Positions 1-42,357 of a stretch of 42,357 bases of DNA are shown piece after piece. The stretch is from Fibrobacter sp. UWR2. GTDB lineage: Bacteria; Fibrobacterota; Fibrobacteria; Fibrobacterales; Fibrobacteraceae. The stretch spans positions 1 through 42,357 of the forward strand of contig NZ_MWQE01000015.1 of NCBI RefSeq assembly GCF_002210285.1, in the 5' to 3' direction. The notes beneath the pieces were generated by a model that saw only the letters and a program-made list of their open reading frames with translations, made no database searches and was not told where the DNA came from. The position numbers and the translations under genes are program-made. Each line of letters starts with the position of its first letter. The first letter of the stretch is position 1.

Positions 1-107
1 ACGTGAACCTCATCGCCCCGATCGCCATGGAAAAGCAGCTCCGCTTCGCTATCCGCGAAGGTGGCCGTACTGTTGGTGCTGGCTCCGTAACCGAAATCAT
101 CAAGTAA
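1..107 (+). CDS. tuf: Elongation factor Tu, C-terminal end (partial)
   Basis: Only the last 34 codons and the TAA stop are present, read in the frame starting at base 3. They spell the end of domain III of EF-Tu, including the [13 protein letters not shown] block found in nearly all bacterial EF-Tu proteins. EF-Tu carries aminoacyl-tRNA to the ribosome as a GTP complex. The stop lies 9 bases before rpsJ, so tuf is probably co-transcribed with the S10 operon, as in the str-S10 arrangement. The 5' part is outside the window. Confidence 0.95.
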
Positions 108-116
108 GGAAAAATC

Positions 117-425
117 ATGGCTGGTGAACGCATTCGTATTCGCTTGAAGAGCTTCGATCATCGTATGATCGACCGCTCTGCTCAAGACATCGTGAATACA
201 GCTAAGCAAACGGGTGCCCGCATTGCGGGACCCATCCCCCTCCCGACGAAGGTCCAGAAGTATACGGTGCTCCGCTCTCCGCATATTAACAAGACTTCTC
301 GTGAACAGTTCGAATCCCGTACGCACAAGCGTCTTATCGACATCCTTGATGCTACGCCGCAGACTGTTGATTCCCTCATGAAACTTGACTTGCCGGCTGG
401 TGTCGAAGTCGAAATTAAGGTCTAA
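117..425 (+). CDS. rpsJ: 30S ribosomal protein S10
   Basis: A 102-residue protein of the usual S10 length. It begins [19 protein letters not shown] and keeps the LPTK and RSPHINK segments of the family. S10 sits in the head of the 30S subunit and in other bacteria also acts as NusE in antitermination with NusB. An AAGGA Shine-Dalgarno lies just upstream of the ATG. It is the first ribosomal gene of the S10 block, directly after tuf, and rplC follows 5 bases later. Confidence 0.97.
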
Positions 426-430
426 TAACA

Positions 431-1048
431 ATGAACGGTATTCTCGCAAAGAAGTTGGGAATGACCCAAGTGTTCACGGAACAGGGCGAATGCGTCCCTG
501 TCACGGTTCTCGAAGCCGGTCCGTGCGTGGTCGTTTCCCACAAGACAGAAGAAAAGGACGGCTACACTGCTGTCCAGATCGGCTTTGGTCTCAAGAAGGA
601 ACAGCGTGCCAACAAGGCAGAAATCGGCCATTTCAAGAAGGCTGAAATCGCTGTCCGCGAACACCTCGCCGAATTTGACGTCGCTGATCTCGAATCCTGG
701 CCGGTTGGCAAGGAATTCGGTGCTGCCGACTTCGCCGATGCAAAGATGGTGAACGTCTCCGGCATTTCCAAGGGTCACGGCTTCTCTGGTGCCATCAAGC
801 GCCATGGCTTCCACAGCGGTCCCCGCTCTCACGGTACGCACAACATGCGCGAACCGGGCGGTACGTCTGCTCACTCCTACCCGGGTCGTGTTTTCCCGGG
901 CAAGCGTATGCCTGGTCAGTACGGCAACAAGAAAGTGACTGTCAAGCACCTCCAGGTCGTCAAGGTTGACGGCGACCGCAACCTGATCTTCGTCCGTGGC
1001 GCTGTCCCGGGCCCGAAGAACAGCATTATCGTGGTGAGGAAAGACTAA
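431..1048 (+). CDS. rplC: 50S ribosomal protein L3
   Basis: A 205-residue protein, normal for L3. The central signature is clear: GISKGHGFSGAIKRHGF, then SGPRSHGTHNMREPG, the extended loop that reaches toward the peptidyl-transferase centre. L3 is an early 23S rRNA-binding assembly protein. It starts 5 bases after rpsJ, and its TAA shares one base with the rplD ATG (TAATG), which suggests translational coupling. Confidence 0.97.
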   Translation: MNGILAKKLGMTQVFTEQGECVPVTVLEAGPCVVVSHKTEEKDGYTAVQIGFGLKKEQRANKAEIGHFKKAEIAVREHLAEFDVADLESWPVGKEFGAADFADAKMVNVSGISKGHGFSGAIKRHGFHSGPRSHGTHNMREPGGTSAHSYPGRVFPGKRMPGQYGNKKVTVKHLQVVKVDGDRNLIFVRGAVPGPKNSIIVVRKD

Positions 1049-1668
1049 TGGCTAGTGCAAAGCTTTTCGCCGCAACAGGCGATTTCAAGAACGATATCGA
1101 ACTCCCGAAGATGTTTGACGAAGAAGTCAACACGGTCTGCATGTACCTCCACATCAAGGCTATTCTGAACAACCAGCGCCAGGGCACCGCCCAGGCCAAG
1201 AATAAGTCCTCTGTTAGCGGTGGTGGCCAGAAGCCGTGGAAGCAGAAGGGTACCGGCCGCGCTCGTTCCGGCCAGAACACCTCCGCTGTGTGGGTTCGCG
1301 GTGCCAAGGCACACGGTCCGAAGTCCCACGACTACTTCGAAAAGGTGAACAAGAAGGTCAAGAAGATTGCTTTCCACTCTGCACTCGCTGCAAAGGCCAA
1401 GGAAGGCAAGGTCCTCGTGTTCGAAGCCCTCAGCTTCGGCGCCCCGAAGACCAAGGATCTCCTCGCTGTCCTCACTAAGGCTGGCGTCGAACAGCGCAAT
1501 GCTCTGTTTGTCGTGAGCGCTAAGGACGAAAACCTTTACCTCTCCTCCAACAACATTCCTTGGTGCCGTTGCGCACGCGTTGAAGATGTCAACACTTACG
1601 ACATCGTCCGTGCGAACAACGTTGTCATCTCTCAGGCTGCTCTCGCAGAACTTGAAGGAGGCCGCTAA
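1048..1668 (+). CDS. rplD: 50S ribosomal protein L4
   Basis: A 206-residue L4. The basic loop that lines the exit tunnel is visible as GGGQKPWKQKGTGRARSG followed by RGAKAHGPK. L4 binds 23S rRNA, and in E. coli it also represses its own operon. Whether it does so here cannot be read from this sequence. The gene overlaps rplC and rplW by one base at each end (TAATG junctions). Confidence 0.96.
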   Translation: MASAKLFAATGDFKNDIELPKMFDEEVNTVCMYLHIKAILNNQRQGTAQAKNKSSVSGGGQKPWKQKGTGRARSGQNTSAVWVRGAKAHGPKSHDYFEKVNKKVKKIAFHSALAAKAKEGKVLVFEALSFGAPKTKDLLAVLTKAGVEQRNALFVVSAKDENLYLSSNNIPWCRCARVEDVNTYDIVRANNVVISQAALAELEGGR

Positions 1669-1970
1669 TGAAGGAAATTCGTGAAATCCTGCTGACCCCG
1701 CACATTACCGAAGAAACCATGAAGAACATGGTGAATCCGCGTAACGATGTGCACAAGTATGTTTTCAAGGTCGCCATGGACGCCAGCAAGACCGATATCA
1801 AGGCTGCTGTCGAGAAGCGCTTCTCCGTCAAGGTTGATTCCGTTAACACCGTGATCACCCGTGGCAAGATCAAGCGTGTCCGCATGGTTGCCGGCAAGAA
1901 ACCCAACTGGAAGAAGGCCTACATCACGCTCAAGGCCGGGCAAAAGATTGCCGAGTTCGAAGGAGTATAA
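1668..1970 (+). CDS. rplW: 50S ribosomal protein L23
   Basis: A 100-residue L23 starting [18 protein letters not shown], with the family block [16 protein letters not shown] and a basic [22 protein letters not shown] segment. L23 lies at the tunnel exit and is the docking point for trigger factor, whose gene is at 19097 in this window, and for SRP. It overlaps rplD by one base, and rplB begins two bases after its stop. Confidence 0.96.
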
Positions 1971-1972
1971 CT

Positions 1973-2803
1973 ATGGGTCTGAAGTCTTATCGCCCTCTTA
2001 CCCCGACGCTTCGTTACAAGCAGATTGGTGACCGCAAGGAAATCACTGCCGACAAGCCGTACAAGCCCCTTACCGAAGGTATCAAGAGCAGCTCCGGCCG
2101 TAACAACGTTGGTGAAATCACCTCCCGCCGTCGCGGTGGTGGTCACAAGAAACTGTACCGTATCATCGATTTCAAGCGCAAGTTCGCAGGCATCCCCTGC
2201 ACGGTCGAAACTATCGAATACGATCCGAACCGTTCCGCTCGCATCGCCCTGGTCAAGTACCAGAACGGCAAGCGCGCCTACATCATCGCCCCGGCTACTG
2301 TCAAGGTCGGTGATGTGCTGAACGCCGGCGCTGGTGCCGAGTTCCGCGTGGGTAACGCTCTCCCGATTCGCGATATTCCGCTGAACACGATGATCCACAA
2401 CATCGAGCTCAAGCCGGGCAAGGGTGCTCAGCTGGTCCGCTCCGCCGGTGCCGCTGCTGAACTCGTCGCCAAGGACGGCAAGCTCTGCCAGGTCAAGCTC
2501 CCGAGTGGTGAAGTCCGCTTCATCTCCGAAGACTGCCTCGCTGTTGTCGGTCAGGTTTCCAATATCGATCACATGAATGAATCCTCGGGTTCTGCAGGCC
2601 GCTCTCGCTGGCTCGGCAAGCGCCCGTCCGTCCGTGGTGTCGTTATGAACCCGGTCGACCACCCGCTCGGTGGTGGTGAAGGACGTACTTCTGGTGGTCG
2701 TCATCCGTGCTCTCCCTGGGGCAAGAACTCCAAGGGTGCCAAAACTCGTAACAATAAGCGTACCGATAAGTACATCGTGCGCCGTCGTCAGAAGAGGGCC
2801 TAA
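1973..2803 (+). CDS. rplB: 50S ribosomal protein L2
   Basis: A 276-residue L2 of normal length. The N-terminal RNA-binding part has [19 protein letters not shown]. The C-terminal part has [18 protein letters not shown], which carries the conserved histidine near the peptidyl-transferase centre, followed by [11 protein letters not shown]2 is needed for subunit joining and tRNA binding. It sits in the conserved rplW-rplB-rpsS order, with 3 bases to rpsS. Confidence 0.97.
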
Positions 2804-2806
2804 TTC

Positions 2807-3087
<281 letters not shown>

Positions 3088-3088
<1 letters not shown>

Positions 3089-3438
3089 TGCAAGCTGTTG
3101 CTAAAGTGAAAAACGTCCGTTACGGTGTGCGCAAGCTCCGCCGCGTTGTGGACCTGGTCCGTGGCAAGCGCGTCGACGAAGCCTTCGCGATGCTCTCCAT
3201 CATGCACACGCAGACCAAGGGCGCTCCGATTGTCGAGAACGCTCTCAAGTCCGCTGTCGCAAACTTCAAGCAGAAGTCTGCCGCTCCGGTCGCCGCTGAA
3301 GAACTCGTGATCAAGACCATCGCTGCTGACGGCGGTACGATCATGAAGCGTATTCACCCGCGTTCCCAGGGCCGCGCTTTCCGTATTGAAAAGCCGCTCA
3401 CCCACCTCACCGTCGTCGTCGCAGACAAGGAGAAATAA
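3088..3438 (+). CDS. rplV: 50S ribosomal protein L22
   Basis: A 116-residue L22. It shows the helical [23 protein letters not shown] region and the C-terminal beta-hairpin sequence [18 protein letters not shown] that lines the exit tunnel, the site of macrolide-resistance changes in other bacteria. The hairpin here looks intact, with no insertion or deletion. It is one-base coupled to rpsS, and rpsC follows after 2 bases. Confidence 0.96.
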
Positions 3439-3440
3439 CA

Positions 3441-4100
3441 ATGGGTCACAAAACTCATCCTAATGGTCTTCGTCTTGGCGTTATCCGCGGTTGGGAATCC
3501 AAGTGGTATGCCGAAGACAACTTTGCTGATCTTCTCTATGAAGACATTACCCTCCGTCGCTACCTGATGAAGCGTTTCGAACATGCCTCCCTCTCCAAGG
3601 TCGGCATCGAACGCACCGTCAAGAAGGTGAACGTGAACCTCTTTACCGCCCGCCCGGGTATCGTCATCGGTAAGAAGGGCGAAGAACTCGAACGCGTCAA
3701 GAGCGAGCTCCAGTTCCTCACCGGTAAGGAAATTTTCATCAGCGTGCACGAAATCAAGCGCCCGGAAACGGATGCCAAGCTCGTCGCTGAAAACATCGCC
3801 CGCCAGCTCGAAAAGCGTATCTCCTTCCGCCGCGCCATGAAGCGCGCCATCCAGTCCGCCATGCGCCTGGGTGTGGAAGGTATCAAGGTGCAGTGCGGTG
3901 GCCGCCTCGGCGGTGCCGAAATTGCCCGCGTCGAAAAGTATGCCGAAGGCCGCGTGCCTCTGCACACTCTCCGCGCCGATATCGACTACGCGACATCGAT
4001 TGCTAAGACCGTCTATGGTGCCATCGGTATCAAGGTGTGGATCATGCACGGTGAAAAGATTGGCAAGGACGTCATGAACGACAACAAGAGAGAGAAGTAA
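3441..4100 (+). CDS. rpsC: 30S ribosomal protein S3
   Basis: A 219-residue S3. It starts [14 protein letters not shown]. The KH domain GXXG-type motif is visible as [14 protein letters not shown], and the C-terminal domain contains [30 protein letters not shown] split across the family's usual positions. S3 helps form the mRNA entry channel and its helicase-like activity. Length and order are conventional. Confidence 0.97.
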
Positions 4101-4102
4101 TT

Positions 4103-4516
4103 ATGCTGAGTCCTAAAAGAACATTACATCGTAAGCAGATGAAGGGCCGTATGAAGGGTGTCGCTCATCGCGGCAACTACATGGCCTTCGGCGAATTCGG
4201 CATTCAGGCTCTTGAAAAGTGCTGGCTGACGGCTCGCCAAATCGAAGCTGCCCGTATCGCTATGACCCGTAAGATCAAGCGCGGCGGTCGCGTGTGGATC
4301 CGCGTGTTCCCCGACAAGCCGATCACCCGTCACCCTGCCGAAGCCCGTATGGGTAAGGGTAAGGGCGCCGTGGAATTCTGGGTCGCCGTGATTCTCCCGG
4401 GTCGCATCATTTTCGAAATGGGTGGTGTCGAACGTGAACTCGCCATGGAAGCTCTCCATGTCGCGGCACAGAAGCTCCCCCTCAAGTGCAAAATCATCGA
4501 AGAATCGGAGATCTAA
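4103..4516 (+). CDS. rplP: 50S ribosomal protein L16
   Basis: A 137-residue L16 with the family blocks [36 protein letters not shown]-like [22 protein letters not shown] and the [15 protein letters not shown] strand. L16 sits by the A site and is added late in assembly. Its stop overlaps the rpmC start by one base, so the two are probably translationally coupled. Confidence 0.97.
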
Positions 4517-4719
4517 TGAAAGCTCGTGACATTAAAAATGAACTGAGAGCTCTCGACGTGGCTCAGCTCAAGGAAAAGCTGGCACAGTTGAATCTCGATT
4601 TGTTCAATTACCGCATGACTGCGAAGCTCGGTAATTTGGAAAAACCCTCTGTGATTCAGGCTGCCCGCAGGGACATCGCCCGAATCAAGACCATCCTCAG
4701 CGAAAAGGCCAAGGCATAA
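4516..4719 (+). CDS. rpmC: 50S ribosomal protein L29
   Basis: A 67-residue L29: [20 protein letters not shown] at the start, then the helical hairpin [20 protein letters not shown] and [15 protein letters not shown]. An in-frame upstream ATG at 4486 lies inside rplP and would add ten residues unlike L29. The ATG at 4516, which overlaps the rplP stop as TAATG, is the right start. L29 is next to the tunnel exit. Confidence 0.95.
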
Positions 4720-4736
4720 GCCGGCAGGAGCAGGAA

Positions 4737-4991
4737 ATGGATAGAAACCTTCGTAAAGTCAAGCAGGGTGTTGTCGCCTCCGACAAGATGGATAAGACCA
4801 TCACGGTTGTGGTTGAAAACCGCAAGCGTCATCCCATGTACAACAAGATCATGACCACCACCAAGAAGCTCAAGGCTCACGATGAAAACAACGAAGCCGG
4901 CGAAGGCGACCTGGTGGAAATCATGGAAACTCGTCCTCTTTCCGCTACGAAGCGCTGGCGTCTCGTCCGCATCGTCGAAAAGAAGAAGTAA
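4737..4991 (+). CDS. rpsQ: 30S ribosomal protein S17
   Basis: An 84-residue S17, an OB-fold protein that binds 16S rRNA early in 30S assembly. The typical [20 protein letters not shown] strand, the HPMYNKIM segment and a C-terminal [18 protein letters not shown] are present. A GCAGGAG-type Shine-Dalgarno lies upstream. It follows rpmC by 17 bases in the usual order. Confidence 0.96.
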
Positions 4992-5012
4992 ACTCCTGGA
5001 GTAAGGCGAAAT

Positions 5013-5381
5013 ATGATTCAAGAAGAAACCAGACTCGTCGTGGCTGACAACAGTGGAGCCAAGGAAGTCGCCTGCATCCGTGTTTTGGGTGGCACGAACC
5101 GTCGCTATGCTAGCATCGGTGATGTCATCAAGGTAGCCGTTAAGGACGCTATCCCCCAGAGCAAGGTGAAGAAGGGTTCCGTGGCCGACGCCGTCGTCGT
5201 GCGCACACGCAAAGAAATCTCCCGTCCGGACGGAACGTTCATTCGTTTCTCGGACAACGCAGTTGTTCTCATCACTAAGGATGGTGAACCGCGTGGAACC
5301 CGTATTTTTGGACCGGTGGCTCGTGAGCTCCGCGAAAAGAATTACATGAAGATCATCTCCCTCGCACCTGAGGTTCTCTAA
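5013..5381 (+). CDS. rplN: 50S ribosomal protein L14
   Basis: A 122-residue L14, the exact usual length. It starts [18 protein letters not shown] and carries [16 protein letters not shown], the [20 protein letters not shown] block, and [16 protein letters not shown]14 forms an intersubunit bridge and is the docking site of the silencing factor RsfS in other bacteria. Its stop overlaps the rplX start by one base. Confidence 0.97.
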
Positions 5382-5680
5382 TGGCTAACATCAAGAAGAA
5401 TGATAACGTCAAGGTGATTTCCGGTGCCTTCAAGGGCAAGACCGGCACCGTGATCAGTGTCAAGGCCGGCAAGGTGACCGTCAAGGACGTCAACGTCTGC
5501 AAGCGTCACGAAAAGCCGAGCCAGACCAACCAGGCGGGCGGCATCATCGAGAAGGAAATGCCCATCGACATTTCCAACGTGATGCTTCTCGAAGGCAATA
5601 CGCCTGTTCGTACCCGTATCGTGCGCGAGAAGGGCAAGAAGGGCGTTCGTACCAGTGTCAAGACTGGAAAGGCTGTGTAA
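5381..5680 (+). CDS. rplX: 50S ribosomal protein L24
   Basis: A 99-residue L24 with an N-terminal KOW motif (KKNDNVKVISGAFKGKTGTVISV) and the following family block VNVCKRHEKPSQTNQAGGIIEKE. L24 starts 50S assembly by binding the 5' end of 23S rRNA and sits near the tunnel exit. It is one-base coupled to rplN. Confidence 0.96.
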   Translation: MANIKKNDNVKVISGAFKGKTGTVISVKAGKVTVKDVNVCKRHEKPSQTNQAGGIIEKEMPIDISNVMLLEGNTPVRTRIVREKGKKGVRTSVKTGKAV

Positions 5681-5689
5681 GGTAAAACC

Positions 5690-6229
5690 ATGAATCAGAT
5701 GAAGCAATTTTATCTCGAAAAAGTCGTTCCGGCCCTGCAAGCAAAATTCGCCTACAAGAACGTGATGGAAATCCCGCGTCTCGAAAAGATCGTGGTGAAC
5801 ATGGGCGTTGGCGCCGCTGCTCAGAACCGCAAGATTCTCGACGAAGCTGCCGACACTCTTACTGCCATTACGGGTCAGAAGGCCGTCGTCACCACAGCGA
5901 AGAAGGCTATCGCCAACTTCCACCTCCGTGAAGGTCTCGGCATCGGTGCCAAGGTCACTCTCCACGGCGACATCATGTGGGACTTCCTCTACCGTTTCAT
6001 CAACATCAACCTCCCACGTGTCCGTGACTTCCGTGGTCTCGCTCGCCGTGGTTTCGATGGAATGGGCAACTTCACTCTCGGTATCAAGGAACAGACGATC
6101 TTCGTCGAAATCGATATCGATAAGATTTCTCGTACCTTCGGTATGGACATCTCCTTCGTGACCTCTGCAAAGACGGACGACGAAGGCCGTGCCCTTCTCG
6201 AAGAACTTGGACTCCCCTTCAGGAAGTAA
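5690..6229 (+). CDS. rplE: 50S ribosomal protein L5
   Basis: A 179-residue L5, the same length as in E. coli. The N-terminal region has VMEIPRLEKIVVNMGVG and the later part has RDFRGLARRGFDGMGNFTLGIKEQ and FVEIDIDKISRTFGMDI. L5 binds 5S rRNA in the central protuberance. RBS AAGG lies just upstream of the ATG; rpsN follows after 9 bases. Confidence 0.97.
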   Translation: MNQMKQFYLEKVVPALQAKFAYKNVMEIPRLEKIVVNMGVGAAAQNRKILDEAADTLTAITGQKAVVTTAKKAIANFHLREGLGIGAKVTLHGDIMWDFLYRFININLPRVRDFRGLARRGFDGMGNFTLGIKEQTIFVEIDIDKISRTFGMDISFVTSAKTDDEGRALLEELGLPFRK

Positions 6230-6238
6230 GGTAATACC

Positions 6239-6424
6239 ATGGCAAGCAGAAGAATGATTGAAAAATGCAAGCGTACCCCGAAGTATACCGTTCGTGGGTA
6301 TAACCGTTGCAAGCGTTGCGGTAGGCCGCACGCCTTTATGCGCCGCTTTGGCCTTTGCCGTATTTGCTTCCGCGAAATGGCACTCGCCGGCGAAATCCCC
6401 GGTATCACAAAGTCGTCTTGGTAA
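6239..6424 (+). CDS. rpsN: 30S ribosomal protein S14, zinc-binding (type Z)
   Basis: A 61-residue short-form S14. Cysteines at 24, 27, 40 and 43 form the CxxC-x12-CxxC zinc site typical of type Z S14, unlike the roughly 100-residue zinc-free form of E. coli. It therefore depends on zinc, and many bacteria with this form carry a zinc-free spare elsewhere, which cannot be judged from this window. Position between rplE and rpsH is the conserved one. Confidence 0.97.
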
Positions 6425-6438
6425 GGAGAGTATAACTC

Positions 6439-6834
6439 ATGGCAATGACAGATCCTATCGCCGATATGCTCACCCGCGTGCGCAACGCCTGCAAGGCTAA
6501 GCTCCCCGTGGTTGACATTCCTGCCAGCAACCTGAAGCGTGAAATTGCACGCGTTCTGCAGGAAAAAGGTTTCATCAAGAAGTTCGTCGTCGTCGATGAC
6601 GGCAAGCAGGGCATCCTCAAGGTTCTGCTCCGTTACACGAAGGGCGAATCCGCTATCCAGGGTATCCAGCGCGTGTCTACGCCGGGTCTTCGCCACTATG
6701 TTGACGTGGCTAAGCTTCCGCGTGTCCGCAACGGCCTTGGCTATGCTATCATCTCCACATCTAAAGGTGTCATGACTGACCACGAAGCCCGCGAACAGAA
6801 GGTGGGTGGCGAAGTCATCGCAAAGGTATGGTAA
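6439..6834 (+). CDS. rpsH: 30S ribosomal protein S8
   Basis: A 131-residue S8. It begins MAMTDPIADMLTRVRNA and ends with the diagnostic block ISTSKGVMTDHEAREQKVGGEVIAKVW. S8 binds the central domain of 16S rRNA, and in E. coli represses the spc operon. The AAGGAGAG Shine-Dalgarno sits about ten bases upstream. Its 3' end contains the Shine-Dalgarno of rplF. Confidence 0.97.
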   Translation: MAMTDPIADMLTRVRNACKAKLPVVDIPASNLKREIARVLQEKGFIKKFVVVDDGKQGILKVLLRYTKGESAIQGIQRVSTPGLRHYVDVAKLPRVRNGLGYAIISTSKGVMTDHEAREQKVGGEVIAKVW

Positions 6835-6836
6835 AG

Positions 6837-7376
6837 ATGTCCCGTATCGGAAAAGCTATTATCAACATCCCGGCTGGCGTCAAAGTCGCCGTCAATGGTC
6901 AGAACATCAAGGTGGAAGGCCCGAAGGGCAAGCTCGAGACCAACGTCCACGAACTCATTTCCATCAAGCTCGAAGGCTCTCAGCTTTCCTTCTCCCGTCC
7001 TGACGACCAGAAGTTCACCCGTGCCATCCACGGCACGACCCGCGCTCTCGTTGCCAACATGGTCGAAGGCGTGACCAAGGGTTTCGAGAAGACTCTCGAA
7101 ATCGTCGGTGTGGGCTACCGCGTCGAACAGAAGGGCAAGGACCTGAACCTCGTGCTCGGTTTCTCTCATCCGGTCATTTTCAAGGCTCCGGAAGGCGTCG
7201 AACTCAAGGCTGTCGACCCGCTGAAGATCTCCATCTCCGGCATCGACAAGCAGAAGGTCGGCCAGGCTGCCGCGGAAATCCGCAAGTACCGTAAGCCTGA
7301 ACCGTATAAGGGCAAGGGCATCAAGTACACTGGCGAAATTATCCGTCGTAAGCAAGGTAAGAAGACAGGTAAATAA
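6837..7376 (+). CDS. rplF: 50S ribosomal protein L6
   Basis: A 179-residue L6 starting MSRIGKAIINIPAGV, with the GVGYRVEQKGKDLNLVLGFSHPV repeat and a C-terminal RKPEPYKGKGIKYTGE, the family signature. An in-frame ATG at 6828 overlaps the rpsH stop, but the AAAGG at 6822-6826 is only 1 base from it and 10 bases from the ATG at 6837. The latter also gives the conserved N terminus and is chosen here. Confidence 0.95.
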   Translation: MSRIGKAIINIPAGVKVAVNGQNIKVEGPKGKLETNVHELISIKLEGSQLSFSRPDDQKFTRAIHGTTRALVANMVEGVTKGFEKTLEIVGVGYRVEQKGKDLNLVLGFSHPVIFKAPEGVELKAVDPLKISISGIDKQKVGQAAAEIRKYRKPEPYKGKGIKYTGEIIRRKQGKKTGK

Positions 7377-7385
7377 GGGTAAACT

Positions 7386-7757
7386 ATGACTGCAATTGCT
7401 AAGAAAAGAATCCAGTCCAGAATCGCACGCCACGCTCGTGTGCGCAAGTCTGTTGTCGGAACTGCAGAATGCCCTCGTTTGGCCGTTCGCCGTTCCTTGT
7501 CTCACATGGTCGCCCAGATTATCGATGACGCGAACAACAAGTCTCTCGCTCAGGTCGCTACGACTGCCAAGGAATTCCAGGGCAAGTTCGGCGAAATGAC
7601 GAAGACGGAACAGGCCAAGCAGCTTGGCCTCCAGGTCGCTGAAATCGCCAAGTCCAAGGGCATTGAATCCGTGGTCTTCGACCGCGGCGGTTACATCTAT
7701 CACGGTCGCGTTCAGGCTCTCGCTGAGGGAGCTCGTGAAGGCGGACTCAAATTCTAG
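7386..7757 (+). CDS. rplR: 50S ribosomal protein L18
   Basis: A 123-residue L18 with the basic N-terminal tail (KKRIQSRIARHARVRK), GTAECPRLAVRRSLSHMVAQIIDD, and the C-terminal FDRGGYIYHGRVQALAEGAREGGL. L18 carries 5S rRNA into the large subunit. The TAG stop overlaps the GTG that opens the rpsE frame. Confidence 0.96.
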   Translation: MTAIAKKRIQSRIARHARVRKSVVGTAECPRLAVRRSLSHMVAQIIDDANNKSLAQVATTAKEFQGKFGEMTKTEQAKQLGLQVAEIAKSKGIESVVFDRGGYIYHGRVQALAEGAREGGLKF

Positions 7758-8251
7758 TGAGGTACACTTTGGAACGCGAAGCTCAAGTTTCTGAATTTGA
7801 AGACAAGGTTGTACACATCAACCGTTGCGCGAAGACCGTCAAGGGCGGTCGCCGTATGTCCTTCTCCGCTCTCGTTGTCGTCGGCAACAAGAACGGCAAG
7901 GTGGGCGTTGGCCTCGGCAAGGCTAAGGAAGTTTCCGAAGCCATCCGTAAGGGTACCGAAGCTGCCCAGCGCAACATTGTTGAAGTCCAGCTCCTCGACG
8001 GCACCATCCCGCACGACATCGAAGTGAAGGCCGGTTCTACCCGCATTCTCCTCATGCCGGCTGCTCCGGGTACTGGCGTTATCGCCGGTGCTGCCGCCCG
8101 TGCTGTTCTCGAACTCGCCGGTGTGCGCAACATCCTCACCAAGATTCACGGTTCCTCCAACCCGAGCACTGTCGTGAGCGCTTGCCTGGAAGGCCTGAAG
8201 TCCCAGATGAACAAACAGGACTGCGCCAAGCTGCGTGGTTTTGAAGCCTAA
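7757..8251 (+). CDS. rpsE: 30S ribosomal protein S5
   Basis: S5 with its dsRNA-binding-like N-terminal domain (EDKVVHINRCAKTVKGGRRMSFSALVVVG), the GLGKAKEV loop and the C-terminal GTGVIAGAAARAVLELAGVRNI block. S5 guards mRNA entry and decoding accuracy. There is no ATG at the start: the frame opens with a GTG at 7757 that overlaps the rplR TAG (164 aa). A TTG at 7769 lies 6 bases after a GAGG (7759-7762) and would give 160 aa; it is an equally good or better start. Confidence 0.95.
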   Translation: MRYTLEREAQVSEFEDKVVHINRCAKTVKGGRRMSFSALVVVGNKNGKVGVGLGKAKEVSEAIRKGTEAAQRNIVEVQLLDGTIPHDIEVKAGSTRILLMPAAPGTGVIAGAAARAVLELAGVRNILTKIHGSSNPSTVVSACLEGLKSQMNKQDCAKLRGFEA

Positions 8252-8264
8252 GGAGTAATACACA

Positions 8265-8444
8265 ATGAAGAAAGTTCGTATTACTTTGATCAAGGGTACC
8301 GTCCGCCGTCTCCCGGTGCACCGCGCCAACGTGAAGGCCCTCGGTCTCCGCAAGATCGGACAATCTGTTGAACACGTTTTGACCCCCAGCATCCAGGGCA
8401 TGATCAATGCCGTGGCTGACATGGTGAAGGTCGAGGAGATCTAA
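8265..8444 (+). CDS. rpmD: 50S ribosomal protein L30
   Basis: A 59-residue gene between rpsE and rplO, the normal site of rpmD. It starts MKKVRITLIKGTVRRLPVHR and carries the L30 core (ALGLRKIGQSVEH followed by IQGMINAVADMVKVEE). A TAAGGAG Shine-Dalgarno overlaps the rpsE stop about ten bases upstream. L30 is a small 50S protein that is missing in some bacterial groups, so its presence here is informative. Confidence 0.94.
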   Translation: MKKVRITLIKGTVRRLPVHRANVKALGLRKIGQSVEHVLTPSIQGMINAVADMVKVEEI

Positions 8445-8446
8445 TA

Positions 8447-8884
8447 ATGGAACTCAATACTCTCAATCCTGGCAAGGCCAAGGTCGTCAAGCGCAAGCGC
8501 ATCGGCCGTGGTCCGGGTTCCGGTTGGGGCACCACCGCTGGCCGTGGCCAGAAGGGTGCTGGTGCTCGTAAGAGCGCCAAGGCTGGCCGTGTCGCTTTCG
8601 AAGGCGGTCAGATGCCTATCCACCGCCGCATCCCGAAGCGCGGTTTCAAGCATGCCGGTATCGAATTCCAGATCGTGAACCTCAAGCGTCTCGCTGCCGC
8701 CAACGTGGCCGAATTCGACGCCAAGGTCCTCTTCGATCTCGGGTTCATCCGTAACATCGACAAGCCCGTGAAGGTTCTCGCCTTCGGTGCTATCGACAAG
8801 GCTATCAACGTCAAGGTTAACGCTATCAGCGAGAAGGCCAAGGCCCTCATCGAAGCTGCTGGCGGCAAAGTCGAGATCGTCTAA
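8447..8884 (+). CDS. rplO: 50S ribosomal protein L15
   Basis: A 145-residue L15. The Gly/Lys/Arg-rich N-terminal tail is typical (GRGPGSGWGTTAGRGQKGAG), as is FEGGQMPIHRRIPKRGF. L15 is a late assembly protein of the 50S. Two bases separate it from rpmD, and its TAA shares one base with the secY ATG. Confidence 0.96.
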   Translation: MELNTLNPGKAKVVKRKRIGRGPGSGWGTTAGRGQKGAGARKSAKAGRVAFEGGQMPIHRRIPKRGFKHAGIEFQIVNLKRLAAANVAEFDAKVLFDLGFIRNIDKPVKVLAFGAIDKAINVKVNAISEKAKALIEAAGGKVEIV

Positions 8885-10230
8885 TGGAAGCTCTCAAGAA
8901 AGCCATTGATGCGTTCGTCAACGCGTTCAAGATTGGGGACCTGCGTAAGAAGTTGCTCTTTACGCTTGGTGTCCTCATCATCTACCGCATTGGCGCACAC
9001 ATCACCATCCCCGGAGTAAACGCCGCGGTCCTCGCGGAATACTTCAAGAACTCGAACAACTTGTTCGGCATGTACGACTCCTTCACGGGCGGTGCATTCG
9101 CGAAAGCGACTGTGTTCGCCCTGGGTATTATGCCCTATATCAGCGCGTCCATTATCATTCAGTTGATGGGCTCGGTGATTCCGGCTATCCAGATGCTCCA
9201 GAAGGAAGGTCAGGAAGGCCGTGCCAAGCTGAACCAGTATACCCGATACTTCACGGTGTTTCTTGCCGCTTTGCAGGGCTGGGGCATTTCCGTATGGCTT
9301 TCCTCCCTCAAGGTCGGTGCAACCTCCGCTCTCGCGGACGGCTTTACATCGGGTGCGGGGAACATCGGCTTCCGTCTACTTGCTACCCTGACCTTCACCG
9401 CCGGTACGATTTTCGTGATGTACCTGGGCGAACAGATTACTTCGCACGGTGTGGGTAACGGTATTTCTCTTATTATCTTCGCCGGTATCGTCGGAAGCTT
9501 CCCGCGAGCTTTCCTTGCCGAAGTGGAAATGTTGAAAGAAGGCATCCATCCGCTCGCCATCGAGATCTTCATCTTGGCGATTGTGATTGCGATTGTCGGA
9601 TTCATCGTTTTCGTGGAGCAGGCGAACCGTCGCATTCCACTCCAAAGTCCTCGTAGGACTGTCGGAAACAAGGTCATGGGTGGTCAGTCCAGCTACTTGC
9701 CCTTCAAGGTCAACACTGCTGGTGTGATTCCCGTGATTTTCGCTTCGTGCATCATGTTCATTCCGGCCATGATCGCGTCGTGGTTCCCGAACGTCTCTGC
9801 GATGCAGTCTTTCGCCGCAGCGTTCATTCCAGGTCACATTTCCTACAGTGTGATCGACGCGCTGCTTATCATATTCTTCACCTTCTTCTACACGGCAATC
9901 CAGTACAACCCGAACGACATTGCCGAAAACCTGAAGAAGTCTGGCGGATTTATCCCGGGTGTGCGTCCGGGTAAGCAGACGGCGGAATACATAGACCACA
10001 TTTTGACCCGAATTTCTCTTCCGGGCTCGCTGTTCCTCGCCTTAATCAGCGTCGGACCGCTCCACCTGAAAGACGCACTCAATATGAGTTTCTATATTGG
10101 GGGCACCTCGGTACTCATCGTGGTCGGTGTGGCGCTGGATACGCTTCGTCAGCTCGAAGCCCAGTTGCATACCAAGAATTATGAAGGTTTCTTGAAGCAT
10201 GGCCGCATCCGCGGCAGGATGGCATCTTAG
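8884..10230 (+). CDS. secY: Protein translocase subunit SecY
   Basis: A 448-residue, ten-helix membrane protein that forms the SecYEG channel in the inner membrane. The first helix region ([21 protein letters not shown]), the plug-region segment after it, and the C5 cytoplasmic loop with [18 protein letters not shown], which SecA and the ribosome contact, are all visible. It is translationally coupled to rplO. infA follows immediately, so adk and map, which sit here in many Gram-positive bacteria, are absent. Confidence 0.97.
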
Positions 10231-10448
10231 TGGCTAAAGAAGAAGGCATACAAGTTGAAGGCGTCGTTCTGGAAGCGCTCCCGAACGCGTTCTTCCGTGT
10301 CCAACTCGGAAATGGTCACGAGATCCTCGCTCATGTTTCAGGAAAGATGCGTCGGCATTTCATTCGAATTTTGCCGGACGACAAAGTGTTGGTTGAGATT
10401 TCTCCCTACGACCTCAATCGTGGGAGAATCACTTACCGTTACAAGTAA
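10230..10448 (+). CDS. infA: Translation initiation factor IF-1
   Basis: A 72-residue S1/OB-fold protein of exactly the usual IF-1 length. It starts with GTG (10230-10232), which overlaps the secY TAG by one base. The motif [37 protein letters not shown] is spread over residues about 17-54, and the protein ends in the typical [11 protein letters not shown]-1 occupies the A site of the 30S subunit during initiation. A secY-infA-rpmJ junction without adk/map is notable for this lineage. Confidence 0.97.
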
Positions 10449-10474
10449 TAGGTATTCAAAAGAAGGTCAAACCT

Positions 10475-10591
10475 ATGAAACTCAAAGCCTCCATCAAACC
10501 CAGATGTGAAAACTGCAAGATCATCCGTCGTAAGGGTGTATTGCGCATCATCTGTTCGAAGAACCCCCGTCACAAGCAGAAGCAGGGATAA
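10475..10591 (+). CDS. rpmJ: 50S ribosomal protein L36, zinc-binding
   Basis: A 38-residue gene between infA and rpsM. It starts [20 protein letters not shown] and has Cys11, Cys14, Cys27 and His33, the zinc ribbon of the C+ type of L36. An AAGAAGG stretch lies upstream of the ATG. L36 is the smallest 50S protein and joins late in assembly. Confidence 0.95.
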
Positions 10592-10600
10592 GGAGATCGT

Positions 10601-10969
10601 ATGGCACGTATCGCTGGTGTCGATTTACCGAAAAACAAGACCGTCGAGTACGGTCTGACGGCAATCTATGGCGTCGGTCTGTTCACCGCTAACAAGGTCT
10701 GTGCTCAGCTGGGCATCGACAAGAACAAGAAGTGTGACGACCTGACAGAAGAAGAACAAGGTAAGATTCGTCATCTCCTCGAAGACGAATACTCCGTGGA
10801 AGGTCAGCTCCGCGCGGAAGTTACCCTGAACATTAAGCGTCTCTTGGATATCGGTTGCTACCGTGGTATCCGCCACCGCAAGGGCTTGCCCGTTCGCGGT
10901 CAGCGTTCCCGTACCAACGCCCGTACCCGCAAGGGCCCCAAGAAGACTGTGGCTAACAAGAAGAAGTAA
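10601..10969 (+). CDS. rpsM: 30S ribosomal protein S13
   Basis: A 122-residue S13 starting [26 protein letters not shown], with the central [29 protein letters not shown] block and a basic tail. S13 lies in the 30S head and contacts the P-site tRNA and the 50S subunit. A TAAGGAG Shine-Dalgarno precedes it. The gene is followed by rpsK in normal alpha-operon order. Confidence 0.97.
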
Positions 10970-10980
10970 GGAGATTCCTC

Positions 10981-11421
10981 GTGGCTGAAGAAGAAATCAA
11001 GGAAACTGCTGCCGCCGCCGAAGCTCCGGCTGCTGCTGCTGAAGATGTCAAGGTCAAGAAGGGCAAGAAGCGTATCGACATCCAGGGCATTGCCTGCGTC
11101 AACGCTACCTTCAACAACACAATCGTCTCTATCACCGATGCTCGTGGCAACGTCGTCGCTTGGGGCTCCCCCGGTAACTCCGGTTTCAAGGGTTCCCGCA
11201 AGAGCACTCCGTTTGCCGCCCAGCTCGCTGCCGAAACTGCCGCCCACAAGGCGTTCGACCTCGGCATGCGCAAGGTGGATGTCCGCGTGAAGGGTGCCGG
11301 TGGTGGTCGTGAATCCGCCGTCCGCGCTCTCAAGAATGCGGGCCTCGAAGTCCTCTCTATTCGAGACGTGACGGGTATTCCGCACAACGGTTGCCGTCCT
11401 AAAAAGAAGAGAAGAGTCTAA
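10981..11421 (+). CDS. rpsK: 30S ribosomal protein S11 with N-terminal extension
   Basis: A 146-residue S11, about 17 residues longer than the E. coli protein. It starts with GTG. The extra N terminus is low-complexity, rich in Ala and Glu (residues 2-22), followed by a Lys-rich stretch; the S11 core then begins near [18 protein letters not shown] and ends with [15 protein letters not shown]11 forms part of the 30S platform near the mRNA exit. The next gene is rpoA, not rpsD. Confidence 0.96.
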
Positions 11422-11439
11422 TCCAAAGAGGTATCGCCA

Positions 11440-12414
11440 ATGATGTGGAAATCACTTCAGATGCCGCGTAGCTTCCAGAAAGTGGAATCTAGCGAAGACG
11501 GTCGCAAGGCCAAGTTTGTTGTCGAAGCTCTCGAAAGAGGCTGGGGCATCACGCTCGGTAACGCTCTCCGTCGTGTGCTTCTTTCCTCCCTGCAGGGTGC
11601 GGCAATCGTCTCCGTGAAAATCGAAGGCGTCGACAAGGAAATGTCTACGATTCCGGGTGTCAAGGAAGATGTCACGGATATCATCCTGAACTTGAAGAGC
11701 ATCCGCGTGAAGCTCCTTTCCGACCATGACGAAACACTGCACCTGGATATGTCCGGTGATGGCGAAGTCACGGCTAAGGATTTCATGGACAATCCGAACG
11801 TGGTCATCCTTACTCCGGATGTCCATATTGCGACATTGAACGGAAACGCTTCTCTGTCCATGGATGTGAAGATCTCCTGCGGTCGCGGTTTTGTCCGTGC
11901 CGACGAGTTGAAGGACAAGGACGCCCCGATTGGCGTTATCGCGACCGACGCGAACTTCAACCCGGTTCAGCAGGTGGCGATGCACATCAGCGATACCCGC
12001 GTTGGACAGCGTACCGATTTCAACCGTTTGGAACTCGAAATTACGACCGACGGTTCCATTGACCCCGAAGACGCTCTCGCATACGCTGCGAAGCTCCTCG
12101 TCGATCACTTGGAAATCTTCATCAACTTCGAAGGCGACCTCGAGAGCCCCGAAGAAATCGAAATGGATGAAGAACGTCAGCGTATTGCGACGCTCCTGCG
12201 TACCCGCGTGGACGAACTCGAACTCTCTGTTCGTTCCAGCAACTGCCTGCGTATGGCCAACATCCATACCGTCGGCGAACTTGTACGCAACAAGGAAAAC
12301 GATATGCTCAAATACAAGAACTTCGGAAGGAAGTCCTTGGTGGAACTTAACGAGGTGTTGACCTCCATGGGCCTTTCCTTTGGCATGGACGTCGATGACT
12401 ACTTGAAGGATTAA
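11440..12414 (+). CDS. rpoA: DNA-directed RNA polymerase alpha subunit
   Basis: A 324-residue alpha subunit. The N-terminal assembly domain has GITLGNALRRVLLSSLQGAA, the dimer and beta-binding motif. The C-terminal domain (about residues 245-315) has ELSVRSSNCLRMANI and GRKSLVELNEVL, the surface that binds UP elements and activators. An AGAGG precedes the tandem ATGATG start. It follows rpsK by 18 bases, with rpsD missing between them. Confidence 0.97.
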   Translation: MMWKSLQMPRSFQKVESSEDGRKAKFVVEALERGWGITLGNALRRVLLSSLQGAAIVSVKIEGVDKEMSTIPGVKEDVTDIILNLKSIRVKLLSDHDETLHLDMSGDGEVTAKDFMDNPNVVILTPDVHIATLNGNASLSMDVKISCGRGFVRADELKDKDAPIGVIATDANFNPVQQVAMHISDTRVGQRTDFNRLELEITTDGSIDPEDALAYAAKLLVDHLEIFINFEGDLESPEEIEMDEERQRIATLLRTRVDELELSVRSSNCLRMANIHTVGELVRNKENDMLKYKNFGRKSLVELNEVLTSMGLSFGMDVDDYLKD

Positions 12415-12416
12415 AA

Positions 12417-12887
12417 ATGAGACACGGTGTAAAGAACAAGAAACTGGGTGTTAATTCCCAACACAAGCGTGCCATCCTCCGCGCCCTTACCACCTCCATT
12501 ATCGGCAAGGGTATGGAAGCCGAACAGTCTGCCCGCTACGTGCGCACTACGCTCCACAAGGCTAAGATTGTCCGCTCCAACGTGGACCGCATGATTACCT
12601 ACGCTAAGAAGGGTGACCTCTCCGCTCGTCGCGAAGCGGCTCGCTTCCTTACGGACCCGAAGGTCCTCCAGGACCTTTTTGCCACCATCGGACCGCGTTA
12701 TGCTGGCCGCAATGGCGGTTACACTCGCATCATCAAGCTCGGCCCGAACCGCGCTGGTGACGCTGCCGAAATGGCCCTCATCGGCCTCGTCGAAGACGAG
12801 ATCGTCGTGAAGACCAAGAAGGCTGCCGAACCCGCCAAGTCCGATGCCGTGAGCATGGTCGAAGGCGAAGGCAAGTCCGCTAACTAA
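12417..12887 (+). CDS. rplQ: 50S ribosomal protein L17
   Basis: A 156-residue L17 starting MRHGVKNKKLGVNSQHKRAILR, with the DPKVLQDLFATIGPRYAGRNGGYTRIIKLGPNRAGDAAEMA region in the expected place. The last ~30 residues (after VEDEIVV) are a low-complexity Lys/Ala/Glu tail beyond the conserved core. L17 lies at the tunnel exit. It is the last gene of the superoperon; a strong terminator follows. Confidence 0.96.
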   Translation: MRHGVKNKKLGVNSQHKRAILRALTTSIIGKGMEAEQSARYVRTTLHKAKIVRSNVDRMITYAKKGDLSARREAARFLTDPKVLQDLFATIGPRYAGRNGGYTRIIKLGPNRAGDAAEMALIGLVEDEIVVKTKKAAEPAKSDAVSMVEGEGKSAN

Positions 12888-12904
12888 GGCGTTGCGCTTT
12901 TGAA

Positions 12905-12942
12905 AAAAGGGCCCGGCTTTATCGCCGGGTCTCTTTTTTTTG
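12905..12942 (+). terminator. Intrinsic terminator of the ribosomal superoperon
   Basis: CCCGGC (12912-12917) pairs with GCCGGG (12924-12929), extended outward by G-U, G-C and G-U pairs, with a 6-base TTTATC loop. An eight-base T run follows at 12934-12941. It lies 20-50 bases after the rplQ stop. Confidence 0.93.
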
Positions 12943-13063
12943 TGGGCCACTTTTTACCCAAAGAATACACGGAGCAGATTGAAAATTGACGTGTCGATGA
13001 CGCGCCGGATTGCGTTTTTTTGTATTTTTGTAAAACATTTACCTTTTTAAGACCGATTTCTGT

Positions 13064-14230
13064 ATGCTCCGATTGATCGCGACCATATTGCTGCTTGCTA
13101 TCTCCGCCTTCGCGGAAGGCAATGTCTATTTGAATTCTGCCTTGAACGGCACGTCCACGATTACCCCCCGAAGCACTGTCACGCTCTCGCCGTCATACGC
13201 CGAAAATCCGGTAGATTCCACTTACCAGCTTGGGCCGGGCGATTTCCTCGATATCGGGCTCGAGAACAACTACTTGACGGTACAGATTTATCCCGATGGC
13301 AGCGTGGCTATCGAGGAATGCGGTTCGGTGAACGTTCTGGGTAAGACGCTTGCAGAAGCTCGCGAAATGATTCTGGACCTAGTCTCCAAGCGCTACAAGC
13401 GCGAGTTCTGCTATGTACAGCTGGCTTCGCTCAAGCGATTCCGCGTGAGCGTCATGGGCGCAGTGAGCCAGGTGGGCCAGCATATGGTGGAACCGCAGAC
13501 GAGGCTCAGCTATTTCGTTAGGCAGATTGGCGGAACCATCCCGAATGCGAATACCGAGGACCTGCTTATTATTCGCAAGGGCGATACGTTGCATGTGAAC
13601 TTCAACGAGATTGCCGCGAGGGGAGATTTCGCGAGCGATATCATGTTGCAGCAGGGCGACCAGATCTATGTGCCCTTCGTGCCGACGGGCGATAATGTCA
13701 CGCTGATTTTCCCGGGGTATAGGACGAGTGTCGCCTACAAGGATGGCCGCACCCTCCAGGACTATTACGAACTTTCGGGCAGTTCGCGCCTGCACAACTA
13801 CGGTTACAAGGCTCTCTGCGTGCGCGAACCCGACAAGGCCCCGTACTGGATTCCGCTTTCCGAGATGAAGAATACCGTGGTGGCGCCCAACACCGAAGTC
13901 GAGTTTACGGTGACGCAGATGTTCGTATATGTAGGCGGTGCCGTGGGGCGTATTGGCCAGTTCGACTACACTCCCTCCTGGCATGCGATTGACTATATCG
14001 CCGCTGCCGGTCTCAACACGATTTCTGGTTCCTGGAGCCAGGTGAAGGTATGGCGCGGCAAGAATCCCGAGGCCATGAGCCTGAGCATTACCGAAGACCA
14101 GATTCTGCCGGGTGACTATATCGAGGTGCCCAAGAGCCGCTACGAGTCTTTCAAGGATTTCACGCTGTTCCTCGCATCGCTCCTCACGGTCGTGTCTTCG
14201 GCGTTCATTATTTATGTCAACTACAAGTAG
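13064..14230 (+). CDS. Wza-like polysaccharide export protein
   Basis: A 388-residue exported protein. A signal peptide covers roughly residues 1-17 with an A-F-A type cleavage site; there is no lipobox cysteine, unlike classical Wza lipoproteins. The polysaccharide-export domain follows (YQLGPGDFLDIGL at about 55-67, then IYPDGSVAIEECGSVNV), then SLBB-type beta-grasp repeats (RVSVMGAVSQVGQHMV; MFVYVGGAVGRIGQF). A hydrophobic helix at about 362-384 is at the place of Wza's outer-membrane barrel helix. The gene opens the polysaccharide cluster. No convincing Shine-Dalgarno or promoter is visible in the 120 bases after the rplQ terminator. Confidence 0.85.
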   Translation: MLRLIATILLLAISAFAEGNVYLNSALNGTSTITPRSTVTLSPSYAENPVDSTYQLGPGDFLDIGLENNYLTVQIYPDGSVAIEECGSVNVLGKTLAEAREMILDLVSKRYKREFCYVQLASLKRFRVSVMGAVSQVGQHMVEPQTRLSYFVRQIGGTIPNANTEDLLIIRKGDTLHVNFNEIAARGDFASDIMLQQGDQIYVPFVPTGDNVTLIFPGYRTSVAYKDGRTLQDYYELSGSSRLHNYGYKALCVREPDKAPYWIPLSEMKNTVVAPNTEVEFTVTQMFVYVGGAVGRIGQFDYTPSWHAIDYIAAAGLNTISGSWSQVKVWRGKNPEAMSLSITEDQILPGDYIEVPKSRYESFKDFTLFLASLLTVVSSAFIIYVNYK

Positions 14231-14234
14231 CCCT

Positions 14235-15437
14235 ATGGAAAAGCACGAAAACTTGACGTTCATGGAACTGTTGCTGAGGATCCTCAACAACTGCCTCGCG
14301 CATTTGAAGCTGTGCATTGCCATTGTCACTATCCCCACGGCAATCATGTTCGTGTTGGTGATGTGGGTGCTCGAGCCTACGTACAGGGCCGAAGCGGTCG
14401 TGACGCCGCCTACTTCCGAGGTGTCCCTGGCCGGGAATATCGGCAAGTTCATGGACGGGCTCGACAATCTGGGATCGATCTCGTCGCTCCTAGGGAAGGC
14501 CGACAACGGTACGGATATCGTCTGGACGTACCTGAATTCCTGGGAACTGCACGACATGGTCATCGAGAAGTTCGACCTCGTGAACCATTACGAGTTCGAC
14601 GGGAAATTCCATGCGGATATGCTCAAGCAGTTCCGCAAGAACTTCGACGTGGAGATAAACGACGAGGGCATGTTCAAGCTGACCTACGAGGACGAGGACT
14701 ATGTGCTTGCCGCCGAGGTGCTGAACTTTATGCTCGCGAAGGCCGACTCCATGTACAACAGCTACAAGACGTCGCAGGCGAGGATTTCGAGACAGTATAT
14801 TCAGGAACGTCTTGAACGCGAAGAGCATGCCATAGACTCCCTGCAGGAAGTCTTCGTGAAGTTCCAGACCGAAAACCATTTCTATGACCCGGAGATACAG
14901 CTCGAGGCTACGATGAAGTACCTGAGCACTCTGCAGGGGAACAGGGACATGGTGGCGCAGGAACTGGCGTTCGAGAAGATGGAACGCGGTGAAAACGGCC
15001 GCCGTTATGAGGAACTGCGCAAGCGCCTGAGTTCTGTCGATGCATCGATGAAGCAGGCGACGCAGGGCAAGCGCGGTTCTGTCGGTATCGTGGCGCTTGA
15101 CAAGAGTTCCGACCTCGCGGCCCAGTACCTGCGCATAGAATCGGAAGTCAAGATCAAGATGGCCGTGTACAAGTACCTGCGCCAGCAGAGCGAACAGCTT
15201 GCGCTTGTCGAGGCGAACATGCGGGCGAACCTGATTATCTTGCAGCCGGCATGGCCCAACGACAAGAAGGTGTTCCCCATCAGGAGCATGATGCTTGCGT
15301 TTACATGCCTTGTGGCAGGCCTTATCGCCATGTTCGTGAGCTGCTTTATCGAACGTTGCAAGACATCGGACAAGGATTCCGTGTTTATGCGCGAAATGCA
15401 GCGCCTGGCAAGGTTTTTCGGGAAGAAGGGCGCCTGA
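14235..15437 (+). CDS. Wzz-like polysaccharide chain-length / co-polymerase protein
   Basis: A 400-residue membrane protein with the layout of a chain-length determinant: one transmembrane helix near residues 26-46, an EPTYRAEAVVTPP segment just after it, a long periplasmic coiled-coil-rich part with many Glu/Lys/Gln, then a second helix near 352-374 preceded by a Pro-containing WPNDKKVFPIRS segment. No Walker motif follows, so it lacks a tyrosine-kinase domain. An in-frame frame opening at 14112 lies inside the previous gene; the ATG at 14235 is the sensible start, 4 bases after the exporter stop. Probably in one operon with the exporter. Confidence 0.82.
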   Translation: MEKHENLTFMELLLRILNNCLAHLKLCIAIVTIPTAIMFVLVMWVLEPTYRAEAVVTPPTSEVSLAGNIGKFMDGLDNLGSISSLLGKADNGTDIVWTYLNSWELHDMVIEKFDLVNHYEFDGKFHADMLKQFRKNFDVEINDEGMFKLTYEDEDYVLAAEVLNFMLAKADSMYNSYKTSQARISRQYIQERLEREEHAIDSLQEVFVKFQTENHFYDPEIQLEATMKYLSTLQGNRDMVAQELAFEKMERGENGRRYEELRKRLSSVDASMKQATQGKRGSVGIVALDKSSDLAAQYLRIESEVKIKMAVYKYLRQQSEQLALVEANMRANLIILQPAWPNDKKVFPIRSMMLAFTCLVAGLIAMFVSCFIERCKTSDKDSVFMREMQRLARFFGKKGA

Positions 15438-15461
15438 TTCTAGACGTGACGGGTATGGCCC

Positions 15462-16742
15462 ATGTACGATATCTGGGATAACTATTCCGTCTCGATTGTA
15501 TGCCTTGTTGCGGTTATATTCTGCCTTTGGCAGACGTGGTACCTGAAGAAAGATTTCTTTGTCCCTGCTAACGTGTACGTGTTTGCCCAGTGCCTTACGC
15601 TGGGCATTGCCTATATAAAGTTTGACCCCGCCATGACGGACTTTACGTCCAAGACATGGATGGTATGGGGCGGCGCCCTGTTCTCGTTTGTCCTGGGTTC
15701 GGTTGTCTATTACCTGGTGAATCCCCGGGACCACCACTCCAAGGTAGATACGGACGTGGCCTCGATATACAACTGGCGGCTGCACTTTATTTTCTCGATA
15801 GTCCTAATGCTTGCATACTTTGTGGGTGTCGCGCTCATGATCAAGAAGGTGGGGACACTGATAATCCTTACGGACAATATCTCCAAGTGGGTGTCCTCGG
15901 ATGTGGACTACGGAGCATTCACGAGTACGGCTGTCGCGAGCTCGCCGCTAGTGGTGCTGTTCTTTATGGTGGCCTCGTTCAAGTCGGTGAACCCGTACCG
16001 CGGCATCCGCATCTTCTCGGTAGTAATGTCCTTTATCATCATCGCGCTTACGGTGTGTGTGTACCCGAGCCGTACATCCCTCTTCCTTTCGCTCGGGTTT
16101 ATCCTGATTCTCTTTAACAACCTCAAGGCACGGATTCCTATCCGGGTGATAGTCGGCGCGCTCCTTGTCGCCGTGGTGCTGTTTGTGGCGGTTGCGCTTT
16201 TCAGGTCGCAGTATGGGACCAATTCCCTGCAGGGCATGGTCGCGAAGCAGGCGATGTCTATCCCGTACAGGTATGTGGCGAACAACTATTGGAATCTCGA
16301 CTACATGCTCAATTCCCCGCCCGACGATGAGAGGCACCCGTTTACCTATGGTATCGATGCCCTGAACGGCATGTTCGAGTACACGACTATTCCGGGTGCT
16401 ATCCGTAAGTCGATGGGCTGGGACGGGATGTTCAATGAGAGCGTGAACAAGGTGCCGGCGTACAATACGACGGGCTACCTGTGGGAGGTGTACAAGGACT
16501 GGGGTATTGCCGGTACGGTCCTGTTCCCGTTCTTTGTGTCGCTGTTCATGACGTTCCTTTACGAACGGATGAAGGAGGCGCGTTCGCCCGGGCTGTGGAT
16601 GCTCTTTACCATATTCCTCTACTATGTGGGATGGTGGTTCTTCCTGGCGGGCTACAAGTTCGGCATGTTCTGGCTGTGGGTTTACCTGGTAATTGCGCTG
16701 ACGAAGATTTGCGAACAGAAGAAGGTGGAGCATGCGCATTGA
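15462..16742 (+). CDS. Wzy-like oligosaccharide repeat-unit polymerase
   Basis: A 426-residue protein made almost wholly of hydrophobic segments (about ten or more membrane helices), with a large soluble loop at roughly residues 245-335. The order YPSRTSLFLSLGFILILF and, after the loop, NTTGYLWEVYKDWGIAGT resembles the O-antigen/oligosaccharide polymerase family, where an Arg-rich segment and an N-T-x-x-x-x-x-Y-x-D-x-G motif recur. It would polymerise repeat units on the periplasmic side of the inner membrane. It follows the Wzz-like gene by 24 bases and overlaps the acyltransferase gene by 11 bases. The substrate is unknown. Confidence 0.75.
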   Translation: MYDIWDNYSVSIVCLVAVIFCLWQTWYLKKDFFVPANVYVFAQCLTLGIAYIKFDPAMTDFTSKTWMVWGGALFSFVLGSVVYYLVNPRDHHSKVDTDVASIYNWRLHFIFSIVLMLAYFVGVALMIKKVGTLIILTDNISKWVSSDVDYGAFTSTAVASSPLVVLFFMVASFKSVNPYRGIRIFSVVMSFIIIALTVCVYPSRTSLFLSLGFILILFNNLKARIPIRVIVGALLVAVVLFVAVALFRSQYGTNSLQGMVAKQAMSIPYRYVANNYWNLDYMLNSPPDDERHPFTYGIDALNGMFEYTTIPGAIRKSMGWDGMFNESVNKVPAYNTTGYLWEVYKDWGIAGTVLFPFFVSLFMTFLYERMKEARSPGLWMLFTIFLYYVGWWFFLAGYKFGMFWLWVYLVIALTKICEQKKVEHAH

Positions 16743-17679
16743 GACCGCGGATAGGCTGAAGGCGCTTTGCATCGTGCTGATGGTCGTGGGACATTGCGAA
16801 ATCGCTCCCGCCCTCCACGACTTTATTTACCTGTTCCATATCCCGCTGTTCTTCTTTGTCTCGGGGTATTTCTTCAAGGAAGATTTCTCGGTTGCGAAGG
16901 TCCGGCTCGATGTCCGCCGCCTGCTGGTGCCGTACGCCGTGGGTGTGTTGCTGGTTGCGCTCCGGTATGCCATCGATGCTTTCCGGACGGGCAGTTTTGA
17001 ACTGCTCCCGCGGTATGCCGCCTCGGCGCTTGTCGTTGGCCCCGGGATGCATTTCGCGGGGTACGATAACCTGGATGTGGGCGTGCTGTGGTTCTTGCCG
17101 GCACTGTTCTTTTGCAGGGTCATTTATGGCCTGCTGTCGAAGGTGAGGCACGGTACATGGATTGCGGCTGGCGTCGGGTTTGTCGCCTGCTCCCTGCCGG
17201 AGGGAATCTGGCTCCCGTTTGGCCTGCAGCAGGGCGTTGCGGGAATGTTCTTCTATGCGGCAGGGCACGGGTTTGCGAATGCCCGCATGCTGAGCGGCAA
17301 CCGCTTTGCCTTGCCCACGTGCGCAGCCATTGCGGTTAGTGCGATTTGGATACCCGCTATCGACATGCATGTGGGGCTTTACCCGGTGCCGTTGCTGAGC
17401 GCGCTTGCCCCGCTGGGTGCCTGCGTGCTGTGGTGGAAGTTGGTCTATTGTCTTGAGGGCCGTCGCTGGAAGGTGCTTTCTGCGGTTTCGGCCTGCGGGC
17501 GCATTTCGCTCGTGATACTTACGGTGCACTACTTCGAGGCGATGACCTTTGCGTGGCACGCGAAGTTCGCGTTCGTGCCGCTCTGGGCGTTCCCCGTGGT
17601 GCGTTTTTCTATCGACTTGGTTGTTGCGGTACTGCTTTCCAAGATACCCGCCATTCGTAGGGTATTCTGTATAAAGTAA
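16732..17679 (+). CDS. Membrane acyltransferase, Acyltransferase-3 family
   Basis: A 315-residue protein with about ten predicted membrane helices. The N terminus, DRLKALCIVLMVVGHC and then FHIPLFFFVSGYFFK, is the hallmark of the acyltransferase-3 family, whose members add acetyl or other acyl groups to sugars of surface polysaccharides; the His in VVGH is the conserved one. The start overlaps the polymerase gene by 11 bases, so it is probably in the same transcript. Likely role, by context: decoration of the polymer made by this cluster. Confidence 0.8.
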   Translation: MRIETADRLKALCIVLMVVGHCEIAPALHDFIYLFHIPLFFFVSGYFFKEDFSVAKVRLDVRRLLVPYAVGVLLVALRYAIDAFRTGSFELLPRYAASALVVGPGMHFAGYDNLDVGVLWFLPALFFCRVIYGLLSKVRHGTWIAAGVGFVACSLPEGIWLPFGLQQGVAGMFFYAAGHGFANARMLSGNRFALPTCAAIAVSAIWIPAIDMHVGLYPVPLLSALAPLGACVLWWKLVYCLEGRRWKVLSAVSACGRISLVILTVHYFEAMTFAWHAKFAFVPLWAFPVVRFSIDLVVAVLLSKIPAIRRVFCIK

Positions 17680-17682
17680 CAA

Positions 17683-18945
17683 CTACCAGCGGATGCGATC
17701 GTTCTTCGTGAAGTAGAATGCGAGTACGATGGTCAGGAATACGTCGCCCGAGAGCGTGAGCATCGGGATGGCTTCGGGCATCACGTGATTTGCCCCGAGG
17801 CTACAAATGGCCACGTTCACGAACCCGCCTGCGGTAATCATCGTGCCGTAAAGCATGGTGCGCTTTTCCTTGAGCATGGTGGAGACCATCGCCATGCGGA
17901 GGGCCTGCAGTACCAGCGATAGCGACAGCAGGCGCAGGCACAGGGCGCTCTGGTTCAATACGTCGCTTGTCCAGGGGGCCGCGAAGAATATGACTTGGAG
18001 CGTCTGGTCCGGGAACAGCCAGAAGGGCGAAGACACCACGATGATGAACAGCGTGAATACCAGCTGGTCGCGTATGTGGAGCGTGTGGCTGTCGGTCTGG
18101 TGCAGCGTGATGAGACTCGACGATATGAAATGCACCATCAGGCCTGATGCAAGGATTATGAGCTTATGCGAAAAGTTGTAGGCGCCCAGGAATTCGGGCG
18201 GGGCGACGTGCGATACCGTGTAAAGGCCTGCGGGCAGGTACGCGAAGCTTGCGAGGCTTGCGAGGGCGTACGGGAGCGCCGACTTGAACATGAGCGAGAA
18301 GAACCTACGGGTGTGAGGCCCGATGTCGAACACCTTCGGGGTAAACGCCTGGCGCACGCCGAACCCGAAGGCGGGGAGGGCCGCAAGTACCATCGCGAAG
18401 GCGACTCCCCCGATGGATTCGATGTGGAATATGCAGAGCGCTATCCCCATGATGGAGGTGTACGCGATGGTGTGCAGCACCTTCGAGATGAGCAGTTTTT
18501 TCCAGAAATTTCCGCAGATGAAGTACCAGTCGAAGAACGCGTGCTGGAACAGGAGGCCGAAGGCGAGGATGACTTCTCCCCAGAATGCCGGGTGGTCGGG
18601 ACGGACGAAAACCGCGAACGATACCATGGCGAACGCGGCGACGCCTGTCATCGCTAGCCTGAGCTGAAGCACATTTGTAAACAGGCGCCCCTTGGTGGCC
18701 CGCTTGCCGAAATAGGCCAGGATAAGGGTCGCCATGCCGAAGTCGGCGAGCGCGCAGAATATGGTGTAATCGCTTTGTAAGATTCCGAAGTAGCCGAAAT
18801 TTACGATTCCAAGGTTATTGGCGATAATATTCTGTACAAGGACGGACACCCCTTGGATGAGGATGTTCACCAGGGAAATGAAAACGCCAATCTTAATGTT
18901 CTTGACTACTTGCAATGGAGCATAAAATAGATGTTTTGCTCGCAA
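17683..18945 (-). CDS. Wzx-like polysaccharide flippase (MOP superfamily)
   Basis: A 420-residue, about 12-helix protein. The N-terminal region (FISLVNILIQGVSVLVQNIIANNLG, then FGYFGILQSDYTIFCALADFGM) matches the usual start of Wzx/PST lipid-linked oligosaccharide flippases. It would turn repeat units across the inner membrane. It lies on the minus strand, convergent with the acyltransferase gene (3 bases between stop codons), so it is a separate transcription unit from wza-wzz-wzy although likely to serve the same polymer. Confidence 0.75.
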   Translation of the reverse strand: MRAKHLFYAPLQVVKNIKIGVFISLVNILIQGVSVLVQNIIANNLGIVNFGYFGILQSDYTIFCALADFGMATLILAYFGKRATKGRLFTNVLQLRLAMTGVAAFAMVSFAVFVRPDHPAFWGEVILAFGLLFQHAFFDWYFICGNFWKKLLISKVLHTIAYTSIMGIALCIFHIESIGGVAFAMVLAALPAFGFGVRQAFTPKVFDIGPHTRRFFSLMFKSALPYALASLASFAYLPAGLYTVSHVAPPEFLGAYNFSHKLIILASGLMVHFISSSLITLHQTDSHTLHIRDQLVFTLFIIVVSSPFWLFPDQTLQVIFFAAPWTSDVLNQSALCLRLLSLSLVLQALRMAMVSTMLKEKRTMLYGTMITAGGFVNVAICSLGANHVMPEAIPMLTLSGDVFLTIVLAFYFTKNDRIRW

Positions 18946-18981
18946 ATGTTTTGGACTTTTTCTAATTTTGGGTGCGGAAAC

Positions 18982-19061
18982 GCGAAAGTGGCGGAATTGG
19001 CAGACGCGCCAGACTTAGGATCTGGTACTTCGGTGTGAGGGTTCGACTCCCTCCTTTCGCA
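18982..19061 (+). tRNA. tRNA-Leu(UAG)
   Basis: The acceptor stem GCGAAAG (18982-18988) pairs with CTTTCGC (19054-19060), followed by discriminator A at 19061. The anticodon stem CCAGA/TCTGG encloses the loop CTTAGGA with anticodon TAG at 19016-19018. A short extra arm (ACTTCGGTGT region) and the T arm GAGGG-TTCGACT-CCCTC follow. The 3' CCA is not encoded. It lies 35 bases before tig and may share its transcript. Confidence 0.95.
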
Positions 19062-19096
19062 GAGAATTTCATATTAACAGTATATCGGAGTCTATA

Positions 19097-20356
19097 ATGT
19101 CCGTTGAAATCAAAGAAACAAGCGCCACCCTGCGCACCCTCTCCGTAACCATTCCCGAAGCAGATCTCGCTGCTCCGTTCGAGAAGAAGCTCGCCCAGTA
19201 CAAGAAGCAGGTCGCCCTCAAGGGTTTCCGTCAGGGCATGGTTCCGAAGGCCATGGTCCTGAAGCAGTTCGGTGACGCCATCCGTCACGAAGTCGTGAAC
19301 GAGACTGTCGACAAGGTTATCGGTGAAGAGCTCAAGAAGGCGAACATTATCCCCGTTGGCCAGCTCAAGGTGACCGAGTTCAAGGAAGACAAGGAAAACG
19401 GTATCAACATGACTGTCGAAGTCGAAGTTGATCCGGAAATCGATATCAAGGGTTACGACAACACGGGTATCACCGTCCCGGCCACTGCCGTGCACGAAGA
19501 AGAAGTCCAGGCTGAATTCGACCGCCTTTCCCAGATGTGGAGCAAGGACGAACCGGTTGACCGCGAAGCCAAGAAGGGTGACCTCGTTGTGGGTAACTAC
19601 ATCGAAGTCGTGATCAACGGCGAAAAGCAGGAACTCCCCGAGAACAAGGAATTCCGCAGCCTTCTCGGCGAATCTGCCTCTCCGGGATTCGACGAAGGCC
19701 TCATGGGCGTGAAGGCCGGCGACAAGAAGGAAATCAACTTCAAGTACCCCGATGACCACAAGGACGAACGTTACCGCGGCAAGACTGCCCAGTTCAACGT
19801 GGAAATCACCAGCGTGCGCGAAATCGTGCCGCCCACCTTCGATGAAGAATTCTGCAAGCAGATCGGCGTGAAGGATGTCGAGGAACTCAAGAACAACCTC
19901 GCCGAAAGCCTCGCTAACCAGAAGAAGGACGCCGCCAAGACGAAGGCTATCAACGAAGCTATCGACAAGCTCATTGAAAGCAACCCGTTCGACGTGCCGA
20001 ATGCCCGCGTTGTTGACCTCATCAGGTGGTCCATCAACCGCAATGCCCAGAGCGAGAAGGACATGGTCGAACCGACTGAAGAACAGATCAAGACCCTTTC
20101 TCCCGAAGCTGTTCGCGAAATCAAGAAGCACCGCATCCTGGACTTCGTCGCTACGAAGGAAAAGCTCAAGGCTAGCCAGGCTCAGGTGGACGAACGCCTC
20201 AAGCTGATGGCCGACAACTACCATGTTGCATTCGATGAACTGAAGAACCACTTCCGCCAGTCCGGCCGTATCAACCAGCTCCGCGACGAACTCCGCGTGC
20301 AGATGGCTGCCGACTTCATCGTGGGTATCCGCCCGGCTGCTGAAGAATCCAAGTAA
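19097..20356 (+). CDS. tig: Trigger factor (ribosome-associated chaperone)
   Basis: A 419-residue trigger factor. The ribosome-binding loop is visible as GFRQGMVPKAMVLKQFG (about residues 39-55), matching the family's GFRxGxxP signature that docks on L23. A PPIase (FKBP-like) domain covers about 150-245 with PGFDEGLMGVKAGDKKEINF, and the C-terminal chaperone arms make up the rest. A GGAG six bases before the ATG is a good Shine-Dalgarno. It is followed after 11 bases by clpP, the common tig-clpP-clpX order, linking folding of new chains with their degradation. Confidence 0.95.
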   Translation: MSVEIKETSATLRTLSVTIPEADLAAPFEKKLAQYKKQVALKGFRQGMVPKAMVLKQFGDAIRHEVVNETVDKVIGEELKKANIIPVGQLKVTEFKEDKENGINMTVEVEVDPEIDIKGYDNTGITVPATAVHEEEVQAEFDRLSQMWSKDEPVDREAKKGDLVVGNYIEVVINGEKQELPENKEFRSLLGESASPGFDEGLMGVKAGDKKEINFKYPDDHKDERYRGKTAQFNVEITSVREIVPPTFDEEFCKQIGVKDVEELKNNLAESLANQKKDAAKTKAINEAIDKLIESNPFDVPNARVVDLIRWSINRNAQSEKDMVEPTEEQIKTLSPEAVREIKKHRILDFVATKEKLKASQAQVDERLKLMADNYHVAFDELKNHFRQSGRINQLRDELRVQMAADFIVGIRPAAEESK

Positions 20357-20367
20357 GAGGTAAATGA

Positions 20368-20958
20368 ATGATCATTCCTACCGTCATTGAGACCACCGGA
20401 CGCGGTGAACGCGCCTACGATATCTATTCCCGCCTCCTCAAGGAACGCATCATCTTCTTGGGCACGCCCATCAACGACGAAGTGGCGAACAACGTCATGG
20501 CGCAGTTGATTTTCCTTGAATACGAGAATCCGGAAAAGGATATCACGCTGTATATCAACAGCCCCGGTGGTTACGTGTCGGCAGGCCTTGCCATTTACGA
20601 TACCATGCAGCATGTTCGCCCGAACATCGCGACCATCTGCATCGGCAGTTGCGCCTCGATGGCCGCCGTGCTCCTCGCCGCGGGTACGAAGGGCAAGCGC
20701 TATGCGCTCCCGCATTCCCGCATCATGTTGCACCAGCCTTCGGGCGCTGCCACCGGGCAGTCCACCGATATCCAGATTACCGCGAAGGAAATCGTGCGTA
20801 CGAAGGATACCTTGACCGAGATTGTTGCAAAGCACACCGGCAAGTCCATTGAAGAAGTCCGTGCGAAGACTGACCGTGACTTTTACATGGGGCCCGAAGA
20901 AGCGAAGGCGTTTGGCGTGATTGACGAAGTCTTTGTTCCGCGTAAAGAGGGAATTTAA
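20368..20958 (+). CDS. clpP: ATP-dependent Clp protease proteolytic subunit
   Basis: A 196-residue ClpP with the complete catalytic triad at canonical places: Ser97 (in GSCASMAA), His122 (in MLHQPSG) and Asp171 (in DRDFYMGP). The oxyanion-hole motif reads NSPGGYV, with Tyr where Ser or Val is more usual. ClpP forms a tetradecamer that degrades proteins fed to it by ClpX. Its stop overlaps the clpX ATG by one base, so the two are translationally coupled. Confidence 0.96.
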
Positions 20959-22250
20959 TGTATCGTAGCGGGAAAAACCATCCGACCGTGACATGCAGTT
21001 TCTGCGGCAAGCCCGCGGAACGTGTCGAGAAGATGATTACGGGCGCTGGCGTCCAGATCTGCAGCGATTGCGTGGCGATGTGCTACCGCATTATCGAAGA
21101 GGACAAGTCCCGCTCCATGCAGGAGAAGGCGGCTGCCGAAGCTGCCGTGCAGAAACCGCTCCCGCTCCCGACCGAAATCAAGGCTCACCTGGACGAGTTC
21201 GTGATTGGACAGGACCAGGCGAAGACGGCGCTCTCTGTCGCGGTGTACAACCATTACAAGCGCTTGCGTTACAAGCAGGCGCATGCCGATTCCAAGGACG
21301 ACGTGGAAGTCGAGAAGTCCAACCTGCTGCTGGTGGGCCCCACCGGTTCGGGTAAGACGCTCCTTGCGCAGACGATGGCGCGCTTCCTCGACGTTCCGTT
21401 CACGATTGCCGACGCGACGGTGCTTACCGAGGCGGGCTACGTGGGCGAAGACGTAGAAAACATCATCGTGCGCCTGTTGCAGGCTGCCGATTACGATGTG
21501 GCCAAGGCCGAACGTGGCATTATCTTTATCGATGAAATAGACAAGATTGCTCGCAAGACGGCAAACCCCTCCATCACGCGTGACGTGAGTGGCGAAGGTG
21601 TGCAGCAGGGCCTCCTGAAAATCCTGGAAGGCACTGTTGCGGCGGTCCCCCCGAAGGGCGGTCGCAAGCACCCCGAGCAGGCTCTGGTGCAGGTGAACAC
21701 GAAGAACATCCTGTTCATTTGCGGTGGCGCCTTCGAAACGCTCGACAAGATTATCGCCCAGCGCGTGAACAAGGGCGGCATGGGTTTCGGTGCGGATATC
21801 CGCAGCGAAAACGACAATACCCTGAGCGAACTCTTCAAGCAGCTTGAACCCGATGACCTCATCAAGTTCGGGCTCATTCCCGAAATCGTTGGGCGCTTGC
21901 CGATTGCGGTGGCGCTCGAAGAACTTGACGAGGCGGCGCTCCTCAACATTCTCACCCAGCCGAAGAACGCTCTCGTGAAGCAGTTCAAGAGCCTCTTCAA
22001 GATGGACGGTATCGAACTTGAATTCACCGACGACGCCCTGAAGGAAATCGTGCGCGAAACCATGAGCCGCAAGACCGGTGCCCGCGGGCTCCGCTCCGTG
22101 ATGGAAAAAACATTGCAGCAGGCGATGTTCGAGATGCCCGGTTCCGACGTGAAGAAACTCGTGATTACCGCCGAGATGGTGAAGAACGGACTCAATCCGA
22201 TTACTGTCGCCGGCAAGAAAACTGCGAAGAAAAAGCGGAACGTTGCCTAG
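20958..22250 (+). CDS. clpX: ATP-dependent Clp protease ATP-binding subunit ClpX
   Basis: A 430-residue AAA+ unfoldase. The N-terminal zinc-binding domain has Cys13, Cys16, Cys35 and Cys38. Walker A is GPTGSGKT at 127-134; Walker B reads [10 protein letters not shown]; the [14 protein letters not shown] stretch and the C-terminal [13 protein letters not shown] sensor-2 arginine region are present. ClpX recognises and unfolds substrates for ClpP. Downstream, a hairpin at 22277-22299 may end the transcript before lon. Confidence 0.97.
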
Positions 22251-22276
22251 TTAGACGCTCACGAATTTATTTTACG

Positions 22277-22305
22277 GTGCGGCCTTTTACGGGCCGCACT
22301 TAGTG
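22277..22305 (+). terminator. Candidate terminator hairpin after clpX
   Basis: GTGCGGCC (22277-22284) pairs perfectly with GGCCGCAC (22292-22299) around a 7-base loop. The run after it (TTAGTGTTTCT) is only weakly T-rich, so termination may be partial. The hairpin overlaps the putative lon -35 box. Confidence 0.5.
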
Positions 22306-22315
22306 TTTCTATCTT
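22286..22315 (+). promoter_or_regulatory. Candidate promoter of lon
   Basis: TTTACG (22286-22291), an 18-base spacer, then TATCTT (22310-22315). The -10 box ends 8 bases before the lon ATG at 22324, so transcription would start at or within a few bases of the start codon, giving a leaderless or near-leaderless mRNA. The -35 match is modest. Confidence 0.45.
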
Positions 22316-22323
22316 TAACGTGT

Positions 22324-24660
22324 ATGAGTTTTGATTTTTCTAAAACGTTTCCGCTGCTCCCGCTGAGGGATGCAGTCGTGTTCCCGATGACGACCCGCCG
22401 CATTCTGGTGGGGCGCGATATGTCTTTGCGTGCGCTCGAATATGCGGAGAACCACAATAACGAAATTGTCCTTGTCGCCCAGAGGGACGTGTCCGAAGAA
22501 GAACTGAAGAACCCGATGCTTGATTTGTATTCGGTGGGCGTGATGGCGCGCGTGTCGAACGTGATGCCGTTCCCGAATGGTTGCGTGAAAGTCGTGCTGG
22601 AAGGCGAAGAGGTCGTGGACCTGCGTTCCATCATGATGGCTGACGGGTTCCTGAACGTAACGGTTTCACCCCGCAAGCAGCGTATCGGTGCCAAGGACAA
22701 GACTGCCCTCTTCGACGAGGTGCTTACGCGCTTCCGCGAGTATGCGACAAAGAGGAATATCGCCGAGGGCATGGTCGACGCCTTCTTCGGCATGGAAAAC
22801 CAGCTGAACGCCTATTATGGCATGATTCCGTTCTTGCAGGTATCGCTTGCCGAGAAGCAGAGTTTTTTGGAAGTGACATCGCTCGACGAGATGTCGGCGA
22901 AACTGCTTGCGCTGATGGACGTTTCTGAAGACAACGAGAACGTGCTGGTGCGCGTGCAGCAGAACGTGCGCCAGAAGATGGCGCAGCAGCAGAAGGAATG
23001 GTTCATTACCGAACAGATCCGCCAGCTGCAAGATGAACTGGATGGCGATGGTGCGGGCGCTTCGGAACCCGACCAGTTGTTGGCCAAGATCAAGGCGAAA
23101 AACTTTACGCCGGCGATTGTCGAGAAACTTGAAGATGAAATCGGGCGCATGAAACTCATGCAGCCGACCTCGCCGGAATATGCGGTGAGCCGCAACTACA
23201 TTGACTGGTTCCTGAACCTGCCTTACGGCGTGTACACCGACACCGTCCTCAACATGAAGAAGGTGAAGAGCGAACTTGATTCCAAGCACTTCGGGCTCGA
23301 CAAGGTGAAGGAACGCATTATGGAATATGTCGCGGTGCTCAAGCTCACCGGGACGGAACGCCGTTCTCCGATTTTGTGCCTTGTTGGCCCTCCGGGTGTG
23401 GGCAAGACGACCCTCGTGGAATCGATTGCGAGCGCCATGCAGCGCAATTTTGTGCGCATTACGCTTGGCGGCGTGCGCGACGAGGCCGAAATACGCGGGC
23501 ATCGCCGTACCTACATTGGTGCCATGCCGGGCCGCTTTATCCATGCGCTGCGCCGTGCCAAGTGCATGAACCCGATTATTTTGCTCGACGAAATCGACAA
23601 GATGGCGAGCGACTTCCGTGGCGACCCCGCGAGTGCGATGCTCGAGGTGCTTGACCCGGAACAGAACCACGACTTTACCGACCACTTCATGGAAGTGGGG
23701 CTTGACCTTAGCCGTGTGCTGTTTATTGCGACGGCGAACAGCGAGAGCGAAATCCCGGAGGCGCTGCGCGACCGTCTGGAAATTGTGCGCCTGCCCGGCT
23801 ACTACCCGCACGAAAAGCTGCAGATTGCAAGCAAGTACTTGTTGCCGCGCATCTGCGAGCGTACGGGCGTGAAACTCGAAGAGCAGGTTTCGTTCGACGA
23901 GGCTACCGTGAATGCGGTGATGCGTGGATGGACGCGTGAAGCGGGCGTGCGCGAACTGGAACGCACCCTCGAGAGCGTGGTGCGCCATCGCGCGAAAGAG
24001 ATTGTGATGGGCAAAAAATTCAAGCCCGAAATAACGGACAAGCAGTTGCAGGAATATCTGGGCGCCCCGAGATTCCTCGACAACCAACTGCCTGAACCGG
24101 GCCGCCCCGGTGTAGTGACAGGCCTTGCCTGGACAAGCGTGGGTGGCGAGATTCTGCCCATCGAATGCATGCTCCTGAGCGGCAAGGGCCAGATTATTAT
24201 GACCGGAAAGCTCGGCGACGTGATGAAGGAATCCGCCCAGATTGCGGTGAGCCTGGTGCGCGAACGCCTGCACCGCTTTGGCATCGACCCCGCGATTGTC
24301 AAGAAGACGGACATCCACATCCACGTGCCCGAAGGCGCCGTGCCGAAGGACGGGCCTTCTGCGGGTATCGCCCTTACGCTCTGCCTGCTTTCTGCGTTCA
24401 CCAGGATTCCCGTGCCGCCTGACGTCGCGTTTACCGGCGAGGTGAGCCTCACGGGCGCATGCCTTGCGATTGGCGGGCTCAACGAGAAGGCGCTTGCGGC
24501 TCTCCAGGCCGGCGTGAAGACGCTTCGCCTGCCTGCCCAGAACAAGAAGGACGTGGACGAACTTCCGGCACCCGCGAAGAAGGGCCTCAAGATCTTTACG
24601 CACAAGCACATCGACGAAATCGTGAAGATTTTGTTTGTGCAGAAGAAGGCGAAGAAGTAA
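22324..24660 (+). CDS. lon: ATP-dependent protease Lon
   Basis: A 778-residue Lon of normal length (784 in E. coli). An N-terminal LON domain (FPLLPLRDAVVFP) is followed by the AAA+ module with Walker A GPPGVGKT and Walker B PIILLDEIDKM, then the protease domain with catalytic Ser679 (PKDGPSAGI) and Lys722 (GGLNEKAL), the same numbers as E. coli. It degrades misfolded and regulatory proteins. A GTG at 22303 is in frame but lies in the hairpin region; the ATG at 22324 gives the conserved N terminus. There is no Shine-Dalgarno, and a -10-like TATCTT ends 8 bases upstream. Confidence 0.96.
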   Translation: MSFDFSKTFPLLPLRDAVVFPMTTRRILVGRDMSLRALEYAENHNNEIVLVAQRDVSEEELKNPMLDLYSVGVMARVSNVMPFPNGCVKVVLEGEEVVDLRSIMMADGFLNVTVSPRKQRIGAKDKTALFDEVLTRFREYATKRNIAEGMVDAFFGMENQLNAYYGMIPFLQVSLAEKQSFLEVTSLDEMSAKLLALMDVSEDNENVLVRVQQNVRQKMAQQQKEWFITEQIRQLQDELDGDGAGASEPDQLLAKIKAKNFTPAIVEKLEDEIGRMKLMQPTSPEYAVSRNYIDWFLNLPYGVYTDTVLNMKKVKSELDSKHFGLDKVKERIMEYVAVLKLTGTERRSPILCLVGPPGVGKTTLVESIASAMQRNFVRITLGGVRDEAEIRGHRRTYIGAMPGRFIHALRRAKCMNPIILLDEIDKMASDFRGDPASAMLEVLDPEQNHDFTDHFMEVGLDLSRVLFIATANSESEIPEALRDRLEIVRLPGYYPHEKLQIASKYLLPRICERTGVKLEEQVSFDEATVNAVMRGWTREAGVRELERTLESVVRHRAKEIVMGKKFKPEITDKQLQEYLGAPRFLDNQLPEPGRPGVVTGLAWTSVGGEILPIECMLLSGKGQIIMTGKLGDVMKESAQIAVSLVRERLHRFGIDPAIVKKTDIHIHVPEGAVPKDGPSAGIALTLCLLSAFTRIPVPPDVAFTGEVSLTGACLAIGGLNEKALAALQAGVKTLRLPAQNKKDVDELPAPAKKGLKIFTHKHIDEIVKILFVQKKAKK

Positions 24661-25457
24661 TGGAATTCACTCTCGAAGAAATGCGCGGGCACCTTGCTGC
24701 TCTCGAAGCAAGGATTGGTGAAGCCTGCAAGATTGCGGGCCGTAGCCGCGAATCGGTGAAGCTTGTTTGGGTGAGCAAGTTCCACCCGGCAGAAGCCGTG
24801 GAAAATGCAATCAGTCTGGGTGCGACCGACTTCGGCGAGAACCGCGTGCAAGAAGCGGAACTCAAGTTCTCTGCGCCGCGCATGGCGAAGGACGGGAGCC
24901 GCGTGCGTTGCCACGTGATTGGCCCCGTGCAGAGCAACAAACTCAAGAAGGCGGCGATTGTCGCTGATTGCATCCATTCTATCGCGAGCATTGAGGCGGT
25001 GGAAAAACTGGAACGCGTCTGCGCGGCACTCCCCGGAGAGAATGGCACGGGCAAGATTCTCGATATCCTTTTCCAGGTGAACGCCGGCGAAGAAGAGACG
25101 AAGAGCGGGCTCGATGTGCACGAGGCCGAGGCTTTCTTGAACGACCTTGCCGCAAAGGCGGGCGCCGCTTCCGACGGCAAGAGTGAAAACTTCCCGCACC
25201 TGCGTTTCCGCGGGCTCATGACCATCGGCAAGAACACGGGTGTCGCCGAAGATTCCCGCGAGTGTTTTGCCTTCCTGCGCAACCTTCAGCAGAAGTTCCT
25301 CGCGAAAGGCGGTGCGTTTGCCCACTTCGACCAGCTTTCGATGGGCATGACGGGCGACCTGGAGGTCGCTATCGAGGAAGGCTCCACGATGATTCGCGTG
25401 GGCACGGCTCTCTTCGGCGAACGCGACTATTCGAAGCCAGTGAACGATCCGGTATAA
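24660..25457 (+). CDS. YggS/PROSC-type pyridoxal-phosphate homeostasis protein
   Basis: A 265-residue protein of the single-domain, alanine-racemase-fold PLP-binding family (YggS, PLPBP). Visible motifs are WVSKFHP with the PLP lysine at 40, FGENRVQE, HVIGPVQSNK, and the C-terminal LSMGMTGDLEVAIEEGSTMIRVGTALFGER in the expected order. Family members buffer PLP and influence amino-acid pools; they have no known catalytic activity. The ATG shares one base with the lon stop, so it is translationally coupled to lon. This is a slightly long version, with a variable insert near residues 165-180. Confidence 0.92.
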   Translation: MEFTLEEMRGHLAALEARIGEACKIAGRSRESVKLVWVSKFHPAEAVENAISLGATDFGENRVQEAELKFSAPRMAKDGSRVRCHVIGPVQSNKLKKAAIVADCIHSIASIEAVEKLERVCAALPGENGTGKILDILFQVNAGEEETKSGLDVHEAEAFLNDLAAKAGAASDGKSENFPHLRFRGLMTIGKNTGVAEDSRECFAFLRNLQQKFLAKGGAFAHFDQLSMGMTGDLEVAIEEGSTMIRVGTALFGERDYSKPVNDPV

Positions 25458-25469
25458 TGGGGTCGTTTT
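25443..25469 (+). terminator. Weak terminator between yggS-like gene and the convergent gene
   Basis: AACGATCC (25443-25450) can pair with GGGTCGTT (25460-25467) with one G-U, across a 9-base loop that contains the yggS-like stop codon. Only a short T run (25466-25469) follows. It sits in the 10-base gap between two convergent genes and could act on the plus strand; the support is structural only. Confidence 0.4.
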
Positions 25470-25959
25470 AGAAATTGAATGCGAGGGCGATGCCGCCTTG
25501 TTCGGTCGGAACGATACTCAGATTGACAGATTCGTTCCCTGCGATTTTTCCGATTTCACTGTTGTAAATATCGACAGCGCTATCTTTTTTGGAGTTGCCG
25601 ACGTATTCGAGGATAAGTGCGCCGACAATGATTGCGCCACCTGCCATTACTCCCAGTAAGTAACCGCTTCCCGCTCTGTAAGATGAACCTTCGACAAGGC
25701 TGTATCCGACCAGGAATCCTCCACCAAAAGCGGCACCCCATGAAATATATCTCATTGTATTTCCGGTATTCCATGTGTCGATTGCATCATGAACATTGGT
25801 GAGTTCCATTTCGAATGCGTCGCCATCGACTTCCTGCCCGTCAATGAAATAGTCGGTTGTAAAAAAGCCTCTGTTCATGGTTAGCGTGTGCTTTTTTGCT
25901 TGTGCAAAAGAAAGTGTTGTGGCACAGAGGACGAGTAAAACTACAAGAAGTTTTTTCAT
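25468..25959 (-). CDS. Exported hypothetical protein with glycine-rich membrane segments
   Basis: A 163-residue protein I do not recognise. It begins with a clear signal peptide (MKKLLVVLLVLCATTLSFAQA, cut after about residue 21). Residues about 73-120 form two Gly/Ala-rich hydrophobic segments (WGAAFGGGFLVGYSL and GSGYLLGVMAGGAIIVGALIL), and the C-terminal part has SAVDIYNSEIG and ends in Phe. It is likely a cell-envelope protein. No function can be given. It is convergent with the yggS-like gene and follows rsmA by 24 bases on the minus strand, so the two may be co-transcribed. Confidence 0.75.
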   Translation of the reverse strand: MKKLLVVLLVLCATTLSFAQAKKHTLTMNRGFFTTDYFIDGQEVDGDAFEMELTNVHDAIDTWNTGNTMRYISWGAAFGGGFLVGYSLVEGSSYRAGSGYLLGVMAGGAIIVGALILEYVGNSKKDSAVDIYNSEIGKIAGNESVNLSIVPTEQGGIALAFNF

Positions 25960-25983
25960 GGGTAAAACCTGTGGTTGCGTTTT

Positions 25984-26769
25984 TTATGGTTCGGCTTTAA
26001 ACGCCTTATAGAAATTTAAAAATTGCTCAGGGCTGAGTTCTTCGGCGCGGACAGTCATTGGCCAATCCAAAAGTTCAATCGTTGCCTGAATTTTCTTTTT
26101 GTCGTACGCCTTCCCGAAGGAATTGGCGAGCGTCTTGCGCTTCTGCGTGAAGGCTGCGCGCACAAAATCGAAATAGCCTTCGGGAGCCTGCAATGCATCG
26201 GCCCGCGGAGTCAACAGCATCGTGGCGCTGTCTACGTTCGGGCGCGGCGTAAAGTGCTCGGGCCCGATTTTGCGGAGAATCTGCGTGTCGGCAAAAGCGG
26301 ATACGAGTACAGACAAACTGCCGTAATTGCTACTGCAGGGTGCGGCGCAAATGCGTTCGGCGACTTCGAGCTGGACCATGCCCATGAACCCCTTCGTGAG
26401 GTGGAGTCGCGGCATGAGGCCTGCGATAATCGCGGTCGACACGTTGTAGGGGAGGTTGCCCGTGACCCACGGTTTTTCGTGCGCATCGAGGAACGCCTGC
26501 AGGTCGAATTTCAGGAAGTCGATGTTTACGATATGGAAGTTCTCGCGACCCCGGAATTTCTGTTGCAGAAATTCGACGCACTGCTCGTCGATTTCGACGG
26601 CAGTGAGTTCCACGGCGCGGTCGAGCAGGTGCTCCGTGAGGGCGCCGTGGCCGGGGCCAATTTCCAGAACGTGCTCGCCCGCTTCTGCAGGCAAATCGCC
26701 CGCAATCATCTGTGCGGTAGGTACATCCAGAAAGTTCTGGCCAAATTTGCGGCGGCGTGCTCTATCCAT
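25984..26769 (-). CDS. rsmA: 16S rRNA (adenine1518/1519-N6)-dimethyltransferase
   Basis: A 261-residue KsgA/RsmA. It has the N-terminal KFGQNFL, the SAM-binding EIGPGHGALT (about residues 36-45), and the catalytic NLPYN at 105-109. It dimethylates two adjacent adenines in helix 45 of 16S rRNA late in 30S maturation. The length matches the family (about 260-275). There is no Shine-Dalgarno; a TATCTT (26777-26782 on the minus strand) ends only 7 bases before the ATG, which suggests a leaderless transcript. Confidence 0.95.
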   Translation of the reverse strand: MDRARRRKFGQNFLDVPTAQMIAGDLPAEAGEHVLEIGPGHGALTEHLLDRAVELTAVEIDEQCVEFLQQKFRGRENFHIVNIDFLKFDLQAFLDAHEKPWVTGNLPYNVSTAIIAGLMPRLHLTKGFMGMVQLEVAERICAAPCSSNYGSLSVLVSAFADTQILRKIGPEHFTPRPNVDSATMLLTPRADALQAPEGYFDFVRAAFTQKRKTLANSFGKAYDKKKIQATIELLDWPMTVRAEELSPEQFLNFYKAFKAEP

Positions 26770-26867
26770 AGGGTAAAAGATAGTTATTTTGCGGCCATAT
26801 GCAGCGCGCTCTCCTCAAACTCACTGCCCATTGAAAAAAGTGAATTTTATATTTGCAACTACTTGCT

Positions 26868-27380
26868 ATGATTGGGAAAAAGAACAACAAAGCTGCGGTT
26901 CGCACTCATGTTTCGCACGAATTCCCGCCGGTTTACGACCGTACTTCTCGCGTGCTGCTGCTCGGTTCTATCCCGTCGCCCAAGTCGCGTGAAGTTGGTT
27001 TTTATTACGGGCATCCGCAGAACCGCTTCTGGAAGGTGCTCGCTGCAGTCCTCGGCGAACCCCTCCCCGAGACCATCCCGCAAAAGAAGGCCATGCTCAA
27101 AAAACACCATGTCGCCCTCTGGGATGTACTGGAAAGCTGCACCATCGTGGGTGCCAGCGACACGAGCATTGAGGATGCCGTCCCGAATAAAATCGGCGGG
27201 CTCGTGAAGGCGTCGCATGTGGAGCGCATCTTTTGCACCGGGGCCACCGCCCACAAACTGTACCAGAAATATTGTGCGGCTGATGTCGGCATCGATGCCG
27301 AAAAGCTCCCGTCCACATCGCCTGCGAACTGCGCCGTCTCTTTCGAAAAGCTCGTAGAAGCCTATCGCAAAATCCTATAA
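26868..27380 (+). CDS. DNA-deoxyinosine / uracil-DNA glycosylase family protein
   Basis: A 170-residue protein of the UDG superfamily branch related to MUG and the hypoxanthine/deoxyinosine glycosylases. Key motifs are GSIPSPKS (33-40), YYGHPQNRFW (46-55), WDVLESC (85-91) and the C-terminal LPSTSPAN (147-154). Such enzymes remove deaminated bases (hypoxanthine from deamination of adenine, sometimes uracil) in base-excision repair. A TTG at 26853 is in frame, but the ATG at 26868 fits better. There is no Shine-Dalgarno; a TATATT at 26848-26853 lies 14 bases upstream. Substrate choice is inferred from family resemblance. Confidence 0.85.
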   Translation: MIGKKNNKAAVRTHVSHEFPPVYDRTSRVLLLGSIPSPKSREVGFYYGHPQNRFWKVLAAVLGEPLPETIPQKKAMLKKHHVALWDVLESCTIVGASDTSIEDAVPNKIGGLVKASHVERIFCTGATAHKLYQKYCAADVGIDAEKLPSTSPANCAVSFEKLVEAYRKIL

Positions 27381-27430
27381 GGGGCCCGCAGGGCAGCAAA
27401 ACATTTTATATTTGTGGTAAAGAGGAACTC

Positions 27431-27889
27431 ATGAGGATTTCTACAAAAGGTAGATACGCGTTGCGCGTGATGATTGACCTTGCCCGTAACCGCAAGGAAG
27501 GTTTCGTGAAGTTGCAGGAGCTCTCTGCCCGCCAGCAGATTTCGGAAAAGTACCTCGAAGGCATTCTCGGGACGCTCGTGCGCGGCAAGTTGCTCGAAGG
27601 CGCCCGCGGCAAGGGCGGCGGCTACCGTCTGAATGTAGATCCCGAAGATTGCAGCGTGTGGCAAATTCTTTCGCTCATGGAAACTTCCGTCGCGCCGGTA
27701 TCGTGCCTCGACGACGAGGTCAACAAGTGTTCGCGCGCAAAGACGTGCGTCACGCTCCCCGTGTGGAAGGAACTTGACACCATGATTCGCGATTATCTGG
27801 ACAATGTAAAGCTCGACCAGTTCGTCCGCAATACGCCCGAAAGCGAAGGCAAGGTTCCAGACGACAAAAACTGGAACTGCGGACTTTAA
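27431..27889 (+). CDS. Rrf2-family transcriptional regulator, IscR-like
   Basis: A 152-residue Rrf2 protein. The winged helix covers residues 1-75 (MRISTKGRYALRVMIDLA; ISEKYLEGILGTLVRGKLL; GKGGGYRL). Three cysteines at 92, 100 and 106 (C-x7-C-x5-C) are in the region where IscR holds its Fe-S cluster, so it probably senses Fe-S or redox state; a further Cys lies near the C terminus. An AGAGGA Shine-Dalgarno and a TATATT (27407-27412) precede it. There are no isc or suf genes nearby. Rrf2 proteins also control cysteine genes in some bacteria (CymR), so a link with mccBA downstream is possible but not shown. Confidence 0.9.
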   Translation: MRISTKGRYALRVMIDLARNRKEGFVKLQELSARQQISEKYLEGILGTLVRGKLLEGARGKGGGYRLNVDPEDCSVWQILSLMETSVAPVSCLDDEVNKCSRAKTCVTLPVWKELDTMIRDYLDNVKLDQFVRNTPESEGKVPDDKNWNCGL

Positions 27890-27904
27890 TCCCGTCGTAT
27901 CAAG

Positions 27905-28444
27905 TTAAAGGCTCTTTTCGAATTCCGCCAGGAATGCGCGGCCCTGTTCCCATTCCTTCAAGTCGGAGTCGGAATTGATGTGCCCGAGTGCGCCTGCTCT
28001 GAACAAACTAGCGCCCCATGCGCCTGCGAAAAACTTCGAGCGCTCTATCGTGACAAACTCGTCGTTGTCGCTTGCCACTACGGCGGCTGGCACGGGCAAC
28101 CTCACGAGCGGCATCGGTGCAAACGACTTGATGATGTCGATGTTGTCTACGTCGCTTGGCGAAACGAGGAAAACTCCCTTGACATGTGCGGGCACGTTCC
28201 CTTCTGCAAGTTTTTCCGAAAGCCAAAGGACTGTCGTTGCAACGCCCAGGCTGTGCGCGACGAGGATTGTGTCGGAACTAAACCCTGCGACTGCCTTGTC
28301 GAGCGTTTCGACCCATTCCTCTTTTTGCGGCTTGTCCCAGCTGCGCTGTTCCACGCGGACCGCATTCGGCAAACTCTTGGCCCAAAAACTCTGCCAGTGC
28401 TTAGGGCCGGAATTGTTCAATCCGGGTACAATCAAATAGTTCAT
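27905..28444 (-). CDS. RBBP9/YdeN-type serine hydrolase
   Basis: A 179-residue small alpha/beta hydrolase. It starts MNYLIVPGLNNSGPKHWQ, the usual opening of the RBBP9/YdeN family. The nucleophile is Ser65 in AHSLG, the acid is Asp126 or Asp128 in SDNDEFV, and the base is His155 in GHINSDS. The physiological substrate of this family is not established. A GGAGG lies 6 bases before the ATG. It is convergent with the Rrf2 gene and divergent from the LysR gene, so it is a single-gene unit. Confidence 0.88.
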   Translation of the reverse strand: MNYLIVPGLNNSGPKHWQSFWAKSLPNAVRVEQRSWDKPQKEEWVETLDKAVAGFSSDTILVAHSLGVATTVLWLSEKLAEGNVPAHVKGVFLVSPSDVDNIDIIKSFAPMPLVRLPVPAAVVASDNDEFVTIERSKFFAGAWGASLFRAGALGHINSDSDLKEWEQGRAFLAEFEKSL

Positions 28445-28521
28445 TTATGGCCTCCGTACAATTTTCGCCAGGAAAAGTAGATTAAAACGGGTAAAAACAG
28501 AAGATTAGAACGGTAATAGCG

Positions 28522-28531
28522 AGTTATAACT
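28522..28531 (+). promoter_or_regulatory. Palindrome upstream of the LysR-gene promoter
   Basis: AGTTATAACT is a perfect 10-base palindrome 19 bases upstream of the -35 box. A similar AGTATAACT (29617-29625) lies 17 bases upstream of the mccBA -35 box. The position suits an upstream regulator-binding site, but a 10-base palindrome in A+T-rich DNA could also be chance. Confidence 0.4.
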
Positions 28532-28550
28532 AAAATTTATCACAAAACGG

Positions 28551-28579
28551 TTGATGACTGTGTCTCTTTATTCTATATT
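28551..28579 (+). promoter_or_regulatory. Promoter of the LysR-type regulator gene
   Basis: TTGATG (28551-28556), 17-base spacer, TATATT (28574-28579). The spacing is ideal for a sigma-70-type promoter. It is the same architecture as the mccBA and metY promoters. Confidence 0.75.
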
Positions 28580-28581
28580 TC

Positions 28582-28598
28582 CCTATAGAAACAATAGG
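28582..28598 (+). promoter_or_regulatory. CCTA-N9-TAGG box at the LysR-gene start site
   Basis: CCTATAGAAACAATAGG is an inverted repeat (CCTAT/ATAGG) that starts two bases after the -10 box and so covers the expected transcription start. It contains a T-N11-A, as LysR-type binding sites do. The same 17-base layout occurs at 29675-29691 and 41017-41033. Confidence 0.6.
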
Positions 28599-28647
28599 AA
28601 AACAAGCGGCAACTACAAAATCTTTAGGATGACAAACCGGGGTACTC

Positions 28648-29580
28648 ATGACTCTACAGCAACTACGTTACGCCATCGGAATCGCAGAGACCGGCTCCTT
28701 CAACAAGGCCGCCGAGAAGCTTTACATATCGCAGCCGTCGCTCACGGCAGCCATCCGCGACCTCGAAGACGAGATGAACATCCTCATCTTCAACCGCACC
28801 AGTCGCGGCGTGACCCTCACCAACGAGGGCGAGGAATTTATCGCGTATGCGCGCGAACTGTACCACCATTACGAAATCGTCATGGATAAGTACGGCAAGT
28901 CGGGCAAGCGCAAAAAGAAGTTCGCCGTCTCCACGCAGCACTACTCCTTCGCCGTCAAGAGCTTTGTCGAGACCGTCAAGCTGTTCGATACCGACAAGTA
29001 CGAGTTTGCCATCCGCGAAACCCGTACCAGGGAAGTCATCGAAGATGTAGCCTCTTTCAAGAGCGATATCGGCATCCTCTACCTGAGCGATTTCAACCGC
29101 AAGGTTATCCAGAGCCTCTTGAATGCGCGCGACCTCGCGTTCCACAAGCTTATCGAGTGTAAGGCCTACGTTTACCTGTGGAAGGGCCACCCGCTTGCGA
29201 AGCAGCCGTTCATCACGTTTGAACAGCTGGCCGATTACCCGTGCCTCTCCTTTGAACAGGGCGATAACAGCTCGTTCTATTTTGCCGAGGAGATTTTAAG
29301 TACAAGCGAATACAACCGCACCATCAAGGCGAACGACCGCGCGACCATGCTGAACCTGATGATCGGCCTCAACGGCTACACGCTCTGCTCGGGCATTATC
29401 TGCGAAGAGCTGAACGGCAGTGACTACCTGGCCGTGCCCTTCAAGGACAAGAGCGCCGAGGCCCACCGCGTGATGGAAATCGGTTACATCTCCAAGCGCA
29501 ACATGCTGCTCGGCCTGGCAGGCGAACGCTACGTAGAGGAACTGCAGAAGTACCTTGCGAAGTGCGAACGCGCGGAGTAG
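28648..29580 (+). CDS. LysR-type transcriptional regulator, probable sulfur amino-acid regulator
   Basis: A 310-residue LysR protein. The N-terminal winged helix (residues 1-60) reads MTLQQLRYAIGIAETGSF, then AAEKLYISQPSLTAAIRDLE, then FNRTSRGVTLTNEG in the family order. The effector-binding domain follows, including IGILYLSDFNRKV and GLNGYTLCSGI. It lies directly upstream of mccBA on the same strand, 305 bases apart. Its own promoter carries the same 17-base box as mccBA and metY, so it is the leading candidate regulator of cysteine and methionine synthesis here, possibly with autoregulation. That role is inference from context; the effector is unknown. Confidence 0.9.
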   Translation: MTLQQLRYAIGIAETGSFNKAAEKLYISQPSLTAAIRDLEDEMNILIFNRTSRGVTLTNEGEEFIAYARELYHHYEIVMDKYGKSGKRKKKFAVSTQHYSFAVKSFVETVKLFDTDKYEFAIRETRTREVIEDVASFKSDIGILYLSDFNRKVIQSLLNARDLAFHKLIECKAYVYLWKGHPLAKQPFITFEQLADYPCLSFEQGDNSSFYFAEEILSTSEYNRTIKANDRATMLNLMIGLNGYTLCSGIICEELNGSDYLAVPFKDKSAEAHRVMEIGYISKRNMLLGLAGERYVEELQKYLAKCERAE

Positions 29581-29601
29581 GGTATAATATTTGCCTATAC
29601 C
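29581..29601 (+). repeat. Inverted repeat GGTATA-N9-TATACC after the LysR gene
   Basis: GGTATA (29581-29586) and TATACC (29596-29601) form a perfect 6-base inverted repeat immediately after the LysR stop codon, about 40 bases before the mccBA -35 box. It contains a T-N11-A. It could be an upstream LysR-type site, or a weak stem at the end of the LysR mRNA; no T run follows. Confidence 0.4.
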
Positions 29602-29642
29602 TAGCGAACGGAAAATAGTATAACTAAATGGTGGGAATTTGA

Positions 29643-29671
29643 TTGACGCAGGAATAGTTTGTATCTATATT
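29643..29671 (+). promoter_or_regulatory. Promoter of the mccBA leader and operon
   Basis: TTGACG (29643-29648), 17-base spacer, TATATT (29666-29671). It is a near-consensus sigma-70-type promoter. Transcription would begin around 29678, giving a leader of about 205 bases before mccB. Confidence 0.8.
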
Positions 29672-29674
29672 TTC

Positions 29675-29691
29675 CCTACCAAAACAATAGG
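29675..29691 (+). promoter_or_regulatory. CCTA-N9-TAGG box at the mccBA start site
   Basis: CCTACCAAAACAATAGG begins three bases after the -10 box. The right half (AATAGGAA) matches the LysR-gene box base for base and also supplies the AGGA Shine-Dalgarno for the leader peptide at 29700. It overlaps the expected start site, a position that suits repression. Confidence 0.6.
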
Positions 29692-29699
29692 AATATAAA

Positions 29700-29756
29700 A
29701 TGATTCAAGTTTTTGCGTACATGTGTTGTGTGTGTCGATGTCGGGCGGGCGACTAG
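29700..29756 (+). CDS. Cysteine-rich leader peptide of the mccBA operon
   Basis: An 18-codon ORF, MIQVFAYMCCVCRCRAGD, with TAG at 29754-29756. Four of its residues are Cys, at 9, 10, 12 and 14 (TGT codons at 29724, 29727, 29733 and 29739). AGGA at 29689-29692 lies 7 bases before the ATG, a good Shine-Dalgarno. It sits between the promoter and an intrinsic terminator upstream of cysteine-forming genes. This is the layout of an attenuator leader peptide that reads cysteinyl-tRNA supply through ribosome stalling. The function is inferred, but the placement, Cys density and RNA pairing (next entries) agree. Confidence 0.85.
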   Translation: MIQVFAYMCCVCRCRAGD

Positions 29757-29804
29757 TTTTTAGGCTATTGGTTTAACCAGACTTTAAACAGGTTCCCGCT
29801 CGGC
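29740..29804 (+). promoter_or_regulatory. Antiterminator pairing of the mccBA attenuator
   Basis: Bases 29740-29749 (GTCGGGCGGG, the end of the leader-peptide coding region) can pair with 29795-29804 (CCCGCTCGGC) over ten continuous base pairs, two of them G-U. The second segment is the 5' arm of the terminator, so the two structures exclude each other. A ribosome stalled at the first Cys codons (29724-29729) would leave 29740-29749 free and allow readthrough. One at the stop codon would cover it and favour termination. A small GTCG/CGAC hairpin (29740-29753) could act as the protector. Confidence 0.75.
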
Positions 29805-29830
29805 TGTGTCTCCGGAGCGGGACTTTTTTT
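29794..29830 (+). terminator. Intrinsic terminator (attenuator) in the mccBA leader
   Basis: TCCCGCTC (29794-29801) pairs perfectly with GAGCGGGA (29815-29822); GG/CC pairs can extend the stem inward. A seven-base T run at 29824-29830 follows. The terminator lies between the leader peptide and mccB, 55 bases before the mccB start, so it must be read through for expression. Confidence 0.9.
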
Positions 29831-29885
29831 ATTCAAACATTCATCAATGCGCGGCGCGGCAATACAAGGCGCCAAAGGATTTAAA

Positions 29886-31046
29886 ATGTCAACTTCTAAG
29901 TATATCGAAACGAAACTCATTCACGGCGGCATCGATGGCGATAGCGTAACGGGTGCTGTCAATGTACCCATCTACCAGACTTCTACCTACAGGCAGGCGG
30001 GTCTCGGCGAAAACACCGGCTGGGAATATTCCCGCACGGGTAACCCCACGCGCGCAGCACTCGAAGCATTGATTGCCGACCTTGAAGGCGGTGTCGCGGG
30101 CTTTGCTTTTGGCAGCGGTATGGCGGCGACTTCTACGGTGCTTTCGCTTTTTAAGCAGGGCGATCGCATTATTATCTCGAGCAATGTCTATGGCGGAACC
30201 TTCCGCGTTCTGGATAAAGTATTCAAGAACCTCGGCATTGCCTATTCTATCGAAGATACCACCGACTTGGCGACGCTCGATACCAAAGTGACGCCCGATG
30301 TAAAGGCCTTCTTTATCGAAAGCCCGGCGAACCCGCTCCTGACCGTGACGGATTTGGCTGGTGTCGCTGCCATCGCCAAGAAGCATGGAATTTTGACCAT
30401 TGTCGATAACACCTTCATGACTCCGTATTTGCAGCGTCCGCTGGAACTTGGCGCCGACATCGTGGTGCATTCTGCGACCAAGTACTTGGGCGGCCATAGC
30501 GATGTGGTGGCTGGCCTTGCAGTGACCAACAATAAAGAAATCGCAGAAAAGCTCGCGTTCAACCAGAATGCCGTGGGCGCGGTGCTTGGCCCCTTCGATT
30601 CGTTCCTCCTGATTCGCGGCATCAAGACGCTTGGCGTGCGCCTTGATCGCCATACCGAAAATGCGGAACGCATTGCCCGCTATCTGGAGCAGCATGAAGC
30701 CGTGAAGCGTGTTTATTATCCGGGACTCCCGACCGCTCAGGGTTACGAAATCAACAAGAAGCAGGCCAAGAACGGCGGCGCCATGATCTCTTTTGAGCTT
30801 TACGAAAACTACGACATCAAGAGATTCTTCAAGGGTTTGCAGCTGATTTCGCTCGCCGAAAGTCTGGGCGGTGTTGAAAGCCTCGTATGCCATCCGGCTA
30901 CCATGACCCACGCCTCTATTCCGAAGGAAATTCGCGAGAAGGTGGGCATTACCGACGGACTCATTCGTTTGTCTGTAGGTATCGAAAAAGTCGATGACAT
31001 TATCTTGGATTTGAACGCTGGCATCAACGCCGCGAAGGAAGCGTAA
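29886..31046 (+). CDS. mccB: MccB-like cystathionine gamma-lyase / homocysteine gamma-lyase
   Basis: A 386-residue PLP enzyme of the Cys/Met metabolism family. Motifs are GAVNVPIYQTSTY, EYSRTGNPTR (46-56), SGMAA, the SATKYLGGHSDV block with PLP lysine 199, and GITDGLIRLSVGIE near the end. By eye it resembles Bacillus MccB closely, which cleaves cystathionine to cysteine, 2-oxobutyrate and ammonia. An in-frame ATG at 29847 has no Shine-Dalgarno; AAAGGA (29874-29879) lies 6 bases before the ATG at 29886, which is chosen. It is in an operon with mccA (one base apart) under the cysteine-rich leader. MetB or related gamma-lyase activity cannot be excluded from sequence alone. Confidence 0.88.
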   Translation: MSTSKYIETKLIHGGIDGDSVTGAVNVPIYQTSTYRQAGLGENTGWEYSRTGNPTRAALEALIADLEGGVAGFAFGSGMAATSTVLSLFKQGDRIIISSNVYGGTFRVLDKVFKNLGIAYSIEDTTDLATLDTKVTPDVKAFFIESPANPLLTVTDLAGVAAIAKKHGILTIVDNTFMTPYLQRPLELGADIVVHSATKYLGGHSDVVAGLAVTNNKEIAEKLAFNQNAVGAVLGPFDSFLLIRGIKTLGVRLDRHTENAERIARYLEQHEAVKRVYYPGLPTAQGYEINKKQAKNGGAMISFELYENYDIKRFFKGLQLISLAESLGGVESLVCHPATMTHASIPKEIREKVGITDGLIRLSVGIEKVDDIILDLNAGINAAKEA

Positions 31047-31047
31047 T

Positions 31048-31959
31048 ATGCATTACTACGAATCAATGCAATCTTTAATCGGGAAGACTCCGCTTGTAAA
31101 GCTTACGCATGTCGGTGTGCCCGAAGGCGTGAACCTGTTTGTGAAACTTGAACTCTGGAACCCCTCGGGCAGCGTGAAGGACCGTACCGGCCTTTACATG
31201 GTGAACGACGCTCTCGCAAAAGGAACGCTCAAGCCGGATGGAACCATCGTCGAGGCGACTGCGGGCAACACCGGCCTTGGCATTGCCTTCGCCGCGCTCA
31301 ATCGCGGCATCCGTGTGATATTCGTGGTGCCCACCAAGTTCTCGCAAGAAAAACAGACGCTCTTGCGCGCGCTCGGGGCAGAACTCATCAACACCCCGCG
31401 CGAAGAAGGCATGCTCGGCGCCGAAAAGAAGGCCGAAGAACTCTTGACGCAAATTCCCGGTGCTGTTTCGCTTAGGCAGTTCCGCAACATGGCCAACCCG
31501 CTTGCCCATTACGAAACCACCGGCCCCGAAATTTACGACGACCTGGACGGACACGTAGATTACGTGGTGGCGGGCGCAGGCAGCGGCGGCACCTTCAGCG
31601 GCATTCTCAAGGCGCTCAAGGAACGCAACCCGAACATCAAGGGCGTGCTTGCAGACCCTATAGGCTCTACCATGGGCGGCGGCGAACATGGCGACTACAA
31701 CATTGAAGGAATTGGCAACGACTTTATCGCCGACACCATGGACATGTCGCTCGTGGATCAGGTCGTCAAAATCAATGACGATGACGCCTTCGGTGGCGCC
31801 CGCGAACTCGCCAAGAAGGAAGGAATCTTCGCAGGCTCCTCTTCGGGTGCGGCATTCACTGCTGCCAAGAAACTCATCGCCTCGGGCGCCCGCGGAAACA
31901 TCGTGTTCGTGGCCCCCGACCGCGGCGACCGTTACTTCAGCAAAGGATTGTATGAGTAA
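31048..31959 (+). CDS. mccA: MccA/CysK-type cysteine synthase or cystathionine beta-synthase
   Basis: A 303-residue fold-type II PLP enzyme. The PLP lysine is Lys44 in NPSGSVKDR. The substrate loop reads EATAGNTGLG and the phosphate-binding loop is GAGSGGTFSG. GSSSGAA and a C-terminal PDRGDRYFSK follow. EATAGNTG (rather than EPTSGNTG) and the DRYFSK end resemble Bacillus MccA, which condenses serine or O-acetylserine with homocysteine to cystathionine. With mccB this would complete the reverse transsulfuration route from homocysteine to cysteine. Plain O-acetylserine sulfhydrylase activity is the main alternative. A terminator follows. Confidence 0.87.
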   Translation: MHYYESMQSLIGKTPLVKLTHVGVPEGVNLFVKLELWNPSGSVKDRTGLYMVNDALAKGTLKPDGTIVEATAGNTGLGIAFAALNRGIRVIFVVPTKFSQEKQTLLRALGAELINTPREEGMLGAEKKAEELLTQIPGAVSLRQFRNMANPLAHYETTGPEIYDDLDGHVDYVVAGAGSGGTFSGILKALKERNPNIKGVLADPIGSTMGGGEHGDYNIEGIGNDFIADTMDMSLVDQVVKINDDDAFGGARELAKKEGIFAGSSSGAAFTAAKKLIASGARGNIVFVAPDRGDRYFSKGLYE

Positions 31960-31990
31960 AGTTCTCTAATTTTTTGCCATATATCTCAAA

Positions 31991-32017
31991 ACTCCACCAG
32001 GCTGGTGGAGTTTTTTT
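31991..32017 (+). terminator. Intrinsic terminator of the mccBA operon
   Basis: ACTCCACCA (31991-31999) pairs perfectly with TGGTGGAGT (32003-32011) around a three-base loop, followed by seven T residues (32011-32017). It lies 32 bases after the mccA stop. Confidence 0.93.
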
Positions 32018-32050
32018 GTATAATGTGAGGAAAGGGGCTGTTTTAAGAAA

Positions 32051-32836
32051 TCACTCAACAATACATTTAGAAGCGAGCAACATAAGGACGGTAGCTAACT
32101 GTCCTTTATCTTTGCTATACGCTTTTACAAGTGCTTTTAAGGTGTACTCTTTTTTTAGAGTACTTATCATGCATTTACTTATCGACTTTGGTAATCCGAG
32201 TTGATTCAAGTATTCGGTAAAACTCTTTTCTATTTCAGGAGTAAACTTGTCGGGAAGGCATTCAAGAACATAATCAACACCCCATACATTATTGTTTTCT
32301 GGATAACCATTCTCCAAAACAACTTGCACAAGACGAGATTTGTCTTTGATTATTTTATTATAAACGCAATTGCAGACCTTGCCCGCCTCCTTATTGCCAA
32401 GAATTGCTTTTTCTTGTTCTTTACATTCCGCCAGATATTCTTTTTTGTTGAGACTGTTTAGCAAGGTGTCTGCAAACGCCTTCGCCTCTTCCTCGGTAAT
32501 CTGTGAACTTGTTTCTTCATATTCTTTGTCGCAAGCAGCCACAGCATCCGACAAGAACGATGTAAAGTTATAGTCCTGATCGCCCGCCTGCATTTCGGCA
32601 TCGAGCCTCAGGTATTCTTTTTCGCTATATGAGCCTTGCAAACGTGCGAGTACGCACCCGCAAACCCATTCGTTCGCATTTTCGGAGCAGTCCTTCAAAA
32701 ATGCTTGTTGCGTTGCCTCCGAGAAGGTGAATTCCCCGGTATTGCTTTTCTTGGCGACAAAAGCTGCCGCCCCGCCAGCCACGGCATATGCCGCCGCAAA
32801 AAGCAGCCCGATTAGCAACAATTTCACGTTCCGCAT
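32051..32836 (-). CDS. Membrane-anchored hypothetical protein with repeated Cys motifs
   Basis: A 261-residue protein I do not recognise. Residues about 4-27 are a hydrophobic signal anchor or uncleaved signal. The rest is soluble and contains two similar Cys units, C50-x8-C59-x-C61 and C138-x16-C155-x-C157, each inside a short helical-looking block, plus further single cysteines (102, and later ones). This points to an exported domain duplicated inside the protein, with disulfides or bound metal possible. A GGAGG seven bases before the ATG fixes the start. It stands alone on the minus strand, convergent with mccA, and the tandem repeat at 32971-33032 lies upstream. Confidence 0.75.
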   Translation of the reverse strand: MRNVKLLLIGLLFAAAYAVAGGAAAFVAKKSNTGEFTFSEATQQAFLKDCSENANEWVCGCVLARLQGSYSEKEYLRLDAEMQAGDQDYNFTSFLSDAVAACDKEYEETSSQITEEEAKAFADTLLNSLNKKEYLAECKEQEKAILGNKEAGKVCNCVYNKIIKDKSRLVQVVLENGYPENNNVWGVDYVLECLPDKFTPEIEKSFTEYLNQLGLPKSISKCMISTLKKEYTLKALVKAYSKDKGQLATVLMLLASKCIVE

Positions 32837-32970
32837 GGCGCAACCTCCGGAAAATAGTTCTCAGCCATAAAGATACATTCTGCGGGTGTCAAAAGATGAC
32901 AATCGCGAAATTTTTCGAAAAAACGTGAGGAAATGCGGGGATTCGACCCTAAAATGAGGAAAATGGGGAA

Positions 32971-33032
32971 TTTACTGTGACATTTTACAGTGACATTTTA
33001 CAGTGACATTTATAGGGACATTTATGGTGACA
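32971..33032. repeat. Tandem repeat, five copies of a 12-13 base unit
   Basis: Five head-to-tail copies of a TTT(T)ACAGTGACA-like unit: 32971-32982, 32983-32995, 32996-33008, 33009-33020 and 33021-33032. The second and third copies are identical; the last two have drifted (TTTATAGGGACA, TTTATGGTGACA). It lies in the non-coding gap between the RecQ-fusion stop (33069) and the hypothetical gene start (32836). Copies 1 and 2 also form a small inverted pair (ACTGT/ACAGT). Role unknown. Confidence 0.85.
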
Positions 33033-33068
33033 TCCGAAATTAGATCAGAGTTAGTGAATGCCGAGGAA

Positions 33069-36000
33069 TTATTTTCTCCTGAATTCCACTCTAAACAATG
33101 GAACCCAGGTTTCCTGCCCGTCTTCGGATGTCCAACGAACAATCTGTGAAAGGATTGCCTTTTGCGGAACCAGGACGTTCTTTGCTAGGCTTTTCACAAG
33201 GCCGCCGGTAAAATCCTTTGCAAACCAAGCCCAATAAAGAGAGCCTTGTTTTATGCAGTATTTTCCGTTTTTTTGATGAAGTTCGACAGAAAGGGGTGTT
33301 CCTAGCGATTCTTTTTCTAAAACCTGTTGTAGCTTTTCAACAAAAACATCGCTAGAATCACCTTTTTTCAGATACTGTCCCAAAGCCATGTCACTGAGTC
33401 CTGTTTCAATATGCAGAACCTTCGGGATGGTCACACCGTTAATTTTACCTTGCTTGACAAAATGGCTTAACCATTCCTGCGGCAGCATTTTTTCAGCGCC
33501 AATAATAGTTAGCGATTTCTTTGCTCGTGTCGCAGCGACGTAAAGCAGACGATAATTTTCTTGTGCTATTTTCTCGTCGGCATCTTTCAACGCCCACGAA
33601 CCTAGCGCAAGGATTACATTATCCCATTCAAGTCCTTTTGCGCTATGCATTGTCCCTATAGAAACCGCACCCATGTTTTTCGTTGCAAAGTCGCTATACG
33701 ACACTTCGCTCAAATATTGGTTGAAATCACCTAATGTAATTTCGTCTTCTCCGCAAGCTGTTTCGGTCTCTATAAAATCGTTTACCAATGCATCCAGCAA
33801 CTCAAAAGAACTTTCTGTTTTATGGTTCGATTTGTAATCATCTGCAAGTCGTTTAAATTCTTTTGCACTCCACGGGAATTTACCTACCCGCGGGTCTTCC
33901 TGGAGTATTTTGCTGAATCCTAAAATTTCTCGCGTTTTCTCAATGGGACATTTGTCCTTGTCTCGCCCTTTAAGAAGGCGATATGGGATATTTTTCTCCT
34001 CTAATTTCGCTGCGGCCAAGAAGGCTTCTGCATTTTCTCTCGTCAGAATACAATAGGACTCTGTTGAATTTGATGAAAATCTTTTTGCGAGAATTTCCGC
34101 AGCTGCAAAAGCCGCTGTAGCTTTATCACCTTCTTCATAAAATGCTAGCGTCGCTTTGTCCTGTTTTAACGCAAACTGTTGTGAGCCTTCTTTTACGCGT
34201 TCTGTCATCAAATCAAGCAATTTTGCATTTGCTCGCACAAGTCCGGCGACAGAGCGGTAATTTGTCGTTAAATAGAATTTTTCGGTATTCGGGAATTCAT
34301 CGGCAAATTTTTGGAAATACTGAGAAGAACTTCCACGGAAAGCAAAAATACTTTGATCATCGTCTCCAACGACAATAACGCGGGGATCTTTTTCTCCTAA
34401 ATCATAAAGAGCTCGCAATAGGCGGTATTCTCCTGCAGACAAATCCTGAAATTCATCAACAAGAATAACACCGGGGGCACCTACGCCAACGTCTTCTCCA
34501 GATTCAAGAAGTTCGGCGGCCTTTGAAACAACGTCGTCAGCATTTTCAAGCGCTTTTTTATTTCCCTGTACGCCAAGTATGGAGAATGCGAGCGAATGGA
34601 ATGTAGTAATCGTTACTTTAGCTGCTAATGGCCCAGCCAAATCAAACAGGCGCTTTCTGAGCTCGCGGCATGCCGCGCGCGTGTATGTCAAGCACAGGAT
34701 TGAATCGGGTTTTGCTTCTTCAATCCACAAAAGCGATGCGACTTTATGAACAAGCAGGTGCGTTTTTCCTGAACCAGGACCAGCACCTACAAGGATGTGT
34801 TTCTTGCGACTTTTTATGACCTTACGCTGTTCGTCGTTGACTTTTTCAATTTTTCGCTTTAATTCATCGGATACAGAATCCATTTGGGCAACGCCCTGCA
34901 TGTATTTCAAACGGAAATCTGCAATATCCATTACAAAATAATCATCTAGCAACTGCTGAGCCATTTGCTCATCGGTAAGCATCATCTTGGCATATTCACC
35001 GACAATATGAATCGCTTCTGCTTTATGCTTATAATGCGCATCAAGCATTTCGAAGTCTTTAGGAGTAAAATTGCGTTGTTTTGATTCTGGATTCAATTCC
35101 AAGACAAGTCCGGTATAGAAAACGACAAGGCCATGGTCCAGTGTAATGGATCCAACTAAGTGCAAGAAGAGAAGGGCATACTCCAGTTGCTTTTGCATCT
35201 CAATACGGCCAACAGCTTTCTCGCCGTACATTTTTCTCATTAAACTATTTAAGGAGAACCAGACGATATTTCCATTTTTATGAGCTTGTTCCTTTTGCAT
35301 ATCCGTCAATGCATCAATGGTCTTGTCAAATATCTGCCATTGCTTCTTGAGGTTCTCCTTGACACTTTCAGGAGGAACAAGAAATTCTATCTGGTAAACC
35401 TGATGCCCCGCTTCTACCAAATGAATTTCAGCGACACTCTCGTGAGCCCAATAGCGCAAAATTCCGCGGAAAATGAAAAGATTCCGCCTAGATGTAGAAG
35501 CTCCAATTGAATCGGCTCTTTGATTCAACTGGGAATTGAGTTTGGTCATGTCTAAGACAAATCGGTCATTAACACCCTTGCCTTCGCACGCTTTCAACAG
35601 TTCTTCTTGCAATTCGGAGGCGGCCTTCAGGAGTGAACGCGGAGTGTCATTGCCTTTTCTCTGCAATCTAGCGCTCCAGTCATCTTCTTCGTTCAAAAGA
35701 TTGAGCGCTCTCAACAGACGCAGTCCATCATTAGCTTGTTCGCGTGTCAAACCCAAATTTACCGTAAGTTCGTCAAGAGCGCATTCCGGAGAACGGGTCC
35801 ATCGTTTGCTGATAATGTGATGAATTATGCGATATGCGATATTTTCGGTTGAGTTAGTGATTTCAATCTTGTCTGAACCGATTCTTTCACGGGCCTCTTC
35901 TGCAGAATCAACCGAAATGGATGAACCATACATTTGAGTTCTATTCCGCTTACGCTTCAAGAATCCCTGTTCTTCCAAAACAAGAATGGCAAGCTTGACT

Positions 36001-38015
36001 TTGGTTGTGTTGACACTTGCGTCAGATTCTTTTTCGGTCCATCCACATAAATCGGCAATTTCGAGAGCCGACATGATTATGCGATTCTGGTTGCCAGCTG
36101 TTTTTTTCAAAACTTTCCAGACGGATGAAATCTCTTGTGCAGATAGCTTAGATTGTTGAAGAATTTGAAAGTTCGTGTCAAGATCTTTAGGATTGAAAAG
36201 TGCTACGCAGCTAGCTTGCAATTTTGGATCACGACCCGCACGGCCTGCTTCTTGTACATAATTTTCCAGTGTACTAGAAATTTCGTAGTGAGCGACCAGT
36301 TCCACGTTGTCCTTGTCAACGCCCATTCCGAAAGCCGTTGTCGCCACCATGGTATCCACTTCGCCATTCTGGAATTGATCCTGAATGGTCATTTTCTTTT
36401 CAGATTCCATTTTGCCGTTATAACAGGCACTGGCGAAACCTCGATTGTACAATTCCTCGGCTAAGGATTCTGTTGTCTTGACTTTGGATGCATATATGAT
36501 TTTGGGGCCATTATATTCGCGAAGAACATTTACCAGCTGCTTGCGTCGCTCGTTAGGAGATTCTGAAGATTCAATAACCTTATACGTCAGATTTGTTCGT
36601 TTTGCTGGGCTAATGAATTTTACCAACTCGAGATTTAGGCGCTCTTTGAAGTAGCCGCAGATGTCATCTACAACGGATTGTTTTGCCGTTGCCGTAAAAC
36701 AGCTCACAGAAATTGGTGATTCAAGATTCTTTTCCCTTTGCAGGTCTTTCAAGAAGTCGGCTAAATAAAGGTAATCGACTCTGAAATCGTGCCCCCAACC
36801 ACTAAAACAGTGTGCTTCATCTACAACGATACGTTCCACACGTCGATGTTTCAATATGTTGAACGTCGTATTTGAGCGCAATGATTCTGGAGAAATGTAG
36901 AGAATGTTCTTTTCGCCATTATTGACTTTCTCAATAACGTCTTTCCGTTCTGCGGGAGAAAGCATGGAGTTTATATAGGCGGCATCTCCTATTTGCCTTC
37001 GTTTTTCCAAAACGTCGACCTGGTCCTTCATCAAGGCGACAATCGGGGATATCACGACAGTCAAAGCGCCAACTTGGGTGCCAGCAATTAAGGCTGGCAA
37101 CTGGAAAGTCATGGATTTTCCGCCACCTGTTGGGAAAACCGCCAATAGGGATTCTCCGCGCATTGCCGATTCAACAACCTGCTGTTGAAGAGGAATTTTT
37201 TCCCCATTGAAAGCGCGAAAACTATCGAAGCCAAACCATTTTTTTAATTGTTTCGTTGAACTTAATTGTTCGGAACAGTATGGGCATTGGGGGTCTCCGC
37301 AAGGAACAAGACGCCTACGATGTAGAATGTTTTCAAGATGGGGGTATTGGTAACGTACCCAGTAAGGCACATAATCGCTAGGGCCTTCTTCATGAAACAA
37401 TGTTAGTAGAAAACACCATTCTGCACGGTATGCCTTCCATTCATTTTGAAAATCTTGACGCAAGCAAATTGCTTTTTCGTAATTAGAAGTGAACCAGCGC
37501 TGTATTTCCGCTATTTTAAGGCGCAGCTTTAGCGTGCTAGGGACATCGACCAGTTCAAAAAATGGAGCAAAGCCAGGTTCGTTTTTCAAAAACTGAAAGA
37601 GAAGATATTGGAGTTGCCATGGATAACTTTTCCATTTTTCGATGCAGTCTTCTAGCAATTTTTTGCAGAGTCTGGCATCTTCCAGCGGATCCGACGGGTC
37701 GTCTTCATTGTGCAAGTATTCCTTGCGCAATTTGTGATACGGCTTGCGCGGAAATAGCAACGAAGACAGCATCAAGGTATCGAGAGCCTTGACATTCGGA
37801 AAGTCAATTGAAAAATACTGTCGGAGTATCGGAGCGTCGTGACGCAGTACATTATGACCAACAATATAGACCGCCTTTGCAGCAGCCTCTTCCAATTTTG
37901 CCGGGCTTGTTGCCCGAACTCTTTCTTCGCCCAAAATATATCCATACTCCCGAACTTTCTTCGTTTCGGGGTTATATTCCAAGTCAAAGAATAAGAATTT
38001 GCTAAAATCGGGCAT
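33069..38015 (-). CDS. DEDD exonuclease - RecQ helicase - UvrD-like helicase fusion
   Basis: A 1648-residue protein with three enzyme modules. (1) Residues 1-125, a DnaQ-like exonuclease: Asp11 and Glu13 (FFDLEYN), Asp60 (GHNVLRHD) and Asp113. (2) Residues about 255-610, a RecQ-type SF2 helicase: Walker A PTGGGKS (295-301), DEAH (399-402), FTATAK, motif VI YVQEAGRAGRD (586-596), preceded by a small Cys cluster (239, 244, 247). Winged-helix-like sequence follows. (3) Residues about 1055-1550, an SF1A UvrD/Rep helicase: GAGPGSGKT (1077-1085), VDEFQD (1186-1191), VGDDDQSIFAFRG, TTNYRS, MHSAKGLEWDNV, VAATRAKKSL. All key motifs look intact. The gene is clearly more A+T-rich than the core genes, and the abiE pair lies directly upstream. 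A role in repair or defence is inferred. TATATT ends 8 bases before the ATG, with no Shine-Dalgarno. Confidence 0.92.
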   Translation of the reverse strand: MPDFSKFLFFDLEYNPETKKVREYGYILGEERVRATSPAKLEEAAAKAVYIVGHNVLRHDAPILRQYFSIDFPNVKALDTLMLSSLLFPRKPYHKLRKEYLHNEDDPSDPLEDARLCKKLLEDCIEKWKSYPWQLQYLLFQFLKNEPGFAPFFELVDVPSTLKLRLKIAEIQRWFTSNYEKAICLRQDFQNEWKAYRAEWCFLLTLFHEEGPSDYVPYWVRYQYPHLENILHRRRLVPCGDPQCPYCSEQLSSTKQLKKWFGFDSFRAFNGEKIPLQQQVVESAMRGESLLAVFPTGGGKSMTFQLPALIAGTQVGALTVVISPIVALMKDQVDVLEKRRQIGDAAYINSMLSPAERKDVIEKVNNGEKNILYISPESLRSNTTFNILKHRRVERIVVDEAHCFSGWGHDFRVDYLYLADFLKDLQREKNLESPISVSCFTATAKQSVVDDICGYFKERLNLELVKFISPAKRTNLTYKVIESSESPNERRKQLVNVLREYNGPKIIYASKVKTTESLAEELYNRGFASACYNGKMESEKKMTIQDQFQNGEVDTMVATTAFGMGVDKDNVELVAHYEISSTLENYVQEAGRAGRDPKLQASCVALFNPKDLDTNFQILQQSKLSAQEISSVWKVLKKTAGNQNRIIMSALEIADLCGWTEKESDASVNTTKVKLAILVLEEQGFLKRKRNRTQMYGSSISVDSAEEARERIGSDKIEITNSTENIAYRIIHHIISKRWTRSPECALDELTVNLGLTREQANDGLRLLRALNLLNEEDDWSARLQRKGNDTPRSLLKAASELQEELLKACEGKGVNDRFVLDMTKLNSQLNQRADSIGASTSRRNLFIFRGILRYWAHESVAEIHLVEAGHQVYQIEFLVPPESVKENLKKQWQIFDKTIDALTDMQKEQAHKNGNIVWFSLNSLMRKMYGEKAVGRIEMQKQLEYALLFLHLVGSITLDHGLVVFYTGLVLELNPESKQRNFTPKDFEMLDAHYKHKAEAIHIVGEYAKMMLTDEQMAQQLLDDYFVMDIADFRLKYMQGVAQMDSVSDELKRKIEKVNDEQRKVIKSRKKHILVGAGPGSGKTHLLVHKVASLLWIEEAKPDSILCLTYTRAACRELRKRLFDLAGPLAAKVTITTFHSLAFSILGVQGNKKALENADDVVSKAAELLESGEDVGVGAPGVILVDEFQDLSAGEYRLLRALYDLGEKDPRVIVVGDDDQSIFAFRGSSSQYFQKFADEFPNTEKFYLTTNYRSVAGLVRANAKLLDLMTERVKEGSQQFALKQDKATLAFYEEGDKATAAFAAAEILAKRFSSNSTESYCILTRENAEAFLAAAKLEEKNIPYRLLKGRDKDKCPIEKTREILGFSKILQEDPRVGKFPWSAKEFKRLADDYKSNHKTESSFELLDALVNDFIETETACGEDEITLGDFNQYLSEVSYSDFATKNMGAVSIGTMHSAKGLEWDNVILALGSWALKDADEKIAQENYRLLYVAATRAKKSLTIIGAEKMLPQEWLSHFVKQGKINGVTIPKVLHIETGLSDMALGQYLKKGDSSDVFVEKLQQVLEKESLGTPLSVELHQKNGKYCIKQGSLYWAWFAKDFTGGLVKSLAKNVLVPQKAILSQIVRWTSEDGQETWVPLFRVEFRRK

Positions 38016-38116
38016 TCACTTGAAATATAAATGAATTTAGGCATAAAAAACGCTTATTTTACAAGAATTACTATAGATTTCGCCTTTATTCGATTTATAA
38101 ACAGTTGAAAAAAGTA

Positions 38117-38959
38117 TTACCCCACTTTTTCCACAATAGGCTTGAAATACGTCTTGATTTGCTCGACAACCTTATCGAAGGTTACCTGCACCAAGGCATT
38201 TTTCTTCTTCACGAAAGCGTTCCATCGTTTAACGCGCTCTATTTCCGTTGCGAAGGAATCTTCGAAAACGACAATGTCATCAAACGTTGTCCTTCGGTTT
38301 CGGAATGTCTGGACAATGGCCTCTTGCAACAATTCAACATCAATCTTTTCACTCTGCAAGATTACATAAATGTCGTAGAAATCCTTGAAGCGGCTATTTG
38401 CATAGCCCAGCGAAACTATCGCCTCAAATTTTTCAGCAAGTACAGATTCGATGGAATATCCGTAAATCTTCGGACATTCCATATCCAACAATACAGGAAA
38501 CGACATTTCTTTTTTAGACGGGACAATCACATCGCCAAACCCGATATCAATGGACACGGGGAGTCGTGTGTTCCCGAGCAGTGCCGTGATACTGATGTTT
38601 GTGCCTAGATATTCGTCTTGCTTTTTTATTTCGCGAGCCTTGAGCGACGCCAAATCAAATACAAGTCCGTCATCCGCTGGGATAGAAAAAATCTCACCGA
38701 AAATTGAAAGAAGCGATTCCAATGTCCCGCTGATTTTGTCAGCCCGAAGGTCTATATCCGATGTAGAACGAGGGTAGTCCTTTCCGTAGAGAGCATAAAG
38801 AAAAATGCCTCCTTTGAGCGTGAAGTTTTCTCTATACTTTGACTTACCGATCCTGAATAGGGCTCGCTCCAATCCATAGACTGTGAGTAATTCCTGATAC
38901 AACCTAAAATTCGTCTTGGCGACATTCTTTAGTTTATCTTTTATTGACTGGACATTCAT
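38117..38959 (-). CDS. AbiEii-type nucleotidyltransferase toxin
   Basis: A 280-residue AbiEii/AbiGii-family protein. The nucleotidyltransferase core shows LKGGIFL (Gly50-Gly51), DIDLRA with Asp68 and Asp70, EKFEAIVS (about 176-183) and FKDFYDIYV (Asp193, Asp196), the four motifs of this toxin family. Related toxins transfer nucleotides to tRNA acceptor ends and stop growth. An upstream in-frame ATG (38998) lies inside the antitoxin gene; the ATG at 38957-38959 overlaps the antitoxin stop as ATGA, the usual coupling, and is chosen. Partner: the AbiEi-like gene just upstream. It looks complete. Confidence 0.9.
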   Translation of the reverse strand: MNVQSIKDKLKNVAKTNFRLYQELLTVYGLERALFRIGKSKYRENFTLKGGIFLYALYGKDYPRSTSDIDLRADKISGTLESLLSIFGEIFSIPADDGLVFDLASLKAREIKKQDEYLGTNISITALLGNTRLPVSIDIGFGDVIVPSKKEMSFPVLLDMECPKIYGYSIESVLAEKFEAIVSLGYANSRFKDFYDIYVILQSEKIDVELLQEAIVQTFRNRRTTFDDIVVFEDSFATEIERVKRWNAFVKKKNALVQVTFDKVVEQIKTYFKPIVEKVG

Positions 38960-39543
38960 ACGAGAACCTCCAGGTAAGTCTTCAGGATTTTCAGGCACGA
39001 AAGTTTTTCTGCATAGCGATAGAGTTTATTTATGTTCCGGTCTTGCCTTGCAAGGTAATTGGTCAGGATTTCCTTGGTTTCTTCGATCCCTACCTTGTTC
39101 CGGTTAGAGATGATGTCCACAACAGTTTTTTCTATATCGTAGATCTTGAAAGTGTTTTTGTTTTCGCTAAATGTGCGCACGCCAAGGGTGTGCCGCTCGC
39201 CTGAAAAGTAGTGCAGTGCAAGCCTTTGCGATTCTAGCTGCGAGGAAAGTTTTGTCTTTGGTGAAACCGCTACATCGATGGAGTCGGGGCGGAAGGTTGT
39301 CAGTCCGTAATAAACGGCTGCACTCAGAAGGCATACTACACCTTGGGGCGCAAACGCCTGAACGTAGTAAAAATCGTTCATGTCCCCGGTAAAGCCTGCA
39401 TTTTCGTAATACGACTTATTGAGCCGGAAAAGTTTGCCCTGTTCGACCATTTTCGATATTTGATAATACGAAAATCCCTGCTTTTGGAGTTCGTCACTCG
39501 AAAAGACAAGTTTTTTGTCGGATAGGACATTCTTTTGTGCCAT
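38956..39543 (-). CDS. AbiEi-type antitoxin and autorepressor
   Basis: A 195-residue protein. The N-terminal winged helix reads VFSSDELQKQGFSYYQISKM, then GKLFRLNKSYYEN, and a C-terminal domain has VCLLSAAVYYGLTTF and YDIEKTVVDIISNRNKVG, as in AbiEi antitoxins. AbiEi proteins neutralise AbiEii and repress their own promoter by binding inverted repeats. An ORF extending to 39693 is open in frame, but its extra 50 residues run through the promoter and inverted repeat; the ATG at 39541-39543 is chosen. The -10 box ends 6 bases before it, so the mRNA should be leaderless. Confidence 0.88.
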   Translation of the reverse strand: MAQKNVLSDKKLVFSSDELQKQGFSYYQISKMVEQGKLFRLNKSYYENAGFTGDMNDFYYVQAFAPQGVVCLLSAAVYYGLTTFRPDSIDVAVSPKTKLSSQLESQRLALHYFSGERHTLGVRTFSENKNTFKIYDIEKTVVDIISNRNKVGIEETKEILTNYLARQDRNINKLYRYAEKLSCLKILKTYLEVLV

Positions 39544-39549
39544 ACCATA

Positions 39550-39578
39550 AATATACTCTTTTGACGGTAAAATTTCAA
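39550..39578 (-). promoter_or_regulatory. Promoter of the abiE operon
   Basis: On the minus strand: TTGAAA (39573-39578), a 17-base spacer, then TATATT (39550-39555). The expected start site falls at about 39543, that is on the abiEi start codon. Confidence 0.8.
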
Positions 39579-39620
39579 CGAAATACGGAAAATGTTTGTT
39601 AATTCCGTATTTCGTTGAAA
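39573..39620. promoter_or_regulatory. 18-bp perfect inverted repeat, likely AbiEi operator
   Basis: TTTCAACGAAATACGGAA (39573-39590) and TTCCGTATTTCGTTGAAA (39603-39620) are exact reverse complements, separated by 12 bases. The left arm contains the whole -35 box of the abiE promoter. A repressor bound here would block RNA polymerase. It is not a terminator: no T run follows on either strand that would suit one. Confidence 0.8.
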
Positions 39621-39696
39621 AAATTTGGGGAAAACAACTACATTTTTGAATATTTGTAGTCGTTTTGTACAGGTCTGAGAATCTTTTTTCCATATT

Positions 39697-40542
39697 TTAC
39701 CCAACCTCCACCAAAAAATCTTCCCGTTTTAGCCCGTGTTCCGCATAGGGGTTTTCGTCAGGGTATCCCACTGGATTGCACAGCAGCAAGTGCTTTTTGC
39801 CGAGTTTGTCGGTGTACTCGCGCTTGATGGCGATGTGCGTGTGTCCTGCCTGCCAAATGCTTCCGTCATCCAAGTTCTCGAGGTATTCCTCTCCGTGGAA
39901 ATAGAAGAAGTTTGAGCAGGGGTCTTGCTGGTATCGCTCCGGCATGCCGAATTCCAGCGGCAGAAAGTGCGACATCATGATTTTGGGGCGCCGTGCGGTG
40001 AGTTCACGGAACGCGATGTCATAATGTCGCCAAAGTTTATCGGCGTTATTCTGCTTGTATTTCCAATGGCGGGCATCGAACCAGCGCGTTGCCCATAGGA
40101 TTTTGTTCGCCATCTCGGATGCCGCGGGAGTGTGTTTGTACTTGAAATCGCACATGCCCATGCAGCCTGCAACGCCTTCTGCGATGCGGTTCTCGAGCAA
40201 CTGGATGTTCGGGATTTTTCCTGCTTCGGCAAGGAAGTATTTTATCTTGCTTTCGGAGGTAAGAAAATCCCTATCGGAGCCGAATTCCCCTAGATGCTCA
40301 GTAATGATATCGTGGTTTCCAAAACACACATAGACGGTATCGTATTTCTCGGCAATGAACTTCAGGAACTCCACGTAGTTGAAGTAGTCGTTCGCGATAT
40401 CGCCCGCGATGCAGCAGGCATCTGCCGGTAAAAAGTTCCGTTCGAAGAAGACTTCGAAACTTTTGCGCAGTATGGCGAGTGTGCGGAACACCGGCGACAC
40501 ATAGAAATCGACATGTAGGTCGCTGATAAAATAGTAGGTCAT
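39697..40542 (-). CDS. Calcineurin-like metallophosphoesterase
   Basis: A 281-residue protein with the five signature blocks of the family in order: SDLHVDF (Asp8, His10), GDIAND, GNHD, MSHFLP and GHTHIA. These bind a two-metal centre. Substrate cannot be told from the sequence; relatives act on nucleotides, phosphoproteins or sugars. It lies upstream of abiEi on the same strand but separated by the abiE promoter and its inverted repeat, so it is probably a separate unit. AGGGA lies close before the ATG. Confidence 0.88.
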   Translation of the reverse strand: MTYYFISDLHVDFYVSPVFRTLAILRKSFEVFFERNFLPADACCIAGDIANDYFNYVEFLKFIAEKYDTVYVCFGNHDIITEHLGEFGSDRDFLTSESKIKYFLAEAGKIPNIQLLENRIAEGVAGCMGMCDFKYKHTPAASEMANKILWATRWFDARHWKYKQNNADKLWRHYDIAFRELTARRPKIMMSHFLPLEFGMPERYQQDPCSNFFYFHGEEYLENLDDGSIWQAGHTHIAIKREYTDKLGKKHLLLCNPVGYPDENPYAEHGLKREDFLVEVG

Positions 40543-40958
40543 ATTTATCCCTGCTTGGATTAATTTTCGTTATTTAATAGTCAAATACTCGCGGTCGCCT
40601 TGCGGCGATCGTCAAGAAGGTGTTATGACATGATTAACGTCTTTTTCAGACGGTGCTCTACGTTGAGCGCAACGGGGCCGTTCCCCCGCAGAGGTTCTGC
40701 CTTCGATTTGTGGCTCTGTCGCACCAGCAAAGGGGAGGCTACGTCAAGCAGATAGTTGAACATCCCGTCCGGTTCGAAACTCTGTCAACGGGGTTAATGC
40801 TATTCTACAGAGAATATATAATTTTTCCCAAGAAACGCAAAAAATTTTTGAGGTGCAGACTTGCTTCTTGCAGTTTGAGATTCCGGCTCAAGGGCCGGAA
40901 TGACGGATGTGGGAAATATTGCCATCTCCGCATTATAACAAAATCCTATAACAACCGA
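40543..40958. other. Gap without a convincing gene
   Basis: About 415 bases between the phosphoesterase start and the metY control region. A 102-codon plus-strand ORF (40653-40961) has no Shine-Dalgarno and no family features, so I do not call it. The stretch holds several short stems: GGTCGCC/GGCGATC near 40593-40610, CGTCT/AGACG near 40640-40655, and the hairpin listed separately at 40880-40901. The middle is less A+T-rich than the flanks. A structured RNA or a decayed element is possible, but I cannot assign one. Confidence 0.5.
40880..40901. repeat. REP-like perfect hairpin
   Basis: ATTCCGGC (40880-40887) and GCCGGAAT (40894-40901) form an 8-bp perfect stem with a 6-base loop in otherwise A+T-rich non-coding DNA, followed by TGACGG. 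The look is that of the small dispersed palindromes found between genes in many bacteria. Only one copy is in this window, so the dispersed-repeat reading is untested. Confidence 0.5.
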
Positions 40959-40983
40959 TAGTTAAATAGTATGCGTTTATGCC

Positions 40984-41012
40984 TTGACGGGGGCAAAATC
41001 TTATTCTATCTT
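40984..41012 (+). promoter_or_regulatory. Promoter of the metY leader and gene
   Basis: TTGACG (40984-40989), 17-base spacer, TATCTT (41007-41012). The -35 hexamer is identical to that of mccBA. Transcription would start near 41019, leaving a leader of about 240 bases. Confidence 0.8.
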
Positions 41013-41016
41013 AAAA

Positions 41017-41033
41017 CCTACAAGATTGGTAGG
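41017..41033 (+). promoter_or_regulatory. CCTA-N9-TAGG box at the metY start site
   Basis: CCTACAAGATTGGTAGG is an inverted repeat (CCTAC/GTAGG) beginning four bases after the -10 box. It has the same length and ends as the boxes at 28582 and 29675. Its right end, with the next A, gives an AGGA that is 8 bases before the mini-ORF at 41043. Confidence 0.6.
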
Positions 41034-41042
41034 AAAAACAAA

Positions 41043-41060
41043 ATGGTTTGTGATTCCTAA
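41043..41060 (+). CDS. Possible five-residue leader peptide in the metY leader
   Basis: ATG-GTT-TGT-GAT-TCC-TAA encodes MVCDS. AGGA at 41031-41034 lies 8 bases before the ATG. The placement relative to the box is the same as for the mccBA leader peptide. A five-codon ORF can occur by chance; the shared position and the Cys codon are the only support. Confidence 0.4.
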   Translation: MVCDS

Positions 41061-41179
41061 GCATTCGAAGGAGCGCCTATGATAAGTGACTGTCGAATGC
41101 CGAGAGGCATTCTGAGAACGAACTAGCCGCAAGCCTTTTGTCCTTAGGGCTTTGCAGGTTAGAAAAATAAGCCTAAGGA
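41061..41179 (+). promoter_or_regulatory. Mutually exclusive hairpins in the metY leader
   Basis: Hairpin A pairs GCATTCGA (41061-41068) with TCGAATGC (41093-41100) and encloses the Shine-Dalgarno and start of the second leader peptide. Hairpin B pairs GAATGCC (41095-41101) with GGCATTC (41106-41112) around a GAGA loop; it shares bases with A, so both cannot form. Hairpin C pairs TCCTTAGGGCTT (41141-41152) with AAGCCTAAGGA (41169-41179), with one bulge. An alternative stem, CCGCAAGCC (41127-41135) with 41149-41159, excludes C. This is what a switching leader RNA looks like. No known riboswitch core is apparent to me. Confidence 0.65.
41079..41126 (+). CDS. Leader peptide in the metY leader
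   Basis: A 15-codon ORF, MISDCRMPRGILRTN, ending with TAG at 41124-41126. AAGGAG at 41068-41073 lies 5 bases before the ATG, stronger than the Shine-Dalgarno of many genes in this window. The codons for R-M-P-R-G-I make up hairpin B, so translation and RNA folding must interfere with each other. It has one Cys and one internal Met, too few for classical stalling at starved codons; sensing through the nascent peptide or through translation-coupled refolding is as likely. Function is inferred. Confidence 0.7.
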   Translation: MISDCRMPRGILRTN

Positions 41180-41200
41180 TATCTCCAAAACCCAAATAAT

Positions 41201-41249
41201 GCGAGCACGGGTCTCTTTAGACCCGGTTGCCCGCTACAACCTAAAAGGA
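41201..41249 (+). promoter_or_regulatory. Stem before metY and its Shine-Dalgarno
   Basis: CGGGTCT (41208-41214) pairs with AGACCCG (41219-41225), with outer GC and GCG/CGC pairs extending the stem to 41201-41234. No T run follows, so it is not a normal terminator. The metY Shine-Dalgarno lies in CCTAAAAGGA (41240-41249), close to the 3' arm of hairpin C (CCTAAGGA, 41172-41179). The TCCTTAGG at 41141-41148 could therefore pair with either, which would open or close the ribosome site. Confidence 0.5.
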
Positions 41250-41258
41250 ATTTTAACC

Positions 41259-42357
41259 ATGACGACACAGAACAAGCTCCATTTTGAAACTCTTCAGCTC
41301 CATGTTGGCCAGGAACAGGCAGACCCCGCAACCGATTCCCGTGCGGTTCCTATTTACCAGACCACCTCTTACGTTTTCCACAACTCCCAGGATGCTGCAG
41401 ACCGCTTTGCCCTGAAGGCCGGTGGTAATGTTTACGGCCGTATCAACAACTCCACTCAGGGCGTTCTCGAAGAACGTATTGCTGCCCTCGAAGGTGGCGT
41501 TGCCGCTCTCGCCGTCGCCTCTGGTGCCGCTGCCATCACTTACGCCATCACGGCTCTTGCCCGCAGTGGTGACCACGTGGTTGTCCAGCGCACGGTTTAC
41601 GGTGGTACTTTCAACCTGTTGCAGCATACGCTCCGTGACTTCGGTATCGAATCGACCTTCGTCGATACTCACGACCTCAAGAGCGTCGAAGCCGCCGTCA
41701 AGGAAAACACGAAGCTCATCTTTATCGAAACTCTCGGCAACCCGCATTCCGACATTCCGGATATCGACGCTATCGCCGAAATCGCTCACAAGAACAAGAT
41801 TCCTCTGGTCATCGACAACACCTTCGGTACTCCGTACCTGATTCGCCCGATTGAACACGGTGCCGACATCGTGGTGCATTCCGCGACCAAGTTCATCGGC
41901 GGTCACGGCACGACCCTCGGCGGTGTCATCGTGGATAGCGGTAAGTTCGACTGGACCAAGAGCGGCAAGTTCCCGCAGTTCACCGAGAAGAACCCGAGCT
42001 ACGGTTTCCCGTTTGTGGCCGCCGGCGCTGCTGCCTACGCCATCTACGTGCGTACGATTCTCCTCCGTGACGAAGGTGCTGCCATTTCCCCGTTCAACGC
42101 ATTCCTGCTGTTGCAGGGTGTCGAGACGCTTTCGCTCCGCCTCGATCGCCATGTCGAAAACACCAAGAAGGTTCTGGAATTCCTTTCCAAGCACCCGAAG
42201 GTTACCCGCGTGAGCCACCCGAGCTTCGAAAACCATCCGGACCACAAGCTTTACCAGAAGTACTTCCCGAATGGTGGCGGCTCCATCTTTACGTTCGATA
42301 TCAAGGGCGGCCAGGAAGAAGCCTTCAAGTTCATCGATAGCCTCAAGATTTTCAGCT
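41259..42357 (+). CDS. metY: O-acetylhomoserine sulfhydrylase (MetY), 3' end outside window
   Basis: The first 366 residues of a PLP enzyme of the Cys/Met family, open to the window end; the family is about 420-430 long, so only the C-terminal part is missing. It starts [19 protein letters not shown], typical of O-acetylhomoserine aminocarboxypropyltransferases. [26 protein letters not shown], and [20 protein letters not shown] with PLP lysine 211 follow. The insert around residues 225-275 (with YGFPF) marks MetY from MetB/MccB. It makes homocysteine from O-acetylhomoserine and sulfide, feeding both methionine and, through mccBA, cysteine. AAGGA lies 9 bases before the ATG. Confidence 0.93.

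Follow-up and report, generated by a model that had tools for sequence, protein, structure and literature searches.

In attenuators of the trp and his type, a gene of the related pathway is preceded by a short leader ORF that has a ribosome site of its own and codons on which the ribosome is held, together with hairpins that exclude each other. TnaC and other metabolite-sensing arrest peptides carry conserved residues at a fixed place, and arrest falls at the stop codon or close to it. In Arabidopsis, SAM induces nascent-peptide arrest in the MTO1 region of CGS1. Leader-peptide control of methionine synthesis itself has, to our knowledge, not been established, partly since Met codons start every protein. 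Within sulfur amino-acid metabolism, Cys-rich leaders exist in actinobacteria. A cysteine leader ORF, uORFC-8-2, precedes cysS in Rhodobacterales (PMC8632094). SAM riboswitches and T-box leaders act on the methionine pathway through RNA. The leader described here, upstream of metY in Fibrobacter, shares features with each of these. Like the cysteine leaders, it has a short ORF with Cys codons before a gene of sulfur amino-acid metabolism, and its hairpins compete, but those ORFs have tandem Cys codons, whereas in metY leaders Cys is optional and Arg-Met constant. It resembles the CGS1 MTO1 region in concerning a neighbouring methionine-synthesis step and in the product feedback proposed; the Arabidopsis region is, by contrast, eukaryotic, lies within the enzyme's own coding region and has another sequence.

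The window, a stretch of 42,357 nucleotides from Fibrobacter sp. UWR2, ends within metY, a gene 100% identical to metY of the F. succinogenes MAG RUG11683. The leader is more stable than shuffled sequences on folding (z -3.1), and its features are as follows.

40984..41012, + strand: promoter-like element TTGACG-N17-TATCTT, read from the sequence and present in most Fibrobacter relatives
41017..41033, + strand: inverted repeat CCTAC-N7-GTAGG at the predicted transcript start, from sequence comparison
41030..41059, + strand: 5' hairpin with AUGG loop (arms 41030-41042/41047-41059), whose stem survives base changes, for example in L058 and L064
41061..41100, + strand: hairpin A (GCATTCGA/TCGAATGC) around the ribosome site and start of the leader ORF, nearly invariant
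41068..41073, + strand: leader-ORF ribosome-binding site AAGGAG, invariant
41079..41126, + strand: leader peptide ORF MISDCRMPRGILRTN, conserved in its start, frame and stop and in C-R-M-P and G-I-L
41094..41099, + strand: CGA-AUG codon pair (Arg-Met), the core common to the wider family by codon comparison
41095..41112, + strand: hairpin B, GAATGCC-GNRA-GGCATTC, with loop GAGA, GCGA, GAAA or GGAA; excludes hairpin A
41123..41162, + strand: hairpin C, whose 5' arm includes the stop codon of the ORF; three two-sided base-pair changes
41140..41180, + strand: hairpin C' (41140-41152 with 41169-41180), with three two-sided pair changes; excludes C and forms when the stop region is masked
41201..41234, + strand: hairpin D, just 5' of the metY ribosome site, from folding and sequence comparison
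41245..41249, + strand: metY ribosome-binding site AAGGA, conserved
41259..42357, continuing past the window end, + strand: metY, O-acetylhomoserine aminocarboxypropyltransferase (PF01053; TIGR01326, above its cut-off)

The original prediction read two tiny ORFs in this leader. The second, MISDCRMPRGILRTN, lies behind AAGGAG at the coordinates proposed, and we regard it as real because its start, ribosome site, stop and C-R-M-P-x-G-I-L persist: the pattern M-(ISD/STE/SSD)-C-R-M-P-x-G-I-L-K-T-N, with ribosome site and stop, recurs in more than 30 Fibrobacter leaders, and a 6-nt insertion in L064/L142 leaves the ORF in frame. Absence or frameshifting of the ORF in close relatives had been named as the outcome that would count against it; the opposite was seen. 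The first ORF, MVCDS, does occupy an open frame (41043-41060), but relatives carry MVCDSQCIRRSAYEY, MNCYS, MFRF... or a deletion in its place, and the 5' hairpin has its ATG as part of the loop; unconserved and so placed, it was rejected as a component of the device. As in trp and his leaders, then, a conserved short ORF with its ribosome site precedes a pathway gene. The window peptide has 15 residues, with one Cys and one non-initial Met, and neither it nor MTDRMRD, the leader ORF of another family of Fibrobacterales, holds several codons for a regulating amino acid; reading and folding found no Rho-independent terminator in the Fibrobacter leader. Because it has neither a codon run nor a terminator, the Fibrobacter device falls outside the trp/his definition.

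A duplicated metY leader, L177 (G033:C17:115000-115706), carries a deletion of ~54 nt that takes the leader ORF after the start codon together with the first arm of hairpin C. This natural mutant stands at a contig end, and an intact copy is present elsewhere in G033. The metY copy L181 (G028) has no leader, as is the case for several metY paralogues; together with the ORF loss in L177, this indicates that some copies can do without the leader.

Hairpins A (41061-41068/41093-41100) and B (41095-41101/41106-41112), both predicted at the outset, are present and mutually exclusive through shared bases. Hairpin A has no covariation support because it is nearly invariant, with a single break (L111). 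The tetraloop of hairpin B is always GNRA in Fibrobacter leaders, in the four forms listed above, and the residue that it encodes varies between R, K and E, so the fixed peptide residues over hairpin B are only C-R-M-P and G-I. The proposal that the R-M-P-R-G-I codons of hairpin B are under selection for both peptide and RNA thus gains from the constant loop and loses at the residue encoded there.

A second pair of exclusive hairpins, C and C', competes further downstream, and this switch was absent from the first description. That description had TCCTTAGG (41141-41148) pairing either with CCTAAGGA (41172-41179) or with the Shine-Dalgarno region of metY. The former pairing exists as TCCTTA/TAAGGA, but as half of the longer hairpin C'. 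Covariation was assessed in 18 distinct sequences aligned by hand, with 2000 column shuffles; a MAFFT alignment (A1) was left out of the pair counts, as it places L111 off by one base in C'. The suggested covariance check of the leader revealed compensatory changes in both hairpins, with three two-sided base-pair changes each in C and C'. The number of paired cells observed was reached by none of the shuffles for the inner part of C (C-inner), by 3 for C'-b and by 17 for C'-a, the latter being less clear; C-outer was uninformative in this comparison. In fold models, a ribosome mask at CGA-AUG left C mostly unchanged, and one at the stop codon abolished C and formed C' in 33 of 34 orthologues, the exception being L058 (L058/L141), which is without C'. 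Covariation and mask model together predict mutually exclusive hairpins set by ribosome position, as in an attenuator. The accessibility of the metY ribosome site was 0.57, 0.57 and 0.54 for the three ribosome positions in a nested-structure model, and L058 has lost the pairing between TCCTTAGG and the metY Shine-Dalgarno; with modelled accessibility equal, this part of the prediction is unsupported. A further pairing noticed by eye, between the C 3' end and CUACAACCU (5' of the ribosome site), was rejected, being absent in L034 and L122. The claim that translation of the leader sets the RNA fold and thereby metY translation therefore stands for the choice of fold, through conservation, covariation and the ribosome mask, with one real ORF instead of two and C/C' in place of A/B as the covarying switch; it is unsupported for sequestration of the metY site.

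Turning to other metY genes, the Fibrobacter paralogues are preceded by different short ORFs (MRCRMCNQSKGGRA, MKVRMCTLSEARGA, MSCRMCNRTEQSWKSQA and MSCTSEDRMLVQA), which have in common with MTDRMRD, a peptide with no Cys and three residues before R-M, an Arg-Met pair spelled CGA-ATG. Longer peptides precede metY in Clostridia and Treponema (MKNDFLEYIRNNFRCGRMCNARTV..., MRNPFLELLRQNFRFGRMCCSRAV... and MIKMFFKLLRQNFRNGRM, the last with M as its final residue); those of Treponema read ...FEKLVRENFRNG[VR]MC..., with Val or Leu often replacing Arg. At loci selected by metY alone, 30 of the 37 leaders from Fibrobacter and 16 of the 41 from elsewhere have a Shine-Dalgarno-led short ORF with in-frame CGA-ATG, as against 0.2-0.6% in controls (random windows or shuffles). 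The Arg codon before Met is CGA in 82 of 88 leaders; 1.8 would be expected from metY codon usage. The remaining six are apparently chance matches to unrelated ORFs or positions, save one true Treponema member with CGT. Among the leaders of the Clostridia type with N-F-R-x-G-R-M (n=25), the first Arg uses six codons and the second is CGA in 24. With the N, F, R and G codons varying and CGA near-fixed, N, F, R and G are kept at the level of the peptide and CGA at the level of the codon. Related sequences are included in all these counts, which do not represent independent events. The link between Fibrobacter and Clostridia peptides consists of CGA-AUG, position, gene and a few residues, from which common descent is not provable. 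Searches beyond these leaders returned little: 42 pattern matches in a search for second leader copies in the genome of the window itself included none that was judged convincing (12 of them not looked at singly), a Spirochaetota-wide pattern search gave mostly chance-level matches, and a plasmid search with one Clostridia peptide gave no match.

Some members depart from this form. The Faecalibacterium and Collinsella ORFs (L097, L101, L102, L109 and L075) contain two to three Arg-Met pairs, mostly CGA-ATG, and the stop codon of the Faecalibacterium ORFs is often directly preceded by the last such pair or by a lone Met. Negativicutes metY leaders (L104, L106 and L090) encode a peptide, MQRLARLSAWxQSxFVMCR, that resembles ...NFRNGVMCR of Treponema and is possibly a further branch of the family without Arg before Met.

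Several Clostridia members carry an intrinsic terminator, a further likeness to trp and his attenuators: seven leaders by automatic test and an eighth (L093) by a looser one. The codons immediately 3' of CGA-AUG form the start of an antiterminator, most clearly in L096, L093, L105 and L108, and segments from +6 of CGA pair with the 5' half of the terminator at -18.5 to -42 kcal/mol (-31.8 kcal/mol in L105 with the correct terminator, a weaker hairpin being picked otherwise). Compared with shuffled segments, L096 and L093 lie well beyond the range and L102 and L108 at its edge, and the energies of L101, L097, L109 and L105 fall inside it. Masking to +16 or +19, as by a ribosome held on CGA or AUG, strongly cuts the pairing in most, so a held ribosome should permit termination. 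Here the metY leaders differ from trp and his attenuators, since a held ribosome would cover the antiterminator and not free it; many members also have no run of codons for a single amino acid, the core being the CGA-AUG pair.

We propose that the metY leader is a ribosome-operated attenuator in which a pause at CGA-AUG and the C/C' switch set metY output, and consider this likely. The ribosome translating the 15-codon peptide would pause or arrest at the slow CGA-AUG pair, where it would cover hairpins A and B and leave the stop region free for hairpin C; on reaching the stop codon it would cover the 5' arm of C, and the RNA would switch to C'. The C/C' state would then set metY output through translation or Rho-type termination, the Fibrobacter leader being without an intrinsic terminator. 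In other Fibrobacteraceae, Clostridia and Treponema this device would act on metY together with different RNA, and in terminator-bearing Clostridia a ribosome held at CGA-AUG would favour termination. The model builds on the conserved ORF and codon pair, the covariation of C and C' and the complementarity of the antiterminator; from these we infer the pausing, the ligand, the direction and the output step. The constant modelled accessibility of the metY ribosome site across states counts against it. In mechanism, the leader appears closest to leader-peptide attenuation and arrest peptides. If holding favours termination, this suggests an OFF state for the held ribosome, with an abundance of methionine, SAM or cysteine as the signal; for a biosynthetic gene, a stall under product plenty would fit this direction better than starvation.

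One specific form of this attenuator is product-induced arrest of the nascent chain, in which N-F-R-x-G-R-M (D/C-R-M in Fibrobacter) would stall the ribosome when Met, SAM or Cys is abundant and turn metY OFF. The codons for N, F, R and G vary while the amino acids are kept, which points to selection on residues near the putative arrest site, more weakly in Fibrobacter. M is the last codon before UGA in some members (NFRNGRM*), as in stop-codon arrest peptides, and a ribosome held at R-M would have part of the antiterminator strand within its footprint, consistent with holding as OFF. Sequence and genes differ from those of TnaC-type peptides, as does the predicted OFF effect, the arrest itself being a prediction here. 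However, Fibrobacterales ORFs such as MTDRMRD, with three residues before R-M, offer little for ligand binding, and the near-fixed CGA codon implicates decoding besides the peptide, so that we hold this form tentatively, as a serious possibility of less than even weight. A broader reading combines both effects: cross-phylum arrest peptides for methionine or SAM (or cysteine) may stall at CGA-AUG through nascent chain and decoding together, with exchangeable RNA read-outs, namely intrinsic terminators in Clostridia and a terminator-free fold switch in Fibrobacter. We offer this joint reading as conceivable and somewhat doubtful.

Starvation attenuation, in which a shortage of Met-tRNA or Cys-tRNA would make the ribosome wait at AUG or nearby Cys codons and so raise metY expression, is unlikely. 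The invariant Met, the frequent adjacent Cys and the two to three R-M pairs of Faecalibacterium and Collinsella would suit it, as would an AUG slowed by CGA in the P site; CGA proved slow in an assay with a his leader (PMC4046918). In terminator-bearing leaders, however, the held ribosome would cover the antiterminator, which would give termination and hence the wrong direction, and several ORFs have no Cys and a single Met codon. Starvation at Cys codons as the general signal was rejected, as several members lack Cys.

A ligand-binding riboswitch in Fibrobacter on hairpins B, C and C', with the ORF incidental, would account for the GNRA loop of B, the covariation in C and C' and the almost invariant RNA bases beneath the ORF. 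Yet other Fibrobacter metY leaders keep Shine-Dalgarno-led CGA-ATG ORFs and none of this RNA, and Clostridia retain the peptide and not the RNA. The original prediction saw no SAM-riboswitch or T-box core and called for a comparison with Rfam; cmscan gave no match for the window region (E up to 10) or for 12 related loci (E up to 0.5), in agreement with that view, and no Rfam family covers the leader region. Unlike SAM riboswitches and T-box leaders, which equally control the methionine pathway, the metY leader has a conserved ORF and no aptamer or tRNA-binding core. A SAM or other known riboswitch was rejected on the Rfam result, and a ligand-binding RNA built on B, C and C' seems very improbable. 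Weakest of all, and scarcely credible, is that the leader ORF senses nothing and only boosts metY translation by coupling or ribosome recycling: the short spacing from ORF to metY in some Clostridia (22-60 nt) would allow it, but the distance in Fibrobacter is about 130 nt, and the fixed CGA-AUG, the terminators and the fold switching would be left unexplained.

The CGA-AUG family of metY leader peptides is apparently undescribed. NCBIfam and Pfam gave no match for the longer peptides of relatives (the 15-residue window peptide is too short to scan), and a search of open-licence papers gave nothing on the peptide strings or on a metY or methionine leader, though a description in a subscription journal is possible. 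A family of metY leaders in which a rare codon precedes one Met codon almost invariably, spread over bacteria of the gut and rumen, would be a new form of sulfur-amino-acid sensing and a ready test of how CGA tunes ribosome pausing. With it, the way methionine synthesis is controlled could be tested in Faecalibacterium and other common gut bacteria.

The inverted repeat at 41017..41033 is a probable binding site for a repressor of the Rrf2/CymR kind. Repeats of the CCTAC-N7-GTAGG type also occur at the promoters of metY paralogues and of a Fibrobacter AhpD-like gene (L171-L174), and before metY of Treponema and Clostridia; it looks as though an Rrf2/CymR-type sulfur repressor site is common to all these leaders.

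The leader is also found before genes other than metY. The Fibrobacter type (MCSDCRMPEGILKIN) precedes a short-chain dehydrogenase in two species (L175/L176), and Treponema copies precede a family-3 solute-binding protein, an NlpA/MetQ lipoprotein, a Cys/Met PLP enzyme and a GST-domain protein. On a plain reading, these leader-bearing genes, mostly sulfur genes, would form a sulfur-amino-acid regulon. In L175 (533-3201), where operon content was read, genes for a CysK-like PLP enzyme and a LanC-like protein follow the short-chain dehydrogenase, and the three make up one apparent operon of unusual composition. The GST-domain protein behind the Treponema leader L200, of ~406 residues and perhaps a glutathionyl-hydroquinone reductase, is an unexpected regulon member.
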